Shown: piece by piece, positions 1-64,000 of the stretch
Numbering within the stretch: the first letter of the stretch is position 1
Layout of the letters: each line of letters begins with the position of its first letter
Assembly: GCF_041320705.1 (NCBI RefSeq)
Contig: NZ_JBGGTQ010000010.1
Coordinates: 124,001 to 188,000, forward strand
From: Kineococcus mangrovi
GTDB lineage: Bacteria > Actinomycetota > Actinomycetes > Actinomycetales > Kineococcaceae
Direction: 5' to 3'
DNA: 64,000 bases
Program-made: the position numbers and the translations under genes
Notes under the pieces: model-generated
What the model was told of the DNA's origin: nothing
Database searches by the model: none
What the model saw: the letters and a program-made list of their open reading frames with translations, nothing else

Positions 1-1131
1 GGGGTCGCCGAACGGGTCCACGCCCGGGTCCCGGCCCTGGACCTGTACCGCCGCAACGGTCTGCAGCACCTGCCCTTCACGACGCTCTACCAGCTCGTGG
101 CCGAGGGGCGGCTGCTGGAGCTGACCGACCGGCTGCTGCTCCTGCCGGACCTGTTCGGCCACTGGCTGGCCGACGTACGGGGCGCCGAGGCGACCAACGC
201 CTCGACGACCGGGATGGCCGACGTCCGCACGGGCCGCTGGGCGCCCGACCTCGTCGAGCTCGCCGGGATCCGTCCCGCGCTGCTGCCGGACGTGCACGAC
301 CCCGGCACCGTCCTGGGTGGCCTGCGGCGCGAGGTCCTGGACGACTCCGGTCTCGGGGCGGGCACGCGGCTCGTGGCGGTCGGGTCGCACGACACCGCCT
401 CGGCCGTGGTCGCCGTCCCGGCCCAGGACGAGGCGTTCGCCTACGTCGCGTGCGGCACGTGGGGCCTGGTCGGCGTGGAGCTGGAGGAGCCGGTCCTGTC
501 GGCGGACTCCTTCGCCGCGAACTTCACCAACGAGCGCGGCGTGGACGACCGCATCCGGTACCTGCGCAACGTCATGGGCCTGTGGGTCCTGCAGCAGTGC
601 GTCGCGGAGTGGGAGGCCGAACCCGGCCAGCACGGCCCCGTCGACCTCGGTGCCCTGCTCGCGGCGGCCGGTGAGGTCCCGGCCGGTGGACCGCTCGTCG
701 ACGTCGACGACCCCCGGCTGCTGCCCCCGGGCCCGATGGCCGACCGGGTCCGCACCCTCGTGGAGGAGTCCGGCCGCCGCCCCCCGGCCGAGCGCGCGGA
801 GGTCGTGCGGTGCGTGCTGGAGAGCCTGGCCGCCGCCTTCGCCCGCTCGGTGGCCGACGCGGTCCGGCTGTCCGGGCGCGACGTGCGCGTCGTCCACCTC
901 GTCGGCGGCGGGGCCCGCAACGGCCTGCTGTGCCGGCTCACGGCCGACGCCTGCGGCCTGCCCGTGGTCGCCGGTCCCGTGGAGGCCACGGCCCTGGGCA
1001 ACGTCCTCGTCCAGGCACGCGCGGCCGGCGACCTGCCGGGGTCGCTGGAGACGCTGCGCGCCCTCGTGCGGCACACTGCCGACCTGGTCACGATCGCACC
1101 GCGCACCAGCCCCGAACCGCAGCACACGTAG
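1..1131 (+). CDS. rhaB: Rhamnulokinase, 3' part (truncated by window edge)
   Basis: The reading frame is open from base 1, so the gene starts upstream and 376 C-terminal residues are visible. Rhamnulokinases phosphorylate L-rhamnulose to L-rhamnulose 1-phosphate in the cytoplasm. The visible N-terminal part carries [14 protein letters not shown], which closely matches the rhamnulokinase form of the FGGY family. The FGGY C-terminal motifs [10 protein letters not shown] (near base 385) and [12 protein letters not shown] (near base 895) follow, covering the ATP-binding half. The stop at 1129-1131 lies inside the ribosome-binding region of the next gene (TAGGAG), so the two are probably cotranscribed. 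Other FGGY sugar kinases are possible, but the NGLQHLPF segment favours RhaB. Confidence 0.85.
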
Positions 1132-1138
1132 GAGTGTC

Positions 1139-2377
1139 GTGAAGCGCCAGACCCCGAACCCCCGCGAGCTCCTGGACCTCGTCGGGTTCAAGAAGCCGCA
1201 GCTGGACGGCCGCAAGCGTCGCCTGGAGGCCGCCCTCACCATCGAGGACCTGCGCGTCATCGCCAAGCGCCGCACCCCGCGGGCCGCCTTCGACTACACC
1301 GACGGCTCGGCCGAGGGCGAGATCTCCCTGGCCCGGGCCCGGCAGGCCTTCCGCGACGTGGAGTTCCACCCCTCGATCCTGCACGACGTGTCGGAGGTCG
1401 ACACGTCCACGACGATCTGGGGCGGCCCGTCGGCGCTGCCGTTCGGCATCGCGCCCACCGGCTTCACCCGGCTCATGCAGACCGAGGGCGAGGAGGCCGG
1501 TGCGGGCGCCGCCGGCGCCGCGGGCATCCCCTTCACGTTGTCCACGCTCGGCACGACGACCATCGAGGGCGTCCAGGCGGCCAACCCGACGGGCCGGAAC
1601 TGGTTCCAGCTCTACGTCATGCGCAAGCGGGAGATCTCCTACGGCCTCGTCGAGCGCGCCGCGGCCGCCGGGTTCGACACCCTCATGTTCACCGTCGACA
1701 CCCCCGTGGCCGGCGCCCGCCTGCGGGACAAGCGCAACGGGTTCTCCATCCCCCCGCAGCTGACCGTCTCCACCGTCCTGGACACCGCCACCCGGCCCGG
1801 CTGGTGGTTCGACTTCCTCACCACCCGCAAGCTGGAGTTCGCCTCCCTCACCGAGACCGGTGGCACCGTGGGCGAACTGCTCGACTACGCGATGGACCCC
1901 TCCATCGACTACGACGACCTCGCCGAGATCCGCGCCATGTGGCCGGGCAAGCTCGTCGTCAAGGGCGTCCAGAACGTCGAGGACTCCCGGCGCCTGGCCG
2001 ACCTCGGCGTCGACGGGATCGTCCTGTCCAACCACGGCGGACGGCAGCTGGACCGCGCCCCCATCCCGTTCCACCTGCTGCCGCAGGTCGTCCGCGAGGT
2101 CGGTCGCGACACCGAGGTCGCCGTGGACACCGGGATCATGAACGGGGCCGACGTCGTCGCCTCCATCGCGATGGGCGCCCGGTTCACCCTCGTCGGACGC
2201 GCCTACCTGTACGGCCTCATGGCCGGCGGCCGCGCCGGGGTCGACCGCGCCATCGCGATCCTGGCCGACCAGGTCGCCCGCACCATGCGGCTGCTGCAGG
2301 TGACGAGCGTGCAGGAGCTGACCCCGGCGCACGTCACCCAGCTCCAGCGGCTCGCCCCCCGCCCCCTCGGGGGGTGA
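1139..2377 (+). CDS. lldD: FMN-dependent alpha-hydroxy-acid dehydrogenase, probable L-lactate dehydrogenase
   Basis: This is a 412-residue flavoprotein of the lactate/glycolate oxidase family. The catalytic His lies in SNHGGRQLD, the FMN-contacting Lys in LVVKGV, and the C-terminal FMN phosphate site in GRAYLYGL. The GTG start at 1139 is supported by AGGAG four bases upstream, and the protein then begins directly with the normal N-terminus of the family (the ...[10 protein letters not shown]... motif follows). It sits seven bases after rhaB. Rhamnulose 1-phosphate cleavage yields L-lactaldehyde, which is oxidised to L-lactate, so oxidation of L-lactate to pyruvate here is a sensible last step of rhamnose use. 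That role is inferred from context, and the substrate could be another 2-hydroxy acid such as mandelate or glycolate. Confidence 0.85.
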
Positions 2378-2398
2378 ACCGGGCAGGTCCCGGGCGCC

Positions 2399-3865
2399 TC
2401 AGGCCACGCCCAGGACCTGCTTGAGCGGGTCGATCGCGAAGTAGACGACGAACAGCGCCGCGACGACCCACATCACCGGGTGCACGGCCCGGGCCCGCCC
2501 GCGCGCCACCTTCAGCAGGACGAAGGCGACGAACCCGGCCCCGATGCCCGCGCTGATCGAGTACGTGAACGGCATGAGCACGATCGTCAGGAACGCCGGG
2601 ACCGCGATCTCGAAGTCGGCCCAGTCGATGCCCTTGACCTGGGTCATCATGAGGAAGCCGACGACGACCAGCGCGGGGGTGGCGGCCTCGTAGGGGACGA
2701 TCGACACGACCGGGGCCAGGAACGTCGTCAGCAGGAACGCGACACCGGTGACGACGCTGGCCAGACCCGTGCGCGCCCCCTCGCCCACGCCCGTGGCCGA
2801 CTCGATGAAGCTCGTGTTGCTCGAGACCCCGCCCGCGCCACCGGCGGCCGCGGCCAGGGAGTCCACGACGAGGATGCGCCGCATCCGGGGCGGGTTGCCG
2901 TTCTCGTCGAGCAGGTCGCCCTCGGCCCCGATCGCCACGACGGTCCCCATGGTGTCGAAGAAGTCCGCGAGCAGCAGCGTGAAGACGAGCAGGACGACGG
3001 TCACCCAGCCGATGCGCTCGAAGGAACCCAGCAGCGAGAAGTGGCCCAGCGTCGCGAAGTCCGGGGCGTCGACCCACGAGCCCGGCAGCGCCGGCACGTT
3101 CAGGCCCCAGGCCCGGGGGTCGGCCACGGACCCGTCGGCGCCGGTGCGCGGGCCGAGGTGGGCGACGGCCTCGACGGCGACGGCCAGGACGGTGGCGACG
3201 ACGATGCCGCCGAGGATGGCCCCGCGGACCCCGCGCGCCATGAGGACGAGCGTGAGCACGAGGCCGACGACGAAGACGAGCGTGGGCCAGCCGGCGAGGA
3301 ACCCGCCGATGCCGAGTTCGAGGGGGGTCCCGCTGCCCGCGCGGACGAAGCCGGCGTCGACGAGCCCGACGATCGTGATGAACAGGCCGATGCCCACGCT
3401 GATCGCCGTCTTCAGCGGGGGCGGGACCGCCCGGAAGACGGCCTCGCGCAGCCCGGTGAGGACCAGCACGAGGATCAGCAGCCCCTCGATGACGACCAGG
3501 CCCATCGCGTCGGGCCACGTCATGCCGGGCAGCGAGGCGACGCCGAAGGCGAGGAAGGCGTTGAGCCCGAGACCGGTCGCCAGCGCCAGCGGGTAGTTCG
3601 CCACGGCCCCCATGAGCAGGGTGACGACCCCGGCGACCAGCGCGGTGCCCGCGGCCACGGCCGCGAGGTCGGGCGCGGTCCCGCCGCCGAGGTAGCGCCC
3701 CGTGCTGTCCGGCTGCGTCCCGATGATGAGCGGGTTCAGCACGACGATGTAGGCCATCGTGAAGAAGGTGGCCAACCCGCCGCGGACCTCACGGCCCACC
3801 GTCGAGCCACGGGCACTGATCTCGAACCAGCGGTCGAGCGCGGACGGGGCGGAGGTGGCGGCCAT
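2399..3865 (-). CDS. AzgA-type (NCS2) guanine/hypoxanthine permease
   Basis: A 488-residue polytopic membrane protein of the AzgA branch of the nucleobase:cation symporter-2 family, which takes up guanine, hypoxanthine or adenine with protons. Family motifs are present: GLATFFTMAYIVVLNP near the N-terminus, ALATGLGLNAF, LLLADFFDTMGTVVAIG and SSNTSFIESATGVGEGARTG. About 12-14 hydrophobic segments can be counted. The ATG at 3865 was chosen because it gives the normal family N-terminus (ALDRWFEISARGSTVGREVRGG) and has GAAGG upstream, although the frame stays open further. It is convergent with lldD and appears monocistronic. Confidence 0.88.
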   Translation of the reverse strand: MAATSAPSALDRWFEISARGSTVGREVRGGLATFFTMAYIVVLNPLIIGTQPDSTGRYLGGGTAPDLAAVAAGTALVAGVVTLLMGAVANYPLALATGLGLNAFLAFGVASLPGMTWPDAMGLVVIEGLLILVLVLTGLREAVFRAVPPPLKTAISVGIGLFITIVGLVDAGFVRAGSGTPLELGIGGFLAGWPTLVFVVGLVLTLVLMARGVRGAILGGIVVATVLAVAVEAVAHLGPRTGADGSVADPRAWGLNVPALPGSWVDAPDFATLGHFSLLGSFERIGWVTVVLLVFTLLLADFFDTMGTVVAIGAEGDLLDENGNPPRMRRILVVDSLAAAAGGAGGVSSNTSFIESATGVGEGARTGLASVVTGVAFLLTTFLAPVVSIVPYEAATPALVVVGFLMMTQVKGIDWADFEIAVPAFLTIVLMPFTYSISAGIGAGFVAFVLLKVARGRARAVHPVMWVVAALFVVYFAIDPLKQVLGVA

Positions 3866-3971
3866 CGGAACCTTCGGGTCGGGGGCGTGCGGGTGGCCAC
3901 GTCCTCGGAGCCGTCGCGCATCCTGCCAGATCCGGGACCCGTCCCCGCGCCGTCGAGCCCGCGGTCCGGCC

Positions 3972-5243
3972 TCAGTGCACCGGCGCCACCGGGGAGATGA
4001 CGACCTCGCGGGCCGGGCCGTGGACCCCCACCCAGGTCGAGGACAGCGCCTCGTGCAGCACGGCGCTGGCCGCCCCCAGGGCACCGGCCAGTTCGCCGGC
4101 CTCCCCCAGGCGCACCTGCACAGGGTGCACCTCCCGCGTCATCGCGACGGCCAGCCCCCGGCGCACGGCCTCGCGGACCCGCTCGCCCGTGCGCCGCAAC
4201 CCCCCGCCCCCGAGCACGACCTCGCTGACGTCCACCACGTTGACGACCCCGAGCACGGCGCGGGCGAGGGCCGCGGCGGCCCGCTCCAGCTCGGCCTCGG
4301 CCGCGGCGTCACCCTCCCGGGCCAGCAGTTCCAGCCGGTCGTGGTCGTCGAGGACGGTGTGCTCGGCCAGCACCAGGCCCGCACGCCGGGCCCTGGGCGC
4401 CCCGACCCGCTCGACGTACCGGCGGACGACGGCGGTGGGGGCGGCCACGGCCTCCAGGCACCCGGCCGCCCCGCACGTGCAGACGGGCCCGGCGGGGTCG
4501 ACGACGAGGTGCCCGACCTCCCCCGCGTTCCCCGACTCCCCGCGCAGGACCTCGTCGCGCACGACGAGGCCCCCGCCGATCCCGGCCCCGACGTGCAGGT
4601 GCAGGAAGCTGCGGCCCACGAGCGGGGAACGCCACAGGTCACCGACGGCGGCGGTGGCGTCGTTCTCCACCAGGACCGGCAGCCCCGTCGAGGCGGCCAG
4701 CAGGTCGGCGATCGCCACCCCCCGCCAGCCGGGCAGGTTGATCGCCGAGCTGCGGACCGGACCGGTGAAGTCCAGCGGCCCGGGGACGGCCACCCCCACC
4801 CCGAGCACGGCCGCCGCGTTGCCGCTGCCGTCCACCAGCGAGCGGACGGCGCGCGTCGCGTGGACCGGGGACGGGTGCAGCGAGGTCGCGGGACCGTCCG
4901 ACAGTTGTTCTCGACAACTGTCGAGCACGTCACCGGCGAGGTCCAGCAGGACGGCGTCGACGTGCTCGCGCTCGAACTGCACCCCCACCGCCAGGGCCTG
5001 CCCGGGGCGGACGGACAACGCGGTGCGTGGTTTGCCCGCACCCCGGAGCCGGGCCGGCACCCCGCCCTCCTGCACGAGCTCGCGGTCGAGCAACCGGCGC
5101 ACGATGTTCGACACCGTCTGCAACGTCAGCCCGCTGGCCGCCGCGAGCTCGGTCCGGGACGTGCCCGGGTGGCGCCGGATGCCTTCGAGCACCACGGCTT
5201 GGTTGTAGTCCCCCACCCACGGCAGGTTCGCGCCTCGTCGCAC
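3972..5243 (-). CDS. ROK-family transcriptional repressor
   Basis: A ROK regulator: an N-terminal winged helix-turn-helix (about residues 13-62, with SRTELAAASGLTLQTVSNIVRRL) followed by a sugar-kinase-fold domain that typically senses a sugar. The ROK zinc motif CTCGAAGCLEA is intact and VENDATAA marks the sugar-binding part. The frame stays open to 5378, but GTG at 5243 has a strong GAGGAG six bases upstream and gives a 423-residue protein of normal size; the GTG at 5312 and TTG at 5318 lack a spaced ribosome site. It is divergent from a sugar ABC importer, with a 13-bp palindrome between them, so it probably represses both itself and the importer. Confidence 0.85.
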   Translation of the reverse strand: MRRGANLPWVGDYNQAVVLEGIRRHPGTSRTELAAASGLTLQTVSNIVRRLLDRELVQEGGVPARLRGAGKPRTALSVRPGQALAVGVQFEREHVDAVLLDLAGDVLDSCREQLSDGPATSLHPSPVHATRAVRSLVDGSGNAAAVLGVGVAVPGPLDFTGPVRSSAINLPGWRGVAIADLLAASTGLPVLVENDATAAVGDLWRSPLVGRSFLHLHVGAGIGGGLVVRDEVLRGESGNAGEVGHLVVDPAGPVCTCGAAGCLEAVAAPTAVVRRYVERVGAPRARRAGLVLAEHTVLDDHDRLELLAREGDAAAEAELERAAAALARAVLGVVNVVDVSEVVLGGGGLRRTGERVREAVRRGLAVAMTREVHPVQVRLGEAGELAGALGAASAVLHEALSSTWVGVHGPAREVVISPVAPVH

Positions 5244-5316
5244 CCGCGCCTCCTCGCGCTCGGCGACCCCTGTGGGATCGTTCTCAGAATCATGCGCCGG
5301 ATCCGTTGACACGGTC

Positions 5317-5329
5317 AATCCAGTGGATT
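5317..5329. promoter_or_regulatory. Putative ROK operator (6+1+6 palindrome)
   Basis: AATCCA-G-TGGATT is a perfect inverted repeat lying roughly midway between the chosen start of the ROK gene (5243) and the start of the substrate-binding protein gene (5412). It is the only clear dyad in the divergent intergenic region and is AT-rich against a very GC-rich background, as expected of an operator. Assignment to the ROK regulator is inferred from position. Confidence 0.55.
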
Positions 5330-5411
5330 TACTTTCCTCGGATCGGCCTGACGCCAGGCCGCGCCGGACACGGAACACCGGACATGGGACATCGCCACGA
5401 GGGAGTGGGTT

Positions 5412-6773
5412 GTGCGTCGTCGTAGCTTCCTGACAATCGCCGGCCTGGGTGCCGGCACAGCGCTCGGAACCACCGCCTGCGGTGGCAGCTCGGACAGCGG
5501 GGGCTCCGCCGGTGGGACGACCAAGGTCGCCTACCAGCAGTGGGGCTCCGGCACCGTGATGAAGGACTACCTCGGCACGGTGAAGACCGCCTACGAGAAG
5601 GCGAACTCCGGCAAGACCATGGAGCTCGTCCCGATCGTCGCGTCCGAGAACGACTACTACACCAAGCTGCAGCTGATGATGCGGTCCCCGCGCACGTCGC
5701 CGGACGTCGTGTACGAGGACACCTTCCTCATCAACTCCGACATCACCGCCGGGTACCTGCAGCCGCTGGACTCCTGGCTGGGCCAGTGGGACCAGTGGGA
5801 CCAGTTCCAGGACGTCGCCAAGGGAGCCGCCAAGGCCTCCGACGGCAAGACCTACGGCGTGCCGGACGGCACCGACACCCGCGCCCTGTGGTTCAACAAG
5901 GACCTGCTGAGCCAGGCCGGCCTGTCGCCGGACTGGACCCCCACCTCGTGGGACGACATCCTCGCCGCCTGCCGCGAGATCAAGGGCAAACTGCCGAACG
6001 TCACCCCGATCAACGTCTACGCGGGCAAGGCGGCCGGGGAGGCCGCCTCCATGCAGGGGTTCGAGATGCTGTTCTACGGAACGGGTTCGACCCTGTACGA
6101 CGCGAGCGAGGACAAGTGGAACGTCGGCAGCCCGGAGTTCGTCGACTCGCTGCAGTTCATCAAGACCATCTTCGACGAGAAGCTCGCCCCCGACCCCTCC
6201 GCCGCCCTGGACGCCCAGATCAGCACGCGGGTGGGTGAGGAGTTCCTGCCCGGGGGAACCCTTGCGATCGACCTCGACGGGTCCTGGATGTCCAGCAACT
6301 GGCTGGACACCGGTGGCGCCCCCTGGCCCGAGTGGGACGCGGTCATGGCCCAGGCCCCCATGCCCACCGAGGACGGGTCCGGGGACGGGGAGATCTCCAT
6401 GTCCGGCGGGTGGACCTGGGCGATGACGAAGAACGCCGGCAACGCCGACGACGCCTGGAACGTCATCTCGACGCTGACGTCGTTCGAGAACAACCTGCGC
6501 TACAACATCAACTCCGCCGCCGTCGCCGTCCGCAAGGACGTCGCCGGCGATCCGACGTACACGCAGTCCAACCCCACGCTGGAGTTCTTCTCCAGCCTGG
6601 TCCCGGTCACCCAGTACCGGCCGCAGAACACCGACTACCCGCGCGTGTCCAACGAGATCCAGGTGGCGATGGAGGCCGTCGTCACCGGGCAGGCCAGCCC
6701 GGCGGACGCGGCCAGGGCCTACGACGAGGCCGTCAAGGGCATCGTGGGTGAGGACAAGACCGCGACGCTCTGA
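5412..6773 (+). CDS. Sugar ABC transporter substrate-binding lipoprotein
   Basis: A 453-residue extracellular solute-binding protein (family 1, MalE/UgpB-like). It begins at GTG with RRRSFL, a twin-arginine motif, then a hydrophobic stretch and a lipobox ending at Cys23 (TTAC), so it is predicted to be a Tat- or Sec-exported lipoprotein. DNDYYTKLQLMM-like sequence and the YGVPDGTDTRALWFNKDLL segment are characteristic of sugar-binding members. GAGGGAG lies upstream of the start. It is the first gene of a binding protein-permease-permease set and no ATPase gene follows, so a shared MsiK-type ATPase elsewhere probably energises it. The sugar cannot be read from sequence; an oligosaccharide or glycoside is likely. 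Confidence 0.88.
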   Translation: MRRRSFLTIAGLGAGTALGTTACGGSSDSGGSAGGTTKVAYQQWGSGTVMKDYLGTVKTAYEKANSGKTMELVPIVASENDYYTKLQLMMRSPRTSPDVVYEDTFLINSDITAGYLQPLDSWLGQWDQWDQFQDVAKGAAKASDGKTYGVPDGTDTRALWFNKDLLSQAGLSPDWTPTSWDDILAACREIKGKLPNVTPINVYAGKAAGEAASMQGFEMLFYGTGSTLYDASEDKWNVGSPEFVDSLQFIKTIFDEKLAPDPSAALDAQISTRVGEEFLPGGTLAIDLDGSWMSSNWLDTGGAPWPEWDAVMAQAPMPTEDGSGDGEISMSGGWTWAMTKNAGNADDAWNVISTLTSFENNLRYNINSAAVAVRKDVAGDPTYTQSNPTLEFFSSLVPVTQYRPQNTDYPRVSNEIQVAMEAVVTGQASPADAARAYDEAVKGIVGEDKTATL

Positions 6774-6793
6774 GTCGCAGGAAGGAGGCCGCA

Positions 6794-7714
6794 GTGGCCA
6801 CGGTCACCCGACCCGGGGCGCCGGCAGGACCGGGGGTCCGGCGCAGGACGCACCCGGTCAAGGTCGACATCGCCCGGGCCCTGCCCCTCACACCGGCGAT
6901 CGTGCTGCTGCTGGTGTTCCTGGCGGGCCCGATCCTGTGGTGCGTCTACGCCGCGTTCACGAACACGGCGCTGACGGGTGCGGGATCGGGCAACACCCGG
7001 TTCGTCGGGCTGGACAACTTCCGGGCCGCGTTCACCAGCGACGCGTTCGCCAACTCGGTCGTCCTCACGCTCGTCTTCACCCTGCTGTCCGCGGTCGTCG
7101 GGCAGAACCTCCTGGGCCTGGCCCTGGCCCTGCTGCAGAAGCGGTCGGTGAAGGTCGTCCGGACGCTGGTCGGCATCACCGTGATCGGCGCCTGGGTCAT
7201 CCCCGAAGTGGTCGCCGGATACCTCTGGTACGCCTTCCTGGCCCAGGACGGGACGTTCAACGAGTTCCTCGGGACGTTCGGGCTGGGACAGAACTGGCTC
7301 TACACCCTGCCCATCATCGCGGTCTCCCTCGCCAACGTCTGGCGCGGGACGGCGTTCTCGATGCTCGTCTACAACGCCGCGCTCTCGGAGATCCCCGCCG
7401 AGATCGAGGAGGCCGCCGAGATGGACGGGGCCACGGGGTGGCGCCGGCTGCGGTGGGTGACGGTGCCGATGATCAAGCGGACCGTCACGACGAACCTCAT
7501 GCTCATCACGTTGCAGACCCTGTCCGTCTTCGGCCTCATCTACACCATGACCAAGGGCGGTCCGGGGACCAAGAGCCAGACGCTGCCGCTGTACATGTAC
7601 GAACAGGCGTTCTCGTTCAGCCAGATCGGCTACGGGACGGCCATCGCGCTGGTCCTGCTGGCCGTCGGCGCCGTGTTCTCCATCCTCTACATGCGCCTGC
7701 TGCGCGAGGACTGA
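6794..7714 (+). CDS. Sugar ABC transporter permease (MalF/UgpA-like)
   Basis: A 306-residue inner-membrane permease with six predicted membrane segments. It carries the EAA loop that docks the ATPase (EIEEAAEMDGATGWRRL, near residue 210). The GTG start is preceded by a consensus AAGGAGG seven bases upstream. It follows the binding-protein gene by 20 bases and is followed after seven bases by the second permease. The N-terminal 25 residues are basic and cytoplasmic, as in MalF-type subunits lacking the large periplasmic loop. Confidence 0.9.
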   Translation: MATVTRPGAPAGPGVRRRTHPVKVDIARALPLTPAIVLLLVFLAGPILWCVYAAFTNTALTGAGSGNTRFVGLDNFRAAFTSDAFANSVVLTLVFTLLSAVVGQNLLGLALALLQKRSVKVVRTLVGITVIGAWVIPEVVAGYLWYAFLAQDGTFNEFLGTFGLGQNWLYTLPIIAVSLANVWRGTAFSMLVYNAALSEIPAEIEEAAEMDGATGWRRLRWVTVPMIKRTVTTNLMLITLQTLSVFGLIYTMTKGGPGTKSQTLPLYMYEQAFSFSQIGYGTAIALVLLAVGAVFSILYMRLLRED

Positions 7715-7721
7715 GGCCCTG

Positions 7722-8621
7722 ATGACCACCCAGACCAACGCCCCCGTCGTGGCGACCGGCACGACCTCGTCCACCACCGGGCGCGGCCGCGGCCCCCGCA
7801 CGTGGATCGTCTCGCTGCTGGCGAACGGCGTGACGTCCGTCATCGGGCTGATGTTCCTCGTGCCGCTCCTGTGGGTCGTGTTCGCCGCGTTCGACTCCCA
7901 GGCGGGTCTCAGGCTCGAACTGCCCAGCGGTTCGACGTTCGGCCTGGACAACTTCCGGGCCGTCATGACGCCGGAGACGACGTACCGGCCGATGTGGAAC
8001 GGGCTCGTCCTGTGCGTCGGGTCCGCCGCCATCGCGATCGTCGTCGCGACGCTCGCGGCCTACCCGCTGTCCCGGTTCGAGACCCGCTACAAGCGGCCGT
8101 TCCTGCTGACGATCCTCTTCAGCACGGGCCTGCCGATCACGGCCATCATGGTCCCGGTCTACGGCCTGTTCGTGCAGCTCAACCTCATCGACACCCTCGG
8201 CGGCACGATCGCCTTCATGGCGACCACGGCCCTGCCGTTCTCCATCTTCCTCACGAAGAACTTCATGGACGGGGTGCCGATCACGCTGGAGGAGGCGGCC
8301 TGGACCGACGGCGCCAGCTCGATGCAGACGCTGCGCCACATCGTCCTGCCGCTCATGTGGCCGGGGCTGTCCGTCGTCCTGATCTTCACGTTCATCGGGA
8401 TGTGGGGGAACTTCTTCGTCCCCTTCGTCCTGCTCCTGTCCCCCGACCGCCTGCCGGCCTCGGTGAGCATCTTCACCTTCTTCGGCCAGTACGGCTCGGT
8501 GCAGTGGGGCCAGCTCGCGGCGTACTCGGTGCTCTACACCCTGCCCGTCGTCCTGCTGTACGTCCTGCTCTCCCGCCGCCTCGGCGGGGCGTTCAACTTC
8601 GGCGGAGCGCTCAAGGGGTGA
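7722..8621 (+). CDS. Sugar ABC transporter permease (MalG/UgpE-like)
   Basis: The 299-residue second permease of the importer, with six membrane segments and the EAA loop EEAAWTDGASSMQTLRHIVLPL. The ATG start follows the previous stop by seven bases. Together the two permeases form the heterodimeric channel used by carbohydrate uptake transporter-1 systems. The operon ends here: a hairpin lies at 8654-8692 before the convergent DASS gene. Confidence 0.9.
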   Translation: MTTQTNAPVVATGTTSSTTGRGRGPRTWIVSLLANGVTSVIGLMFLVPLLWVVFAAFDSQAGLRLELPSGSTFGLDNFRAVMTPETTYRPMWNGLVLCVGSAAIAIVVATLAAYPLSRFETRYKRPFLLTILFSTGLPITAIMVPVYGLFVQLNLIDTLGGTIAFMATTALPFSIFLTKNFMDGVPITLEEAAWTDGASSMQTLRHIVLPLMWPGLSVVLIFTFIGMWGNFFVPFVLLLSPDRLPASVSIFTFFGQYGSVQWGQLAAYSVLYTLPVVLLYVLLSRRLGGAFNFGGALKG

Positions 8622-8653
8622 GGGGACGCTACGCGGCGGGGGGTGTCGGACGC

Positions 8654-8692
8654 GGTGGCGCGGGGGTGGTCACCGGCGACCCCCACGCCACC
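8654..8692. terminator. Bidirectional hairpin between sugar operon and DASS gene
   Basis: A 14-bp stem with one mismatch (arms 8654-8667 and 8679-8692, reading GGTGGCG...CGCCACC) and an 11-base loop lies between two convergent genes. There is no T-run, as is common for GC-rich actinobacterial terminators. Confidence 0.55.
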
Positions 8693-8696
8693 GGGT

Positions 8697-10268
8697 TCAC
8701 GACCCGATGCCCAGCGCCCAGGGCCCCAGCGCGTAGACGGCCAGCGTCAGGACGAGGACGGCCAGGAGGTTCAGCCACACCCCGCTGGCCACCATCTGCC
8801 CCATCGTCACCCTGCCCGTGCCGAAGACGATCGCGTTCGGCGGCGTTCCGACGGGGAGCATGAAGGAGCACGTGGCGGCGAACGCCGCCGGGACGAGGAG
8901 CAGTAGGGGGTCGACGCCGATGCCGCCCGCGACCCCGGCGATGACGGGCAGGAAGGTCGCCGCGGTGGCCGTGTTCGACGTGAGCTCGGTCAGGGCGAGG
9001 ATGATGAGGGCCACGGCCGCCACCAGCAGGATCGTGGGCAGGGTCCCCAACCCGCTGAACGACTCACCGATGTAGGTGTCGAGCCCGCTGCTCTGCACGG
9101 ACTCGGCGATGGCGAGCCCGCCACCGAAGAGGATGAGCACGCCCCACGGAACCCCCTTCTGCAGCGTCCCCCAGTCCAGCGCCCCCCGACCGCCGTTGCC
9201 TTTCACGGGGACGAGGAAGAGCGCGACGAGGGCCGCGACGGCGATCCCGCCGTCGGTGAGCAGGGTGACGAAGGGAGCGACGTCCGTGAGCGCCGTCCAG
9301 TCGGCCAGCCACGACCGCGACACCCACAGCCCGGCCGTCACCACGAAGACGATCGCGACGGTCCACTCCCCGGCCGAGATCCTGCCGAGCTTGGCCAGTT
9401 CCTCGGAGATGACCTGCTTGCCGCCGGCGATCTCACCGATGCGCGGCCGGTACTGGACCTTCGTCAGCAGCAGCCAGGCCAGCACGAGCATGACGATCGA
9501 GATGGGCACCCCGACGGCCATCCACCCGGCGAAGCTGATGTCGACGCCGAGGCTGGTGCGCGCCAGCCCGGCCAGCACCAGGTTGGGGGGGCTGCCGACC
9601 AGCGTGGCCAGTCCGCCGATGGTCGCCGCGTACGCGATGGCCAGCATGAGGCTGGCCCCGAAGTGCTGGACGTCGCCGCGCGCCAGCGTTCCGCCGGACT
9701 GCCGGTCGACCAGGGCCAGGACGCTGATGCCGATCGGGATCATCATGAGCGCGGTGGCGGTGTTGCTGACCCACATCGACAGGAAGGCCGTGGCCACCAT
9801 GACGCCGAGCACGAGGCGGCCGGGGTTCGTCCCCACGACGCGGACCGTGCTGAGCGCGATGCGGGAGTGCAGGTTCCACTTCTGCATCGCCAGCGCGATG
9901 GCGAACCCCCCGAGGAAGAGGAAGATCGTGGGGTTGCCGTAGGCGGCGGTGACGTCGCCGAGCTCCAGGACACCGGCCAGCGGGAAGACGACGATCGGGA
10001 CCAGCGCCGTCGCCGACAGGGGCAGGGCCTCGGTCATCCACCACACGGCGATGGACGCCACGAGGGCTGCGGTGGTGCGCCCCTCGGGGGTGAGCCCCGG
10101 GGAGGCCGGCAGGAGGAAGTACAGCAGGGCTCCGACCGTCGGCCCCAGCACGAGGCCGATCCACTCGCGTCCCGGACGGCGGTCCGGGCCCGCGGTCGTC
10201 GGGTCGTCGGGGTCGGCGGCCGTGGGCCGCGTCCGCACCGCGGACGGGGTTCGTTCTGCGTGGTTCAC
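8697..10268 (-). CDS. DASS/SLC13-family anion symporter
   Basis: A 523-residue transporter of the divalent anion:sodium symporter family (dicarboxylate, citrate, sulfate or phosphate). Both duplicated signature sites are visible: VSNTATALMM in the first half and TSNTATAATF in the second, each followed by a PPN turn (GSPPNLVLAG; GTPPNAIVFG). About twelve hydrophobic segments are present after a roughly 40-residue basic/acidic cytoplasmic N-terminus. The GTG at 10268 is the best family start; upstream sequence in this frame is arginine-rich and does not look coding. The real anion cannot be read from the sequence. The 270 bases upstream hold no recognisable element. Confidence 0.87.
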   Translation of the reverse strand: MNHAERTPSAVRTRPTAADPDDPTTAGPDRRPGREWIGLVLGPTVGALLYFLLPASPGLTPEGRTTAALVASIAVWWMTEALPLSATALVPIVVFPLAGVLELGDVTAAYGNPTIFLFLGGFAIALAMQKWNLHSRIALSTVRVVGTNPGRLVLGVMVATAFLSMWVSNTATALMMIPIGISVLALVDRQSGGTLARGDVQHFGASLMLAIAYAATIGGLATLVGSPPNLVLAGLARTSLGVDISFAGWMAVGVPISIVMLVLAWLLLTKVQYRPRIGEIAGGKQVISEELAKLGRISAGEWTVAIVFVVTAGLWVSRSWLADWTALTDVAPFVTLLTDGGIAVAALVALFLVPVKGNGGRGALDWGTLQKGVPWGVLILFGGGLAIAESVQSSGLDTYIGESFSGLGTLPTILLVAAVALIILALTELTSNTATAATFLPVIAGVAGGIGVDPLLLLVPAAFAATCSFMLPVGTPPNAIVFGTGRVTMGQMVASGVWLNLLAVLVLTLAVYALGPWALGIGS

Positions 10269-10538
10269 GGTCGTCCTGTCTCTTCGTCGAGGTCCGGGCG
10301 GCCACCGCGGCGTCCGTGGCGGGGACGTCGGTGAGAGCACAGGATGGGCACACCGCACCGGCGAGCACGAGACCTGCGTGAACGGAACGACCAAAACCCG
10401 CGGCCGGACCCAGGTGCGCCGGCGACGGGCACCCGGTCCCGGAACAGCGACCGACCTGCCGGCGGGGGCGGTGCCCGCCACCTCGGCGGGCTGCGGCGGG
10501 TCCCCCGGGCGTCGCGGCGAGCGCGAGCCCGGGGAACG

Positions 10539-11465
10539 TCACCAGTGCGCGGCGCGGGGCACCGGCTGGCACCCGGGGCAGGAGAACGAGGACCGGTTCA
10601 TGAAGGCGTCCCGGCGCACGGGGGACCCGCACCGCGGGCACGGCCGCCCCGCCTGCCCGTAGACGGCCAGGGACCGGTCGAAGTACCCCGAGGCCCCGTT
10701 GACGTTGACGTAGAGGGAGTCGAAGCTCGTGCCCCCCGCGGCCAGGGCCGCCGTCATGACCTCCCGCAGCCCGGTGAGCAGCGCGTCCGCCTGGGCGCGC
10801 GTCGCGGACCGCGTCGGCCGGGCGTAGTGCAGCCGGGCCCGCCACAGCGCCTCGTCGGCGTAGATGTTGCCGACCCCGGAGACCAGGGTCTGGTCCAGCA
10901 GCGCCCGCTTGACCCCGGTCGTCCTCTGCCGCAGCCGCTTCGCGAACAGTGCGTCGTCGAAGGCGGGGTCGAGCGGGTCGCGCGCGATGTGCGCCACCGG
11001 AGCGGGCACGCACCGCGACCACGGGGCGTCGGAGGACTCCCCCAGGCCGCCGAGCCCGCCGTCGGCGACCCCGACGAGGGGGACGACGGCGACCCCGCCG
11101 AACGTGCGCTGGTCGACGAAGCGCAGGTCGTCGCGCTCGTCGTCGAACTCCCACACGGCCCGCAGGTGCTTCTCCGGCGGCGCGTCGGCCGCCTCGACGA
11201 GCAGCTGCCCGCTCATGCCGAGGTGGACGACCATCGCGTCGGCCGCGTCGCCGTCGGCGCTCGCCAGCGGCAGCCACAGGTACTTCCCGCGCCGGACGGC
11301 GTCGGCGACGACGAGCCCCTCCGTGCGCGCGACCGCGTCCTGCGGGCCCGCGACGTGCCGGCGCGTCACCCGGGGGTGCAGGAACCGCGCCGAGCGGACC
11401 GTGCGGCCCACGACCCAGCGGGCGACGCCGCGGCGGACGACCTCGACCTCGGGCAGTTCGGGCAC
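10539..11465 (-). CDS. mutM: Formamidopyrimidine-DNA glycosylase
   Basis: A 308-residue base-excision repair enzyme removing 8-oxoguanine and formamidopyrimidines and nicking the site. It starts MPELPEVE, so the catalytic Pro2 and Glu3 are in place, and the beta-hairpin Lys lies in RRGKYLWL. The helix-two-turn-helix [19 protein letters not shown] is intact, and the C-terminal zinc finger is CPRCG...CPGC. It is the last gene of the rnc operon, 15 bases after rnc. The rnc-mutM order is typical of actinobacteria. Confidence 0.95.
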
Positions 11466-11480
11466 GTCAGGACCGGCGGC

Positions 11481-12230
11481 TCAGGAGGACGCACGCACGG
11501 CCGCGGCCGCGGTGGCGGCGCGCAGGGCCTCGACGGCGGCGCTGGCGGCCTTCTGCTCGGCCTCCTTCTTGCTGCGCCCCTCGCCGTGGCCGAGGGCGGT
11601 GCCCCCCACGACGGCGTCGGCCGTGAAGCTCTTGGCGTGGTCGGGCCCGGACTCGGTGATGGCGTAGGAGGGGACCCCGAGGCCCTCGGCGGCCGTCACC
11701 TCCTGCAGCGCCGTCTTCCAGTCGGTCCCGGCCCCCAGGCGCTCGGAGGAGTCCATGAGCGGGGACGTCAGGCGCAGCACGAACTCGCGCGCGCCCTCCA
11801 TGCCGACGGACAGGTACGTCGCGCCGATGACGGCCTCCATGGTGTCGGCCAGGATCGAGTTCTTGTCCCGGCCACCCGTGCCGAGCTCGCCCTTGCCGAG
11901 GCGCACGTGCGCGCCGAGGTCGAGACCCCGGGCGATGTCCGCGAGCGCGCGGGAGTTCACGACAGCGGCCCGCAGCTTGGCGAGCCGGCCCTCGGAAACG
12001 TCCGCGAACCGCGCGTACAGCTCGTGCGTGACGACCAGGCCGAGCACGGCGTCCCCGAGGAACTCGAGGCGTTCGTTGGTCGGCAACCCGCCGTGCTCGT
12101 AGGCGTAGGAGCGGTGGGTCATGGCGAGCAGCAGCAGCTCGGCGTCCACCTCCACACCCAGGGCGGCAGTCAGCCGGGCGACGTCGCGGACGTCGCCCGG
12201 CGTGACGGCGGGGGCCTGCTGAGCGGTCAG
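11481..12230 (-). CDS. rnc: Ribonuclease III
   Basis: Double-strand-specific endoribonuclease for rRNA and mRNA processing. The RNase III signature [13 protein letters not shown] is present, with the second metal-binding stretch DTMEAVIGA, and a C-terminal dsRNA-binding domain follows ([16 protein letters not shown]...). The start is doubtful: no ATG, GTG or TTG occurs in frame after the rpmF coding region until GTG at 12155, which would leave only six residues before the first conserved helix and has no ribosome site. CTG at 12230 lies one base after the rpmF stop codon (12234-12232), has AAGGA eight bases upstream and gives 249 residues, so a rare CTG start is proposed. Confidence 0.9.
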
Positions 12231-12231
12231 C

Positions 12232-12435
12232 TCAGAGGTCCTTGACCTTGCGGCCCTTGTACTCGAGGTACAGCGGGGTGCCGGCGGAGTCGGTGACCAC
12301 GCGGGCGGTGTGCGGGCGCGAGTACGCGACCTGACCACGGACGGTGCTGCGGACCAGCGTCTCCTCCGTCGCCTTCCACTGCGAACGGCGGGCGCGCGTG
12401 TTGCTGCGGGACATCTTCCGCTTCGGGACGGCCAC
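12232..12435 (-). CDS. rpmF: 50S ribosomal protein L32
   Basis: A 67-residue large-subunit ribosomal protein. The N-terminus [20 protein letters not shown] is typical of L32. It lacks the CxxC pairs of the zinc-binding form and is therefore a zinc-independent variant. The start lies two bases after the DUF177 gene stop, so the two are probably translationally coupled; DUF177-rpmF pairing is widely conserved. Confidence 0.95.
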
Positions 12436-12437
12436 GA

Positions 12438-13031
12438 TCAGCTCTTCTCTCTGGTTCCGGACGGGGGGTCGTCACTGCTGGCGAGCAGGGACTGCAAGGC
12501 GGCCCACCGGGGGTCCGCCGGTTCTTCGGAGACGGGGGCCGGCTCGGACACCCCGATCTCGTAGTCCTGCTGGCAGGGGCCGTCGCACTCGGGCTGGAAC
12601 GGCAGCTCCAGCACGACCGCGTCCCGCACGGCGGGTTCGAGGTCGACGAGCTCGCCGGGGGCGACCTCACGGATCTCGTCCTCGTCGTCGGCCACCTCCA
12701 CCGGCGTCTTGCCGGGGTAGGCGAACAGCTCCTGCAGGGTGACCTCGACGGGTTCGGTCACCTCGGTGAGGCACCGGACGCACTCGCCGACGGCGGTGCC
12801 CCGGACGGTGCCCGAGACGAGCACGCCCTCCATGACGGCTTCCATCCGCAGGTCGAGCTCGAGGTCGCTGCCCTCGGGGACGCCGATGACGGCGATGCCG
12901 AGGTCGGCGGGGGCGGGCACGGTGCGCTGCAGGGTGCGCATCGTCCCCGGCCGGCGGCCCAGGTCGTGCGTGGACAGCACGAGGGGCGCGTTCGGGTCCA
13001 GGTGACCCTCCGGCAGCTGCCTCTTGCTCAC
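12438..13031 (-). CDS. DUF177 (YceD) family protein
   Basis: A 197-residue member of the YceD/DUF177 family, whose gene is nearly always next to rpmF; members are implicated in 23S rRNA accumulation. It carries four cysteines in two pairs, CVRCL and CDGPC, as in other actinobacterial members, suggesting a metal site. GTG at 13031 was chosen because GAGG lies seven bases upstream; another GTG lies six bases before it. The C-terminal 30 residues are acidic and Pro/Ser-rich. Confidence 0.88.
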
Positions 13032-13167
13032 GTCCACACCTCGTCGCTCGACCGTTCCGACACACCACACGGCCCCGCCGCCAGGTGGGGGCACCACCCG
13101 CGTCGAGGCCGTCCCCCAGGGTAACCGAGGCCGCGGCCACGACCCAATCGCGACGCCGCGGCGCGGG

Positions 13168-13674
13168 TCAGGACCCGCTGTCGGCGGCGGGCTGCGCGTC
13201 CGCACCAGCGACGGCGCCGCCGTCGCCGTCGTCGCGCACCTTGAGCCGGTCGCGCCCGCGCGCCGCCTGCTGCTTGAGCCGGTCCAGCTCGTCCTCGAAG
13301 TCGGCGAGCTTGCGGTCGACCCACGCGTCGGCGTCCACGCGCAGTCGCTTGGCCTCCTCGCGGGCCGTCTGCACGATGTGGTCGGCGCGTTCGCGGGAGG
13401 CCTTCGTCACGGCCTGGGCGTCGACGAGCTCCTCGGCCCGCGCGCGGGCCTCGGCCACCAGCTCGTCGGCGTCCCGGCGGGCGGCCTCGAGGACCTCGTC
13501 GCGCTGGGCGAGCACGTCGCCGGCCTGCTGCACCTCGGCGGGCAGCAGCCGCCGGACGTCGGCGACCAGCGCGAGCAGCTGCTCGCGGTCCACCACGACC
13601 GACGACGACAGCGGGACACCCCGCGCACCCGACACGAGCGCGGCGAGCTCGCCGAGCTTCTCGTGCACCTCCAC
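13168..13674 (-). CDS. sepIVA: SepIVA/DivIVA-like coiled-coil septation protein
   Basis: A 168-residue protein dominated by long amphipathic helices (residues about 35-150, heptad-rich with many Glu, Arg and Ala), ending in a disordered Asp/Gly/Ala tail. It sits between coaD and DUF177-rnc-mutM, the same neighbourhood as mycobacterial Rv2927c (SepIVA), a DivIVA-domain factor needed for septation. GTG at 13674 has AGGGAGG eight bases upstream. The name rests on gene order and coiled-coil character; a general ATP-synthase-b-like coiled coil is the alternative description. Confidence 0.65.
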   Translation of the reverse strand: MEVHEKLGELAALVSGARGVPLSSSVVVDREQLLALVADVRRLLPAEVQQAGDVLAQRDEVLEAARRDADELVAEARARAEELVDAQAVTKASRERADHIVQTAREEAKRLRVDADAWVDRKLADFEDELDRLKQQAARGRDRLKVRDDGDGGAVAGADAQPAADSGS

Positions 13675-13706
13675 AGCAACTGCCTCCCTAGAGCGTCGAC
13701 CGGCGT

Positions 13707-14231
13707 TCAGGCCGGGTCGGAGGCATTCTCCCCCAGCCGGGTCGCCAACGCGGCACGCACCGCCGGGGGCACCAGGCCGGAGACGTCGCCGCCGTACCGG
13801 GCGACCTCCTTGACGAGGGAGGAGGAGACGTGGCCGTAGGCGGGGTCGCCGACGAGGAAGACGGTCTCGACGCCCGCGAGGTGGCGGTTCATCAGCGCCA
13901 TCGGCAGCTCGTAGGCGTAGTCCGTGCCGCTGCGCAGGCCCTTGACCACCACGGGCGCGCCGAGTCGGCGGCAGTGCTCGACGAGCAGGCCGTCCCCGAA
14001 CTCCGCCACCACGACGCGCTCGGCGCGCGGGTCCCCGGACTCGGCCAGCGCCCGGCGGACCAGCTCGGCCCGCTCGGGGCCGGTGAAGGTCCCGCGCTTG
14101 CCCGGGTTGACGGCGACGCCGGCGTGCACGACGTCGAAGAGGTCCGCCGCCCGCAGCAGCACGTCGAGGTGGCCGAGGGTCAGGGGGTCGAAGCTGCCGG
14201 GGCACACGCAGGCCCGCACGCCGGAGGTCAC
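13707..14231 (-). CDS. coaD: Phosphopantetheine adenylyltransferase
   Basis: The penultimate enzyme of coenzyme A synthesis, joining 4'-phosphopantetheine and ATP to dephospho-CoA. The nucleotidyltransferase motif is CPGSFDPLTLGHLD (T/HxGH), and VVKGLRSGTDYAYELPMA and the C-terminal SSSLVKEVARYGGDVSGLVP are diagnostic. Length is 174 residues, slightly longer than the usual 160, with extra residues at the N- and C-termini. The start overlaps the end of rsmD by four bases, so the genes are coupled. Confidence 0.95.
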   Translation of the reverse strand: MTSGVRACVCPGSFDPLTLGHLDVLLRAADLFDVVHAGVAVNPGKRGTFTGPERAELVRRALAESGDPRAERVVVAEFGDGLLVEHCRRLGAPVVVKGLRSGTDYAYELPMALMNRHLAGVETVFLVGDPAYGHVSSSLVKEVARYGGDVSGLVPPAVRAALATRLGENASDPA

Positions 14232-14806
14232 GCCCGCACGCTACCGACCGGGACCGTGGCCACCCACACCGTCGTCTCCCCGTACCGCCGCTCCCGCACG
14301 CGGTCCACCCCGTCCGGCCACACCGGCTCGGGCGTGCGCGAGGAGCGTTCGACGACGAGCGTCGCGGCCGGGGCCAGCAGCGGGACGAGCACCCCCAGCA
14401 GCGCGGTGACGTCCGCGGTCGGCACCGCGTAGGGCGGGTCGAGCAGGACGAGGTCCCACCCCCCGTCGACGACGGCGGCCGGTGAGGCGGCGAAGCGTTC
14501 GGCGCGGTCGGTGACGACCCGGACCCCGGGCAACCCCAGGGCGGTGACGTTGGCCCGGGCGGTGGCGGCCGCGGGCCGGGCCGCCTCGACGAGGACGACC
14601 TGCGCGGCTCCGCGGCTGGCCGCCTCCAGGCCCAGGGCGCCGGACCCGGCGAACAGGTCCAGCACGCGCGCCCCCTCGACCGCCCCGGCGGCCTCGAGCG
14701 CGGAGAACAGCGCCTCGCGGACGCGCTCGCTCGTGGGGCGCGTGCTCTCCCCCGGTGGCACCTTCAGCCGCCGGCCGCCGGCCGTGCCCGCCACGACGCG
14801 CGTCAC
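14228..14806 (-). CDS. rsmD: 16S rRNA (guanine966-N2)-methyltransferase
   Basis: A 192-residue SAM-dependent methyltransferase. The family N-terminus RVVAGTAGGRRLKVPPG, the RPTSERVREALFSAL stretch, the SAM site VLDLFAGSGALGLEA and the catalytic DPPY motif are all present. GTG at 14806 is preceded by GAGGAAGG. Its start overlaps the end of the DUF6297 gene (GTGA) and its end overlaps coaD, as in the usual rsmD-coaD pair. Confidence 0.93.
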   Translation of the reverse strand: MTRVVAGTAGGRRLKVPPGESTRPTSERVREALFSALEAAGAVEGARVLDLFAGSGALGLEAASRGAAQVVLVEAARPAAATARANVTALGLPGVRVVTDRAERFAASPAAVVDGGWDLVLLDPPYAVPTADVTALLGVLVPLLAPAATLVVERSSRTPEPVWPDGVDRVRERRYGETTVWVATVPVGSVRA

Positions 14807-16449
14807 GAGACCTTCCTCGCCCGGTGCGCCGCGTAGGCCCACCCGATGCCGACGGCCGCTGCGGACGCGAGCAGCTGCCCGAGCAGCAGCCGGTCGAAGG
14901 CGCCGCGCGCCAGGGTCGCCAGCAGGACCGGCACGCTGACGAGGACGGCCAGGTCGGGTCCGGTCGTGACCGCCGCCGCCGCTCCGGGCGGGACGGCGCC
15001 CATCGCGGTCGAGACGGCGGGGCGCGACAGGTCGGGGTCGGGCCGGACCGCCCCCCGCAGCGCGGCCGCCGCGAACCCGGGACCGGCCAGTGCCCCCAGC
15101 AGCGCCCACGACCACCAGGCCGCGCCGAGCGACTCCCCGTGCACCAGACCGGAGGCCGTGACCGCGAGCGGGTAGGCCAGCGCCCCCCACAGCGTGGACA
15201 GGACGGCAACGGGGATCCACCGGACGGCGACGACCGTGGTGGCCGAGATCGGCAGGGCGCGGGCGGCGGCCGGGACGAGCGCGAGGCCGCGGGCGGGTTC
15301 GGACAGCGTCGTGGCGGCCGCGTAGCCGGCGACCCACAGCAGCAGCGCGGCGACGGCGCGGTGGGCCGACGTGCCCGCGGCCAGGACGAACGGCACGAGG
15401 ACGAGGACCCCGGCGGTCACGAGCCGGCGCGGCTGGCGGCGCAGGAGGAGGACGTCGGCCGCGACGACCGCGCGGACCGGGCCGCCGACGCGGCCGAACC
15501 GCCGCCGGCGCCGGACCCGCCCGCCGGAGTCCGCCGAGACGGCGCGCCCCATCTCGCGGACGTCGAGCTGCAGGACCGAGGAGGTCAGCCGCTCCAGCCG
15601 GGAGGCCCCGCGCCGCAGCGACGGCGACGGGACGTCGCCGACCCGCGCCAGCGCGGGCCGGCCCGCGAGGACGACCACGAGGACCGCGCCGGCCACCACG
15701 ACGGCGGCCGGCACGAGCACGGCACCGGGCTGGACCGCGTCGACGGCGATCCCCGCGGCCGCGCTCGCGGCGAGCAGGACGACGACGGCGACGCCCGCGG
15801 CGTCCAGGGCGCGCCCGGCGCGCAGCAGCGCCGGCACCCCCGACCGGACGGCGGGCCGCACGAGGAGGAGGTACCCCGTCCCGGCCAGGCCGGCCCCGAC
15901 GGCGAACCCGCCGCCGAGACCGGCGGCCGCCAGGGCGCCCGTGAGCCCGCCCGACACGCCGAACGCGACCGACGTCGCCCAGGCCGTGAACACCCCGCCC
16001 GCGAGCGCCGACCCGAGGGCCCGGTTGCGCACGACGGGCCGCAGCAGCTCCCCGCGGTCCACGGGCAGCGGCGTCCACCACGTCGTGGGCGCGGTGCCGA
16101 GGGAGACCGGTCCGAGCCGGCACCAGACCGCCAGGCCGAAGGCCACGAAGCTCGTCGAGAGCCCGACGGCGGTCAGCACGGCGGACGTCTGCGCGGTCCA
16201 GCCCGGTCCCCCGCCGGAGGCGGACAGCCCGGCCCGCAGCGCGTTCCGCAGCGACCCGCTGCCCCCGAGCAGGAGGAGGGCGGCGATGGCGACCTGCAGC
16301 AGCGTCGTGTAGGTGTCGACGACCGTGGCCCGCAGACCGCGGGCGGCGCGCGCGGGCGCGGCCTCCTCGGCCAGCTCGCGCCGGGTGGGGTACGGCTGGT
16401 CGGCGAGCGGGCCGACGAGGTCCCCGGCCCCCGTGACGGGTGCGCTCAC
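14803..16449 (-). CDS. DUF6297-type multi-pass membrane protein (ABC export partner)
   Basis: A 548-residue Ala/Val/Leu-rich membrane protein with about twelve predicted hydrophobic segments split by a basic cytoplasmic stretch near the middle (around SDSGGRVRRRRRFGRVGGP). It has no strong enzyme motifs and resembles actinobacterial DUF6297 proteins. It overlaps by four bases both with the ATPase gene before it and with rsmD after it, so it most likely forms the membrane part of a two-gene ABC system. Substrate unknown. Confidence 0.65.
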   Translation of the reverse strand: MSAPVTGAGDLVGPLADQPYPTRRELAEEAAPARAARGLRATVVDTYTTLLQVAIAALLLLGGSGSLRNALRAGLSASGGGPGWTAQTSAVLTAVGLSTSFVAFGLAVWCRLGPVSLGTAPTTWWTPLPVDRGELLRPVVRNRALGSALAGGVFTAWATSVAFGVSGGLTGALAAAGLGGGFAVGAGLAGTGYLLLVRPAVRSGVPALLRAGRALDAAGVAVVVLLAASAAAGIAVDAVQPGAVLVPAAVVVAGAVLVVVLAGRPALARVGDVPSPSLRRGASRLERLTSSVLQLDVREMGRAVSADSGGRVRRRRRFGRVGGPVRAVVAADVLLLRRQPRRLVTAGVLVLVPFVLAAGTSAHRAVAALLLWVAGYAAATTLSEPARGLALVPAAARALPISATTVVAVRWIPVAVLSTLWGALAYPLAVTASGLVHGESLGAAWWSWALLGALAGPGFAAAALRGAVRPDPDLSRPAVSTAMGAVPPGAAAAVTTGPDLAVLVSVPVLLATLARGAFDRLLLGQLLASAAAVGIGWAYAAHRARKVS

Positions 16450-17183
16450 CGGACGGGGTCGCTGACGATGCGGGCGGCCTCGTCGGCGTCGACGACCCGG
16501 CACGTCCCGCCGTCCCCGCCGGTGTCGTCGACGACCACCGCGCGCGTGGCGAGCCGGCGCAGCAGGACGACGTCGTGGGTGGCCAGGACGAGGGCCGTGC
16601 CGGCGTCGCGCTCGGCGAGCAGCCGGTCGGCCAGGGCCTCGCGGCCCGTGGGGTCCAGGCGCTGCTCGGGTTCGTCGAGCAGCAGCAGCGAGCGGGGCCG
16701 GACGAGGGCGGCGGCCAGGAGCAGGCGCCGCTTCTGCCCGCTGGACAGGGACGTGGGCAGCTGGTCGACGGCACCGGTGAGCCGCTGCGCCTCCAGCTCG
16801 GCGTCGACGACGGCGACGACGTCGCGCACGCCGTGGCCGCGGGCGACGAGCTCGAGGTGCTCGGCGACGGACAGCTCGGCGAACCAGGCGTCCTCGTCGA
16901 AGACGCAGGCGACCTCGCGGCGGAACCGCACCGACCGCTCGTCGACCGGCTCGCCGTGCAGGCGGACGGTCCCCCCGAGGGGTTCGAGGAGCCCGGCGAG
17001 GGCCCGCAGGACCGTGGACTTGCCCGCGCCGTTGGCCCCGACGAGGCACAGCGCCTCCCCGCGCGCGACGTCGACGGTGACGGGGGCGCAGACGGGCTCG
17101 CCGTAGCCGACGAGGAGGCGTTCCACCCCGAGGACGACGTCCCGGGCGCGGCCACGGGTCCTGGTGCGCTCGCGGTTGCTCAT
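16446..17183 (-). CDS. ABC transporter ATP-binding protein
   Basis: A 245-residue ATPase with Walker A GANGAGKST, signature SLSSGQKRRL, Walker B LLLLDEPEQRLD and switch His in LATHD. The first 15 residues are basic (SNRERTRTRGRARD). The ATG start overlaps the recG stop (ATGA) and its own stop overlaps the DUF6297 gene (GTGA). It is therefore inserted, tightly coupled, between recG and rsmD, which are usually adjacent. The substrate is unknown. Confidence 0.88.
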   Translation of the reverse strand: MSNRERTRTRGRARDVVLGVERLLVGYGEPVCAPVTVDVARGEALCLVGANGAGKSTVLRALAGLLEPLGGTVRLHGEPVDERSVRFRREVACVFDEDAWFAELSVAEHLELVARGHGVRDVVAVVDAELEAQRLTGAVDQLPTSLSSGQKRRLLLAAALVRPRSLLLLDEPEQRLDPTGREALADRLLAERDAGTALVLATHDVVLLRRLATRAVVVDDTGGDGGTCRVVDADEAARIVSDPVR

Positions 17184-19468
17184 GCCCGTCCCAGGAAGGC
17201 CGCGGTGTCGCCGGTCACGCGGGAGGCGACGGCGGCCGCGAGCCCGGGGTGCCGGGCGAGGTCGGGGTCGACCTCGACGAGGGTGCGGGCCCGCGCGCGG
17301 GCCCGTTCGATGACGTCGGCGTGCTGCAGGACGCCCAGCAGCTGCAGGGAGGTCCGCTCCCCGGACTGCGCCGCGCCGAGGACGTCGCCCTCGCGCCGCT
17401 CGGCGAGGTCGAGGCGCGCGAGCTCGAACCCGTCGCGGGTGCGGGCCAGGGCCTTCAGGCGCCGGCCGGCGCGGGAGTCCGGGCTCGTGCCGGACAGCAG
17501 CAGGCAGGTCCCGGGCAGGCCGCCGCGGCCGATGCGCCCGCGCAGCTGGTGCAGCTGGGAGATGCCGAAGCGGTCGGCGTCGACGACGACCATGACGCTG
17601 GCGTTGGGCACGTCGACCCCGACCTCGACGACGGTGGTGGCGACGACGACGTCGACCTCCCCGGCGGCGAAGCGGCCCATGACGTCCTCCTTCTCGGCCG
17701 GCGGGAGCCGACCGTGGAGGACCTCGGTGCGCAGCGCGGCGGTGGCGGGGTGGGTGCGGACGACGTCGAGGACCTGGGAGACGGCGGCCGGCGGGCGCGG
17801 GGCCGGCCGCCCCCCGCCCGCGCCCTTCGCACCGCGCGCGGGAGCCGGGGGCTCCTCCGCGTCGTCGGGCTCCTCGGCGCCGTCGGCGAGGTCGTCGTCG
17901 TCGGCCTCGATGCGCGCGCAGACCACGTACGCCTGCCGGCCCAGGGCGGCCTCCTCGGCGATCCGCTGCCACGTCCGGTCGATCCAGGCGGGCTTGTCCT
18001 GCGGCACGACGACGGTCTGGACCTCGGCCCGGCCCGGCGGCAGCTCGTCGAGGACGGAGGTCTCCAGGTCCCCGAACAGGGTCATGGCCACGGTGCGCGG
18101 GATGGGGGTCGCCGTCATGGCGAGCAGGTGCGGGATCCCGCGCCCGGTCTCGGTCCCCTTGCGCCGCAGGACGTCCCGCTGCTCGACCCCGAAGCGGTGC
18201 TGCTCGTCGACGACGACGAGGCCGAGGTCGGCGAACTGCACGCCCTCCTGCAGCAGGGCGTGGGTGCCCACCACGATCCCGGCCTCCCCGCTCGCGGCGG
18301 CCAGCAGCGACTCCCGGCGGGCCGCGGCGCCCATCGACCCCGTGAGCAGCACGACGCGGGTGCCGCGGGCGTCCCCGCCGAGGAACCCGCCCGCGGCGAG
18401 GTCGCCGAGGGCGCCGGTGATGGAGCGCAGGTGCTGGGCGGCGAGGACCTCGGTGGGCGCCAGCAGCGCGGCCTGCCCCCCGCCGTCGACGACGGCGAGC
18501 ATGGCCCGCAGCGCGACGAGCGTCTTGCCCGAGCCGACGTCGCCCTGCAGCAGCCGCTGCATGGGGTGGGGCCGGGCCAGCTCGGCGGCGATCTCGTCGC
18601 CGACGCGGCGCTGGGCCCCGGTCAGGGGGAAGGGGAGCCGTCCGTCGAAGGCCGCGGCGAGGCCGTCGGCCGACGGGGTGCGGGGCACGGCGGCCTGGGT
18701 GGCGCTCGAGGCGCGGCGCAGGGCCAGCGCCGTCTGCAGGACGAACGCCTCCTCGAACCGCAGCCGGTCCTGGCCGGCCGCGAGCTGGGCGCGGTCACGG
18801 GGGCGGTGCACGGCCCGCAGCGCGGCCAGCGGGGGCAGCAGGCCCTCGCCCGCGACCACGTCGGCCGGCAGGGTCTCCCCGAGCCCCTCGCTCGCCGGCT
18901 CGGCCTCGAGCGCGTCCAGGAGCGTCTCGACGCCGGCGCGCACGACGTAGCTCGGGCAGTCCCGGGTGGCGGGGTACAGCGGGAGCGGCGCCTCGGCCAT
19001 GGCCCCCGCGTCCGCCCCCTGCGGGACCGGCTCGACCGTGGGCTTGTCCAGCTGCCACGTGCCGTTGAACTGCCCCGCCCGGCCCGAGGCCATGACGAGG
19101 GCGCCGGCGACGAAGGGTCTGAGCACGGGGCCGAACTGGTGCGGGGTCGCCATGAAGAACGTCGTGGTGATGCGGTCCCGGCCGTCCGAGAGCGTCACCA
19201 CCACCCGCCAGCCGGACTTCTGGCGCAGCGGCTGCGGCTTCCCCACGTCCTGGACCTGCGCGACGATCGTGACGTCCTCGCCGACGGTCAGCTCGCGGAT
19301 GGCGGTGAGCTCACCGCGGTCGAGGTACTTGCGCGGCAGGTGCCACAGCAGGTCCCGGCCCGTCTCCAGGCCGAGGTGGCTCAGCCACTTGGCGGGGTCG
19401 GCGTTCTTGCCGCTGCCGTCGCCGGCGCGGGGCAGCAGGCTGGACAGCGGGGCGTCCAGGTCGAGCAC
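17180..19468 (-). CDS. recG: ATP-dependent DNA helicase RecG
   Basis: A 762-residue branch-migration helicase that remodels stalled forks and Holliday junctions. An N-terminal wedge/OB domain (with LLWHLPRKYLDR and VTIVAQVQDV) is followed by helicase motifs: Walker A LLQGDVGSGKT, DEQH in VVVDEQHRFGVEQR, TATPIPRT, and motif VI in QLRGRIGRG. A roughly 60-residue Glu/Asp-rich then Ala/Pro-rich insertion (DDDDLADGAEEPDDAEE..., near bases 17800-17910) interrupts the C-terminal helicase domain and seems lineage-specific. Translation starts at GTG. It heads an operon reaching at least to coaD. Confidence 0.94.
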   Translation of the reverse strand: MLDLDAPLSSLLPRAGDGSGKNADPAKWLSHLGLETGRDLLWHLPRKYLDRGELTAIRELTVGEDVTIVAQVQDVGKPQPLRQKSGWRVVVTLSDGRDRITTTFFMATPHQFGPVLRPFVAGALVMASGRAGQFNGTWQLDKPTVEPVPQGADAGAMAEAPLPLYPATRDCPSYVVRAGVETLLDALEAEPASEGLGETLPADVVAGEGLLPPLAALRAVHRPRDRAQLAAGQDRLRFEEAFVLQTALALRRASSATQAAVPRTPSADGLAAAFDGRLPFPLTGAQRRVGDEIAAELARPHPMQRLLQGDVGSGKTLVALRAMLAVVDGGGQAALLAPTEVLAAQHLRSITGALGDLAAGGFLGGDARGTRVVLLTGSMGAAARRESLLAAASGEAGIVVGTHALLQEGVQFADLGLVVVDEQHRFGVEQRDVLRRKGTETGRGIPHLLAMTATPIPRTVAMTLFGDLETSVLDELPPGRAEVQTVVVPQDKPAWIDRTWQRIAEEAALGRQAYVVCARIEADDDDLADGAEEPDDAEEPPAPARGAKGAGGGRPAPRPPAAVSQVLDVVRTHPATAALRTEVLHGRLPPAEKEDVMGRFAAGEVDVVVATTVVEVGVDVPNASVMVVVDADRFGISQLHQLRGRIGRGGLPGTCLLLSGTSPDSRAGRRLKALARTRDGFELARLDLAERREGDVLGAAQSGERTSLQLLGVLQHADVIERARARARTLVEVDPDLARHPGLAAAVASRVTGDTAAFLGRA

Positions 19469-19647
19469 GCGGGCAGGTTACCGCTGCTCCCCCCGCGCCT
19501 GGACGCCCCGGTCGCGCCCGGCCCGCGCCGGCGTCGGTTTCACCCGGGCGGCGGTCCTCGGCTATGGTGTTCGAGGTGTCCGGACGGCCGGGCGCCTGCG
19601 CCTCCCGCCGGGGGGCCGCACTTCTCGTTCGACTTCAGGAGTTCCCC

Positions 19648-19833
19648 GTGGCTGCCACCTGTGACGTCTGCGCCAAGGGCCCTGGCTTCGGCAAGAGCGT
19701 CTCGCACTCGCACCGGCGGACCAACCGCATGTGGCTCCCGAACATCCAGCGGGTCAAGGCCACCGTGAACGGTTCCCCCCAGCGCCTCAACGTGTGCACC
19801 TCCTGCCTGAAGGCGGGCAAGGTCACGCGCTGA
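19648..19833 (+). CDS. rpmB: 50S ribosomal protein L28
   Basis: A 61-residue large-subunit protein. It keeps both cysteine pairs of the zinc-binding form (CDVC and CTSC) and the core SHSHRRTNRMWLPNIQ. The GTG at 19648 is preceded by AGGAG with six-base spacing; the longer open frame upstream is not coding. The 179 bases separating it from divergent recG hold its promoter, for which TATGGT near 19563 is a candidate -10 box. Confidence 0.95.
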   Translation: MAATCDVCAKGPGFGKSVSHSHRRTNRMWLPNIQRVKATVNGSPQRLNVCTSCLKAGKVTR

Positions 19834-19843
19834 CCCCCTTCCA

Positions 19844-19887
19844 GACGACGGAGGGCCGGATCCCGCGGGATCCGGCCCTCCGTCGTC
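19844..19887. terminator. 44-bp perfect palindrome, bidirectional terminator
   Basis: Two 22-base arms (19844-19865 and 19866-19887) are perfect reverse complements with no spacer, so the folded loop must use the central CCCGCGGG bases. It lies between convergent rpmB and thiL, 11 bases after rpmB, and has no T-run. Confidence 0.8.
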
Positions 19888-19910
19888 CCCGGCCCTGACG
19901 GCCGGCGCGC

Positions 19911-20903
19911 CTACCGCGCGAAGTGGTCCCAGCCGGTCGCCCCGGCCCACGTCCGCCCGTCGACGAGGACGCCGTGCGGGCTCGTCGCGGCCACCACGCC
20001 CACGGGCGCGAACGGCACCGGCAGCACCGCGTCCGGCGGGAAGCACCCCAGCAGCGCGTGGTCCTCGCCCCCGGTGAGGACGAGCGCCACCCCGTGCCCC
20101 CGCTCGCGCCCCAGGCGCTGCTCCAGGTCGCGGGCCCACTCCCCCAGCGCCCCCGCCGTCGTCAGCTCGACGGTGACCGCGCTGGCCGCCGCGATGCGAC
20201 CGGCGTCCCGCAGCAACCCGTCGCTGACGTCCATGAGCGCCGTGGCGCCCGCGAGCGCCGCGGCGGGCCCGGCCGCCACCGGTGGCCGCGGCCGCCGGTG
20301 CGCGCCGACGAGGTCCTCCTCGGCGGACGAGCGGGACCCCCCGCGCTGCAGCACCCGCAGACCGGCCGCGGACCGGCCGAGCACGCCCGCGACGGCGACG
20401 ACGTCCCCGGCCCGGGCCCCCGAGCGCAGGACGGGGGCACGGCCGCCGAGGTCGCCGAGGGCCGTGACGGACACGACGACCTCGCTCGCCGCGGACAGGT
20501 CCCCCCCGACGACGACGGCGTCCAGGTGCGCGCACGCGGCCGCGACCCCGCGGGCGAAGTCCTCGACCCAGGCCACCGGCAGGTCGGTGGGCACCGACAG
20601 CCCGATGAGCAGGCCGGTGCAGCGCCCGCCCATGGCGGCGACGTCGGCGACGTTCTGCGCCACGGCCTTCCAGCCCACGTCGGCGCCGCTGGACCAGTCG
20701 CGGCGGAAGTCGCGGTGCTCGACGAGGACGTCGGTGGTGGCCACGACGCGCCCGTCCGGGGCCGCGACGAGAGCCGCGTCGTCCCCGGGACCGAGCAGGG
20801 CCCGCGTCGGCATGAGCGGGACCACGCGCGCGAGCAACGCCGTCTCGTCGAGGTCCCCGACCCGCACGTGCGCTCCCGCGTCCCTCACCACGGGCGGGCA
20901 CAC
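19911..20903 (-). CDS. thiL: Thiamine-monophosphate kinase
   Basis: Phosphorylates thiamine monophosphate to the cofactor thiamine diphosphate. It shows the AIR-synthase-like fold motifs GPGDDAALV, TTDVLVEHRDF, WKAVAQNVADVAAMGG (adapted Asn-Asp metal site), VVVGGDLS and MDVSDGLLRDAGRI. Length is 330 residues, normal for actinobacteria. GTG at 20903 is used; other GTG codons nearby could serve. The gene is divergent from the DUF3515 gene with only nine bases between starts, so the transcripts probably lack long leaders. Confidence 0.92.
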   Translation of the reverse strand: MCPPVVRDAGAHVRVGDLDETALLARVVPLMPTRALLGPGDDAALVAAPDGRVVATTDVLVEHRDFRRDWSSGADVGWKAVAQNVADVAAMGGRCTGLLIGLSVPTDLPVAWVEDFARGVAAACAHLDAVVVGGDLSAASEVVVSVTALGDLGGRAPVLRSGARAGDVVAVAGVLGRSAAGLRVLQRGGSRSSAEEDLVGAHRRPRPPVAAGPAAALAGATALMDVSDGLLRDAGRIAAASAVTVELTTAGALGEWARDLEQRLGRERGHGVALVLTGGEDHALLGCFPPDAVLPVPFAPVGVVAATSPHGVLVDGRTWAGATGWDHFAR

Positions 20904-20912
20904 TACGGGGCG

Positions 20913-21428
20913 ATGTCCAGCACCGGCTCCACCGCCTCGTCCCCCCCGTCCCGGCCCGGGCGGCTGGTGGTCGGGCTCGTCGTCGTCGCCGTGGCGGCCG
21001 TGGCGGCGTGGGTCTACCTCACCGGTTCGCGCGGGGTGCAGGCGGCCCCGCAGGCGCAGGACCCGGCGTGCGCCCCCCTGCTGCGCGCGCTGCCGGGGAC
21101 CCTCGACGGGCGGGGCCGCACCCCGCAGGGCGCCGAGGGCGTCGCGGTGTGGGGGGAGGACCGGGTGGTGCTGCGGTGCGGCGGTCTCGTGCTCGGGCCC
21201 ACCACGAAGGCGTGCATCCCCGTGGGGCCCGACGGCGGGCCCACCGTGGACTGGGTGCAGGACGCGAGCAACGACCGCGCGGTGCGGTTCCTCACCTACG
21301 GCCGCACGCCCGCGGTCGAGGTGACCGTCCGGTTCGGGCCGGGCCTGACCCGGGACCAGGCGACGTCCCAGCTCGTCGACCTCGCCGCGCCGGTGGCGCG
21401 CATCCCGCAGACCCGCACCTGCCTCTGA
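20913..21428 (+). CDS. DUF3515 family membrane-anchored protein
   Basis: A 171-residue protein with one N-terminal membrane segment (residues about 20-40, LVVGLVVVAVAAVAAWVYL) and an exported domain containing four cysteines (CAPLL, VLRCGG, ACIPVG and the terminal TCL). DUF3515 genes occur beside thiL and ddl throughout the actinobacteria, which supports the call; the function is unknown. The ATG start lies nine bases from the thiL start on the other strand, suggesting a leaderless transcript. Confidence 0.8.
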   Translation: MSSTGSTASSPPSRPGRLVVGLVVVAVAAVAAWVYLTGSRGVQAAPQAQDPACAPLLRALPGTLDGRGRTPQGAEGVAVWGEDRVVLRCGGLVLGPTTKACIPVGPDGGPTVDWVQDASNDRAVRFLTYGRTPAVEVTVRFGPGLTRDQATSQLVDLAAPVARIPQTRTCL

Positions 21429-21446
21429 CGCCGTCGGCGAGCGTCC

Positions 21447-22583
21447 TCAGCGCAGCCCGGTGGGCCGTTGCAGCGCCAGCCGGAGCAGGTGGTCGACGAG
21501 CTGGGGGTACTCGACCCCCGTGGCCGCCCACATCCGCGGGTACATCGAGAAGGGGGTGAACCCGGGCATGGTGTTGATCTCGTTGACGACGATCCCCTCC
21601 GCGCCGCCGGTCCCCTGGAAGCGCTCGACGTCGACGAACAGGTCCACGCGCGCCAGGCCCTCGGCCTCCATGGCCTCGAAGACCCGCACCGCCGTGCGGC
21701 GCACGGCCGCGGTGACGTCCTGCGGCAGGTCCGCGGGGCAGGTCAGCCGGACGTTGCCGGAGTCGAGGTACTTGGCCTCGAAGTCGTAGAAGTCGTGACC
21801 GTCGACGACCTGGACCTCCCCGGGCAGGCTCGTCAGCGGTTCGCCCCCGGCGAGGTCCTCCAGGACGCCGCACTCGACCTCCCGGCCGCGCAGGGCGGCC
21901 TCGACGACGACCTTGGGGTCGTGCGCCACCGCCTCGGCCACGGCCGCGTCCAGCCCGGAGCGGTCGGTGACGCGGGTGATGCCGATGCTGGAGCCGGCGC
22001 GCGCGGGCTTGACGAAGACGGGGTAGCCCAGCGCCTCGACCTCGGCGACGACGGCGTCGCGCTCGGCCGCCCACCGCCGGGCGCGGAAGGACGTCCACGG
22101 CCCCACGGGCAGGCCCTGACCGGCCAGCAGCAGCTTCATGACCTGCTTGTCCATGCCCGCCGCCGAGGCCAGGACGCCCGAGCCCACGTAGCGCGTGTCG
22201 GACAGCTCGAACAGCCCCTGCAGCGTGCCGTCCTCGCCGAACGGGCCGTGCAGCAGCGGCAGCACGACGTCGACGGGCGCCCCCAGTGCCTCACCCGAGG
22301 ACGCCTGCAGCGCACGGGACTCCACGTCCTGGGACAGCGCCACGGCGGGTCCGGCGGCGGGCACCTCGGGCAGCTTGCCGTCGGTCAGCTCGAACTGCGC
22401 GGGGTCGTCGTCGACGAGCACCCAGCGGCCGCTGGTGGTGATCCCGACCGGGACGACGTCCCACACCGAGCGGTCCAGGGCGGTCAGCACCCCCGCGGCG
22501 GTCACGCAGCTGATGGCGTGCTCGGAGGAACGACCGCCGAAGACGACGGCGACGCGGGGGCGGGGGGTGGGCTGGCTGCTCAT
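21447..22583 (-). CDS. ddl: D-alanine--D-alanine ligase
   Basis: A 378-residue ATP-grasp enzyme making the D-Ala-D-Ala dipeptide of peptidoglycan precursors. Motifs: VAVVFGGRSSEHAIS, LPLLHGPFGEDGTLQG, YVGSGVLASAAGMDK, PVFVKPARAGSSIGI and the metal-binding VNEINTMPGFTPFSMYP. The size of the insert in the central domain fits the actinobacterial type. It converges with the DUF3515 gene (18 bases) and is divergent from the PLP enzyme gene. Here gpsA, often its neighbour in actinobacteria, is absent. Confidence 0.95.
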   Translation of the reverse strand: MSSQPTPRPRVAVVFGGRSSEHAISCVTAAGVLTALDRSVWDVVPVGITTSGRWVLVDDDPAQFELTDGKLPEVPAAGPAVALSQDVESRALQASSGEALGAPVDVVLPLLHGPFGEDGTLQGLFELSDTRYVGSGVLASAAGMDKQVMKLLLAGQGLPVGPWTSFRARRWAAERDAVVAEVEALGYPVFVKPARAGSSIGITRVTDRSGLDAAVAEAVAHDPKVVVEAALRGREVECGVLEDLAGGEPLTSLPGEVQVVDGHDFYDFEAKYLDSGNVRLTCPADLPQDVTAAVRRTAVRVFEAMEAEGLARVDLFVDVERFQGTGGAEGIVVNEINTMPGFTPFSMYPRMWAATGVEYPQLVDHLLRLALQRPTGLR

Positions 22584-22621
22584 CGGCGCCGACCCTACCG
22601 GCGGTGTGGTTGGGTTCCCCC

Positions 22622-23824
22622 GTGCCGCAGAACGAAGACCCCGCCGTGTCCCCCGCCGTGGCGGGGGACCCCCCGCTGTCCCCCGCGACCGTCGCGGTCG
22701 TGGCGGGCCGCCCCCGCAAGGCCCTCGACAGCGAGCTGAACACGCCCGTGTCCCTGTCGGCGACGTTCGTCGGCGGTGGTTCCCTCGGCACCGCCGCCCT
22801 CGGCTACGGCCGCTTCGCGAACCCGACGTGGGAGGCGCTCGAGAGCGCGGTGGGCGAGCTCGAGGGCGGGCGGGCGCTGGCGTTCGCCTCGGGGATGGCG
22901 GCCGTGGCGGCCGCGCTGCACCTCGTCCCGGCCGACGGCACCGTCCTGGTCCCCCGCGGCGCCTACAACGGCACGCACTCCCTCACGGGGCTGCTCGCCG
23001 CCCAGGGCCGGATCAGCGTGCTGCCGACCGACATCACCGACGTCGAGGGCGTGCGGACGGCCCTGGCGGGCGTGCGGGGCCCGGTCGTGCTGTGGCTGGA
23101 GTCCCCGACGAACCCGCTGCTGGAGGTCGCCGACCTCGCCGCGCTGGCCGCCGCCGGGCACGAGCGCGGCGCGGTCGTCGTGGTGGACAACACCTTCGCG
23201 ACGCCGCTGCTGCAGCGCCCGCTGGAGCTCGGCGCCGACGTGGTCGTGCACTCGGTGACGAAGTTCCTCTCCGGTCACTCCGACGTCGTCCTCGGCGCGG
23301 TGGTGGCGCGCGAGGAGACGCTGCTGGCGGCGCTGCAGGCCCACCGCACGCTGCACGGGGCGATCCCCGGCCCGCTGGAGACGTTCCTGGCGCTGCGCGG
23401 CCTGCGGACGCTCCCGCTGCGGCTGGAGCGCTCGCAGGCCTCCGCGGCCGAGCTGGCCCGCCGCCTCGGCGCCCACCCGGCCGTGCGGCGCGTGCGCCAC
23501 CCCTCCCTGCCGGACGACCCCGGGCACGCGCTGGCCGCGGCGCAGATGACGGGGTTCGGCGCGCTGGTCTCGATCGAGGTGGTGGGCGGGGCCGCGGGAG
23601 CCGACGCCGTCGTCGACGCCGTGCGGCTGTGGGTCCCGGCGACGAGCCTCGGCGGGGTGGAGTCCCTCGTGGAGCGCCGGCGCCGGCACGCCGGCGAGCC
23701 CGTCGTCGTGCCGGAGGACCTGCTGCGGTTGTCCGTGGGCGTGGAGGACGTCGAGGACCTGTGGCGGGACCTGTCCCGGGCGCTGGACGCCGCGCTGGCG
23801 CACGCGGGGACACCCGCGGGCTGA
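22622..23824 (+). CDS. Trans-sulfuration PLP enzyme (cystathionine gamma-synthase/lyase family)
   Basis: A 400-residue Cys/Met-metabolism PLP enzyme. The PLP-binding Lys lies in SVTKFLSGHSD, the aspartate in [15 protein letters not shown], and GYGRFANPTWEALE and ASGMAAVAAAL mark the cofactor pocket. The phosphate-site GYxRxxNPT form and the C-terminal TSLGGVESLVERR fit cystathionine gamma-synthase or gamma-lyase; the reaction cannot be fixed by eye. GTG at 22622 was chosen; GTG at 22604 in the same frame is also possible, and neither has a good ribosome site, so a leaderless transcript is likely. Confidence 0.82.
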   Translation: MPQNEDPAVSPAVAGDPPLSPATVAVVAGRPRKALDSELNTPVSLSATFVGGGSLGTAALGYGRFANPTWEALESAVGELEGGRALAFASGMAAVAAALHLVPADGTVLVPRGAYNGTHSLTGLLAAQGRISVLPTDITDVEGVRTALAGVRGPVVLWLESPTNPLLEVADLAALAAAGHERGAVVVVDNTFATPLLQRPLELGADVVVHSVTKFLSGHSDVVLGAVVAREETLLAALQAHRTLHGAIPGPLETFLALRGLRTLPLRLERSQASAAELARRLGAHPAVRRVRHPSLPDDPGHALAAAQMTGFGALVSIEVVGGAAGADAVVDAVRLWVPATSLGGVESLVERRRRHAGEPVVVPEDLLRLSVGVEDVEDLWRDLSRALDAALAHAGTPAG

Positions 23825-23840
23825 GCTGCCGGGGAACAGA

Positions 23841-23880
23841 CCGGGCGTGTGGCACCTTGGAGGAGGTGGGACACGCCCGG
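23841..23880 (+). terminator. Hairpin after the PLP enzyme gene
   Basis: Ten-base perfect arms (CCGGGCGTGT at 23841-23850 and its complement at 23871-23880) enclose a second small stem (CACCT/AGGTG). It lies 17 bases after the stop and before the promoter of the XRE-MurA gene. Confidence 0.55.
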
Positions 23881-23888
23881 CCGAGCCC

Positions 23889-23917
23889 TTGACACAGTTT
23901 ATCTCATCCATGAGATA
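23889..23917 (+). promoter_or_regulatory. Promoter with embedded palindromic operator for the XRE-MurA gene
   Basis: A consensus -35 box TTGACA (23889-23894) is followed after 17 bases by the -10-like GAGATA (23912-23917). The spacer and -10 are occupied by an 18-bp dyad, TATCTCAT-CC-ATGAGATA (23900-23917), with perfect 8-base arms. The predicted transcript start falls within about five bases of the ATG at 23929, so the mRNA is almost leaderless. An AT-rich dyad exactly between the promoter boxes is a typical repressor site for an XRE protein. Confidence 0.7.
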
Positions 23918-23928
23918 GCGTGGGCGTC

Positions 23929-25479
23929 ATGGCAGTCTCCACCGAGCAGCTGACGCCGACCGGCGACCACCTGTCGCAGATCGGCACCCTCATCCGCGAT
24001 GCGCGCAAGCACCGGGGCCTGACGCAGGTCCAGCTGGCCGACCGCCTGGGCACCTCCCAGAGCGCCGTGCACCGCATGGAGCAGGGGCAGCAGAACGTCT
24101 CCATCGACATGCTGCAGCGCGTCGGGCACGCCCTGCAGGACGACATCGTCTCGATCGGCCGTCCCGGCCCGACGCACCTGCGCGTGCACGGGGGCGTCAA
24201 GCTCTCCGGCAGCATCGCGGTGAAGTCGAGCAAGAACGCCGGCGTCGCCCTGCTGTGCGCCGCCCTGCTCAACAAGGGCCGCACGACGCTGCGCGGGGTC
24301 GCCCGCATCCTGGAGATCCACCGCATCCTCGACGTCCTGGCCAGCATCGGCGTGAGGTACGAGTGGGTCAACGAGTCCGACCTCGTCCTCGACGTGCCCA
24401 ACGACCTGGACCTGGCGGCCATGGACGGCGAGACGGCCCGCCGCACCCGCAGCATCATCATGATGCTGGGCCCGCTGCTGCACCGGTACGACGAGTTCGC
24501 CCTCCCCTACGCCGGCGGCTGCGACCTCGGCACCCGGACCGTGGAACCGCACATGGTCGCCCTGCGTCCGTTCGGCCTGCAGGTCACGGCCACCACCGGC
24601 AACTACCACGCGGCGGTGGACCGGGCCGTCACGCCGCAGCGCCCCATCGTGCTGACCGAGCGCGGGGACACCGTCACCGAGAACGCGCTCATGGCCGCGG
24701 CCCGCATGGACGGCGTGACGACCATCCGCAACGCCAGCCCGAACTACATGGTCCAGGACCTGTGCTTCTTCCTCGAGCTGCTCGGGGTGCGCATCGAGGG
24801 CATCGGCACGACGACCCTGGTCGTGCACGGCGTCCCGGACATCTCCGTCGACGTCGAGTACGCCCCGTCGGAGGACCCGGTGGAGGCCATGAGCCTGCTC
24901 ACCGCGGCGATCATCACGCACTCGGAGCTGACGGTGACGCGCGCGCCGATCGAGTTCCTCGAGATCGAGCTGGCCATCCTGGAGGAGATGGGGCTGCGCT
25001 ACGACCTCTCGCCGGAGTACCCCGCGGCCAACGGCCGCACGCGCCTGGTCGACATCACGGTGCACCCCTCCGAGCTCAAGGCCCCGATCGACAAGATCCA
25101 CCCGATGCCGTTCCCGGGCCTGAACATCGACAACCTGCCGTTCTTCGCCGTCATCGCGGCCAGCGCGGAGGGGTCGACCACGGTCCACGACTGGGTCTAC
25201 GACAACCGCGCGATCTACCTCACCGAGCTGAACCGCCTCGGCGCGCGCGTCAAGCTCCTCGACCCGCACCGGGTGCTCGTCGAGGGTCCCACCCGCTGGT
25301 CCGGCGCCGAGGTGCTGTGCCCGCCGGCCCTGCGCCCCGCCGTGGTCGTGCTGCTGGCCATGCTGGCGGCCAAGGGCACCTCGGTGCTGCGCAACGTGGA
25401 CATCATCGCCCGCGGCTACGAGCAGCTCGCCGAGCGCCTGACCCCGCTGGGCGCGCAGATCGAGACGTTCCGCGACTGA
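23929..25479 (+). CDS. MurA-fold enolpyruvyl transferase with N-terminal XRE DNA-binding domain
   Basis: A 516-residue two-domain protein. Residues about 15-70 form an XRE/Cro helix-turn-helix (LIRDARKHRGLTQVQLADRLG...SQSAVHRMEQG). Residues about 83-516 are a full-length UDP-GlcNAc 1-carboxyvinyltransferase-like domain. Expected active-site residues are present: Lys102 in SSKNAG, Cys198 in GGCDLGTR (loop Cys that fosfomycin alkylates in MurA), Arg203, and Arg in the C-terminal ARGYEQL. The usual FPTDxQ segment is changed to FPGLNIDNLP, so it is a divergent form. It may be a second MurA, the only MurA, or an enzyme turned sensor. Its promoter holds a dyad, implying autoregulation. ATG 23929 is preferred over GTG 23920. 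Confidence 0.85.
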   Translation: MAVSTEQLTPTGDHLSQIGTLIRDARKHRGLTQVQLADRLGTSQSAVHRMEQGQQNVSIDMLQRVGHALQDDIVSIGRPGPTHLRVHGGVKLSGSIAVKSSKNAGVALLCAALLNKGRTTLRGVARILEIHRILDVLASIGVRYEWVNESDLVLDVPNDLDLAAMDGETARRTRSIIMMLGPLLHRYDEFALPYAGGCDLGTRTVEPHMVALRPFGLQVTATTGNYHAAVDRAVTPQRPIVLTERGDTVTENALMAAARMDGVTTIRNASPNYMVQDLCFFLELLGVRIEGIGTTTLVVHGVPDISVDVEYAPSEDPVEAMSLLTAAIITHSELTVTRAPIEFLEIELAILEEMGLRYDLSPEYPAANGRTRLVDITVHPSELKAPIDKIHPMPFPGLNIDNLPFFAVIAASAEGSTTVHDWVYDNRAIYLTELNRLGARVKLLDPHRVLVEGPTRWSGAEVLCPPALRPAVVVLLAMLAAKGTSVLRNVDIIARGYEQLAERLTPLGAQIETFRD

Positions 25480-25480
25480 C

Positions 25481-25540
25481 CGCCCGCACGACGAAGGCCC
25501 CCGCGCTCACCCGAGCGCGGGGGCCTTCGTCGTGCGGGCG
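25481..25540. terminator. 27-bp-stem bidirectional terminator
   Basis: Perfect 27-base arms (25481-25507 and 25514-25540) with the loop CACCCG, placed two bases after the XRE-MurA stop and four bases before the HU stop. Serves both convergent genes. Confidence 0.85.
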
Positions 25541-25544
25541 GGGT

Positions 25545-26087
25545 TCAGGCCTTCTTGGCCGGGCGCCGGGTCGCCGTCGCGGTCTTGGCCGGGGCCGTCT
25601 TGCGAGCCGCGGCGGTGCTCGGGCGCGCGGCCGGGGCGGCCTTCTTCGCGGCCGGGGTGGCCGTGCGGGTGGCCGTGCGGGTGGCCGGGGCCGCCTTCTT
25701 CGCCGTCGCCGCCCCGGCGGCCGTCTTCTTGGCCGCCCCGGCGGGGGTCGTCGCCGCGGTCCCGGTCGAGGCGGCCCGCTCCTTCGCCGCGGCCTGGAAG
25801 GCCCGCAACGCCTTGGAGTCCGAGACGACGTCCTTGAACGCGGTGCCCGGGCGGAACCGCGGCACCGACGTCTTCTTGATCTTGACGGCCTCGCCGGTGC
25901 GCGGGTTGCGTCCCGTGCGGGCGTTGCGCGCCTGCTTCTCGAAGGTGCCGAAGCCGCTGATGGCGACCTTGTCACCCTTGGCGACGGTCAGCGTGATGAG
26001 CTCGACGATCGCCTCCACGGCGGTCACGGCCTGCTTGCGGCCGCCGAGCTTGTCCTCGAGGGCGTCGACCATCTCTGCCTTGTTCAC
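25545..26087 (-). CDS. hup: HU nucleoid protein with basic C-terminal tail (HupB/HupS type)
   Basis: A 180-residue nucleoid-associated protein. Residues 1-95 are a complete HU domain (NKAEMVDALEDKLGG..., AISGFGTFEKQARNARTGRNP, PRFRPGTAFKDVV). Residues about 100-180 form an Ala/Lys/Thr/Pro-rich histone-H1-like tail with repeated KKAAP-type units and TRTATRTAT. This is the architecture of mycobacterial HupB and Streptomyces HupS. GTG at 26087 has AGGAGG six bases upstream. The position beside leuDC matches both groups. Confidence 0.93.
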   Translation of the reverse strand: MNKAEMVDALEDKLGGRKQAVTAVEAIVELITLTVAKGDKVAISGFGTFEKQARNARTGRNPRTGEAVKIKKTSVPRFRPGTAFKDVVSDSKALRAFQAAAKERAASTGTAATTPAGAAKKTAAGAATAKKAAPATRTATRTATPAAKKAAPAARPSTAAARKTAPAKTATATRRPAKKA

Positions 26088-26410
26088 GGGGCTCCTCCTG
26101 GGTACCGGGCGTCGTCCGAACCGATCTTCTCCTCGCGCAACGGGTCGCGCAGGGCCGAGCAGGAGCCCGACGGGCAGAACGGTACGACCGACGATCACCG
26201 GAGTCCACCACCGGTGCGGCGGCGAGTCGTTGCGCCGCAGCACACCTGCTCACCGGGACGGAGCGTCCGGCTGCGGCGCAGGGACTTGCCCGAGCTCACG
26301 TCCCCCTGCCGGGCACCTCCGGCGGAACGACTGCCGCACAACGGGTCCGGACGCAGATCGACCCCGGTCCCGTTGCGGTGCAGCGGGGTCCGGGGCCGGT
26401 CCGGGGCACC
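26088..26410. other. 323-base intergenic region between HU and leuD
   Basis: It must contain the HU promoter and the leuD terminator. The AGGAGG ribosome site of HU is at its left end. Near its right end GACCCCG (26360-26366) can pair with CGGGGTC (26384-26390), a weak candidate terminator for leuD. No open frame in it looks coding, and no other dyad or repeat was convincing. Confidence 0.4.
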
Positions 26411-27016
26411 TCAGGCCGAGGGCGCCAGGGGTGTCGTCGTCGGCTTGAAGGCCGGTCGACGCGCTTCGAAGTCGGCGATCGCGTCGGCGTGGCGCAGGGT
26501 CAGGCTGATGTCGTCCAGCCCCTCCACGAGCCGCCAGCGCACGTAGTCGTCGACCTCGAAGGGGGCCGTGAAGTCGTCGACGCGCACGACGCGCTCGAGG
26601 AGGTCGACGGTCACCTCGGTGCCCGGGTGCGCCTCCAGCGCCTTCCAGATGAGGTCGATGTCGCTCTGGGACACCACGGCCGCCAGCAACCCCTGCTTGC
26701 CGGAGTTGCCGCGGAAGATGTCCCCGAAGCGCGGCGCCAGGACGGCCTTGAACCCGTAGTCCCGCAGCGCCCAGACGGCGTGCTCGCGACTGGAGCCGGT
26801 CCCGAAGTCCTGCCCGGCCACGAGGACCGAGCCGGGACGGTAGGGCTCCTGGTTCAGCACGAAGTGCGGGTCGGAGCGCCAGCCGGCGAAGAGGGCGTCC
26901 TCGAACCCCGTCTTGGTGACGCGCTTGAGGTAGACGGCCGGGATGATCTGGTCGGTGTCGACGTCGGTGCGGCGCAACGGCACCCCGACGCCGCTGTGGA
27001 CGGTGAACTTCTCCAT
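26411..27016 (-). CDS. leuD: 3-isopropylmalate dehydratase small subunit
   Basis: The 201-residue small subunit of isopropylmalate isomerase (leucine synthesis). It shows [33 protein letters not shown] and [15 protein letters not shown], the aconitase swivel-domain signature. The ATG at 27016 is preceded by AGAGGGG, 11 bases after the leuC stop. It is the second gene of leuCD. Confidence 0.95.
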
Positions 27017-27027
27017 GACTGCCCCTC

Positions 27028-28473
27028 TCAGGCGACGGGTTCGGGCGCGGGTTCGGACGCGGGTTCGAGGTCGGCCGGCGAGCTCAGCGTGCCGCGCACG
27101 GCCGTGGCCGCGGCGACGACCGGGGAGACCAGGTGGGTGCGGCCGCCCTTGCCCTGCCGGCCCTCGAAGTTGCGGTTCGAGGTGGACGCACAGCGCTCCC
27201 CGGGGGCGAGCTGGTCGGGGTTCATGCCCAGGCACATGCTGCAGCCCGCGAAGCGCCAGTCCGCGCCGAACTCCTTGAACACGGCGTCCAGGCCCTCGGC
27301 CTCGGCCTGCAACCGCACCCGCGCGGAGCCGGGGACGACCATCATGCGGACGTTTCCGGCCTTCGTGCGCCCGCGCAGCACGTCCGCGGCGGCGCGCAGG
27401 TCCTCGATGCGGCTGTTGGTGCAGGACCCGAGGAACACCGTGTCGACGGCGATGTCGCGCATCTTCTCCCCGCCGGTCAGCCCCATGTACTGCAGCGCCC
27501 GCTCGACGCCCTGGCGCACCCCGTCGTCGCCGATCTCGTCGGGGACCGGCACCGACCCGGACAGCGGGACGCCCTGGCCGGGGTTCGTGCCCCACGTCAC
27601 GAAGGGTTCGAGGGAGGCGCCGTCGAGGACGACCTCGGCGTCGAACTCGGCGTCGTCGTCGGTGCGCAGCGTCCGCCAGTGCTCGACGGCGGCGTCCCAG
27701 TCCGCGCCCTGCGGGGCGTGCGGACGCCCCTGGAGGTACGCGAACGTCGTGTCGTCGGGGGCGACCATGCCCGCGCGCGCACCGGCCTCGATCGACATGT
27801 TGCAGATGGTCATCCGGCCCTCCATGGACAGGGACCGGATCGCCTCGCCGCGGTACTCCAGGACGTAGCCCTGCCCGCCGCCGGTGCCGATCTCGGCGAT
27901 GACGGCCAGGATGATGTCCTTGGCCGTCGTCCCGGGCGCGAGCTCCCCGTCGACCGTGATGGCCATGGTCTTGAAGGGCTTCAGCGGCAGGGTCTGGGTC
28001 GCCAGGACGTGCTCGACCTCGGACGTGCCGATCCCCATGCCGAGCGAGCCGAAGGCGCCGTGGGTGGAGGTGTGGGAGTCACCGCACACGACGGTCATCC
28101 CGGGCTGGGTCAGGCCGAGCTGCGGGCCGACGACGTGGACGATGCCCTGCTCGGCGTCGCCGAGGGGGTGCAGCCGCACGCCGAACTCGGCGCAGTTCTC
28201 GCGCAGCGTCTGCAGCTGCTTGGCGGAGGTCTTGTCCTCCAGCATCGACAGCGGACGCCGGATGTCGGCGGTGGGGGTGTTGTGGTCCTCGGTGGCGATC
28301 GTCAGGTCGAGCCGGCGCACCGGGCGCCCGGCCATCCGGAGCCCGTCGAACGCCTGGGGGCTCGTCACCTCGTGCACGAGGTGGAGGTCGATGAAGAGCA
28401 GGTCCGGTTCCCCGTCCTGCCCCTTGCGGACGACGTGCTCGTCCCAGACCTTCTGCGCCAGCGTGCGGCCCAT
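27028..28473 (-). CDS. leuC: 3-isopropylmalate dehydratase large subunit
   Basis: The 481-residue catalytic large subunit, aconitase superfamily. The 4Fe-4S ligands are in FLGSCTNSR and [28 protein letters not shown] and [14 protein letters not shown] are also intact. It isomerises 2-isopropylmalate to 3-isopropylmalate. The gene is divergent from an NdgR-like regulator, with an inverted repeat between them; NdgR regulates leuCD in Streptomyces. The C-terminus ends in a Pro/Glu-rich stretch ([12 protein letters not shown]). Confidence 0.95.
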
Positions 28474-28515
28474 GACCGGCTCCCCTCGTGCGTCCCACGT
28501 CGTGCGTCCTGCACC

Positions 28516-28544
28516 TTGCGTCTCACAGGTTGAGACGCCAGTAT
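28516..28544 (+). promoter_or_regulatory. NdgR-type operator and leaderless promoter between leuC and its regulator
   Basis: An inverted repeat CGTCTCA-5 nt-TGAGACG (28519-28537) lies in the 77-base divergent region. For the regulator gene, TTGCGT (28516-28521) and CAGTAT (28539-28544) form a 17-base-spaced promoter that puts +1 at or near GTG 28551, so the operator fills the spacer. The same site would lie upstream of leuC. Assignment to the IclR regulator is by position and by known NdgR biology. Confidence 0.6.
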
Positions 28545-28550
28545 CGCTTC

Positions 28551-29267
28551 GTGGACAAGAGTAGCGGAGTCGGCGTCCTGGACAAGGCGGTGCTGGTGCT
28601 CGACGCCCTCGAGGCCGGTCCCGCCAGCCTCGCCCAGCTGGTCACCACGACGGGGCTGGCCCGGCCCACCGCGCACCGCCTCGCCGTCGCCCTGGAGCAC
28701 CACCGGCTCGTCAGCCGGGACCTGCAGGGCCGCTTCGTCCTGGGGGCCCGGCACGCCGAGCTCGCGGCCGCCGCGGGCGAGGACCGCCTCGTCGCGGTCG
28801 CCGGTCCCCTGCTGACCTCGCTGCGCGACTCCACGGGCGAGAGCGCCCAGCTGTACCGCCGGCACGGCGAGCACCGCATCTGCATCGCCGCCGCCGAACG
28901 CCTGCACGGCCTGCGCGACACCGTCCCCGTCGGTTCGTCCATGACGATGCACGCCGGGTCCGCCGCGCAGGTCCTGCTCGCCTGGGACGACCCCGGGCGG
29001 TTGTCCGTGGAGCTGCTCGGCTCCCGCTTCGACGCCGCGGCCCTGTCCGGGGTGCGACGGCGCGGCTGGGCGCACTCCAGCGGGGAGCGCGAGACCGGTG
29101 TGGCCTCGGTCAGCGCGCCGGTCCGCGGCCCCTCGGGGCGGGTGCTGGCGGCGGTGTCGGTCTCGGGCCCGGCCGAGCGCTTCGGGCGGCACCCGGGGCG
29201 CCGGCACGCCGACGCGGTGCTCGCCACGGCGGCGGCGTTCACGGCGGCGCTGACCCCGGCGTCGTGA
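28551..29267 (+). CDS. ndgR: IclR-family regulator, NdgR-like
   Basis: A 238-residue IclR protein: winged helix-turn-helix (residues 5-65, [22 protein letters not shown]) and an effector-binding GAF-like domain ([35 protein letters not shown]). Divergent from leuCD, exactly as NdgR/LeuR in Streptomyces, mycobacteria and corynebacteria, where it responds to amino acids and controls leucine genes. GTG 28551 gives the normal N-terminus ([19 protein letters not shown]); the predicted promoter makes the mRNA leaderless. Confidence 0.85.
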
Positions 29268-29295
29268 CCGGCCCCGCGGCCGGGCCCGGAGACGC

Positions 29296-29330
29296 GAAGA
29301 GACCCCCAGTCCGTGACTGGGGGTCTCTTC
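29296..29330. terminator. 15-bp-stem terminator between ndgR and the tRNA genes
   Basis: Perfect arms GAAGAGACCCCCAGT (29296-29310) and its complement (29316-29330) with loop CCGTG. It lies two bases after the 3' end of tRNA-Glu on the minus strand and 28 bases after the ndgR stop, so it can end both transcripts. Confidence 0.85.
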
Positions 29331-29332
29331 CG

Positions 29333-29405
29333 TAGCCCCGACGGGATTCGAACCCGCGCTACCGCCGTGAGAGGGCGGCGTGCTAGGCCGCTACACAACG
29401 GGGCC
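29333..29405 (-). tRNA. tRNA-Glu (anticodon CTC)
   Basis: A 73-base cloverleaf without encoded CCA. The acceptor is GGCCCCG/CGGGGCT with discriminator A, the anticodon stem CCGCC/GGCGG encloses CTCTCAC (anticodon CTC, reading GAG), and the T arm contains GGTTCGAATCC. It follows tRNA-Gln by 19 bases on the same strand. Confidence 0.95.
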
Positions 29406-29424
29406 CTAGCTTGCAGTACAAGCG

Positions 29425-29496
29425 CTGGGGTACCAGGACTCGAACCTAGACTAACTGAACCAGAATCAGTCGTGCTGCCAATTACACCATACCCCA
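29425..29496 (-). tRNA. tRNA-Gln (anticodon CTG)
   Basis: A 72-base cloverleaf. Acceptor TGGGGTA/TACCCCA with discriminator G, anticodon stem ACTGA/TCAGT around TTCTGGT (anticodon CTG, reading CAG), T arm with GGTTCGAGTCC. The U1-A72 pair is typical of tRNA-Gln. It is the first of the two-tRNA transcript and lies 124 bases downstream of gltX. Confidence 0.95.
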
Positions 29497-29620
29497 TGGT
29501 GTTCTGCCCGACCGGGAACCGGCCGGACGAGAAGAACTGTACCGGGCGCCCAGGCTGCTTCCCAAATCGGCCCCCGGCGGCGGGTCTGAGCCGCCGGGGA
29601 CCGTCGGTCGGGGCGGCTCG

Positions 29621-31135
29621 TCAGAGCGTGGCGCGCAGCCGGCGCAGCCTCGCCAGCGACGCGTCGCGACCCAGGATCTCCATCGACTCGAACAGCGGCG
29701 GCGAGACGCGCCGTCCCGTGACGGCCGTCCGCAGCGGGGCGAAGGCGAACTTCGGCTTGACCCCCAGCCCGTCGACGACGGCCGCCCGCAGCGCCGCCTC
29801 CAGAGCCGGCGTCGTCCACTCCGGCAGCGCCTCCAGCGCGCTCAGCGAGGCGTCGAGGACCTCGGCCGCCTCCGGGCGCAACGCCCCCGTGGCGTCCTCC
29901 TCCAGGACGACGTCCTCGTCGGCGACGAACAGGAAGCCGAGCATCCCCGGCGCCTGGCCGAGCAGCGTCATGCGCTCCTGCACCAGGGGCGCGGCCGCGG
30001 CCAGGCGCGCGACCTGGTCCGCGGTGAGGTGCTCGGGCAGCACGCCCGCGGCCTGCAGGTACGGCACGAGGCGGTCGCAGAAGTCCTCCGGCGCCAGCAC
30101 GCGCAGGTGCGCGGCGTTGACGGCCTCCGCCTTGGTGACGTCGAAGCGCGCGGGCGAGGCGTTGACGTCGGCGACGTCGAAGGCCGCCACCATCTCCTCC
30201 ACGCTGAACAGGTCCCGGTCCTCCGCGATCCCCCACCCCAGCAGGGCCAGGTAGTTCAGCAGCCCCTCCCGGATGAACCCGCGGTCGCGGTGGTGGAAGA
30301 GGTTGGACTCCGGGTCGCGCTTGGAGAGCTTCTTGCTGCCCTCCCCCGTGACGTAGGGCAGGTGCCCGAAGCGCGGGACGGCCCTGGCCACCCCGATGTC
30401 GACGAGCGCCTCGTACAGGGCGATCTGCCGGGGCGTGGAGGACAGCAGGTCCTCCCCGCGCAGGACGTGGGTGATCTCCATGAGCGCGTCGTCGACGGGG
30501 TTGACGAGCGTGTAGAGCGGGTCGCCGTTGGCCCGCACCAGCACCGGGTCGGGGAAGGAGCCGGCCTTGAACTCGATGGGCCCGCGGACGAGGTCGTCGA
30601 AGGACCAGTCCCGGCCCTCGGGCAGCCGCAGCCGCAGGGTGGGCTCGCGGCCCTGGTCGCGGAACGCGGCGACCTGCTCGGGCGTCAGGTCGCGGTCGAA
30701 CCCGTCGTACCCCAGCACCTTCGGCCGGCCGGCCGCCTCGTGCCGCGCCTCGATCTCGCCGGCCGTGGAGAACGACTCGTACAGGTGCCCGGCGTCCTTG
30801 AGGCGCTGCACGACGTCGTCGTAGACCGCGCGCCGCTGCGACTGGCGGTAGGGCCCGTGCGGGCCGCCGACGTCGATGCCCTCGTCCCAGTCCAGACCCA
30901 GCCAGCTCAGCGCCTCGAGGATCTGCGCGTAGCTCTCCTCGGAGTCGCGCGCCGCGTCGGTGTCCTCGATGCGGAACACCAGCTGCCCGCCCGTGTGCCG
31001 GGCGTAGGCCCAGTTGAACAGCGCCGTCCGGATCAGCCCGACGTGCGGGGTGCCGGTGGGCGAGGGGCAGAAGCGGACGCGCACCCCGGTGGTCGGGGCG
31101 GCTTCGGTCGCGGGCGCAGGCGTGGTCTCAGTCAT
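29621..31135 (-). CDS. gltX: Glutamyl-tRNA synthetase (probably non-discriminating)
   Basis: A 504-residue class I synthetase. The HIGH-like motif is [11 protein letters not shown] and the KMSKS-like motif is [26 protein letters not shown] and the all-helical anticodon-binding C-terminus are present. Actinobacteria generally lack GlnRS, charging tRNA-Gln with Glu and amidating by GatCAB, so the enzyme probably loads both tRNAs encoded just downstream. That discrimination cannot be confirmed by eye. The gene is followed by the FAH gene only across a divergent lipoprotein gene. Confidence 0.93.
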
Positions 31136-31317
31136 GGCGGGAACAGCCTATTGCGCTCCGGGCACCTGTTCGGGTGAGCCCGCAGGGGGCCGGTGCGTCC
31201 ACCGGAGTGGTCGCTGTCCGTCACCGGTGCGCCGGACGGGTGGCGGACTCGTTCACGCAGCGTCACACGTGTCAGCGTCGTCGGGACGAACCGCTCCCGC
31301 CGCCCCAGGAGACCACC

Positions 31318-31968
31318 GTGACCCCGCGCTCGCTCAAGACGCTCGTCGCCGCCACCGGACTGCTGCTCCCGCTGTCCGCCCTCACCGCCTGCGGCTCCGT
31401 GCAGGCCGTCGCCGGGTTGCCCGCCGCCACGACGACGCCGTCCGCGACCGCCACCCCCGCGGCCACCGCGACACCCGTCGCCGTCACGCCCGTGCAGAAC
31501 GACCTCGCCCTCGGGTCGGCCCACCACGAGCTGCAGGCCGGCGGGACGACCCTGGCCGTGGACTACTGGTCCACCCTGGACATGGGGAGCTGGACCGCCC
31601 AGGCGGCCAAGCCGGTCCAGCTCGCCGCGACCATCACCGGCCCGAACCTCGGGACGGGGAGGAAGCAGCAGCGGGCCTACGTCAGCAACTTCACGGTGAC
31701 GAGCTCCCTCGTCGCCGTCGACGGCACCGTGACGACGGGCCCCACCGTCCAGGACACGTCCCGGCAGACCCCGGGGTACCTCGCGATGGCGCCGTACGCG
31801 TACTCCACGTCCTTCGTGGTGCCCGCCGTCCCCGCCGGCACCCGCAGCGTCGAGATGCTCATCAGCTACGACGTGCTCGAGCAGAGCGCGCCGGGGGCGA
31901 GCGACTACTCCAAGCAGACCGCGACCGACACGATCACCGTGGCGATCGCGCAGCCCGCCGCGCCGTGA
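31318..31968 (+). CDS. Hypothetical lipoprotein
   Basis: A 216-residue exported protein with a lipoprotein signal peptide (SLKTLVAATGLLLPLSALTAC; acylated Cys at about residue 25), then a Thr/Ala/Pro-rich linker (TPSATATPAATATP), then a roughly 150-residue domain predicted to be mainly beta-strand. No known enzyme motif. GTG at 31318 has AGGAG seven bases upstream. It stands alone between gltX and the convergent FAH gene. Function unknown. Confidence 0.75.
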   Translation: MTPRSLKTLVAATGLLLPLSALTACGSVQAVAGLPAATTTPSATATPAATATPVAVTPVQNDLALGSAHHELQAGGTTLAVDYWSTLDMGSWTAQAAKPVQLAATITGPNLGTGRKQQRAYVSNFTVTSSLVAVDGTVTTGPTVQDTSRQTPGYLAMAPYAYSTSFVVPAVPAGTRSVEMLISYDVLEQSAPGASDYSKQTATDTITVAIAQPAAP

Positions 31969-31998
31969 TCGCGCGGGACGGCTCGGCCCGGGGGCGGC

Positions 31999-32796
31999 TC
32001 AGCCGGGAGCGGTGAACGGCGTCGACAGGACGCCGATCCCCTCGACCTCGACCTCGACGCGCTGCCCGGCCCGCACCGGGCCGACCCCCGCGGGGGTGCC
32101 GGTGAGGATGACGTCACCGGGCAGCAGCGTCATCGCCGAGGAGACGTGGGCGATGATCGAGGCGACGTCGTGGACCATGAGCGACGTCCGGCCGTCCTGG
32201 ACGACCTCCAGGTCCTCCCCCGTGCCCACCCGCGTCTCGATGCGGACGTCCGAGGGGTCCAGGTCGGTCTCGATCCAGGGCCCCAGCGGCGTGAACCCGT
32301 CGGCCCCCTTCGCCCGCCACCACTGCTTGTCCGGCCCCTGCAGGGAACGTGCCGTGATGTCGTTGGCGACGGTGTACCCGTAGACGACCTCGGCGACCCG
32401 CTCCTTCGGGACGTCCTTGCACAGCCTGCGGACGACGACGGCCAGTTCGCCCTCGTAGTGCAGTTCCCCGCCCGCCCACGCCGGGACGACCAGCGGGTCC
32501 CCCGGACCGGCCACCGAGGTGTTCGGCACCGTGAACACCAGCGGTTCGGTCGGCACCTCGTTGCCGAGTTCCTCGGCGTGCGCGACGTAGTTCCGCCCGA
32601 TCCCCAGGACCTTCGAGCGCGGGATGACCGGCGCCAGCAACCGCGCGTCCACGAGCGGGACCCGCTCCCCCGTCGGGTTCAGCGGGCTGAACAGGGGGTC
32701 CCCGGAGACGACGAGGATCTCCTCCTCCCCGGGCGCACCCTCGACCACCCCGTAGCGCGGGTCCGAACCACTCGACGAGAACCTGGCGATGCGCAT
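31999..32796 (-). CDS. Fumarylacetoacetate hydrolase family protein
   Basis: A 265-residue FAH-fold enzyme. The metal-binding acidic residues appear in HYEGELAVVV and in YTVANDITARSLQ; TGTPAGVGP and LPGDVILTGTP are family signatures. Members hydrolyse or decarboxylate acylpyruvates, oxaloacetate or related 2-oxo acids; the substrate here is not determinable. The ilvE-FAH-gltX neighbourhood recurs in actinobacteria, suggesting a house-cleaning role near 2-oxo acid metabolism. Confidence 0.87.
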   Translation of the reverse strand: MRIARFSSSGSDPRYGVVEGAPGEEEILVVSGDPLFSPLNPTGERVPLVDARLLAPVIPRSKVLGIGRNYVAHAEELGNEVPTEPLVFTVPNTSVAGPGDPLVVPAWAGGELHYEGELAVVVRRLCKDVPKERVAEVVYGYTVANDITARSLQGPDKQWWRAKGADGFTPLGPWIETDLDPSDVRIETRVGTGEDLEVVQDGRTSLMVHDVASIIAHVSSAMTLLPGDVILTGTPAGVGPVRAGQRVEVEVEGIGVLSTPFTAPG

Positions 32797-32827
32797 CCCC
32801 CCACCCTAGTGAGCCGGCTGCGGCACC

Positions 32828-32847
32828 CGCCCCACCCGGGTGGGGCG
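32828..32847 (-). terminator. Ten-bp-arm hairpin after ilvE
   Basis: CGCCCCACCC and its complement are adjacent (20-bp perfect palindrome) in the 56-base gap after ilvE and before the FAH gene on the same strand. It may terminate ilvE transcripts or modulate read-through. Confidence 0.45.
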
Positions 32848-32852
32848 CGGGG

Positions 32853-33968
32853 TCAGACCAGTCGGTGCAACCAGCCGTGCGTGTCCTCGGCCCGGCCGTA
32901 CTGGATGTCCAGCAGCGCGTTGCGGATCGTCATCGTCACCTCGCCGGCCGCACCGGTGCCGTGGGACAGCTCGCCGTCGGGCGAGACGAGCTTGCCGACG
33001 GGCGTGACGGCGGCGGCGGTGCCGCAGGCGAACACCTCGGCGATGCGGCCGGAGGCGACGCCCTCGCGCCACTCGTCGATGCTCACCCGGCGCTCGGTCA
33101 CCTCGTGGCCGAGGTCCTTGGCGAGGTCGATGATCGAGTCGCGGGTGATGCCCTCCAGGATCGTCCCGGTGAGTTCGGGGGTGACGATCGAACCGTCGTC
33201 GTGGACGAAGTAGAGGTTCATGCCGCCGAGTTCCTCCACGTACCGGTGGTCGGTCGCGTCGAGGAAGCAGACCTGGTCGCAGCCGTTGGCCGTGGCCTCG
33301 TCCTGGGCGGCGAGGCTGGCGGCGTAGTTCCCGCCGCACTTGGCCGAGCCCGTCCCGCCGAGGGCGGCGCGGGTGTAGTCCTGCGACAGCCAGATCGAGA
33401 CGGGTTTGACGCCACCGGGGAAGTAGGCACCTGCCGGTGAGGCGATGACGAGGAACTTCACCTCGTGCGCGGCGCGGACGCCGAGGAACGCCTCGGTCGC
33501 GACCATGAACGGGCGCAGGTACAGGGAGGACTCCCCACCCGTGGGCACCCAGGCCTCGTCGGCGCGCACGAGCTGGGTGATCGCCTCCAGGAACGTCGCC
33601 TCGCTCACCTCGGGCAGCGCGAGGCGGCGCGCGGAGCGGGCCATGCGGGCCGCGTTCGCCTCGGGGCGGAACGTCCAGACGCTGCCGTCGGCGTGCCGGT
33701 ACGCCTTGAGCCCCTCGAAGACCTCCTGCGCGTAGTGCAGGACGGCCGCGGCCGGGTCGAGCTGCAGCGGCCCGTAGGGGACGACGGCCGCGTCGTGCCA
33801 GCCGGCCTCGCGCGTCCAGGTCGCCACCGCCATGTGGTCGGTGAAGAACTTCCCGAACCCCGGGCTGGCGAGGATCTCGGCGCGGCTGCGCTCGGAGACC
33901 GGCACGGCCGACGGCGTCACGGGGAACGTCAACCCGGCGGTCGGCCCGGTCGTCGGGGTGGCGGTCAT
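32853..33968 (-). CDS. ilvE: Branched-chain amino-acid aminotransferase
   Basis: A 371-residue fold-type IV PLP enzyme, the last step of Leu, Ile and Val synthesis. The PLP Lys lies in GSAKCGGNYAASL; LYLRPFMVATEAFLGV, the EVFACGTAAAVTPVG loop and TRDSIIDLA are diagnostic. The N-terminus (FGKFFTDHMAVATW) fits the actinobacterial class. It follows leuB by 64 bases on the same strand, with a weak hairpin between. Confidence 0.95.
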   Translation of the reverse strand: MTATPTTGPTAGLTFPVTPSAVPVSERSRAEILASPGFGKFFTDHMAVATWTREAGWHDAAVVPYGPLQLDPAAAVLHYAQEVFEGLKAYRHADGSVWTFRPEANAARMARSARRLALPEVSEATFLEAITQLVRADEAWVPTGGESSLYLRPFMVATEAFLGVRAAHEVKFLVIASPAGAYFPGGVKPVSIWLSQDYTRAALGGTGSAKCGGNYAASLAAQDEATANGCDQVCFLDATDHRYVEELGGMNLYFVHDDGSIVTPELTGTILEGITRDSIIDLAKDLGHEVTERRVSIDEWREGVASGRIAEVFACGTAAAVTPVGKLVSPDGELSHGTGAAGEVTMTIRNALLDIQYGRAEDTHGWLHRLV

Positions 33969-34007
33969 GCGGGCTCCTCGGGGTGCGGGTCAGGTGCTTC
34001 GACGGTA

Positions 34008-34025
34008 CCCCGCCGCCAGGCGGGG
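34008..34025 (-). terminator. Weak hairpin between leuB and ilvE
   Basis: Seven-base arms CCCCGCC/GGCGGGG with loop GCCA, seven bases after the leuB stop. No T-run; it may only partly stop transcription into ilvE. Confidence 0.4.
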
Positions 34026-34032
34026 CCCCGGG

Positions 34033-35082
34033 TCAGGAGACGGCGGCGGCCAGGGCGTCGCCGACCTCGGCGGTGGTGCGCCGCCCGGCCTCTCCGGCGG
34101 CGCGGCGGGCGAGGTCGGCGGTCACGGCGGCGTCGACGCGGGCCGCGGCGCCGGTGTGCCCGAGGTGCTCGAGCAGCAGCGCGACGGACAGCACGGCGGC
34201 GGTGGGGTCGGCGAGCTGCTTCCCGGCGATGTCGGGGGCCGAGCCGTGGACGGGCTCGAACATGCTGGGGGTGGTCCGGTCGGGGTTGACGTTGCCCGAG
34301 GCGGCCAGGCCGATGCCGCCGGTCACGGCCGCGGCGAGGTCGGTGAGGATGTCGCCGAAGAGGTTGTCGGTGACGACGACGTCGAACCGCGCCGGATCGG
34401 TGACCAGGAAGATCGTGGCGGCGTCGACGTGCAGGTAGTCGACGGCGACGTCGGGGAACTGCGCGCCGACGGCCTCGACGGTGCGCCGCCAGAGGTGACC
34501 GGCGTGGACCAGGACGTTGTGCTTGTGCACCAGCGTCAGCTTCTTCCGGGGCCGCGCGGCGGCGCGGGCGAAGGCGTCCCGGACGACCCGCTCGACGCCG
34601 AACGCGGTGTTGACGCTGACCTCGGTCGCGATCTCGTGCGGGGTGCCCACGCGCAGGGCCCCGCCGTTGCCGACGTAGGGCCCCTCGGTGCCCTCGCGGA
34701 CGACGACGAAGTCGATGTCACCCGGGTCCGCGAGCGGCGTCGCGACCCCCGGGAACAGCTTGGAGGGCCGCAGGTTCACGTGGTGGTCGAGGGCGAACCG
34801 GAGCTTGAGCAGCAGCCCCCGCTCGAGGACGCCGCTGGGGACGCCGGGGTCGCCGACGGCGCCGAGCAGGATCGCGTCGTGCCCGCGGACCTCCTCGAGC
34901 ACGCTGTCGGGCAGCGTTTCGCCGGTGCGGTGGTACAGGCGCGCACCGAGGTCGTACTCGGTCGTCGCCACGGTCGTGCCGGACCCCTCGAGCACGGCGG
35001 AGAGCACCTTCAGCGCCTCGGCCGTCACCTCCTGGCCGATGCCGTCGCCGGGGATGACTGCCAGTCGCACGGTGTCCGCCAT
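34033..35082 (-). CDS. leuB: 3-isopropylmalate dehydrogenase
   Basis: A 349-residue NAD-dependent decarboxylating dehydrogenase of leucine synthesis. [46 protein letters not shown] and the C-terminal substrate/NAD motif [21 protein letters not shown] with [14 protein letters not shown] are intact. GTG and ATG alternatives exist near the start; ATG at 35082 is used. Divergent from the histidine kinase gene. Confidence 0.95.
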
Positions 35083-35191
35083 GCGCGGGAGGTTATCGGA
35101 GCCTGCGGTCCGACCGTCCCACCACGGTCGGACCCCCGGCCTCGTCCCCGGGGACGACGAGCACCCGGCGGTCCCTCCCTACGCTGAGGCG

Positions 35192-36382
35192 GTGCAGGAC
35201 GAGAGCACCGGACGCACCGTCTTCGACGCGGTCGTGGCCTGGACGCGGGTGAACTCCGTCCTCCTCGACGCCTTCCTGGCCCTGGCCCTGGCCGGTCTCA
35301 GCGTCCTGGCGACCGTGACGGACCCGTCCGCGCTCGGGGTGGTCGTCGCGGCCGGGATGACCCTGCCGCTGGCGGTGCGCCGCCGGTTCCCGGAGGTGTC
35401 CGGCGGGCTCGTCGCCCTCTTCGGGTTGCTGCAGCTGGCGCTGCTGACCCCTTCCGTGGGGAGCGTCGGCGTGCTCATGGCCGTCTACGCCCTCGCCGGC
35501 TACGGCCGGCGCTGGGCCTCCCGCGGCGGTCTGCTGCTCGGCCTGGTGGGTTCGTTGCTGTGCCCCGTGGCCTTCTTCTCCGGCGCCGGGTTCGGCGCGG
35601 TCGTCGTCCTCGCGGCGCTCATCGCGTTCTCCGTCGTGGCGAGCTGGGCCCTCGGCAGCCTGCGCCGCGCCCAGCGGCTGAACGAGCTCGCCCTCGTCGA
35701 ACGGGCGCGGCTGCTGGAGAACGAGCGGGAGAACGAGTCCCGGCTGGCGACGACCGCGGAGCGCCAGCGCATCGCGCGGGAGATGCACGACGTCGTGGCC
35801 CACTCCCTGTCGGTCATCGTCGCCCAGGCCGACGGGGGCCGGTACGCGGCGAGGGCCGACCCGGCCGTGGCCGCCCAGGTGCTGGAGACGATCTCCGGCA
35901 CGGGGCGGCAGGCGCTGGCGGACATGCGGAACCTGCTCGGGGTGCTGCGCACCGGCCCGGGCGAGGAGCGCGCCCCGCAGCCGGACGCGACGATGGTCGG
36001 CGACCTCGTGGACCAGGTCCGGGCCAGCGGCCTGGAGGTCACCGCCGAGGTGCGGGGCGAGGTGCGCGACCTGCCGCCGGCGATGGGTCTGGCGGCGTAC
36101 CGGATCGTGCAGGAGTCGTTGACGAACGTCCTCAAGCACGCCGGGCCGCGGGCCCGCACGCGCGTCGAGGTGCGCTGGGAGGCGGACGCCCTGCGGCTGG
36201 TCGTCGAGGACGACGGTCTCGGAGCGGGGTCCATGGTCCAGCCGAGCCCGGGCGGTCAGGGGCTCGTCGGCATGGCCGAGCGGGCGCGGCTGCACGGCGG
36301 GTCGGTGGTGAGCGGCCCGCGGCCCGGCGGGGGTTTCTCCGTGCGCGCGACGCTTCCCTACAGTTCCCGGGGTGAGCGCTGA
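35192..36382 (+). CDS. NarL-type sensor histidine kinase
   Basis: A 396-residue membrane histidine kinase: N-terminal region with about five membrane segments (residues 20-150), coiled linker, then a HisKA_3 dimerisation domain with phospho-acceptor His in REMHDVVAHSL and a C-terminal ATPase domain (VEDDGLGAG; GGQGLVGMAERARLHGG). GTG 35192 fits a TACGCT -10 box at 35180-35185, so the mRNA may be leaderless. It overlaps the response regulator gene by 11 bases. The signal is unknown. Confidence 0.88.
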   Translation: MQDESTGRTVFDAVVAWTRVNSVLLDAFLALALAGLSVLATVTDPSALGVVVAAGMTLPLAVRRRFPEVSGGLVALFGLLQLALLTPSVGSVGVLMAVYALAGYGRRWASRGGLLLGLVGSLLCPVAFFSGAGFGAVVVLAALIAFSVVASWALGSLRRAQRLNELALVERARLLENERENESRLATTAERQRIAREMHDVVAHSLSVIVAQADGGRYAARADPAVAAQVLETISGTGRQALADMRNLLGVLRTGPGEERAPQPDATMVGDLVDQVRASGLEVTAEVRGEVRDLPPAMGLAAYRIVQESLTNVLKHAGPRARTRVEVRWEADALRLVVEDDGLGAGSMVQPSPGGQGLVGMAERARLHGGSVVSGPRPGGGFSVRATLPYSSRGER

Positions 36383-37109
36383 TGTGAACGCCGCCGGGAA
36401 CGCTGACGGGAACCCCGTCCGGGTCGTCCTCGTCGACGACCAGCAGCTCGTGCGCGCGGGTTTCCGCATGGTCATCGACTCCCAGCCGGACCTGACGGTC
36501 GTGGCGCAGGCCTCCGACGGCGCCGACGCCGTGCGCGTCGTGACCTCGACCCCGGCCGACGTCGTGCTCATGGACGTGCGCATGCCCGGGCTGGACGGGA
36601 TCGAGGCGACCCGGCAGATCACCGGCCGCCTCGGCGAGGACGGGCCCAAGGTCGTGGTGCTCACCACGTTCGACCTCGACGAGTACGTCGTCTCGGCGAT
36701 CGGGGCGGGAGCCAGCGGGTTCCTCCTGAAGGACGCCCCGCCGGAGGAACTGCTCGCCGCGGTACGCACCGTCCACTCCGGTGACGCGGTGATCGCGGCG
36801 AGTTCGACGCGGCGGCTGCTGCAGCACGTCGGCCCGCTGCTGCGGGCGGGGGCGGCGACGTCCGCGAGCACCGCCCCGGGGCTGCCGCCGGACCTCACCC
36901 CGCGCGAGCTGGAGGTGCTGGAGTGCATGGCGCACGGGCTCACGAACTCCGAGATCGCGGTGCGGTTCGTCGTCTCGGAGGCGACGGTCAAGACGCACGT
37001 CGGGCGCGTGCTGGCCAAGACGCGCTCGCGGGACCGCGTGCAGGCCGTCGTCCTGGCGTTCTCCGCCGGGTTGGTCCAACCGGGTGAGGTCCTGCGCGAC
37101 GCGCGGTGA
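36372..37109 (+). CDS. NarL/LuxR-type response regulator
   Basis: A 245-residue regulator. Receiver domain about residues 16-135: acidic pocket VLVDDQQ, phospho-acceptor Asp in LMDVRMPG, Lys in LLKDAPPEE. The C-terminal LuxR helix-turn-helix is at about 180-235 (LTPRELEVLECMAHGLTNSEIA...SEATVKTHVGRVL). A Ser/Ala linker separates the two. It is cognate to the overlapping kinase. The following secreted protein and FtsX-type ABC genes are candidate targets. Confidence 0.92.
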   Translation: MSADVNAAGNADGNPVRVVLVDDQQLVRAGFRMVIDSQPDLTVVAQASDGADAVRVVTSTPADVVLMDVRMPGLDGIEATRQITGRLGEDGPKVVVLTTFDLDEYVVSAIGAGASGFLLKDAPPEELLAAVRTVHSGDAVIAASSTRRLLQHVGPLLRAGAATSASTAPGLPPDLTPRELEVLECMAHGLTNSEIAVRFVVSEATVKTHVGRVLAKTRSRDRVQAVVLAFSAGLVQPGEVLRDAR

Positions 37110-37199
37110 CGTGTTGCCGCAAAAGCATGACCCCTGAGTCAGCTCTGAGGCACGATGAGTGACGGTTGCGAGGGCCGCGACCACTGAGGGGGGTCTCAG

Positions 37200-37862
37200 A
37201 TGTTCCACCGCCGTGCGCTGACGCGCGTCCTGCCCACCGTGCCGGCCCTGCTGGCGCTCACCGCCGCCGGCCTGCTCGGCGCGAGCCCGGCCTCGGCCGC
37301 GACGGGCGGCCCGCACCTGTTCGCCCGCGCCGCCACCCTGGAGCTGCACGCCCCGGCGCAGACCCGGCCGATGACCGACGACTGCTTCCGCGGCTGGAGC
37401 TCCGCGCTGTGCGGGTACGGCAGCGTCAGCCTCACCCTCTCGGGTTTCTCCGCCGTCGGCGGCGTCCCCTCGTGCGACCCGGGGGAGGCGACCTACTCCG
37501 ACTCCTGCGAGGAACCGGTCGCCTCGCTCGTCGAGACGGGCGGCACGAAGGTCGACGTCGTCGTGAAGTGCGCCGGCAAGCTGCTGCCGCGCGTGGCCTC
37601 CGTGCCCGTCGTCACCGAGCCCTCCCACCTCGCCGGTCCCGCCGACGTCTCGGGCTTCACCCGGCTGGACGCCGACAGCGCGCGGGTCAGCGTCGCCTTC
37701 ACCCTGCCGACGCCCAGCCGGATCGGCGTCTGCGGGAACCGTGAGACCCGCCTGCTGTCCGCCTCCGTCCGAGGCGTGACCGTCGGCTGGTCCGGCGCCG
37801 AGGGGACGTCCGTCCCGGCCGGCACGTACCGGCTGCCCGGGACGCACCGCGTCCGGCTGTGA
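37200..37862 (+). CDS. Secreted hypothetical protein
   Basis: A 220-residue protein with a Sec signal peptide (basic MFHRRALTRVLP, hydrophobic ALLALTAAGLLGA, cleavage after ASPASA). The mature part carries six cysteines (near DDCFRG, ALCGYG, PSCDPG, DSCEEP, VKCAGK, GVCGNR), suggesting disulfides. No family recognised. A GGGGGG ribosome-binding run lies seven bases upstream of the ATG. It lies between the two-component system and the ABC genes and may share their regulation. Confidence 0.75.
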   Translation: MFHRRALTRVLPTVPALLALTAAGLLGASPASAATGGPHLFARAATLELHAPAQTRPMTDDCFRGWSSALCGYGSVSLTLSGFSAVGGVPSCDPGEATYSDSCEEPVASLVETGGTKVDVVVKCAGKLLPRVASVPVVTEPSHLAGPADVSGFTRLDADSARVSVAFTLPTPSRIGVCGNRETRLLSASVRGVTVGWSGAEGTSVPAGTYRLPGTHRVRL

Positions 37863-38010
37863 GCTCCCCCGTGACCTCGAGGTGTCCACCCGGGGGATGA
37901 CGGGCGGGTGCCGCCGGATCACTTCCGGACACGACGACCGGACGCTTCCGGTCCCCTAGCGTCGTGGGCGTTCGCAGACCGTGCGAGCGCCTGCGAGACA
38001 GGGGGACGAC

Positions 38011-38784
38011 GTGTCCGGGATCGACCAGCCGGCGGGGACGCCGGCGGTGCTGCAGGCGGCCCGCCCCGCCGTGCGGGCCGAGGGGCTGCGCAAGACGTAC
38101 GGCCGGGGGGACGCCGTCGTGCACGCCCTCGCCGGGGTGGACGTCGAGTTCGCCCGCGGTGAGTTCACCGCCATCACGGGCCCCTCGGGGTCGGGCAAGT
38201 CCACGCTCATGCACTGCCTGGCCGGCCTGGACACCGCGAGCGCCGGCCGCGTGTTCCTCGGCGACACCGAACTCGGCGCGCTGCGGGACGGGGACCTGAC
38301 GCGGTTGCGCCGCGAGCGCGTCGGTTTCGTGTTCCAGAGCTTCAACCTGCTCCCGGTGCTGGACGCCACCGAGAACGTCCTGCTGCCGCTGCGGCTGGCC
38401 GGCCGTTCCCCCGACCCCGCGTGGTTCGACGACGTGGTGCGCCGGCTCGGTCTGAGCGAGCGGCTGCACCACCGCCCGCACGAGCTGTCCGGGGGTCAGC
38501 AGCAGCGCGTCGCGGTCGCCCGCGCCCTGCTGCCGCGCCCGGACGTCGTGTTCGCCGACGAACCCACGGGGAACCTGGACTCCCGGACGGGTGCGGAGGT
38601 CCTGAGCCTGCTGCGCGGCAGCGTGCGGGAGGTGGGGCAGACGGTCGTCATGGTCACCCACGACCCCGTCGCCGCCGGGTACGCCGACCGCGTCGTGCTG
38701 CTGGCCGACGGGCGGATCGCGGGTGGTCTGGCGAACCCGACGCCGAACGACGTCCTCGACGCGCTGCGCGACCTGGGGGCCTGA
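38011..38784 (+). CDS. MacB/LolD-type ABC transporter ATPase
   Basis: A 257-residue ATPase: Walker A GPSGSGKST, signature LSGGQQQR, Walker B VVFADEPTGNLDS, switch MVTHD. GTG 38011 has AGGGGGA seven bases upstream; the frame also extends to 37981. It is followed after three bases by an FtsX-type permease. Such pairs are mechanotransmission systems or exporters of peptides and lipoproteins, often controlled by an adjacent two-component system. Confidence 0.9.
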   Translation: MSGIDQPAGTPAVLQAARPAVRAEGLRKTYGRGDAVVHALAGVDVEFARGEFTAITGPSGSGKSTLMHCLAGLDTASAGRVFLGDTELGALRDGDLTRLRRERVGFVFQSFNLLPVLDATENVLLPLRLAGRSPDPAWFDDVVRRLGLSERLHHRPHELSGGQQQRVAVARALLPRPDVVFADEPTGNLDSRTGAEVLSLLRGSVREVGQTVVMVTHDPVAAGYADRVVLLADGRIAGGLANPTPNDVLDALRDLGA

Positions 38785-38787
38785 AGC

Positions 38788-41316
38788 GTGCTCCGGGTGA
38801 CCCTGGCCCAGGTGCGCGCCCACGGCGCGCGCGTCGCCGCCTCCTGCCTGGCGATCGTCATCGCGGTGGGTTTCGTCGTGGCGACCCTGTCCCTCGAGGC
38901 GACCGCGAGGAACGGTGTGCTGCAGTCGATCGGTGCGCAGTACACGTCCAGCGCCGCCGTGGTGCAGCTCGAGGGGACCGGCGCCGGACCCGACGGGGAG
39001 GACCTGCTGCCGGTGCTGCGTGACCGCCTCGCCGCCCTCCCCGGGGTCGCGGCGGTCGCCGCGGACCGCTCCGCCCACGTCTCGGTGCGGCTGCCCGGCC
39101 GGACCGGCGCCACGACCGCCGTCGTGTCCGCCGTGAGCCCCGACGGCGCCCTGCGCTGGGAGCGGGTCTCCGCCGGCCGCCTGCCCACCGGCGCCGACGA
39201 GGTCGCGGTGTCGGACCGGTTGGACGTCCCGGTGGGCTCCACCGTCGCCGTGACGACCTACCCCGCCTCGAGCGCCGACGGTGCCGCCCCGGACCCGGTG
39301 ACCCGGGAGGTCACGGTCGTGGGGACCGTGGACCTGGCCGGCGATCCGCGGGCCGGGCTGTCCCCCCGGCTGTTCGCCCCCGGCACGACGGTCACCGCCT
39401 GGGGCGGGACGAGCGTGGACCAGCTGCGGGTGGCGGCCTCCCCCGGCCAGGACGTGCTGGGCGCCGTGACCGCGGCGGTGTCCGGCGAGCCGGTGTCGGT
39501 GCTCTCCGGAACCGCGGCGGCGCAGGAGGTCGCGGACTCCTCCACCGGGGACGCGGCGTCGCTGACGTCGGTCCTGCTCGTGTTCGGCGCGGTCGCCGTG
39601 CTCGTGGCCGGGCTCGTCATCGCCAACACCTTCGCGGTCCTGCTGGCCCAGCGGACGCGGGAGCTGGCGCTCCTGCGCTGCGTCGGCGCCGACCGCGGCC
39701 AGGTCGGTCGCGGCGTGCTCCTCGAAGCCGCCGCCGTCGGGCTGCTGGCCTCGGCCGCCGGGGTGTTGGCCGGGTGCGGCCTGGCCGCCGCCGTGGCGGG
39801 GCTGGCCGGGCGGGCGGGCTCCCCCCTGCCGCTGGGCGACGTCGTCGTCCCGCCCACGGCGGTCGCCACCGGGCTCGTCCTGGGCACGGTGGTGACGGTC
39901 GTCGCGGCCGCCGCCCCTGCGCGCGCGGCGACCCGGGTGGCGCCGCTGGCCGCGCTGCGGCCGGTCCCCGCGGCCCCGGTCGGCTCGCGGGCCGGGCTGC
40001 TCCGCCTCGTCGCGGGTCTGGTGCTCGCGGTGCCCGCCACCGCGGCGCTCGTCCTGCTCGCCGGCCGGGGTGACCTGCTGCCCGCGGTCGGGGCGGGGGC
40101 CGTGAGCTTCCTGGGGTTCCTGCTGCTCGCCCAGCGCCTGGTCCCCGCCGCGGTCGCCCTGGCCGGACGCCCGTTCCGGCGCCTCGGCGGGGTCCCGGCC
40201 CGGCTGGCCGCCGGCAACGCCGTGCGCAACCCGCGCCGGACCGCGGCGACGGCCACGGCGCTCGTCATCGGCGTCACGCTCACGACGGCGATGGTCGTCG
40301 GCACGGCCTCGACGCGATCCTCGGCCGCGGCCGGCATCGACGCCTCCTACCCGACGGACGTGGTCGTCACCTCCCCGCAGGCGCTGGACGCCGCAGCGGT
40401 CGCGGCCGTCCGCGGCACGGGCCACGTCGCGGCGATGACCCTCGTCGACTCCCTCTCCCTCACCACGGCCGACGGGTCGCAGGGGCTGTCGGTGACCGGG
40501 GTCGACCCCGCCGAGGCGGCCGGGGTGGTGCGCTCCCAGGGCCGCACCCCGCTGCCGCGGGACGGGGAGCTCGTCGTCTCCCGGCAGTGGGCGCAGGAGA
40601 CGGGCACGGCCGACGGCAGCACGCTGACGTTGCACCGGGTCGAGGAGAGCACCGGGTCGGCGACCGGCCCCGGGGTGCCGTTCCGCGTGCGGGTCGCGGT
40701 CCGCTCCTCGGCGGGCGCCACCGTGACCACCGCCGACGCCCGCCGCCTCGACCCGGCGCTCGCGCCGACGGGCGCGTGGGTCCGTCTCCTCGACGGCGAC
40801 ACCGACGAGCAGGCCGCGGCGACCGACGACGTCTCCGAGGCCCTGGCACGGGTCCTGCCGAGCAGCGACGTCGCCGGCATCGCCTCGGTGCGCAACTCCC
40901 TCGACGAGGTGCTCACCACGATGCTGCTCGTCGTCACGGGGCTGCTCGCGGTGGCGGTCCTCATCGCCCTCATCGGGGTCGGCAACACGCTCGCGCTGTC
41001 GGTGCTCGAGCGGCGGCAGGAGTCCGGCCTGCTGCGGGCCCTCGGGCTGACCCGTCGCCAGCTGCGGGCGCTGCTGGCCTGGGAGGCGCTGCTCGTGGCC
41101 GGGGTCGCCGCCGTCCTCGGCGTCGTCCTCGGGACGGGGTACGGCCTGGCCGGCACCGCGTCGGTCCTCGTCCGCCAGACCCCGGTGCAGCTCACCGTCC
41201 CGTGGCTGCAGGTCGCCGGCATCGTCGTGGTCGCGACGGCCGCGGGGGTCCTGGCCTCGGTGCTGCCGGCCCGGCGGGCGGCGCGGACACCCCCGGTGGC
41301 CGCGATCGCGGACTGA
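38788..41316 (+). CDS. FtsX-like ABC permease (MacB type, two modules)
   Basis: An 842-residue permease with an N-terminal membrane helix, an extracellular MacB-like periplasmic domain (residues about 50-250), three membrane segments with the FtsX core (LLAQRTRELALLRCVGA), a long central portion, then a second extracellular domain and a C-terminal FtsX core (LSVLERRQESGLLRALGLTRRQL). The two FtsX modules mean one chain can form the whole permease. It begins three bases after the ATPase stop, with GTG. Substrate unknown; antimicrobial-peptide defence is a common role. Confidence 0.88.
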   Translation: MLRVTLAQVRAHGARVAASCLAIVIAVGFVVATLSLEATARNGVLQSIGAQYTSSAAVVQLEGTGAGPDGEDLLPVLRDRLAALPGVAAVAADRSAHVSVRLPGRTGATTAVVSAVSPDGALRWERVSAGRLPTGADEVAVSDRLDVPVGSTVAVTTYPASSADGAAPDPVTREVTVVGTVDLAGDPRAGLSPRLFAPGTTVTAWGGTSVDQLRVAASPGQDVLGAVTAAVSGEPVSVLSGTAAAQEVADSSTGDAASLTSVLLVFGAVAVLVAGLVIANTFAVLLAQRTRELALLRCVGADRGQVGRGVLLEAAAVGLLASAAGVLAGCGLAAAVAGLAGRAGSPLPLGDVVVPPTAVATGLVLGTVVTVVAAAAPARAATRVAPLAALRPVPAAPVGSRAGLLRLVAGLVLAVPATAALVLLAGRGDLLPAVGAGAVSFLGFLLLAQRLVPAAVALAGRPFRRLGGVPARLAAGNAVRNPRRTAATATALVIGVTLTTAMVVGTASTRSSAAAGIDASYPTDVVVTSPQALDAAAVAAVRGTGHVAAMTLVDSLSLTTADGSQGLSVTGVDPAEAAGVVRSQGRTPLPRDGELVVSRQWAQETGTADGSTLTLHRVEESTGSATGPGVPFRVRVAVRSSAGATVTTADARRLDPALAPTGAWVRLLDGDTDEQAAATDDVSEALARVLPSSDVAGIASVRNSLDEVLTTMLLVVTGLLAVAVLIALIGVGNTLALSVLERRQESGLLRALGLTRRQLRALLAWEALLVAGVAAVLGVVLGTGYGLAGTASVLVRQTPVQLTVPWLQVAGIVVVATAAGVLASVLPARRAARTPPVAAIAD

Positions 41317-41334
41317 TCCTGGGATCCTGCCCCC

Positions 41335-41640
41335 ATGGCTGTCGTGAAGATCAACGCGATCGAGGTTCCCGAGGGGTCCGGGGCGGAGCTGGAACGCCGG
41401 TTCGCCCACCGCATGGGGGCCGTGGAGGGCACACCGGGGTTCCTCGGCTTCGAGCTGCTGCGCCCCGTGGCCGGGGAGACCCGGTACTTCGTCTACACGA
41501 AGTGGGAGACCGAGGAGGCGTTCCAGGCCTGGTCGGGCGGCGGCGCCCGGGAGGCCCACGCGGGTGAGCGGCAGCGGCCCGTCGCCACCGGCGCCTCGCT
41601 GCTGGAGTTCGAGGTCGTGCTGGGCGCCGACCCGAGCTGA
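41335..41640 (+). CDS. mhuD: MhuD-like haem-degrading monooxygenase
   Basis: A 101-residue ABM-fold protein very close to Mycobacterium tuberculosis MhuD (Rv3592): it begins with VVKINAIEVPEG, then LERRFAHR, PGFLGFELLRPV and ATGASLLEFEVVL. The MhuD haem residues are conserved at the same positions: Asn7, Trp66 and the proximal ligand His75. MhuD cleaves haem to mycobilin and releases iron without CO. Haem iron recovery is therefore expected here. It lies 18 bases after the FtsX gene and seven bases before a small hydrolase gene. Confidence 0.88.
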   Translation: MAVVKINAIEVPEGSGAELERRFAHRMGAVEGTPGFLGFELLRPVAGETRYFVYTKWETEEAFQAWSGGGAREAHAGERQRPVATGASLLEFEVVLGADPS

Positions 41641-41646
41641 GGACCC

Positions 41647-42177
41647 GTGCGCATCCTCGAGGAGGGACGCGCTCCGGGGGCACCTGCGCTGGTGCTGCCG
41701 GGGCGCGGCTACGACGTGGACCAGCCCGTCCTGCGGGCCGTCCGCGACGAGCTCCTCGCCGCCGACCACCGGGTGCTGTCGCTGTCCTGGGCCGAGGGAC
41801 CGCCTCCCCCCGAGGACGTCCCCGCGCTGGTCCGCCTCCTCCTCGACGACCTGCGCCCCCGCCTGGTGGTGGCGAAGTCCCTCACGACCCTCGCGTTGCC
41901 GGTCGTGGCCGACCGGGGTCTGGCCGGGATCTGGCTGACGCCGCTGCTGGACCGGCCCGAGGTGGGTCTGGCCGCGGCCCGGTCCCACCCGCGGACCCTG
42001 CTCGTGGGCGGCACCGCCGACCCGTCCTGGAACCGCACCCTCGCGCACGAGAGCGACCGGGAGGTCCTCGAGTTCGACGGGGCCGACCACTCGCTAGAGC
42101 ACCGGGGGGACCCGGCCGGGACGGCGGCGGTGCTCCAGCGGCTGCGGACCGGGGTGCGGGGGTTCCTCGCCGGCTGA
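41647..42177 (+). CDS. Small alpha/beta-hydrolase-like protein
   Basis: A 176-residue protein resembling a minimal alpha/beta hydrolase: strand-turn VLPGRGYD, possible nucleophile Ser in VAKSLTTL (degenerate G-x-S-x-G), acidic residue in LVGGTADPSW and His in GADHSLEH. It lacks a lid and cannot be assigned a substrate. GTG start seven bases after the MhuD-like gene, so probably cotranscribed. Convergent with the monooxygenase gene four bases away. Confidence 0.65.
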   Translation: MRILEEGRAPGAPALVLPGRGYDVDQPVLRAVRDELLAADHRVLSLSWAEGPPPPEDVPALVRLLLDDLRPRLVVAKSLTTLALPVVADRGLAGIWLTPLLDRPEVGLAAARSHPRTLLVGGTADPSWNRTLAHESDREVLEFDGADHSLEHRGDPAGTAAVLQRLRTGVRGFLAG

Positions 42178-42181
42178 GGCG

Positions 42182-43492
42182 TCAGAACTCGAAGAGGTTG
42201 CCCCGCAACCCTCCACCGCCGTAGCCGCTCCGCAGGAGGCCCCGCCGCCGCAGGACCGGGACGAGGTCGTCGAGGAACCGGTGCAGCGTCACGGGGTGCA
42301 GGTCACCGGACAGCAGGAACCCGTCGTTGTCGGCGTCCTCGCCGAACTCCTCGACGAGGTCGGCGAACTCCTCGGCCGTGCCGACCAGACCGCTGCGGTC
42401 GGCGAGCCGTCCCTTGCGGGCCTTGCGCGCCAGCAGTTCGCGCAGCGGCGCGTCGGGCGTCCCACCCCGCAGTGCGGCGATGGTCCCCCGGGACACGTGG
42501 TCGCCGAACACGGCCGGGTCCAGCGGGCGGTCCAGCGGGAGCACCGTGAGGTCGGTCTCGAGGTCGCTGGACCAGTGCAGGGCCACCTCGCGCAGGACGT
42601 CCTCGGAGGGGGTGCGGGACGCCGCGACGACCCGGTCGGCCTCCTCCCGGCTGCTCACCAGCTCGGGTTTCACCACGAACAGCACCCGGAGGTCGTCGGC
42701 CCCGCGCCCGGCCGCCGCGGCGGCGGCGAGGACCCGGGAGCGGTGGGCGCGGACCTCCGCGACGTCGAGGCGGGCCAGGGCGAGCTGGACGTCCGAGCGG
42801 GACCCCGCGAACGCCACCCCGCGCGGGGAACCCCCCGGGGACACGAGCACCGGGTCACCGCCCGCGAACGGCAGCGCGTTGAGCGGGCCGTCGAGCGCGA
42901 AGTGCTCGCCGCGGTGCTGGAAGGCGTCGATGCGGGCGCCGTCGGCGAACCGGCCGGAGACGGGATCGGCGACGAGAGCGCCGTCGTCCCAGCTGTGCCA
43001 CAACCGGCGGACGACGTCGATCCACTCCTGCGCCCGGTCGTACGCGACGTCGTGGGCGACGGGTTCGCGCCCGACGTGGCGGGCGCTGCCCACGTCGGTG
43101 ACGAGGTTCAGCCCGAACCGGTCGCCCGAGAGGTGCTGCAACGTCGCCGCCTGCCGGGCGGCGAGGTAGGGCGGGGTGATCCCCGCGTTGACCGTGGGGA
43201 CGATCCCGAGGTGGGTCGTCGCGGCGAACAGGTAGGGCGCGAGCAGCAGCGGGTCGTGCTTGGGCCCGCCGTAGGCCGCGCGGACCCGCAGGTCCAGCGT
43301 CGCGGGGTTGCCCAGCGAGACGGCGTCCTCGACCACGACGAGGTCGAACCCGGCCCGTTCGAGGTCTCGGACCGCGTGCGCGTACAGGTCCGGCCGGGTC
43401 CAGTCGTCGTTCCAGGCCTGGTAGTCCCGGCCCCAGCCCTGCGGGCCGAAACCGCGGGAGAAGAAGTACCCGAAGTGCTGCAACCGGCCCAT
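42182..43492 (-). CDS. LLM-class flavin-dependent monooxygenase
   Basis: A 436-residue luciferase-like (NtaA/SnaA/DszA-type) FMNH2-dependent monooxygenase. VEDAVSLGNPATLDL, ATTHLGIVPTVNAGITPPYLAARQAATLQHLSG-type core and VTDVGSARHVGREP in place of the usual VTS motif support the group. Its start overlaps the metY stop by one base (TGATG). Members act on organosulfur compounds or chelators; placement behind a SAM riboswitch and metY suggests a sulfur source. The carboxy end (LRGNLFEF) echoes the paralogue across the promoter. Confidence 0.82.
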   Translation of the reverse strand: MGRLQHFGYFFSRGFGPQGWGRDYQAWNDDWTRPDLYAHAVRDLERAGFDLVVVEDAVSLGNPATLDLRVRAAYGGPKHDPLLLAPYLFAATTHLGIVPTVNAGITPPYLAARQAATLQHLSGDRFGLNLVTDVGSARHVGREPVAHDVAYDRAQEWIDVVRRLWHSWDDGALVADPVSGRFADGARIDAFQHRGEHFALDGPLNALPFAGGDPVLVSPGGSPRGVAFAGSRSDVQLALARLDVAEVRAHRSRVLAAAAAAGRGADDLRVLFVVKPELVSSREEADRVVAASRTPSEDVLREVALHWSSDLETDLTVLPLDRPLDPAVFGDHVSRGTIAALRGGTPDAPLRELLARKARKGRLADRSGLVGTAEEFADLVEEFGEDADNDGFLLSGDLHPVTLHRFLDDLVPVLRRRGLLRSGYGGGGLRGNLFEF

Positions 43493-44814
43493 CAGGACCG
43501 CACCTGCGCCAGGGACCCCTCGTGCGCGGGGTCGTGCGTGGCGGCCAGGGCCCGTTCGAGGTCGGCGACGAGGTCGGCGGGTTCCTCCAGGCCGATCGAC
43601 AGGCGCAGCAGACCGGGCCAGATCCCCGTCCCGAGCCGTTCGGCCTCGGTGCGGTGGGCGTGGGTGGTGCTGGCCGGGTGGATGACCAGCGAGCGCACGT
43701 CCCCGACGTGGGTCATCCGCGTGAACAGCTGCACGGCGTCCACGAAGCGTTGCGCCGCAGCCCGTCCGCCGGCGAGCGTGAGGGACAGGACCGCCCCGGT
43801 GCCGAGCGGCAGCAGGCGCTGCGCGACGGCGTGGGAGGGGTGGTCGGGCAGGGCGGCGTGGTCGACGGAGACGACCTCGGGACGTTCCAGCAGCCAGCGG
43901 GCCAGGATCTCGGCCGTCGCGCTCTGGCGGGCCACCCGCAGCGAGAGCGTCTCCAGGCCCTGTTGCACGAGGAACGCGTTGAAGGGCGAGATGGCCGGCC
44001 CCAGGCGGGAGGCCACCACGGCGCGGGTGTGCTCGACGTAGGCGCGCCGCGGACCGTACCGGTCGACCCAGCTCACGCCGGCGAGCACGCCGGCGGGGGC
44101 GGTGAGGTGCTCGAACCCCGACCAGTCGAACCCCTGCCCCGTGACGACGACGCCGCCCAGCGCGGCGCCGTGACCGGCGAGGAACTTGCTGGCGGAGTGC
44201 ACGACGACGTCGGCGCCGTGCTCGAGCGGACGCAGGAGGTACGGCGTGGCGAACGTGTTGTCCACGACGAGGGGGAGGCCGTGCCGGTGGGCCACGGCGG
44301 CGACGGCGGGCACGTCGAGGACCGCGTTCTTGGGGTTGGCGATCGACTCGGCGAAGAACGCGCGCGTCGTGGGGCGGACCAGCCGTTCCCAGTCCTCGGG
44401 ACCGGCCGCGAAGTCCACGGAGATCCCCAGCCGCGCGAAGTTCTCCAGGAACAACCCGCGGGACCCCTCGTACAGGTCCGCGGCGGCCACCAGGTGGTCC
44501 CCGGCTCCGAGGATGCCGAGCAGGGCCACCGTGAGCGCGGCCTGCCCGGTGCCGAGCAGCAGCGCGTCGGTCCCGCCCTCCAGGGTGGCGAGCCGCCGCT
44601 CGACGGCGGCCGTCGTCGGGTTCCCCATCCGCGTGTAGACGAACCCGTCGTCCTCCCCGGCGAAGCGGGCCCGGGCCTGCTCGAAGTCGTCGAAGACGAA
44701 CCCCGCTGTGAGGTGGACGGGGGTGACGCGGGCGCCCGTGACGGGGTCGGGTTCGCTGCCGGCGTGGACCTGCCGGGTGGCGAAGGACAGGGGGGCGCTC
44801 GGGACGTGCGGCAT
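43492..44814 (-). CDS. metY: O-acetylhomoserine sulfhydrylase (aminocarboxypropyltransferase)
   Basis: A 440-residue PLP enzyme making homocysteine from O-acetylhomoserine and sulfide. The motifs [16 protein letters not shown], the PLP Lys in [11 protein letters not shown], and the MetY-type insert ([21 protein letters not shown]) separate it from cystathionine gamma-synthases; [16 protein letters not shown] is MetY-specific. It lies under a SAM-I riboswitch, with a leader peptide ORF between. GAAGG ribosome site nine bases upstream of the ATG. The following monooxygenase overlaps by one base. Confidence 0.92.
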
Positions 44815-44857
44815 CGCAGGGCCTTCCGGGGGCGGGACGGGTGAGGTGTCGGGGCGG

Positions 44858-44932
44858 TTATGCCCGACAGGTCGTCCCGGCGCTGCGCAGCAGGTCGATC
44901 ACGAGACGTCGCGTCAGCGGCGCGTGCTCCAT
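44858..44932 (-). CDS. 24-residue leader peptide between the SAM riboswitch and metY
   Basis: A short ORF (starts MEHAPLTRRLVIDLLR; ends GTTCRA) with a strong site, GGGAGAGGA, seven bases before its ATG; this site directly follows the closing strand of the riboswitch P1 helix. The LTRRLxIDLLRxAxxxC pattern matches the short proteins annotated as putative leader peptides before sulfur genes in actinomycetes. It ends 43 bases before metY. Near its end is one Cys codon, so cysteine-dependent ribosome pausing is possible but unproved. Confidence 0.65.
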   Translation of the reverse strand: MEHAPLTRRLVIDLLRSAGTTCRA

Positions 44933-44945
44933 CGGTGGTCCTCTC

Positions 44946-45029
44946 CCATCGGTCCTGGCGGGAGCACCGACCCCGGCGGGGCGGTTGCTGCGGCGTCGAC
45001 GAGCCAGGTCTCTCGGCCGCTCTGGATGG
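44946..45029 (-). ncRNA. SAM-I (S-box) riboswitch upstream of metY
   Basis: On the minus strand the S-box consensus is clear: CCATC opens helix P1 and GATGG closes it (44950-44946), AGAG-GCGG follows, then CGAGAGACCTGGCTCG and GACGCCGCAGCAACC (the K-turn and conserved AGCAACC), a C/G P3 hairpin (CCCC GCC GGGG) and GGTGCTCCCGCC before P1 closes. It precedes the leader peptide and metY, as expected for SAM feedback on methionine synthesis. The short GC-rich helices fit this genome. A perfect -35 TTGACA lies at 45061-45066 on the minus strand. Confidence 0.85.
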
Positions 45030-45060
45030 CACGTCCAGTGGAGGGCACGGCACCCTGACC

Positions 45061-45091
45061 TGTCAAGCGCTTCACGCGGCCGGGGTAGCGT
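45061..45091. promoter_or_regulatory. Divergent promoters for metY operon and second monooxygenase
   Basis: Minus strand: TTGACA (45066-45061) about 32 bases upstream of the riboswitch. Plus strand: TAGCGT (45086-45091), a typical -10, puts +1 at about the GTG 45100, so that gene appears leaderless. The two promoters overlap back to back, so a single regulator could reach both. Confidence 0.5.
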
Positions 45092-45099
45092 GCGGCCCC

Positions 45100-46407
45100 G
45101 TGATCCTCACCGCGATGCTCTTCTACCCCGGCGGCGAGCACCTCACGAGCTGGCGCCTGCCCGGGGGACGTCCCGCCGAGTACCTCTCGGTCGACTACTA
45201 CGAGCGCTTCGCGCGGACGGCGGAGACCGCCGGTTTCGCCGCGCTGTTCTACGCGGACGAGCTCTACGTGTGGGACCGGTTCCCCTCCGGGGTCGAGCAC
45301 GTGGCGAACCTGCGGCCCGAACCCTTCGGCCTGCTGGGTGCGCTCTCGCGCTGCACCGAACGCATCGGCCTGGTGGCGACGGTGTCGACGACGTACAACG
45401 AGCCGTTCCACACCGCCCGCCAGGTCGGTTCGCTCGACTTCCTCAGCTCCGGACGGGCCGGGTGGAACCTCGTGACGTCCGCGAGCGACGAGGAGGCCCG
45501 CAACTTCGGCCTGGACCGCAACCTCGACCACGCGGCCCGCTACCGGCGCGGCGCGGAGTTCGTCGACGTCGTCCACGGCCTCTGGGACAGCTGGGACGAC
45601 GGGGCGGTGGCGCCGGACGTCGCGACGGGCCGGTACGCCGACCCCGCCGGGATGCACGTCCTGGACCACGCCGGTGAGTTCTTCCGCGTCCGCGGTCCGC
45701 TGAACCTGCCGCGACCACCGCAGGGGCGACCGGTGCTGTTCCAGGCCGGGTCCTCGCAGGACGGGCGCCGGCTGGCGGGTCGGCACGCCGAGGCGGTGTT
45801 CGTGCCGGGGTCGGCCCCCCTGCCCGGGGCGCAGCGGCTGTACGAGGACTACAAGCGTCGGGCCGTCCAGGCCGGGCGGGACCGCTCGCACCTGCTGGTC
45901 CTGCCGGCCGTCTCCCCCGTCCTGGGCGCGAGCACCGCGCAGGCGCACGAACGCCTCGAGGAGATCGAGGCCCTGACCCCGGACCGGCTCAGCCTGGACT
46001 GGCTGTCCCACCACCTCGGCGTGGACCTGTCCGACCGCCCTCTCGACGAGGAGTTCCGCTTCGACTTCGCGGGCGGGTCGAACCAGGTCCAGACGGTGTT
46101 CGAGGGGATCCGCAAGCTGCTGGACCGCGACCGGTTCACGTTGCGCGAGCTGTACCGGACCATGCTGCGCCGCCGGTTCCTGCCGGGGACCCCCGAGGAG
46201 GTTGCGGACTGGATGACGCAACGGTTCACCCGGGGCGCGGCCGACGGGTTCACCCTCGCGTTCTCCTCCGTCCCGCAGGGCGTGGAGGAGTTCGCCGAGC
46301 AGGTCGTGCCCCTCCTGCGGCGCCGCGGGGTGCTCGCCCCCGAACTCCCGGCGACCACGCTGCGGGGCAACCTGGGTCTGCCGGTGCCTGGCAGCCGCTG
46401 GTCCTGA
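45100..46407 (+). CDS. LLM-class flavin-dependent monooxygenase
   Basis: A 435-residue luciferase-like monooxygenase of the NtaA/SnaA/DszA group, with FYADELYVW, LVATVSTTYNEPFHTARQ, WNLVTSASDEEARNFG, the W-D-S-W-DDGA insert and FQAGSSQDGRRLAGRHAEAVF. The C-terminus TTLRGNLGLP parallels the paralogue behind metY. GTG 45100 is preferred with its -10 box at 45086-45091; ATG 45115 is a second choice. It diverges from the metY transcript and probably also supplies sulfur or carbon from an organosulfur substrate. Confidence 0.83.
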   Translation: MILTAMLFYPGGEHLTSWRLPGGRPAEYLSVDYYERFARTAETAGFAALFYADELYVWDRFPSGVEHVANLRPEPFGLLGALSRCTERIGLVATVSTTYNEPFHTARQVGSLDFLSSGRAGWNLVTSASDEEARNFGLDRNLDHAARYRRGAEFVDVVHGLWDSWDDGAVAPDVATGRYADPAGMHVLDHAGEFFRVRGPLNLPRPPQGRPVLFQAGSSQDGRRLAGRHAEAVFVPGSAPLPGAQRLYEDYKRRAVQAGRDRSHLLVLPAVSPVLGASTAQAHERLEEIEALTPDRLSLDWLSHHLGVDLSDRPLDEEFRFDFAGGSNQVQTVFEGIRKLLDRDRFTLRELYRTMLRRRFLPGTPEEVADWMTQRFTRGAADGFTLAFSSVPQGVEEFAEQVVPLLRRRGVLAPELPATTLRGNLGLPVPGSRWS

Positions 46408-46432
46408 ACCTCAGGCGCCAACCTCAGGCGCC
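46407..46432. repeat. 13-bp tandem duplication at the monooxygenase stop
   Basis: AACCTCAGGCGCC occurs twice head to tail (46407-46419 and 46420-46432). The first copy begins at the last base of the stop codon. Looks like a recent slippage duplication; it also duplicates a TCA, so the reverse-strand mini-ORF has two possible stops. Confidence 0.8.
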
Positions 46433-46546
46433 GAGCGCGGCGAACCCCCGGCACCCCTCGACGAACCGGTCGAGGTCGTCCGGGTCGGCGACGTGCGTGA
46501 CGGTCTCCTCGATCTCGTCGTCGTCGCGGCCGACGTCCTCGCGCAC
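46424..46546 (-). CDS. Possible 40-residue acidic mini-protein
   Basis: An open frame from GTG 46546 to TGA 46424, very acidic at the start (REDVGRDDDEIEETV) with ADPDDLDRFVEGCRGFAALGA at the end. It lies 35 bases after the DUF2256/DUF3253 gene on the same strand. No ribosome site is obvious, so it may be a degraded remnant or non-coding. Offered only as a candidate. Confidence 0.25.
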   Translation of the reverse strand: MREDVGRDDDEIEETVTHVADPDDLDRFVEGCRGFAALGA

Positions 46547-46581
46547 GGTGGGGCGGGTGCCGGCGACGCCACGCCCGCCCC

Positions 46582-46965
46582 TCAGCGCCGGCGCACCCGG
46601 ATCGGGCCCTTCGCGGTGGAGGGGTCGACGACGCGGCCGCCCTGGGTGATCTCGGCCTCCCCGGCGGCCACGAGCCGGCGCGCCGCGGACCGCGCCGGCT
46701 CCCCCAGGTCGCGCCAGTCGTCCCCGCCGACCGCACGGGCCGCCTCCTCGGGGTCGACCGTCCCGGACCTCCCGCGTTCGGCCAGGAGGCGGCGCAGGGC
46801 CACCTCGAGCGCGGCGTCGACGGCGCCGGAGGACTTCGCCCTCCGGCGGCAGGCGTCGGAGCAGTGCTTCACGCCGTCCCAGTCGCGCTCCCACTTCTTG
46901 CGCCACGTGATGGTGCGCCCGCACACGGCGCAGTCCTTGGTCGGCAGTTCCCCGCGACGGCTCAC
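46582..46965 (-). CDS. DUF2256-DUF3253 fusion protein
   Basis: A 127-residue protein joining two small families. Residues 1-45 are DUF2256 with paired cysteines (CAVCG and CSDACRRR) and [17 protein letters not shown]. Residues about 55-127 are DUF3253, a predicted winged helix ([26 protein letters not shown], then a basic RRR end). GTG 46965 is preceded by GGAGG with ten-base spacing. The cysteine cluster and winged helix suggest nucleic-acid binding. Function is unknown. Confidence 0.75.
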
Positions 46966-47081
46966 TCGAACGACACCTCCCCGTCGGCCGGTCGTCACCA
47001 TGCCACGCCCGCAGTGCGCTCGCGACGCGACCGGGTTAGGTTGGGGATGCTTTTGCACGTTCAACGAAACGGGAGGTCCCT

Positions 47082-47687
47082 GTGAGCGACGTGAAGCTCG
47101 CGATCGTGTACTACTCCGCGACCGGGACGGTGCGCTCGATGGCCGAGCGCCTGGCCGCCACCGGTGAGCAGGCCGGCGCCGAGGTGCGTCTGCGCCAGGT
47201 CGAGCGCCAGACCACCGGCGGCGAGAAGGAGGTCACCGACGCCCAGCAGGTCGAGGCGGAGGCCGCTCAGGGCACGCAGGCCGTGACGGCGGACGACGTC
47301 GTGTGGGCCGACGCCGTCCTGTTCGGCTCCCCCACCCGGTACGGCAACATCGCCGGTCAGCTCAAGACGTTCATCGACTCCCTCGGCCCGCAGTGGGCCC
47401 AGGGCCAGCTCGCCGACAAGGTCTACGCCGGGTTCACGGCGTCCCAGACCGCCCACGGCGGCCAGGAGACGACGCTGCTGGCGCTCTACAACACGATCTA
47501 CCACTTCGGCGGGATCATCGTGCCGCCCGGGTACACCGACGGCTCGAAGTTCGTCGACGGCAACCCCTACGGCGTCAGCCACGTCACCGGCGGCGGCAAC
47601 GACATCCCGCTCGGCGACACCGAGTTCACCGCCCTGGACCACCTCGTCAACCGCGTCGTCGGGATCACCCGCAAGCTCGCGGGCTGA
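47082..47687 (+). CDS. wrbA: NAD(P)H:quinone oxidoreductase type IV
   Basis: A 201-residue flavodoxin-like WrbA quinone reductase. The FMN-phosphate loop [16 protein letters not shown] and [18 protein letters not shown] are diagnostic, with [17 protein letters not shown] and [13 protein letters not shown] in the expected places. It reduces quinones by two electrons, avoiding semiquinone radicals. GTG start with GGGAGG eight bases upstream. A long hairpin follows before ilvC. Confidence 0.92.
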
Positions 47688-47700
47688 CCCCGGGACCGCG

Positions 47701-47753
47701 CGGGACGGACGAACCCCCGCACCGCCTGGCGGTGCGGGGGTTCGTCCGTCCCG
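47701..47753. terminator. 25-bp-stem bidirectional terminator
   Basis: A hairpin with 25-bp perfect arms and a three-base loop (CTG at 47726-47728), placed between convergent wrbA and ilvC, four bases before the ilvC stop. It serves both. Confidence 0.85.
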
Positions 47754-47757
47754 GGGG

Positions 47758-51193
<3,436 letters not shown>

Positions 51194-51271
51194 CTCGGTG
51201 TCCTCCTCGGGCGGTGCCGTTCACGGTGGTCGTGCTTCCCGGACGCCCGGCGTGTTCGGTCCGCCGGACGC

Positions 51272-51309
51272 AAAAAGACCCCTCTGCCAGGGATGGCGTG
51301 TGAGGGGTC
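51272..51309 (-). terminator. Attenuator terminator of the ilvB leader
   Basis: On the minus strand GACCCCTC (51309-51302) pairs with GAGGGGTC (51284-51277), followed at once by TTTTT (51276-51272). It is the only T-rich intrinsic terminator in the region and lies 21 bases after a leader ORF stop and about 79 bases before ilvB. Confidence 0.8.
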
Positions 51310-51329
51310 GCGCGCTCGGCCGAACTGAC

Positions 51330-51368
51330 TCAGCCGGCGCGCTGTCCGATGGCTACGAGGAACCGCAT
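51330..51368 (-). CDS. 12-residue ilvB leader peptide
   Basis: ATG 51368 to TGA 51330 encodes MRFLVAIGQRAG, containing Leu, Val and Ile next to each other, then Gly-Gln-Arg-Ala-Gly. The actinobacterial ilvB leader peptides have the same MR-(LV-rich)-GxRxG shape. No ribosome site precedes it; the promoter at 51376-51404 puts +1 at the ATG, so it is leaderless. Scarcity of charged branched-chain tRNA would stall the ribosome and prevent the terminator at 51272-51309. Confidence 0.75.
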   Translation of the reverse strand: MRFLVAIGQRAG

Positions 51369-51375
51369 GGGTGGA

Positions 51376-51404
51376 AAGGTAGCCGTCCCGCGGCGCGCTG
51401 TCAG
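51376..51404 (-). promoter_or_regulatory. Promoter of the ilvB leader transcript
   Basis: On the minus strand CTGACA (51404-51399) and TACCTT (51381-51376) are separated by 17 bases, placing +1 at the leader-peptide ATG seven bases later. The -35 lies inside a long inverted repeat. Confidence 0.6.
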
Positions 51405-51420
51405 CCGACAGCGCGCCGCG
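51389..51420. repeat. 14-bp inverted repeat over the ilvB promoter, after ilvD
   Basis: Perfect arms (51389-51402 and 51407-51420, reading CGCGGCGCGCTGTC and complement) separated by AGCC. It lies 54 bases after the ilvD stop and covers the predicted -35 of ilvB. It may terminate ilvD transcripts, act as an operator, or both. Confidence 0.6.
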
Positions 51421-51474
51421 TCTCACATCGTGGACACCCGTCTCAGAACGGGCCTCGCACGCGTCGGCTGCGGA

Positions 51475-53178
51475 TCAGCTGCAGACCGCCCCGACCGAGG
51501 CGGACTGGACCTGCTTGGCGTACTTGGCCAGGACCCCGCGCGTGAAGACGGGGGGCAGCGGGGCCCAGCCCTCGCGGCGCGACGCCAGCTCCTCGTCCTC
51601 GACGAGCACCTCCAGCGTCTTGCCGGCCACGTCCAGGCGGATGCGGTCGCCGTCGCGGACCAGGGCGATCGGACCGCCGTCGACGGCCTCGGGGGCGATG
51701 TGCCCCACGCACAGCCCCGTCGTCCCGCCCGAGAAGCGGCCGTCGGTCAGCAGCAGGACGTCCTTGCCGAGCCCGGCGCCCTTGATCGCGCCGGTGATCG
51801 CCAGCATCTCCCGCATGCCCGGCCCGCCCTTGGGGCCCTCGTAGCGGATGACCACGACGTCGCCGGCCGAGATCGTGCCGTCCTCGAGGGCGTCGAGGGC
51901 CGCGCGCTCGCGCTCGAAGACGCGGGCGGTGCCCTCGAAGACGTCGGAGTCGAACCCCGCGCTCTTCACGACGGCCCCGCCGGGGGCGAGGTTGCCCGTG
52001 AGGATGGTGATGCCGCCGGTCTGGTGGATCGGGTCGTCCAGCGCCCGCAGCACGACGCCGTCGACGTCCGGCGGCGCGATGTCGGCGAGGTTCTCGGCCA
52101 TCGTCTTCCCGGTGACCGTCAGCGCGTCCCCGTGCAGCAGACCGGCGTCCAGCAGCGCGCGCATGACGACGGGGATCCCGCCGATGCGGTCGACGTCGAC
52201 CATGACGTGCCGGCCGAACGGCTTGAGGTCGCCCAGGTGCGGCACCTTGCCCGCGACGCGGTCGAAGTCGGCCAGCGTGAGGTCGACCTCGGCCTCGTAG
52301 GCGATGGCCAGCAGGTGCAGGACGGCGTTGGTCGAGCCGCCGAGGGCCATGACGACGGCGATGGCGTTCTCGAACGCCTCCTTGGTGAGGATCTGCCGGG
52401 CCGTGATGCCCTTGCTCAGCAGGTTCACGACGGCCTCGCCCGAGCGGCGGGCGAACCCGTCGCGGCGGCGGTCGGTCGCCGGCGGGGCGGCGCTGCCGGG
52501 CAGCGACATGCCGAGCGCCTCGGCCGCGGCGGCCATCGTGTTGGCGGTGTACATGCCGCCGCAGGCGCCCTCGCCGGGGCAGATCGCGCGCTCGATGACG
52601 CCGACGTCCTCGCGGGACATGAGCCCGCGCGCGCAGGCCCCCACGGCCTCGAACGCGTCGATGAGGGTGACCTCGTGCTCGCTGCCGTCGGACAGCTTCG
52701 CGCGCCCGGGCAGGATCGTCCCGGCGTAGAGGAAGACGCTCGCCAGGTCCAGGCGCGCGGCGGCCATGAGCATGCCCGGCAGCGACTTGTCGCACCCGGC
52801 CAGCAGGACGGACCCGTCGAGGCGCTCGGCGCTCATGACCGTCTCGACCGAGTCGGCGATGACCTCGCGCGAGACGAGGGAGAAGTGCATCCCCTGGTGA
52901 CCCATGGAGATGCCGTCGGAGACGGAGATCGTGCCGAACTCCAGCGGGTACCCGCGGGCGGCGTGCACCCCGTCCTTGACCGCTTTGGCGAGGCGGTCCA
53001 GGGACAGGTTGCAGGGCGTGATCTCGTTCCAGCTCGAGGCGACGCCGATCTGGGGCTTGTCCCAGTCCTCGTCCCCCATGCCGACGGCGCGGAGCATGCC
53101 GCGCGAAGCGGTCGCCTCCAGCCCGTCGGTGACCTGCCGGCTGCGCGGTTTGATGTCGACTTCATCAGCGGGGCTCAC
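51475..53178 (-). CDS. ilvD: Dihydroxy-acid dehydratase
   Basis: A 567-residue Fe-S dehydratase giving 2-oxo acids for Val, Ile and Leu. The cluster cysteines lie in [22 protein letters not shown] and [25 protein letters not shown] and [11 protein letters not shown] are family marks. Length is normal. It lies upstream of ilvB on the same strand but is separated by a promoter and attenuator, so it is probably a separate unit. GTG start at 53178. Confidence 0.96.
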
Positions 53179-53236
53179 GGCGGGAGTGTAGGCGCCGCAC
53201 GGGCGGTGGGCGTTGACCGCACCGCGGGGACGGGGA

Positions 53237-53268
53237 TAGCGTCACGCACGTCGTGAACGTTCACGACG
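53237..53268 (+). promoter_or_regulatory. Promoter and 20-bp perfect operator for the fusion oxidoreductase
   Basis: TAGCGT (53237-53242) is a -10 box. Immediately downstream lies a 20-bp perfect palindrome (53249-53268) with the half-site CGTCGTGAAC and a central CG. Centred CG with TGAAC/GTTCA flanks is the LacI/GalR operator style, and the LacI regulator is encoded by the next gene. At the transcript start it would block initiation. Confidence 0.7.
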
Positions 53269-53296
53269 CTTCCTCCCCGGCTCGAAGGAGCGCCAG

Positions 53297-55279
53297 ATGT
53301 CGACCCCCACCCGCTGGGCCGTGCTCGGTCCCGGTGGCATCGCCCACCGGTTCGCCTCCCAGCTGCCCCACGCGGACGCCCGGCTCGTCGCGGTCGGCGG
53401 CTCGCCCACCCCGGGGGGTCAGGAGCGCGCGCGCGCCTTCGCCGCGGAGTTCGCCCCCGACGCCTTCGTCGGCGACTACGACGCCGTCCTGGCCCGCGAG
53501 GACGTCGACGCCGTCTACGTCAGCACCGTCCACGTCACCCACGCGCGGCTGACCCTGGCCGCGGTCCGGGCCGGCAAGCACGTGCTGTGCGAGAAGCCCT
53601 TCGCCCCCAACGCCGGCAGCGTCATGGCCGTCGTCGACGCGGCGCGCGCCTCCGGCGCCCGCGTCCTGGAGGCGTTCATGTACGCCCACCACCCCCAGCT
53701 GCAGAAGCTGCTCGAGCTCGTGCGCTCCGGCGCCATCGGCACCGTGCAGCACGTCGACGCCAGCTTCGCGTTCGCGACCGGGGCCAAGCAGGGGCGCCTC
53801 TACGACGCCGACCTCGCCGGCGGCGGCATCCTCGACGTCGGCGGCTACCCGGTCTCCGCCGCGCACCTCGTCGCGAGCGCGGCGCTCGGCCGCCCCGCCG
53901 CGGTGCAGGAGTTCGCCGCGCAGGGCACGGTCGGCGAGACCGGCGTCGACGAGTGGGCGACGGCGTCCCTCACGTTCGCCGGCGGTGTCACGGCCGCCGT
54001 CCGCACGGGCGTCGCGCTGGCCGACCCGCAGACGATCACCGTCTACGGCTCGGCCGGCCGGATCCACCTGCCGGACCCGTGGACGATCCTCGGCGACACG
54101 CGCGTCGTGCTGACCCGGCCCGGCGCCGAACCGGAGGAGTTCGCCTTCGACCCGGACCTGCCCGAGAACAAGGCCTACGCCCTGGAGGCGAAGGCGCTCG
54201 TCGGCGACGGCACCCCCGCGTTCACCCTCGAGGACACCCTCGCCGTCAACGCCGTGCTGGACCGCTGGCGCGCCGCGATCGGGCTGCGCTACCCGTTCGA
54301 GACCGACACCGCGGACATCCCCACGGTCTCGGGCCTGCCGCTGCGGCGCAGCGTCCCCACCGCCATGAAGTACGGCCGCATCCCGGGCCTGGACCGCGAG
54401 GTCTCCCGCCTGGTCATGGGCTGCGACAACCAGCCCGACCTCGCGCACGCCTCGGCCATCTTCGACGCGTTCGTCGAGGCCGGCGGGAACACGTTCGACA
54501 CGGCGTGGCTGTACGGCTCGGGCAAGTACGAGAAGCTGCTCGGCCGGTGGATGGCCAACCGCGGCAACCGCGGCGACCTCAACGTCATCGTCAAGGGCTG
54601 CCACACCCCCCACTGCGACCCCGAGTCGCTGACCCGCCAGCTCCTGGAGTCCTTCGAGCGCCAGGGCCACGAGCACGCGGACATCTACATGATGCACCGC
54701 GACAACGAGGACGTGCCCGTCGGCGAGTTCGTCGACGTCCTCGACGAGCACGCCTCCGCCGGTCGCATCACGGTCTACGGCGGCTCGAACTGGTCGACCG
54801 CGCGCGTCGACGAGGCCAACGAGTACGCCCGCCAGCACGGCAAGCGGCCGTTCTCGGTGCTGTCCAACCACTTCGGCCTCGCCGAGGCGTACGACGTGCC
54901 GTGGACCGGCTGCCGCCACGTGACCGACCCGGCGTCGAAGCAGTGGCTGTCCGAGCGCGACATCGCCCTGCTGCCGTGGAGCTCGCAGGCCCGCGGGTTC
55001 TTCGCCCGCGCGAACCCCGAGGACCGCAGCGACGCCGAACTCGTGCGCTGCTACTACTCGGAGGCGAACTTCGAGCGCAAGGCCCGCGCCGAGAAGCTGG
55101 GCCGGGAACTCGGCGTCCCGGCCACGGCCATCGCCCTGGCGTTCGTGCTGGCCCAGCCGTTCCAGGTGTTCGCGCTCTTCGGCCCCCGCACGATCGCCGA
55201 GGCGCGCTCGTCGATGACCGGCCTGGGCGTGCAGCTCGACGAGCAGCAGGTGGCCTGGCTGGACCTGCGCGAGGGGTGA
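53297..55279 (+). CDS. Gfo/Idh/MocA dehydrogenase fused to an aldo/keto reductase
   Basis: A 660-residue two-enzyme fusion. Residues 1-340 are a Gfo/Idh/MocA oxidoreductase: Rossmann motif AVLGPGGIA, EKP motif in VLCEKPFAPN, and the beta-sheet domain with GRLYDADLAGGGILDVGGYP. Residues about 350-660 are an aldo/keto reductase with the tetrad Asp, Tyr, Lys and His in FDTAWLYGSGKYE, VIVKGCHTP and IYMMHRDNED. Both active sites look intact, suggesting a coupled NAD(P)-dependent sugar or polyol interconversion with cofactor recycling. The substrate is unknown. It overlaps the LacI regulator gene. Confidence 0.85.
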   Translation: MSTPTRWAVLGPGGIAHRFASQLPHADARLVAVGGSPTPGGQERARAFAAEFAPDAFVGDYDAVLAREDVDAVYVSTVHVTHARLTLAAVRAGKHVLCEKPFAPNAGSVMAVVDAARASGARVLEAFMYAHHPQLQKLLELVRSGAIGTVQHVDASFAFATGAKQGRLYDADLAGGGILDVGGYPVSAAHLVASAALGRPAAVQEFAAQGTVGETGVDEWATASLTFAGGVTAAVRTGVALADPQTITVYGSAGRIHLPDPWTILGDTRVVLTRPGAEPEEFAFDPDLPENKAYALEAKALVGDGTPAFTLEDTLAVNAVLDRWRAAIGLRYPFETDTADIPTVSGLPLRRSVPTAMKYGRIPGLDREVSRLVMGCDNQPDLAHASAIFDAFVEAGGNTFDTAWLYGSGKYEKLLGRWMANRGNRGDLNVIVKGCHTPHCDPESLTRQLLESFERQGHEHADIYMMHRDNEDVPVGEFVDVLDEHASAGRITVYGGSNWSTARVDEANEYARQHGKRPFSVLSNHFGLAEAYDVPWTGCRHVTDPASKQWLSERDIALLPWSSQARGFFARANPEDRSDAELVRCYYSEANFERKARAEKLGRELGVPATAIALAFVLAQPFQVFALFGPRTIAEARSSMTGLGVQLDEQQVAWLDLREG

Positions 55280-56205
55280 ACCGCAACGCCGGACCGGCGC
55301 GGGCGACGATCGTCGACGTCGCCCGCGCCGCCGGGGTCTCCCGCCAGACCGTCACCCGGGCGGTCAACGACATGCCCGGGATCAGCCCCGCGACGCGTGA
55401 GCGCGTCCTGGCCGCCGCGCGCGAGGTGAACTACCACCCGTCGCGGTTCGGGCGCGGCCTCGTCAAACCCTCGGCCCGCACTCTCGGCCTCGTCGTCGGC
55501 GACCTGACGAACCCCTACTACGCCGACCTCGCCGCGACCGTCCTGCGGCTGGCCGCCGTACGCGGGTGGAACGTCGTCATGGCCGAACCCGGGTCGGTGG
55601 CCGACCTCGTCGGCGCCGCGGACGCCGTCGTCGGGTTCACCGGGCTCGCGCTGGAACCCCCCGGGGCCGGCGCCCCCAACCTGCCCGTCGTGGAGATCGA
55701 CCCGCCCCGGGTCCACCCCGGCCACGGGCGCATCGAGTTCGAGCGGCGCACCGCCACCGGCGACGCCGTGCGGCACCTGCTGGGACGCGGTGCGCGGCGC
55801 CCGCTGGTCCTGGACCTGCCCGGCGGGTCGTCGCGCGGTGCGGCGTTCGTCGACGCCTTCGCCGCGGCGGGGGTCGACGCCGTCGTCGTGGACCGGGACG
55901 CCGGGTGGGCGGACCTGTCGCCCGGCGCGCCCGACGCCCTCGTCGCGTTCAACGACCTCGGGGGTTTCCGCCTCCTGCGGGACCTCGACGCGCACGGCGT
56001 CCGGGTGCCGCAGGACGTGCGGGTCGTCGGGGTCGACGGTCTGGCGCTCGGGGAGTTCGTCACCCCGCGGCTGTCGACGCTGGCCATCGACCTGGCCGAG
56101 GTCGCGCGGGCCGCGCTCGACCTCGTCGTGCAACTGTCGGAGGGATCGGCGGACGACCCGGTGCGGGTCGTCCCCCACCGGTTCATCGCGCGCGAGTCGA
56201 GCTGA
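55276..56205 (+). CDS. LacI-family transcriptional repressor
   Basis: A 309-residue repressor: LacI helix-turn-helix (ATIVDVARAAGVSRQTVTRAVNDMPGIS), hinge (RFGRGLVKPSARTLGLV) and periplasmic-binding-like sugar domain. GTG 55276 overlaps the fusion gene stop by four bases (GTGA). It probably binds the palindrome at 53249-53268 that precedes the fusion gene, making a self-contained inducible unit. Confidence 0.9.
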   Translation: MNRNAGPARATIVDVARAAGVSRQTVTRAVNDMPGISPATRERVLAAAREVNYHPSRFGRGLVKPSARTLGLVVGDLTNPYYADLAATVLRLAAVRGWNVVMAEPGSVADLVGAADAVVGFTGLALEPPGAGAPNLPVVEIDPPRVHPGHGRIEFERRTATGDAVRHLLGRGARRPLVLDLPGGSSRGAAFVDAFAAAGVDAVVVDRDAGWADLSPGAPDALVAFNDLGGFRLLRDLDAHGVRVPQDVRVVGVDGLALGEFVTPRLSTLAIDLAEVARAALDLVVQLSEGSADDPVRVVPHRFIARESS

Positions 56206-56217
56206 CCCCGGTCCGGG

Positions 56218-56403
56218 TCAGCGGCGGTGGGCGAGCGCCCGCAGCCGCGTCCGCACGTCGTCCTCGTGCCACCCGAGACGCCCGTCGGACCAGGTGGGGG
56301 CGGGCAGGGCGCCGCGACCCACGAGCGCGTGCAGCGTGGCCACGTCCACGTCGTAGCGGTGGCTGACCTGCAGCAGGGTGAGCTTGTCCAGGGGGGCGTC
56401 CAC
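56218..56403 (-). CDS. Small helix-turn-helix (MerR/AlpA-like) protein
   Basis: A 61-residue protein resembling a MerR/AlpA-type winged helix: LTLLQVSHRYDVDVATLHALVGRGALPAP followed by WHEDDVRTRLRALAHRR. GTG 56403 is the only plausible start and has a weak ribosome site. A 7-4-7 inverted repeat lies 23 bases upstream, and a TACCCT -10-like box on the far side would put transcript start inside it. Targets are unknown. Confidence 0.6.
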   Translation of the reverse strand: MDAPLDKLTLLQVSHRYDVDVATLHALVGRGALPAPTWSDGRLGWHEDDVRTRLRALAHRR

Positions 56404-56425
56404 GGGGCGTCCGTTCTCGCGGGGC

Positions 56426-56443
56426 GGGAGGGCAAACCCTCCC
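56426..56443. promoter_or_regulatory. Inverted repeat before the small HTH gene
   Basis: GGGAGGG-CAAA-CCCTCCC lies between the HTH gene start (56403) and the 2-hydroxyacid dehydrogenase stop (56454). It can serve as terminator of the dehydrogenase or as operator for the HTH protein. Confidence 0.5.
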
Positions 56444-56453
56444 AGGGTAGCCG

Positions 56454-57374
56454 CTACCGGAGGGGTCGAGGCACGACGTTGCGCAGCTCCTGCCCCCGGT
56501 GCAGCCGCGCCACCTGCTCGCGCAGCAGCGCGACCATCCGCGGCCGGAAGGCCGTGGAGTTCCCGCCCACGTGCGGGGTGACGAGGACCCCGGGCAGGGA
56601 CCAGAGCTCGTGGTCGGCCGGCAGCGGTTCGGGGTCGGTGACGTCGAGCGCGGCGCTGACCCGCCCGGCCCGCAGCGCCTCCACGAGCGCGGCGGTGTCC
56701 ACGACGGGGCCGCGGGCCACGTTGACGAGCAGCCCGCCGTGGGGCATCGCGGCGAGGAACTCCGGGCCCACCAGCCCCCGCGTGCGGTCGGTGAGCGGGC
56801 AGGCGAGGACGACGACGTCGTGCGCGGGCAGCAGGTCGGGCAGCTCCTCGACGGCGTGGACCTGGACGCCGTCCTGGACGCGCGCTCGGGTGCCGACGGC
56901 GGTGACCGAGCACTCGAACGGCGCCAGCCGCGCGGCGACGGCCCGGCCGACCCCGCCCCAGCCGACGACGAGGACGCGCCGGTCGGCCAGGGAGGTCCGG
57001 CGCGACGGCTTCCACTCCCCCGCCGCCATCGACCGCACGTCGTCGTCCAGACCGCGCAGCGACGTGATCGCCAGACCCACCGCGAGCTCGGCTGTCGAGG
57101 TCTCGTGGACCCCGGAGGCGTTGCACAGCAGCACGTCCGCCGGCAGCTGCTCGGGCACCCCGTCGTGGCCGATGGTCAGGAGCTGGACGGCGCGAACACC
57201 GGCGGGCAGGGCCGACAGGTCCGGGGTCGCGACGTAGGGCGGGACGACGAGCGCGGGCGCGGGGTCGGGCGCGGGTGCCGTCCCGTCCCAGACGATGACC
57301 TCGGCACCGTCGAGGGGGCCCAGGGCCCGGGCCCACGACTCGGAGGGGACGCTCACCACGACGTGCTCGCTCAC
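56454..57374 (-). CDS. D-isomer-specific 2-hydroxyacid dehydrogenase
   Basis: A 306-residue NAD(P)-dependent 2-hydroxyacid dehydrogenase. NAD site VLVVGWGGVGRAVA; catalytic Arg in VNVARGPVVD, Glu in DVTDPEPLPADH and His in TPHVGGN. The GHDG and NASGVHETSTAELAVGL stretches fit glyoxylate/hydroxypyruvate-type members. Substrate not determinable. Nothing in the neighbours fixes its pathway. Confidence 0.88.
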   Translation of the reverse strand: MSEHVVVSVPSESWARALGPLDGAEVIVWDGTAPAPDPAPALVVPPYVATPDLSALPAGVRAVQLLTIGHDGVPEQLPADVLLCNASGVHETSTAELAVGLAITSLRGLDDDVRSMAAGEWKPSRRTSLADRRVLVVGWGGVGRAVAARLAPFECSVTAVGTRARVQDGVQVHAVEELPDLLPAHDVVVLACPLTDRTRGLVGPEFLAAMPHGGLLVNVARGPVVDTAALVEALRAGRVSAALDVTDPEPLPADHELWSLPGVLVTPHVGGNSTAFRPRMVALLREQVARLHRGQELRNVVPRPLR

Positions 57375-57411
57375 GCGGGCACGCTAGCGGCATCCGGGTG
57401 AGGATGGTCCG

Positions 57412-58566
57412 GTGACCCGCAGACGCACGGCCCTCGTCCCGGCCGCCCTCGTCGGGACCCTCCTGCTCGGCTGCTCGGACACGGCGGAGCCGTCCGGCAC
57501 CCCTACCCCCACGGCGGTCGCTCCCTCCCCGACGTCGTCGGCACCGGCTCCGGCCGACCCGGTGGCCGCGGCCGTCGGGTTCCCCGGCGATCCGGTGGAC
57601 GTCACCACCGGCCTCGACGTGCCGTGGGGCATGGCCGTGCTGCCCGACGGGACGGCCCTGGTCACCCTGCGGGACCAGGCGCGCGTGGTGCAGGTCGGTC
57701 CGGGCGTCTCGACCGTCCTGGGGGCCGAGGGCCCCGAGGGCCGGGTGCCGGACGTCGTGCCCGGTGGTGAGGGCGGGCTGCTGGGCATCGCGCTGTCGCC
57801 GGACTTCGAGACCGACCAGCACGTGTTCCTGTACCAGACCGCGCGCGAGGACAACCGCGTCGTCCGGTACACGCTGGCGCAGAACCGCCTGGTCGAGGCG
57901 ACGCCGGTGCTGACGGGCATCCCGAAGAACTCCACCCACAACGGCGGCCGGATCGCGTTCGGCCCGGACGGCAAGCTGTACGTGGCCACGGGGGACGCGC
58001 AGAACCGCCCCGCGGCGCAGGACCCGGCCTCCCTCGGCGGGAAGGTCCTGCGGCTGAACCCCGACGGGTCGGTGCCGGCGGACAACCCCACGGCCGGGTC
58101 GCCCCTGTGGTCCCTGGGGCACCGCAACCCGCAGGGGCTGGGCTGGGACTCCACCGGCCGCCTCATCGCGGCGGAGTTCGGCCAGGACGAGTGGGACGAG
58201 CTGAACGTCATCCGGCCCGGGGGGAACTACGGCTGGCCCGAGGTCGAGGGTCCCGGGGACGGCGGCGGGAGGTTCATCGCCCCGGTGCAGACGTGGCGGA
58301 CCGACGAGGCCTCGCCCTCCGGTCTGGTCGTGACCCCGGACGCCGTGTACGTCGCCGCGCTGCGCGGTCAGCGGTTGTGGCGGGTCCCCCTGAACCCCGA
58401 CGGCCCGACCGGCACGCCCGACGCGTACCTGCAGGAGACCCTGGGCCGGTTGCGGGCCGTGGAGGTCGGGCCGGACGGTTCGCTGTGGGTCCTCACGTCG
58501 AACACGTTCCGCGGGGAGCCCCGCCCCGGGGACGACCGGCTGGTGTCGGTGCCGTTGTCGTCGTAG
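57412..58566 (+). CDS. PQQ-dependent aldose (sorbosone-like) dehydrogenase lipoprotein
   Basis: A 384-residue exported beta-propeller of the glucose/sorbosone dehydrogenase family. The N-terminal lipoprotein signal ends at the Cys of LLLGC, followed by a Thr/Pro-rich linker. WGMAVLPDGTALVTLRDQ, GLLGIALSPDF, HNGGRIAFGPDGKLYVATGDA, GHRNPQGLGWD and FGQDEWDELNVI are family motifs. GTG start has GAGGA seven bases upstream. Probably oxidises sugars at the cell surface. Confidence 0.88.
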   Translation: MTRRRTALVPAALVGTLLLGCSDTAEPSGTPTPTAVAPSPTSSAPAPADPVAAAVGFPGDPVDVTTGLDVPWGMAVLPDGTALVTLRDQARVVQVGPGVSTVLGAEGPEGRVPDVVPGGEGGLLGIALSPDFETDQHVFLYQTAREDNRVVRYTLAQNRLVEATPVLTGIPKNSTHNGGRIAFGPDGKLYVATGDAQNRPAAQDPASLGGKVLRLNPDGSVPADNPTAGSPLWSLGHRNPQGLGWDSTGRLIAAEFGQDEWDELNVIRPGGNYGWPEVEGPGDGGGRFIAPVQTWRTDEASPSGLVVTPDAVYVAALRGQRLWRVPLNPDGPTGTPDAYLQETLGRLRAVEVGPDGSLWVLTSNTFRGEPRPGDDRLVSVPLSS

Positions 58567-58591
58567 GGACCCCGGGCGGCAGGATGGGGCC

Positions 58592-59392
58592 GTGTTCCCC
58601 GCCGACCTGACGGTCCCGATCCTCCTGCTGCTCCTGCTCGCGGCGTTCGCCGCGGGGTGGATCGACGCCGTGGTGGGTGGGGGCGGGTTGCTGCAACTGC
58701 CCGCCCTCCTGCTCGTCCCGGGTCTGACCCCGGTGCAGGCCCTGGCCACGAACAAGCTGGGTTCCATCTTCGGGACCAGCACGAGCGCCCTGACGTACTA
58801 CCGCCGGGCCAGGCCGGACCTGCGGACGGCGCTGCCGATGGCGGCCGTCGCGCTCGTCGGGAGTTTCGGCGGCGCCTCGATCGCGGCGTCCCTGCCGGTC
58901 GCGGTGTTCAAACCCGTCATCGTGGTCGCGCTCGTCACGGTCGCGGCGATCACCGTCCTGCGGCCCGCCCTGGGGGGTTCGACGTCGCTGCGGTTCTCCG
59001 GGCACGCCCACTACCGCGCGGCGATCGGGGTGGGGGCCGCCATCGGGGTCTACGACGGCGTGCTGGGCCCGGGGACCGGGACGTTCCTCGTCATCGCCAT
59101 GGTGAGCCTGCTGGGGTACGACTTCCTGCAGGCCAGCGCGAAGGCGAAGATCGTGAACTTCTCGACGAACCTGGGCGCCCTGCTGTTCTTCGTCCCGCAC
59201 GGCTCGGTCGCGTGGGGGCTGGGCGTCCTCCTGGGGGTGTCGAACATGAGCGGCAGCTACCTGGGTTCGCGCATGGCCGTGGCGCGCGGGACGCGGTTCA
59301 TCCGCACCGTGTTCCTCGTCGTGGTGGCCGCCCTCATCGTGAAGGTGGGCCACGACGTGTGGGTGGAGAACCTGTCCCCCCTGCTGCGGTGA
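58592..59392 (+). CDS. TauE/SafE-family sulfite or anion exporter
   Basis: A 266-residue membrane protein with about eight membrane segments. The TauE/SafE repeat features are visible: GWIDAVVGGGGLLQLPALL and ALATNKLGSIFGTSTSALTYY in the first half, GVYDGVLGPGTGTFLVIAM and FLQASAKAKIVNFSTNLGALL in the second. GTG start 25 bases after the PQQ enzyme. It may export sulfite or organic sulfonates. Anion not assignable. Confidence 0.88.
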   Translation: MFPADLTVPILLLLLLAAFAAGWIDAVVGGGGLLQLPALLLVPGLTPVQALATNKLGSIFGTSTSALTYYRRARPDLRTALPMAAVALVGSFGGASIAASLPVAVFKPVIVVALVTVAAITVLRPALGGSTSLRFSGHAHYRAAIGVGAAIGVYDGVLGPGTGTFLVIAMVSLLGYDFLQASAKAKIVNFSTNLGALLFFVPHGSVAWGLGVLLGVSNMSGSYLGSRMAVARGTRFIRTVFLVVVAALIVKVGHDVWVENLSPLLR

Positions 59393-59410
59393 GGCGCGAA
59401 CCCCGCTCGC

Positions 59411-60262
59411 TCAGCGCACGCGTTCGGCGGTGAACTGCATCCGCGGGTTCGCGTAGACCTCCTGGGACTCCACGAGCTTCAGTTCGCGCTCCCCGGAGCG
59501 GTAGGTCGCCTCGATGAGGTCGAACACGCTGGAGACCGTGCGCTCCAGCGCGACCCGCGCGTCGCCGGTGCTGCGGTGGTGGGCGGAGAACAGGGCGGCG
59601 GTCACGTCGCCGGACCCGTTCGCCTTGAACGGCAGCATGGGCGTGCGCACGATCCAGGCGCCGGCGTCGTCGGCGACGAGCACCTCGACGGTGCCCTCCT
59701 CGCGGTCGGGTCGTTCCACGCTCGTCACCAGGACGGTGGACGGGCCCATCGCGCGGGCGGCGTCGACCGAGGCGAGCGTCGACTCCAGCGTGGTGGGTTC
59801 GGTGCCGGTGAGGTAGCCGAGCTCGAACTGGTTCGGGGTGATGACGTCGGCGACGGGGACGACGCGGTCGCGCAGCAGGTCGGGGATCTCCGGCGCCACG
59901 AAGCAGCCGGACTTCGCGTTGCCCATCACCGGGTCGCAGGCGTAGACGGCGGAGGGGTTCGCCGCTTTCACGCGGCGGACGGCGTCGACGATGACGTCCC
60001 CGATCCCGACGCCACCCTGGTACCCGGACAGCACGACGTCGATCTGCGGGAAGACGCCGCGCTCCTCGACCCCGGTGAGGACGTCGGCGACGTCCGAGGG
60101 GGCGATGAGCGGGCCCCGCCAGGCCCCGTACCCCGTGTGGTTGGAGAAGTTCACGGTGTGGACGGGGACGACCTCGACCCCGATGCGCTGCAGCGGGAAG
60201 ACGGCGGCGGAGTTGCCGACGTGGCCGTGGGCGACGGCGGACTGGATGGAGAGCACCTTCAC
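59411..60262 (-). CDS. pdxY: Pyridoxal kinase
   Basis: A 283-residue ribokinase-fold enzyme phosphorylating pyridoxal in the B6 salvage path. [24 protein letters not shown] and [14 protein letters not shown] are pdxY signatures, [21 protein letters not shown] and [12 protein letters not shown] follow, and the anion hole is [14 protein letters not shown]. Converges with the TauE gene and is divergent from the ArsR-like gene. Confidence 0.94.
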
Positions 60263-60307
60263 GCGCCGGACGATACGCGCCCCCGCCGCCGGTCACCCTC
60301 CGACTTC

Positions 60308-60347
60308 CACAAGAACTCTTGTGAAAGACCTCTTGTGGTTCTACCGT
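60308..60347 (+). promoter_or_regulatory. ArsR-type operator and promoter
   Basis: CACAAGA-AC-TCTTGTG (60308-60323) is a 7-2-7 dyad. A third half-site TCTTGTG lies at 60331-60337, 14 bases after the second (60317-60323). TTGTGA (60319-60324) and TACCGT (60342-60347) form a promoter with 17-base spacing, so the operator overlaps the -35 and spacer. The +1 would be at about GTG 60355, leaderless. Confidence 0.65.
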
Positions 60348-60354
60348 CGACGTC

Positions 60355-60939
60355 GTGGACGACTTCCCTCCCACCGACCTGCCGACCGTCGAGCTCACCG
60401 ACCCGGCCACGATGCGCGTGCTCGCGCACCCGACGCGGCTGCGCCTCCTCGGCGAGCTGCGCGTGCACGGACCGTGCAGCGTCGGGACGCTCAGCCGGGC
60501 CGTCGACGAGGCCCCGGGGTCGGTCAGCTACCACCTCTCGCGGCTCGCGGAGGTGGGTCTGGCGGCCGAGGCCCCCGAGCACGCGCCGGACCGCCGGCAG
60601 CGGTGGTGGCGGTCGGTCCACGCGCTCACCCGCACGCCCTCCCCCCTCGACACGAGCGACCCCGAGCGCTCGGCGGCCTCGACCGCCCTGCGCAAGAGCT
60701 TCGTCCGGGGCCTGGCCGACGCGCACGAGGCGTACCTGGACGCCGAGCACGACCTGCCGCCGGAGTGGGCCGAGGCCGCCTCCTCCGGTGACCTGTACTT
60801 CGACCTGACCGCCGACGAGCTCGCGGAGATGGCTGCGGAGGTGGAGCAGCTGTGGGCGCGGTGGCTGGCGCGGTCCGATCGCGACCGGCCCGGGACCCGC
60901 CCCGTGCTCGCCCTCTACGCCCTGTTCCCCCGGCCGTGA
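60355..60939 (+). CDS. ArsR-family transcriptional regulator
   Basis: A 194-residue winged helix-turn-helix repressor: LAHPTRLRLLGELRVHGPCSVGTLSRAV...GSVSYHLSRLAEVGL (residues about 18-75), with a C-terminal Trp-rich portion. There is no CxC metal motif in the expected helix, so it probably does not sense metal thiolates. It overlaps the MFS gene by four bases (GTGA) and has its own dyad promoter, giving an autoregulated transporter operon. Confidence 0.85.
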   Translation: MDDFPPTDLPTVELTDPATMRVLAHPTRLRLLGELRVHGPCSVGTLSRAVDEAPGSVSYHLSRLAEVGLAAEAPEHAPDRRQRWWRSVHALTRTPSPLDTSDPERSAASTALRKSFVRGLADAHEAYLDAEHDLPPEWAEAASSGDLYFDLTADELAEMAAEVEQLWARWLARSDRDRPGTRPVLALYALFPRP

Positions 60940-62165
60940 GACCGCTGCGCGCGCTGGTCGTCGCCCACACCGCGAGCGCCGCGGGCAACGCGGCGACGCA
61001 GGTGGCCGTCCCGCTGCACGTCCTGGCCACGGGCGGCAGCGGCCTGCAGCTCGGGATCGCCTCCGCCGCAGCGGTCGTGCCGGTCGTCGTCGGCGGCGTG
61101 TTCGGCGGCACGGTCGTCGACCGCGTCGGCTACCGGCGCACCAGCATCGCCGGCGACGTCGTCGGTGCCGTGACGATCGCCGCCGTCCCGCTGCTGGCCG
61201 GCACCGTCGGTCTGCCGTTCTGGGGGCTCGTCCTGCTGCTGGTGGCGACGGGCCTGCTCGACGCCCCCGGTCAGGCCGCGCGGCACGCGATGCTGCCGGA
61301 GGTCTGCGCGGCCGACGGCGTCCCGCTGCTGAAGGCGACGGGGGCCCTCAACGGGGCCGAGCGCCTGGCCCAGCTGCTGGGCGTCGCCGCGACGGCCGCC
61401 CTCGTCGGCTGGCTCGGCGCGCTGCCCGTGCTCTGGCTCGACGCCGCGACCTTCGCCGCGAGCGCGACGCTCGTCCTGCTCGCGGTGCCCCACACCTCCA
61501 CCGCCCCGAGCCCCGCCGGGGCCTACCTGCGCCGCCTGCGGGAGGGGTTCGACGTCGTCCGCCGGGACGGTCTCCTGCGCGCCGTCGTGCTCCTGGTGCT
61601 GGCGACCAACGCCTTCGACACGGGCCTGAGCGTCCTGCTGCCGCTCGTGGCGCGCGACACCTGGCACCACCCGGCCGCCTTCGGCTGGGTCAGCGCGGTG
61701 TTCGGCGCGGGCGCCGCGGTCGGCGCCCTGCAGGCGCACCGCCTCACCCGGCGCTGGTCCCGTCGCCGCGTCTTCGCGCTCTCCTTCCTGCTCGCCGGTG
61801 CACCGCGCTGCCTGCTGCTGGCCACCGGTCCCTCCCTCGAGCTCACCGTCGTCGTCTTCCTCGCCTGCGGCCTGGCCGCCGGGGCGATCAACCCGGTCCT
61901 CGGCGCCGTGCAGCTGGAGCGGGTGGCCCCGCGGATGCGCGCCCGCGTCGCCGGTCTCGTCGCCGCGGGCGCGTGGGCGGGGATGCCCGCGGGGTCGCTG
62001 CTCGCCGGCTGGGGCGCGGACCGGGTCGGCGTCGTCCCGGTGCTGTGGACCGTGGGCGTCCTGTACCTCCTGGTCACGCTCGCCCCCTTCGCGGGCCGGT
62101 CCTGGGGGGACATGGACCGTCCCGCCCGGCAGGACGCGGACCGGGAGGTGGACGTGGCAGGGTGA
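60936..62165 (+). CDS. Major facilitator superfamily transporter
   Basis: A 409-residue exporter-type MFS protein, with about 12 membrane segments. The loop motif GGTVVDRVGYRRT and NGAERLAQLLG, NPVLGAVQLERVAPRMRARVAG are typical of drug exporters of the MFS-1 type. GTG 60936 overlaps the regulator stop. It is the probable target of the ArsR-like repressor. The compound exported is unknown. Confidence 0.87.
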   Translation: MRPLRALVVAHTASAAGNAATQVAVPLHVLATGGSGLQLGIASAAAVVPVVVGGVFGGTVVDRVGYRRTSIAGDVVGAVTIAAVPLLAGTVGLPFWGLVLLLVATGLLDAPGQAARHAMLPEVCAADGVPLLKATGALNGAERLAQLLGVAATAALVGWLGALPVLWLDAATFAASATLVLLAVPHTSTAPSPAGAYLRRLREGFDVVRRDGLLRAVVLLVLATNAFDTGLSVLLPLVARDTWHHPAAFGWVSAVFGAGAAVGALQAHRLTRRWSRRRVFALSFLLAGAPRCLLLATGPSLELTVVVFLACGLAAGAINPVLGAVQLERVAPRMRARVAGLVAAGAWAGMPAGSLLAGWGADRVGVVPVLWTVGVLYLLVTLAPFAGRSWGDMDRPARQDADREVDVAG

Positions 62166-62169
62166 ACGG

Positions 62170-62772
62170 GTGTTCGACCACCTGGGCGCGCTCGTCACCG
62201 AGCACGCGGGGTCGCCGTGGGTGCTGGCCGCGGTGCTCACCCTCGCCGCCCTGGACGCCTTCGTCCCGCCGCTGCCGAGCGAGTCGGTCGTCATCGGCCT
62301 GTCGGCCATCGCGGCCGACACGGGGCACCCGCACCGGTGGGCGTTGTTCGCCTGCGCCGTCGTCGGCGCGTTCCTCGGCGACAACCTCACCTACACGATG
62401 GGCCGGCACTCCCCGCTGCGCCGCTGGATCGCCGGTCACCCGCGGCTGGAGAAGGCCTTCACCCGGGCCGCCGTGGAACTCGACAAGCGGGGGGCCTTCG
62501 CGATCCTCGCCGCCCGGTACGTCCCGATCGGGCGCATCGCCGTGAACCTCACCGCGGGGGCGGTGCGGTTCCCCCGCGCGCGCTTCGTCGGGCTCAGCGC
62601 GCTCGCGGCGCTGACGTGGGCGGCCTACTCGGTGGCCATCGGTTCCCTCGCGGGCCACTGGATCGAGTCGACGCCGCTGGCCGGAGCCGCGCTGGGCATC
62701 GTCATCGCCCTGGTGCTGGGTCTCCTCGTCGACCTCGTGCTCAACCGGGTCGTCCACCGCCGGGTGCGCTGA
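62170..62772 (+). CDS. DedA/SNARE-associated family membrane protein
   Basis: A 200-residue membrane protein of the DedA family (undecaprenyl-phosphate flippases and related). LDAFVPPLPSESVVIGLSAIA, GAFLGDNLTYTMGRHSP, the basic F-x-R-x-x-R region AARYVPIGRIAVNLTAGAVRFPRARF are diagnostic. GTG start five bases after the MFS stop; its last 32 bases overlap the convergent minus-strand gene. Confidence 0.88.
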   Translation: MFDHLGALVTEHAGSPWVLAAVLTLAALDAFVPPLPSESVVIGLSAIAADTGHPHRWALFACAVVGAFLGDNLTYTMGRHSPLRRWIAGHPRLEKAFTRAAVELDKRGAFAILAARYVPIGRIAVNLTAGAVRFPRARFVGLSALAALTWAAYSVAIGSLAGHWIESTPLAGAALGIVIALVLGLLVDLVLNRVVHRRVR

Positions 62773-63652
62773 ACCCCTCGTCGAGGAGCGCGTCGTGCAG
62801 GACCCGGGCGCACCGGCCGAGCGCGGCCTCCGCCTCGGGCTGGTGGGTGGCCGCCACGGTGGAGGCGCTGAGGACCACGACCGCGATCGTCGTGCCGTCG
62901 GCGTGCTCGAGGACCCCCGCCTCGTGGCGCAACGTCAGGAGCGTCCCCGTCTTCGACGACCAGCGGGAGGCGTCGGTCCGCAGGTCCGGGGCCAACCGCT
63001 GACCGAAGACGTTGCCACCCAGCAGGTCCCGCACCCGCTCGGCGACCGCCGCAGGCACAGCGGTGGGCCGCCACAGGTGGGTGAGCAGGTCGGCGAAACC
63101 CTCGGCGGAGCCGGCGTTGGCCCGGCCGACGTCGAACTGCTCGAGGGCGTGGCCGTCGCCGGGGGTTCCCGACCGGCTCGCCAGGAGGTGGCCGTAGGGG
63201 CGCTCGACGCGCAGCGCCGGGGTGTCGGCGAGGTCGGCCAGGCGGTGGCGCACCGCCACGCCCCGGACGCCGAGGGCACGCAGTTCCGCGTCCACCGCCC
63301 CGGGCGGGGTGAGGGCGAACAACGCGTCGGCGGCGACGTTGTCGCTGACCGTCACGGCGAGTTCGAGCAGGTCCTCGACCGCGATCCGCACGGGGTGGCG
63401 GAACCTGCCGAGCCCGGTGTCGGACCGCGCCGCGGGCGGTTCCACCACGACCACCTGGTCCGCCGCGAGCTCGCCGCGGTGGACGCGCAGGAGGGTCGCG
63501 AGGGCGAGGGGAACCTTGACCAGCGACGCGCAGGGGAACTGCCGCGCGGGGTCCAGGACGGCGGTGCCCCCGTCGTCGAGGTCACGCACGACGATCCCCG
63601 CCTGCAAGCCGGCGTCGGCCAGGATGCGCCGCACCTGGTCGAGAGCCCTCAC
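62741..63652 (-). CDS. Cytoplasmic class A penicillin-recognising protein, BlaB-like
   Basis: A 303-residue class A beta-lactamase-fold protein. The SxxK is in CASLVKVPLA, SDN is in TVSDNVAADA, and KTG is in SSKTGTLL. No signal peptide is visible: it begins RALDQVRRILADAGLQAGIVVRD. The omega-loop ExxLN that supplies the deacylating Glu is not seen (the region reads LRVERPYGHLLAS), so it is unlikely to be an efficient beta-lactamase. It overlaps an upstream LysR gene by four bases, as BlaB follows BlaA in Streptomyces cacaoi. Confidence 0.72.
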   Translation of the reverse strand: MRALDQVRRILADAGLQAGIVVRDLDDGGTAVLDPARQFPCASLVKVPLALATLLRVHRGELAADQVVVVEPPAARSDTGLGRFRHPVRIAVEDLLELAVTVSDNVAADALFALTPPGAVDAELRALGVRGVAVRHRLADLADTPALRVERPYGHLLASRSGTPGDGHALEQFDVGRANAGSAEGFADLLTHLWRPTAVPAAVAERVRDLLGGNVFGQRLAPDLRTDASRWSSKTGTLLTLRHEAGVLEHADGTTIAVVVLSASTVAATHQPEAEAALGRCARVLHDALLDEGFSAPGGGRPG

Positions 63653-64000
63653 GCCTCCTCGCAGAGGTCGGCCACCGCACCCGCGAACTGCGCGCGCAGG
63701 CGGCGGGCGTCCTCGTCCCGGCCGGCCAGCACGGCGAGGCCGCGGACGAGGTCCGGGCCGGCCAGCGGTCGCCAGTCCAACCCCCACGCCCGGGCCTGCG
63801 CCCGGGTGGCCAGGACGAGGTCGTCACCGTCCAGCACGCGGGCCAGAGCGGCGACCGGGGTCGGGGCCACCCCCACCTGAACGGGTTGCAGACCGGCCGC
63901 TTCGGCGGCCCGCACCAGCACGTCGCGCACGTGCGGGACGTCGTCCTCGGGCAGCAGCCAGCACCGGCGCGGTGCCTCCGACCCGCGGGTCCGGCCACGC
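63649..64000 (-). CDS. LysR-family regulator, C-terminal part (truncated by window edge)
   Basis: The frame is open through the window edge and 116 residues of the effector-binding domain are visible (PRRCWLLPEDDVPHVRDVLV, then TPVAALARVLDGDDLVLATRA, and WRPLAGPDLVRGLAVL near the end). This is the C-terminal part of a LysR-type substrate-binding domain; the helix-turn-helix must lie to the right. The stop overlaps the GTG of the BlaB-like gene (GTGA), so the two are coupled. Confidence 0.75.
   Translation of the reverse strand, partial: RGRTRGSEAPRRCWLLPEDDVPHVRDVLVRAAEAAGLQPVQVGVAPTPVAALARVLDGDDLVLATRAQARAWGLDWRPLAGPDLVRGLAVLAGRDEDARRLRAQFAGAVADLCEEA

Follow-up and report, generated by a model that had tools for sequence, protein, structure and literature searches.

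In the window, by which we mean the whole stretch of 64,000 nucleotides analysed, lies a gene whose product joins a helix-turn-helix (HTH) domain to a domain of the MurA/EPSP-synthase fold. A dyad precedes the gene and a hairpin follows it. The features of the locus are:

23889..23894, + strand: TTGACA, read as a -35 box by the first-pass annotation; 21 nt from the conserved -10 box and not conserved in relatives
23900..23917, no strand: 18-bp dyad TATCTCATCCATGAGATA, candidate operator; 8-base arms perfect, two centre bases differ
23916..23921, + strand: -10 box TAGCGT (TANNNT), in whose TA the dyad ends; the ATG follows 7 nt further on
23929..25479, + strand: ORF of the HTH-MurA fusion, 516 aa, probable ATG start
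23977..24135, + strand: XRE helix-turn-helix domain (residues 17-69), recognition helix TSQSAVHRMEQGQQN
24175..25470, + strand: MurA/EPSP-synthase-fold domain (residues 83-514), active-site residues aligned with E. coli MurA
24538-24540: equivalent of E. coli P121, changed in fusions
24658-24672: equivalents of E. coli K160 to G164, changed in readable fusions
25480..25541, no strand: hairpin (29-bp stem, -74.1 kcal/mol, z -12.35) that separates the fusion gene from the HU gene convergent with it, a probable terminator common to both

The mechanical listing of reading frames starts the fusion at GTG 23920, and the ATG at 23929 is the probable start. A profile search of the fusion protein returned HTH_31 (residues 17-69, 1.1e-11), HTH_3 (residues 22-69, 4.6e-12) and PF00275 (residues 87-504, 5.7e-44), which bears out the first-pass description of an XRE HTH joined to a full-length MurA domain. 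As expected of an autogenous repressor enzyme, a DNA-binding domain is thus present on the enzyme chain. The HTH was also matched by PRK08154, the model of an anaerobic benzoate catabolism regulator, and the best-scoring solved structures for the protein were those of MurA. The fusion passed the cut-off of the MurA subfamily model NF006873 of NCBIfam (319.7 versus 297) and missed that of the murA equivalog TIGR01072 (300.8 versus 392.7); three other fusions scored 300.7-316.2 with the latter model, which two canonical MurA proteins passed. With canonical MurA (TIGR01072) the fusion shares the fold, the full length and the catalytic Lys, Asn, Cys, Arg and Asp. It differs by the extra HTH, an identity of ~30%, the changed S162-V163-G164 and the lack of an acid at D369 (E. 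coli numbering).

Active site and phylogeny of the MurA domain

Residues K102, N103, R174, C198, R203, H208, D401, R427, R469 and R495 of the fusion correspond to K22, N23, R91, C115, R120, H125, D305, R331, R371 and R397 of E. coli MurA (L185), on which the positions were mapped, and all ten were the same in each fusion that could be read there (143-144 of 146). We take K22, N23, R91, C115, R120, D305, R331, R371 and R397 to have a catalytic role in MurA, and the fusion retains these residues. What the first-pass annotation had said of the active-site Lys, loop Cys and Arg thus applies to all readable fusions. Its report of a lost FPTDxQ segment was right as to the motif, which has changed to FPGLNIDN, but the catalytic Asp (D305) survives in it as part of NIDN.

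Other positions have been remodelled. At the column of D369, where Asp was present in 28 of 28 canonical MurA proteins, 143 of 146 fusions had Pro; CPPALR was found in this region in 206 of 216 fusions, the other 10 being unreadable by the pattern. At S162, V163 and G164, where the 28 canonical proteins hardly vary, the readable fusions uniformly had G, D and T, although the same UDP-sugar is expected as substrate. D123 was changed too, as were P121, L124 and K160, three positions that differ among canonical MurA proteins as well. Several of the altered positions presumably border the substrate site on its uridine side. In a quick tree, the root of which is unsure, 41 fusions grouped together (support 100), separated by a long stem from the 28 canonical MurA proteins.

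The dyad overlaps the -10 box

The first-pass annotation placed the dyad in the spacer between a perfect -35 box and the -10 box. Both dyad and TTGACA are present, but the dyad extends into the -10 box, and the TTGACA is badly spaced. Within the genus, 5 of 11 genomes, that of the window among them, have TTGAC at this position. Apart from the start codon and the T of TANNNT, only the dyad was strongly conserved over 141 genes. None of the 45 positions further upstream exceeded 0.41 bits and no -35 box emerged; with this result we rejected TTGACA as a conserved -35 box. An automatic scan for consensus promoters reported none. The mRNA is probably leaderless, because the ATG lies only 7 nt past the TANNNT box. 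When the window was searched for TATCTCAN4TGAGATA with up to three mismatches, the dyad was the sole match (0.02 expected).

Conservation of the dyad across fusion genes

Conservation of the dyad in relatives with the fusion had been put forward by the first-pass annotation as a test of its self-repression idea. The test was run, and the dyad was found upstream of 210 of the 216 fusion genes compared. After removal of identical tails and of loci that came in by pattern, 146 different fusion genes remained, many of them near-copies from Streptomyces, and 144 of these had the dyad at 11-14 of 14 positions. Shuffled upstream sequences (n=730) reached 10 of 14 positions at best (12 sequences), and the upstream sequences of canonical murA genes (n=27) at most 9. 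TANNNT was present upstream of 142 of the 146. Among 70 further fusion genes from one large family, 66 carried the dyad at 10 or more of 14 positions, a single gene (L270) having exactly 10. A conserved dyad over the gene's own promoter, as an autogenous repressor enzyme should have, is therefore a feature of the fusion genes at large.

The genes that neighbour the fusion in the window were not found beside it outside the genus in flanks of 1.5-4 kb, from which we conclude that the operator moves together with its gene. Coregulation of the adjacent PLP enzyme and ddl, which the first-pass annotation had left as a possibility, was rejected, as the window contains no second site and the neighbourhood is not conserved in these flanks outside the genus. 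In Streptomyces loci, leuC matches were seen that presumably represent a neighbouring aconitase.

Recognition helix and dyad change and vanish together

Thirteen proteins have Gly in place of Ser in the recognition helix (SQGAV versus SQSAV). All 13 of their genes have A for T at dyad position 3 and T for A at position 16, a symmetric change in both half-sites that gives TAACTCA/TGAGTTA; this site occurred in 2 of 194 genes with Ser and an operator. A further altered helix, TTQSVV in Aeromicrobium (L054), goes with the symmetric site TATCGCA/TGCGATA. The pattern by which helices were read skipped L054 (changed helix), L256 (HTH missing), L190 and L192.

The dyad was lacking in 6 of the 216 genes (L025, L187, L257, L258, L256 and L291). 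Four of these (L025, L187, L257 and L258) come from four of the five sampled genomes of one genus (g27) and have a degenerate recognition helix, with TACGAT, a TANNNT box, still 7 nt ahead of the ATG; in the fifth genome (G402, L247) the helix is intact and the dyad present. In L256 (G344) the HTH is deleted and the dyad gone, and the MurA domain is kept as the only match of the genome, so that regulation appears to have been lost and the enzyme kept. Degeneration or deletion of the HTH thus went with absence of the dyad in 5 of 5 cases. The sixth gene, L291 (G295), has an intact HTH, has lost the left half-site and kept the right one, and lies in a genome with two MurA matches.

We also counted phylogenetically independent pairs on a tree of the MurA domain covering 145 of the 216 genes (L025, L190, L192 and most named Streptomyces loci were left out). 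In nearly all random pairings, 3 of 3 pairs for Gly/Ser and 2 of 2 pairs for HTH loss agreed with the operator, numbers too few for significance by themselves. Together with the single fusion group described above, the distribution of HTH types is most simply explained by a single acquisition of the HTH, followed by its loss where it is missing and its erosion where the helix is degenerate. HTH domains that are intact, altered, degenerate or deleted, with operators to match, form a natural series for the gain and loss of a regulatory domain by an enzyme.

Since helix and operator change and vanish together, binding of the fusion protein to its own dyad is the natural reading. Another protein might bind the dyad, with the HTH of the fusion having a different DNA target or none. 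The same genomes do encode further proteins with a similar HTH, and BldM-WhiI is reported to bind the murA2 promoter in Streptomyces. However, an unrelated binder would leave the joint changes of helix and operator unaccounted for, the dyad does not have the form of a BldM-type site (TCACcCgnncGgGTGA), and it stays with the gene where the neighbouring genes differ; we regard this explanation as extremely unlikely. The position of the dyad over the -10 box makes repression the natural sign. The fusion protein thus very probably binds the dyad and represses its own gene, as the first-pass annotation had suggested and as dyad conservation and helix-operator co-variation, that is, comparison between genes, now strongly support.

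Number of targets

Of 56 fusion genomes, 30 had an exact site at the fusion gene; 24 of the other 26 carried a site at 11-13 of 14 positions, and the remaining two (G043 and G282) belong to the cases without the dyad described above. Elsewhere in the 56 genomes there were 3 exact sites, and 14 genomes without the fusion contained 5, in 3 genomes. A regulon therefore finds no support among exact sites. Weak sites were scanned in the genome of the window only, where ATCTCAN4TGAGAT had one exact match, none with one mismatch and 18 with two mismatches, compared with 2 for the reversed control, an excess that leaves room for weak further targets.

This excess is what could be expected of a fusion protein that binds the dyad through its HTH but regulates cell-wall genes more widely, or even activates them, and XRE proteins in general often have several targets. 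Yet exact sites away from the fusion gene were as scarce as the figures above indicate (3 in 56 genomes with the fusion, 5 in 14 without), and the overlap with the -10 box is that expected of a repressor. We therefore consider a wider regulator very unlikely and retain repression of its own gene through a single dedicated site as the preferred reading.

Sole-MurA status

The genome of the window is 99.9% complete and encodes two PF00275 proteins, AroA and the fusion. A PF00275 match of 350 bits was considered as a second MurA and rejected, as it passes the aroA model TIGR01356 (362.4 versus 287.25). The search for a second murA, which the first-pass annotation had proposed with no forecast of its result, thus found none in this genome. 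In other genomes a 350-bit PF00275 match was taken as AroA because it did not match the fusion protein, whereas canonical MurA does. The fusion was present in each of the 11 genomes of the genus, none of which encoded a further protein that matched it as canonical MurA does; one genome (1,060 contigs) had no visible AroA, and one had two extra PF00275 pieces without a match to the fusion protein.

Across the class, the fusion was present in 80 of 246 genomes. By eye from the genome table, it was the sole match in 27 of the 80, and also in G043, where it lies in two frames; 52 had at least one further MurA-like match, among the matches listed. The split of the sole MurA gene of G043 (L025) over two frames may be a sequencing fault or real. 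In f39, which by nearness to Aeromicrobium and Mumia loci appears to be the Nocardioidaceae, the fusion was the sole match in 21 of 22 sampled genomes, and in f50 in both of two. One match only was found in 78 of 112 fusion genomes of f17 (counted by eye, some being incomplete drafts). In the phylum, 296 genomes gave 16 fusion matches, all from the same class (the class was read for matching genomes only). A PF00275 search of 29 chosen genomes found just an AroA-level match and the fusion in 27, G043 with its pieces included, and canonical MurA in the two expected to have one. MurB was found in 10 of 10 genomes tested, in 2 of them below the curated cut-off. By gene content, then, the fusion is the sole candidate for the MurA step in the fusion-only genomes, and MurB was present in those examined for it.

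MurB needs the product of MurA. A fusion that is the only MurA of a cell with MurB should therefore make that product, and gene content suggests that it is probably a working MurA. A different precedent is BzdR, whose DNA-binding domain likewise precedes a domain that descends from a metabolic enzyme (PMC3602430), there a shikimate-kinase-like one. BzdR has lost the enzyme activity and regulates benzoate genes. By analogy, the MurA domain of the fusion would be a ligand sensor without catalysis, and the long stem of the fusion clade, the lost acid at D369, the changed S162, V163 and G164 and the missed murA equivalog cut-off would fit such a pseudo-enzyme. In contrast to BzdR, however, the fusion and AroA are the only proteins of this kind in fusion-only genomes, which have retained MurB where it was looked for. 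No variation was seen at the equivalents of K22, N23, C115, R120, D305, R331, R371 and R397, and in G344, after loss of HTH and operator, the MurA domain persists as the single match of the genome. Active-site residues and sole-MurA status thus both speak against a pseudo-enzyme, which we judge highly improbable.

Discussion

Our comparisons make it likely, to a high degree of confidence, that the fusion is this bacterium's only MurA and also its own repressor, acting through the dyad at 23900-23917. In many soil actinobacteria, sequence comparison indicates, the first cell-wall enzyme very probably downregulates itself by means of its own DNA-reading domain and a matching promoter dyad, and in several groups the fusion appears to be the cell's only such enzyme. 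In the open-licence literature we found none of the HTH, the dyad, the helix co-variation or the sole-MurA status in print.

Streptomyces MurA2 (SCO5998; sven5810 / vnz_28735) evidently belongs to the same family on sequence grounds, SCO5998 being linked by name. The Streptomyces loci are 73-75% identical over the fusion and have the dyad. All 25 genomes of the Streptomyces-type group f34 had two or three matches, among the matches listed, and there a second MurA is present. In the available parts of the published accounts, S. coelicolor is described as having two such transferases, of which MurA2 is one (PMC12161575), BldM-WhiI footprints lie on murA2 (PMC4125116), SCO5998 has a SigB-dependent promoter (PMC8346170), DmdR1 control of murA2 is predicted, and the phenotype of whiI overexpression is not reproduced by overexpression of murA2 (PMC11005364); in these parts the control of MurA2 is described with no mention of an HTH or of self-binding. 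Since BldM-WhiI and SigB also act on murA2, the dyad promoter would not be the sole control in Streptomyces. Among enzymes that repress genes, PutA of E. coli, the trifunctional proline utilisation enzyme, is catabolic, has a ribbon-helix-helix domain and represses the put regulon with proline as the switch, whereas the fusion has an XRE domain, belongs to cell-wall biosynthesis and appears to have one target.

In the mechanism that we propose, the free enzyme, presumably as a dimer, would sit on the dyad at 23900-23917. The first bases of the -10 box belong to the dyad, where bound enzyme would block RNA polymerase. Negative autoregulation through one dedicated site would hold the MurA level constant. 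In MurA structures the beginning of the chain is close to the interdomain hinge, so closure driven by a ligand could conceivably alter the HTH dimer. The first-pass annotation had suggested that the protein senses UDP-GlcNAc, PEP or an intermediate, an idea for and against which the comparisons carry no evidence. More tentatively, and as a possibility rather than a probability, the enzyme may report its catalytic state to its own promoter: UDP-GlcNAc would close the MurA domains round the hinge beside the HTH linker, and either substrate-filled enzyme would come off the DNA or product-blocked enzyme would stay on it. The remodelled uridine side would then be part of the sensor, and a feedback loop made of one protein would set the committed step in whole actinobacterial families.

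With a sole MurA that is, on the present evidence, also its own repressor, control of precursor entry could be tested with one protein and one 18-bp site. This applies to lineages without another MurA and to Streptomyces, where the fusion sits beside one.

MurA carries out the committed first step of peptidoglycan synthesis and is the target of fosfomycin, and Asp at position 115 marks the fosfomycin-insensitive type. The Cys at this position in the fusion presumably predicts sensitivity at the target. Among the 28 canonical MurA proteins (27 actinobacterial and one from E. coli), position 115 was Cys in 15 and Asp in 13.
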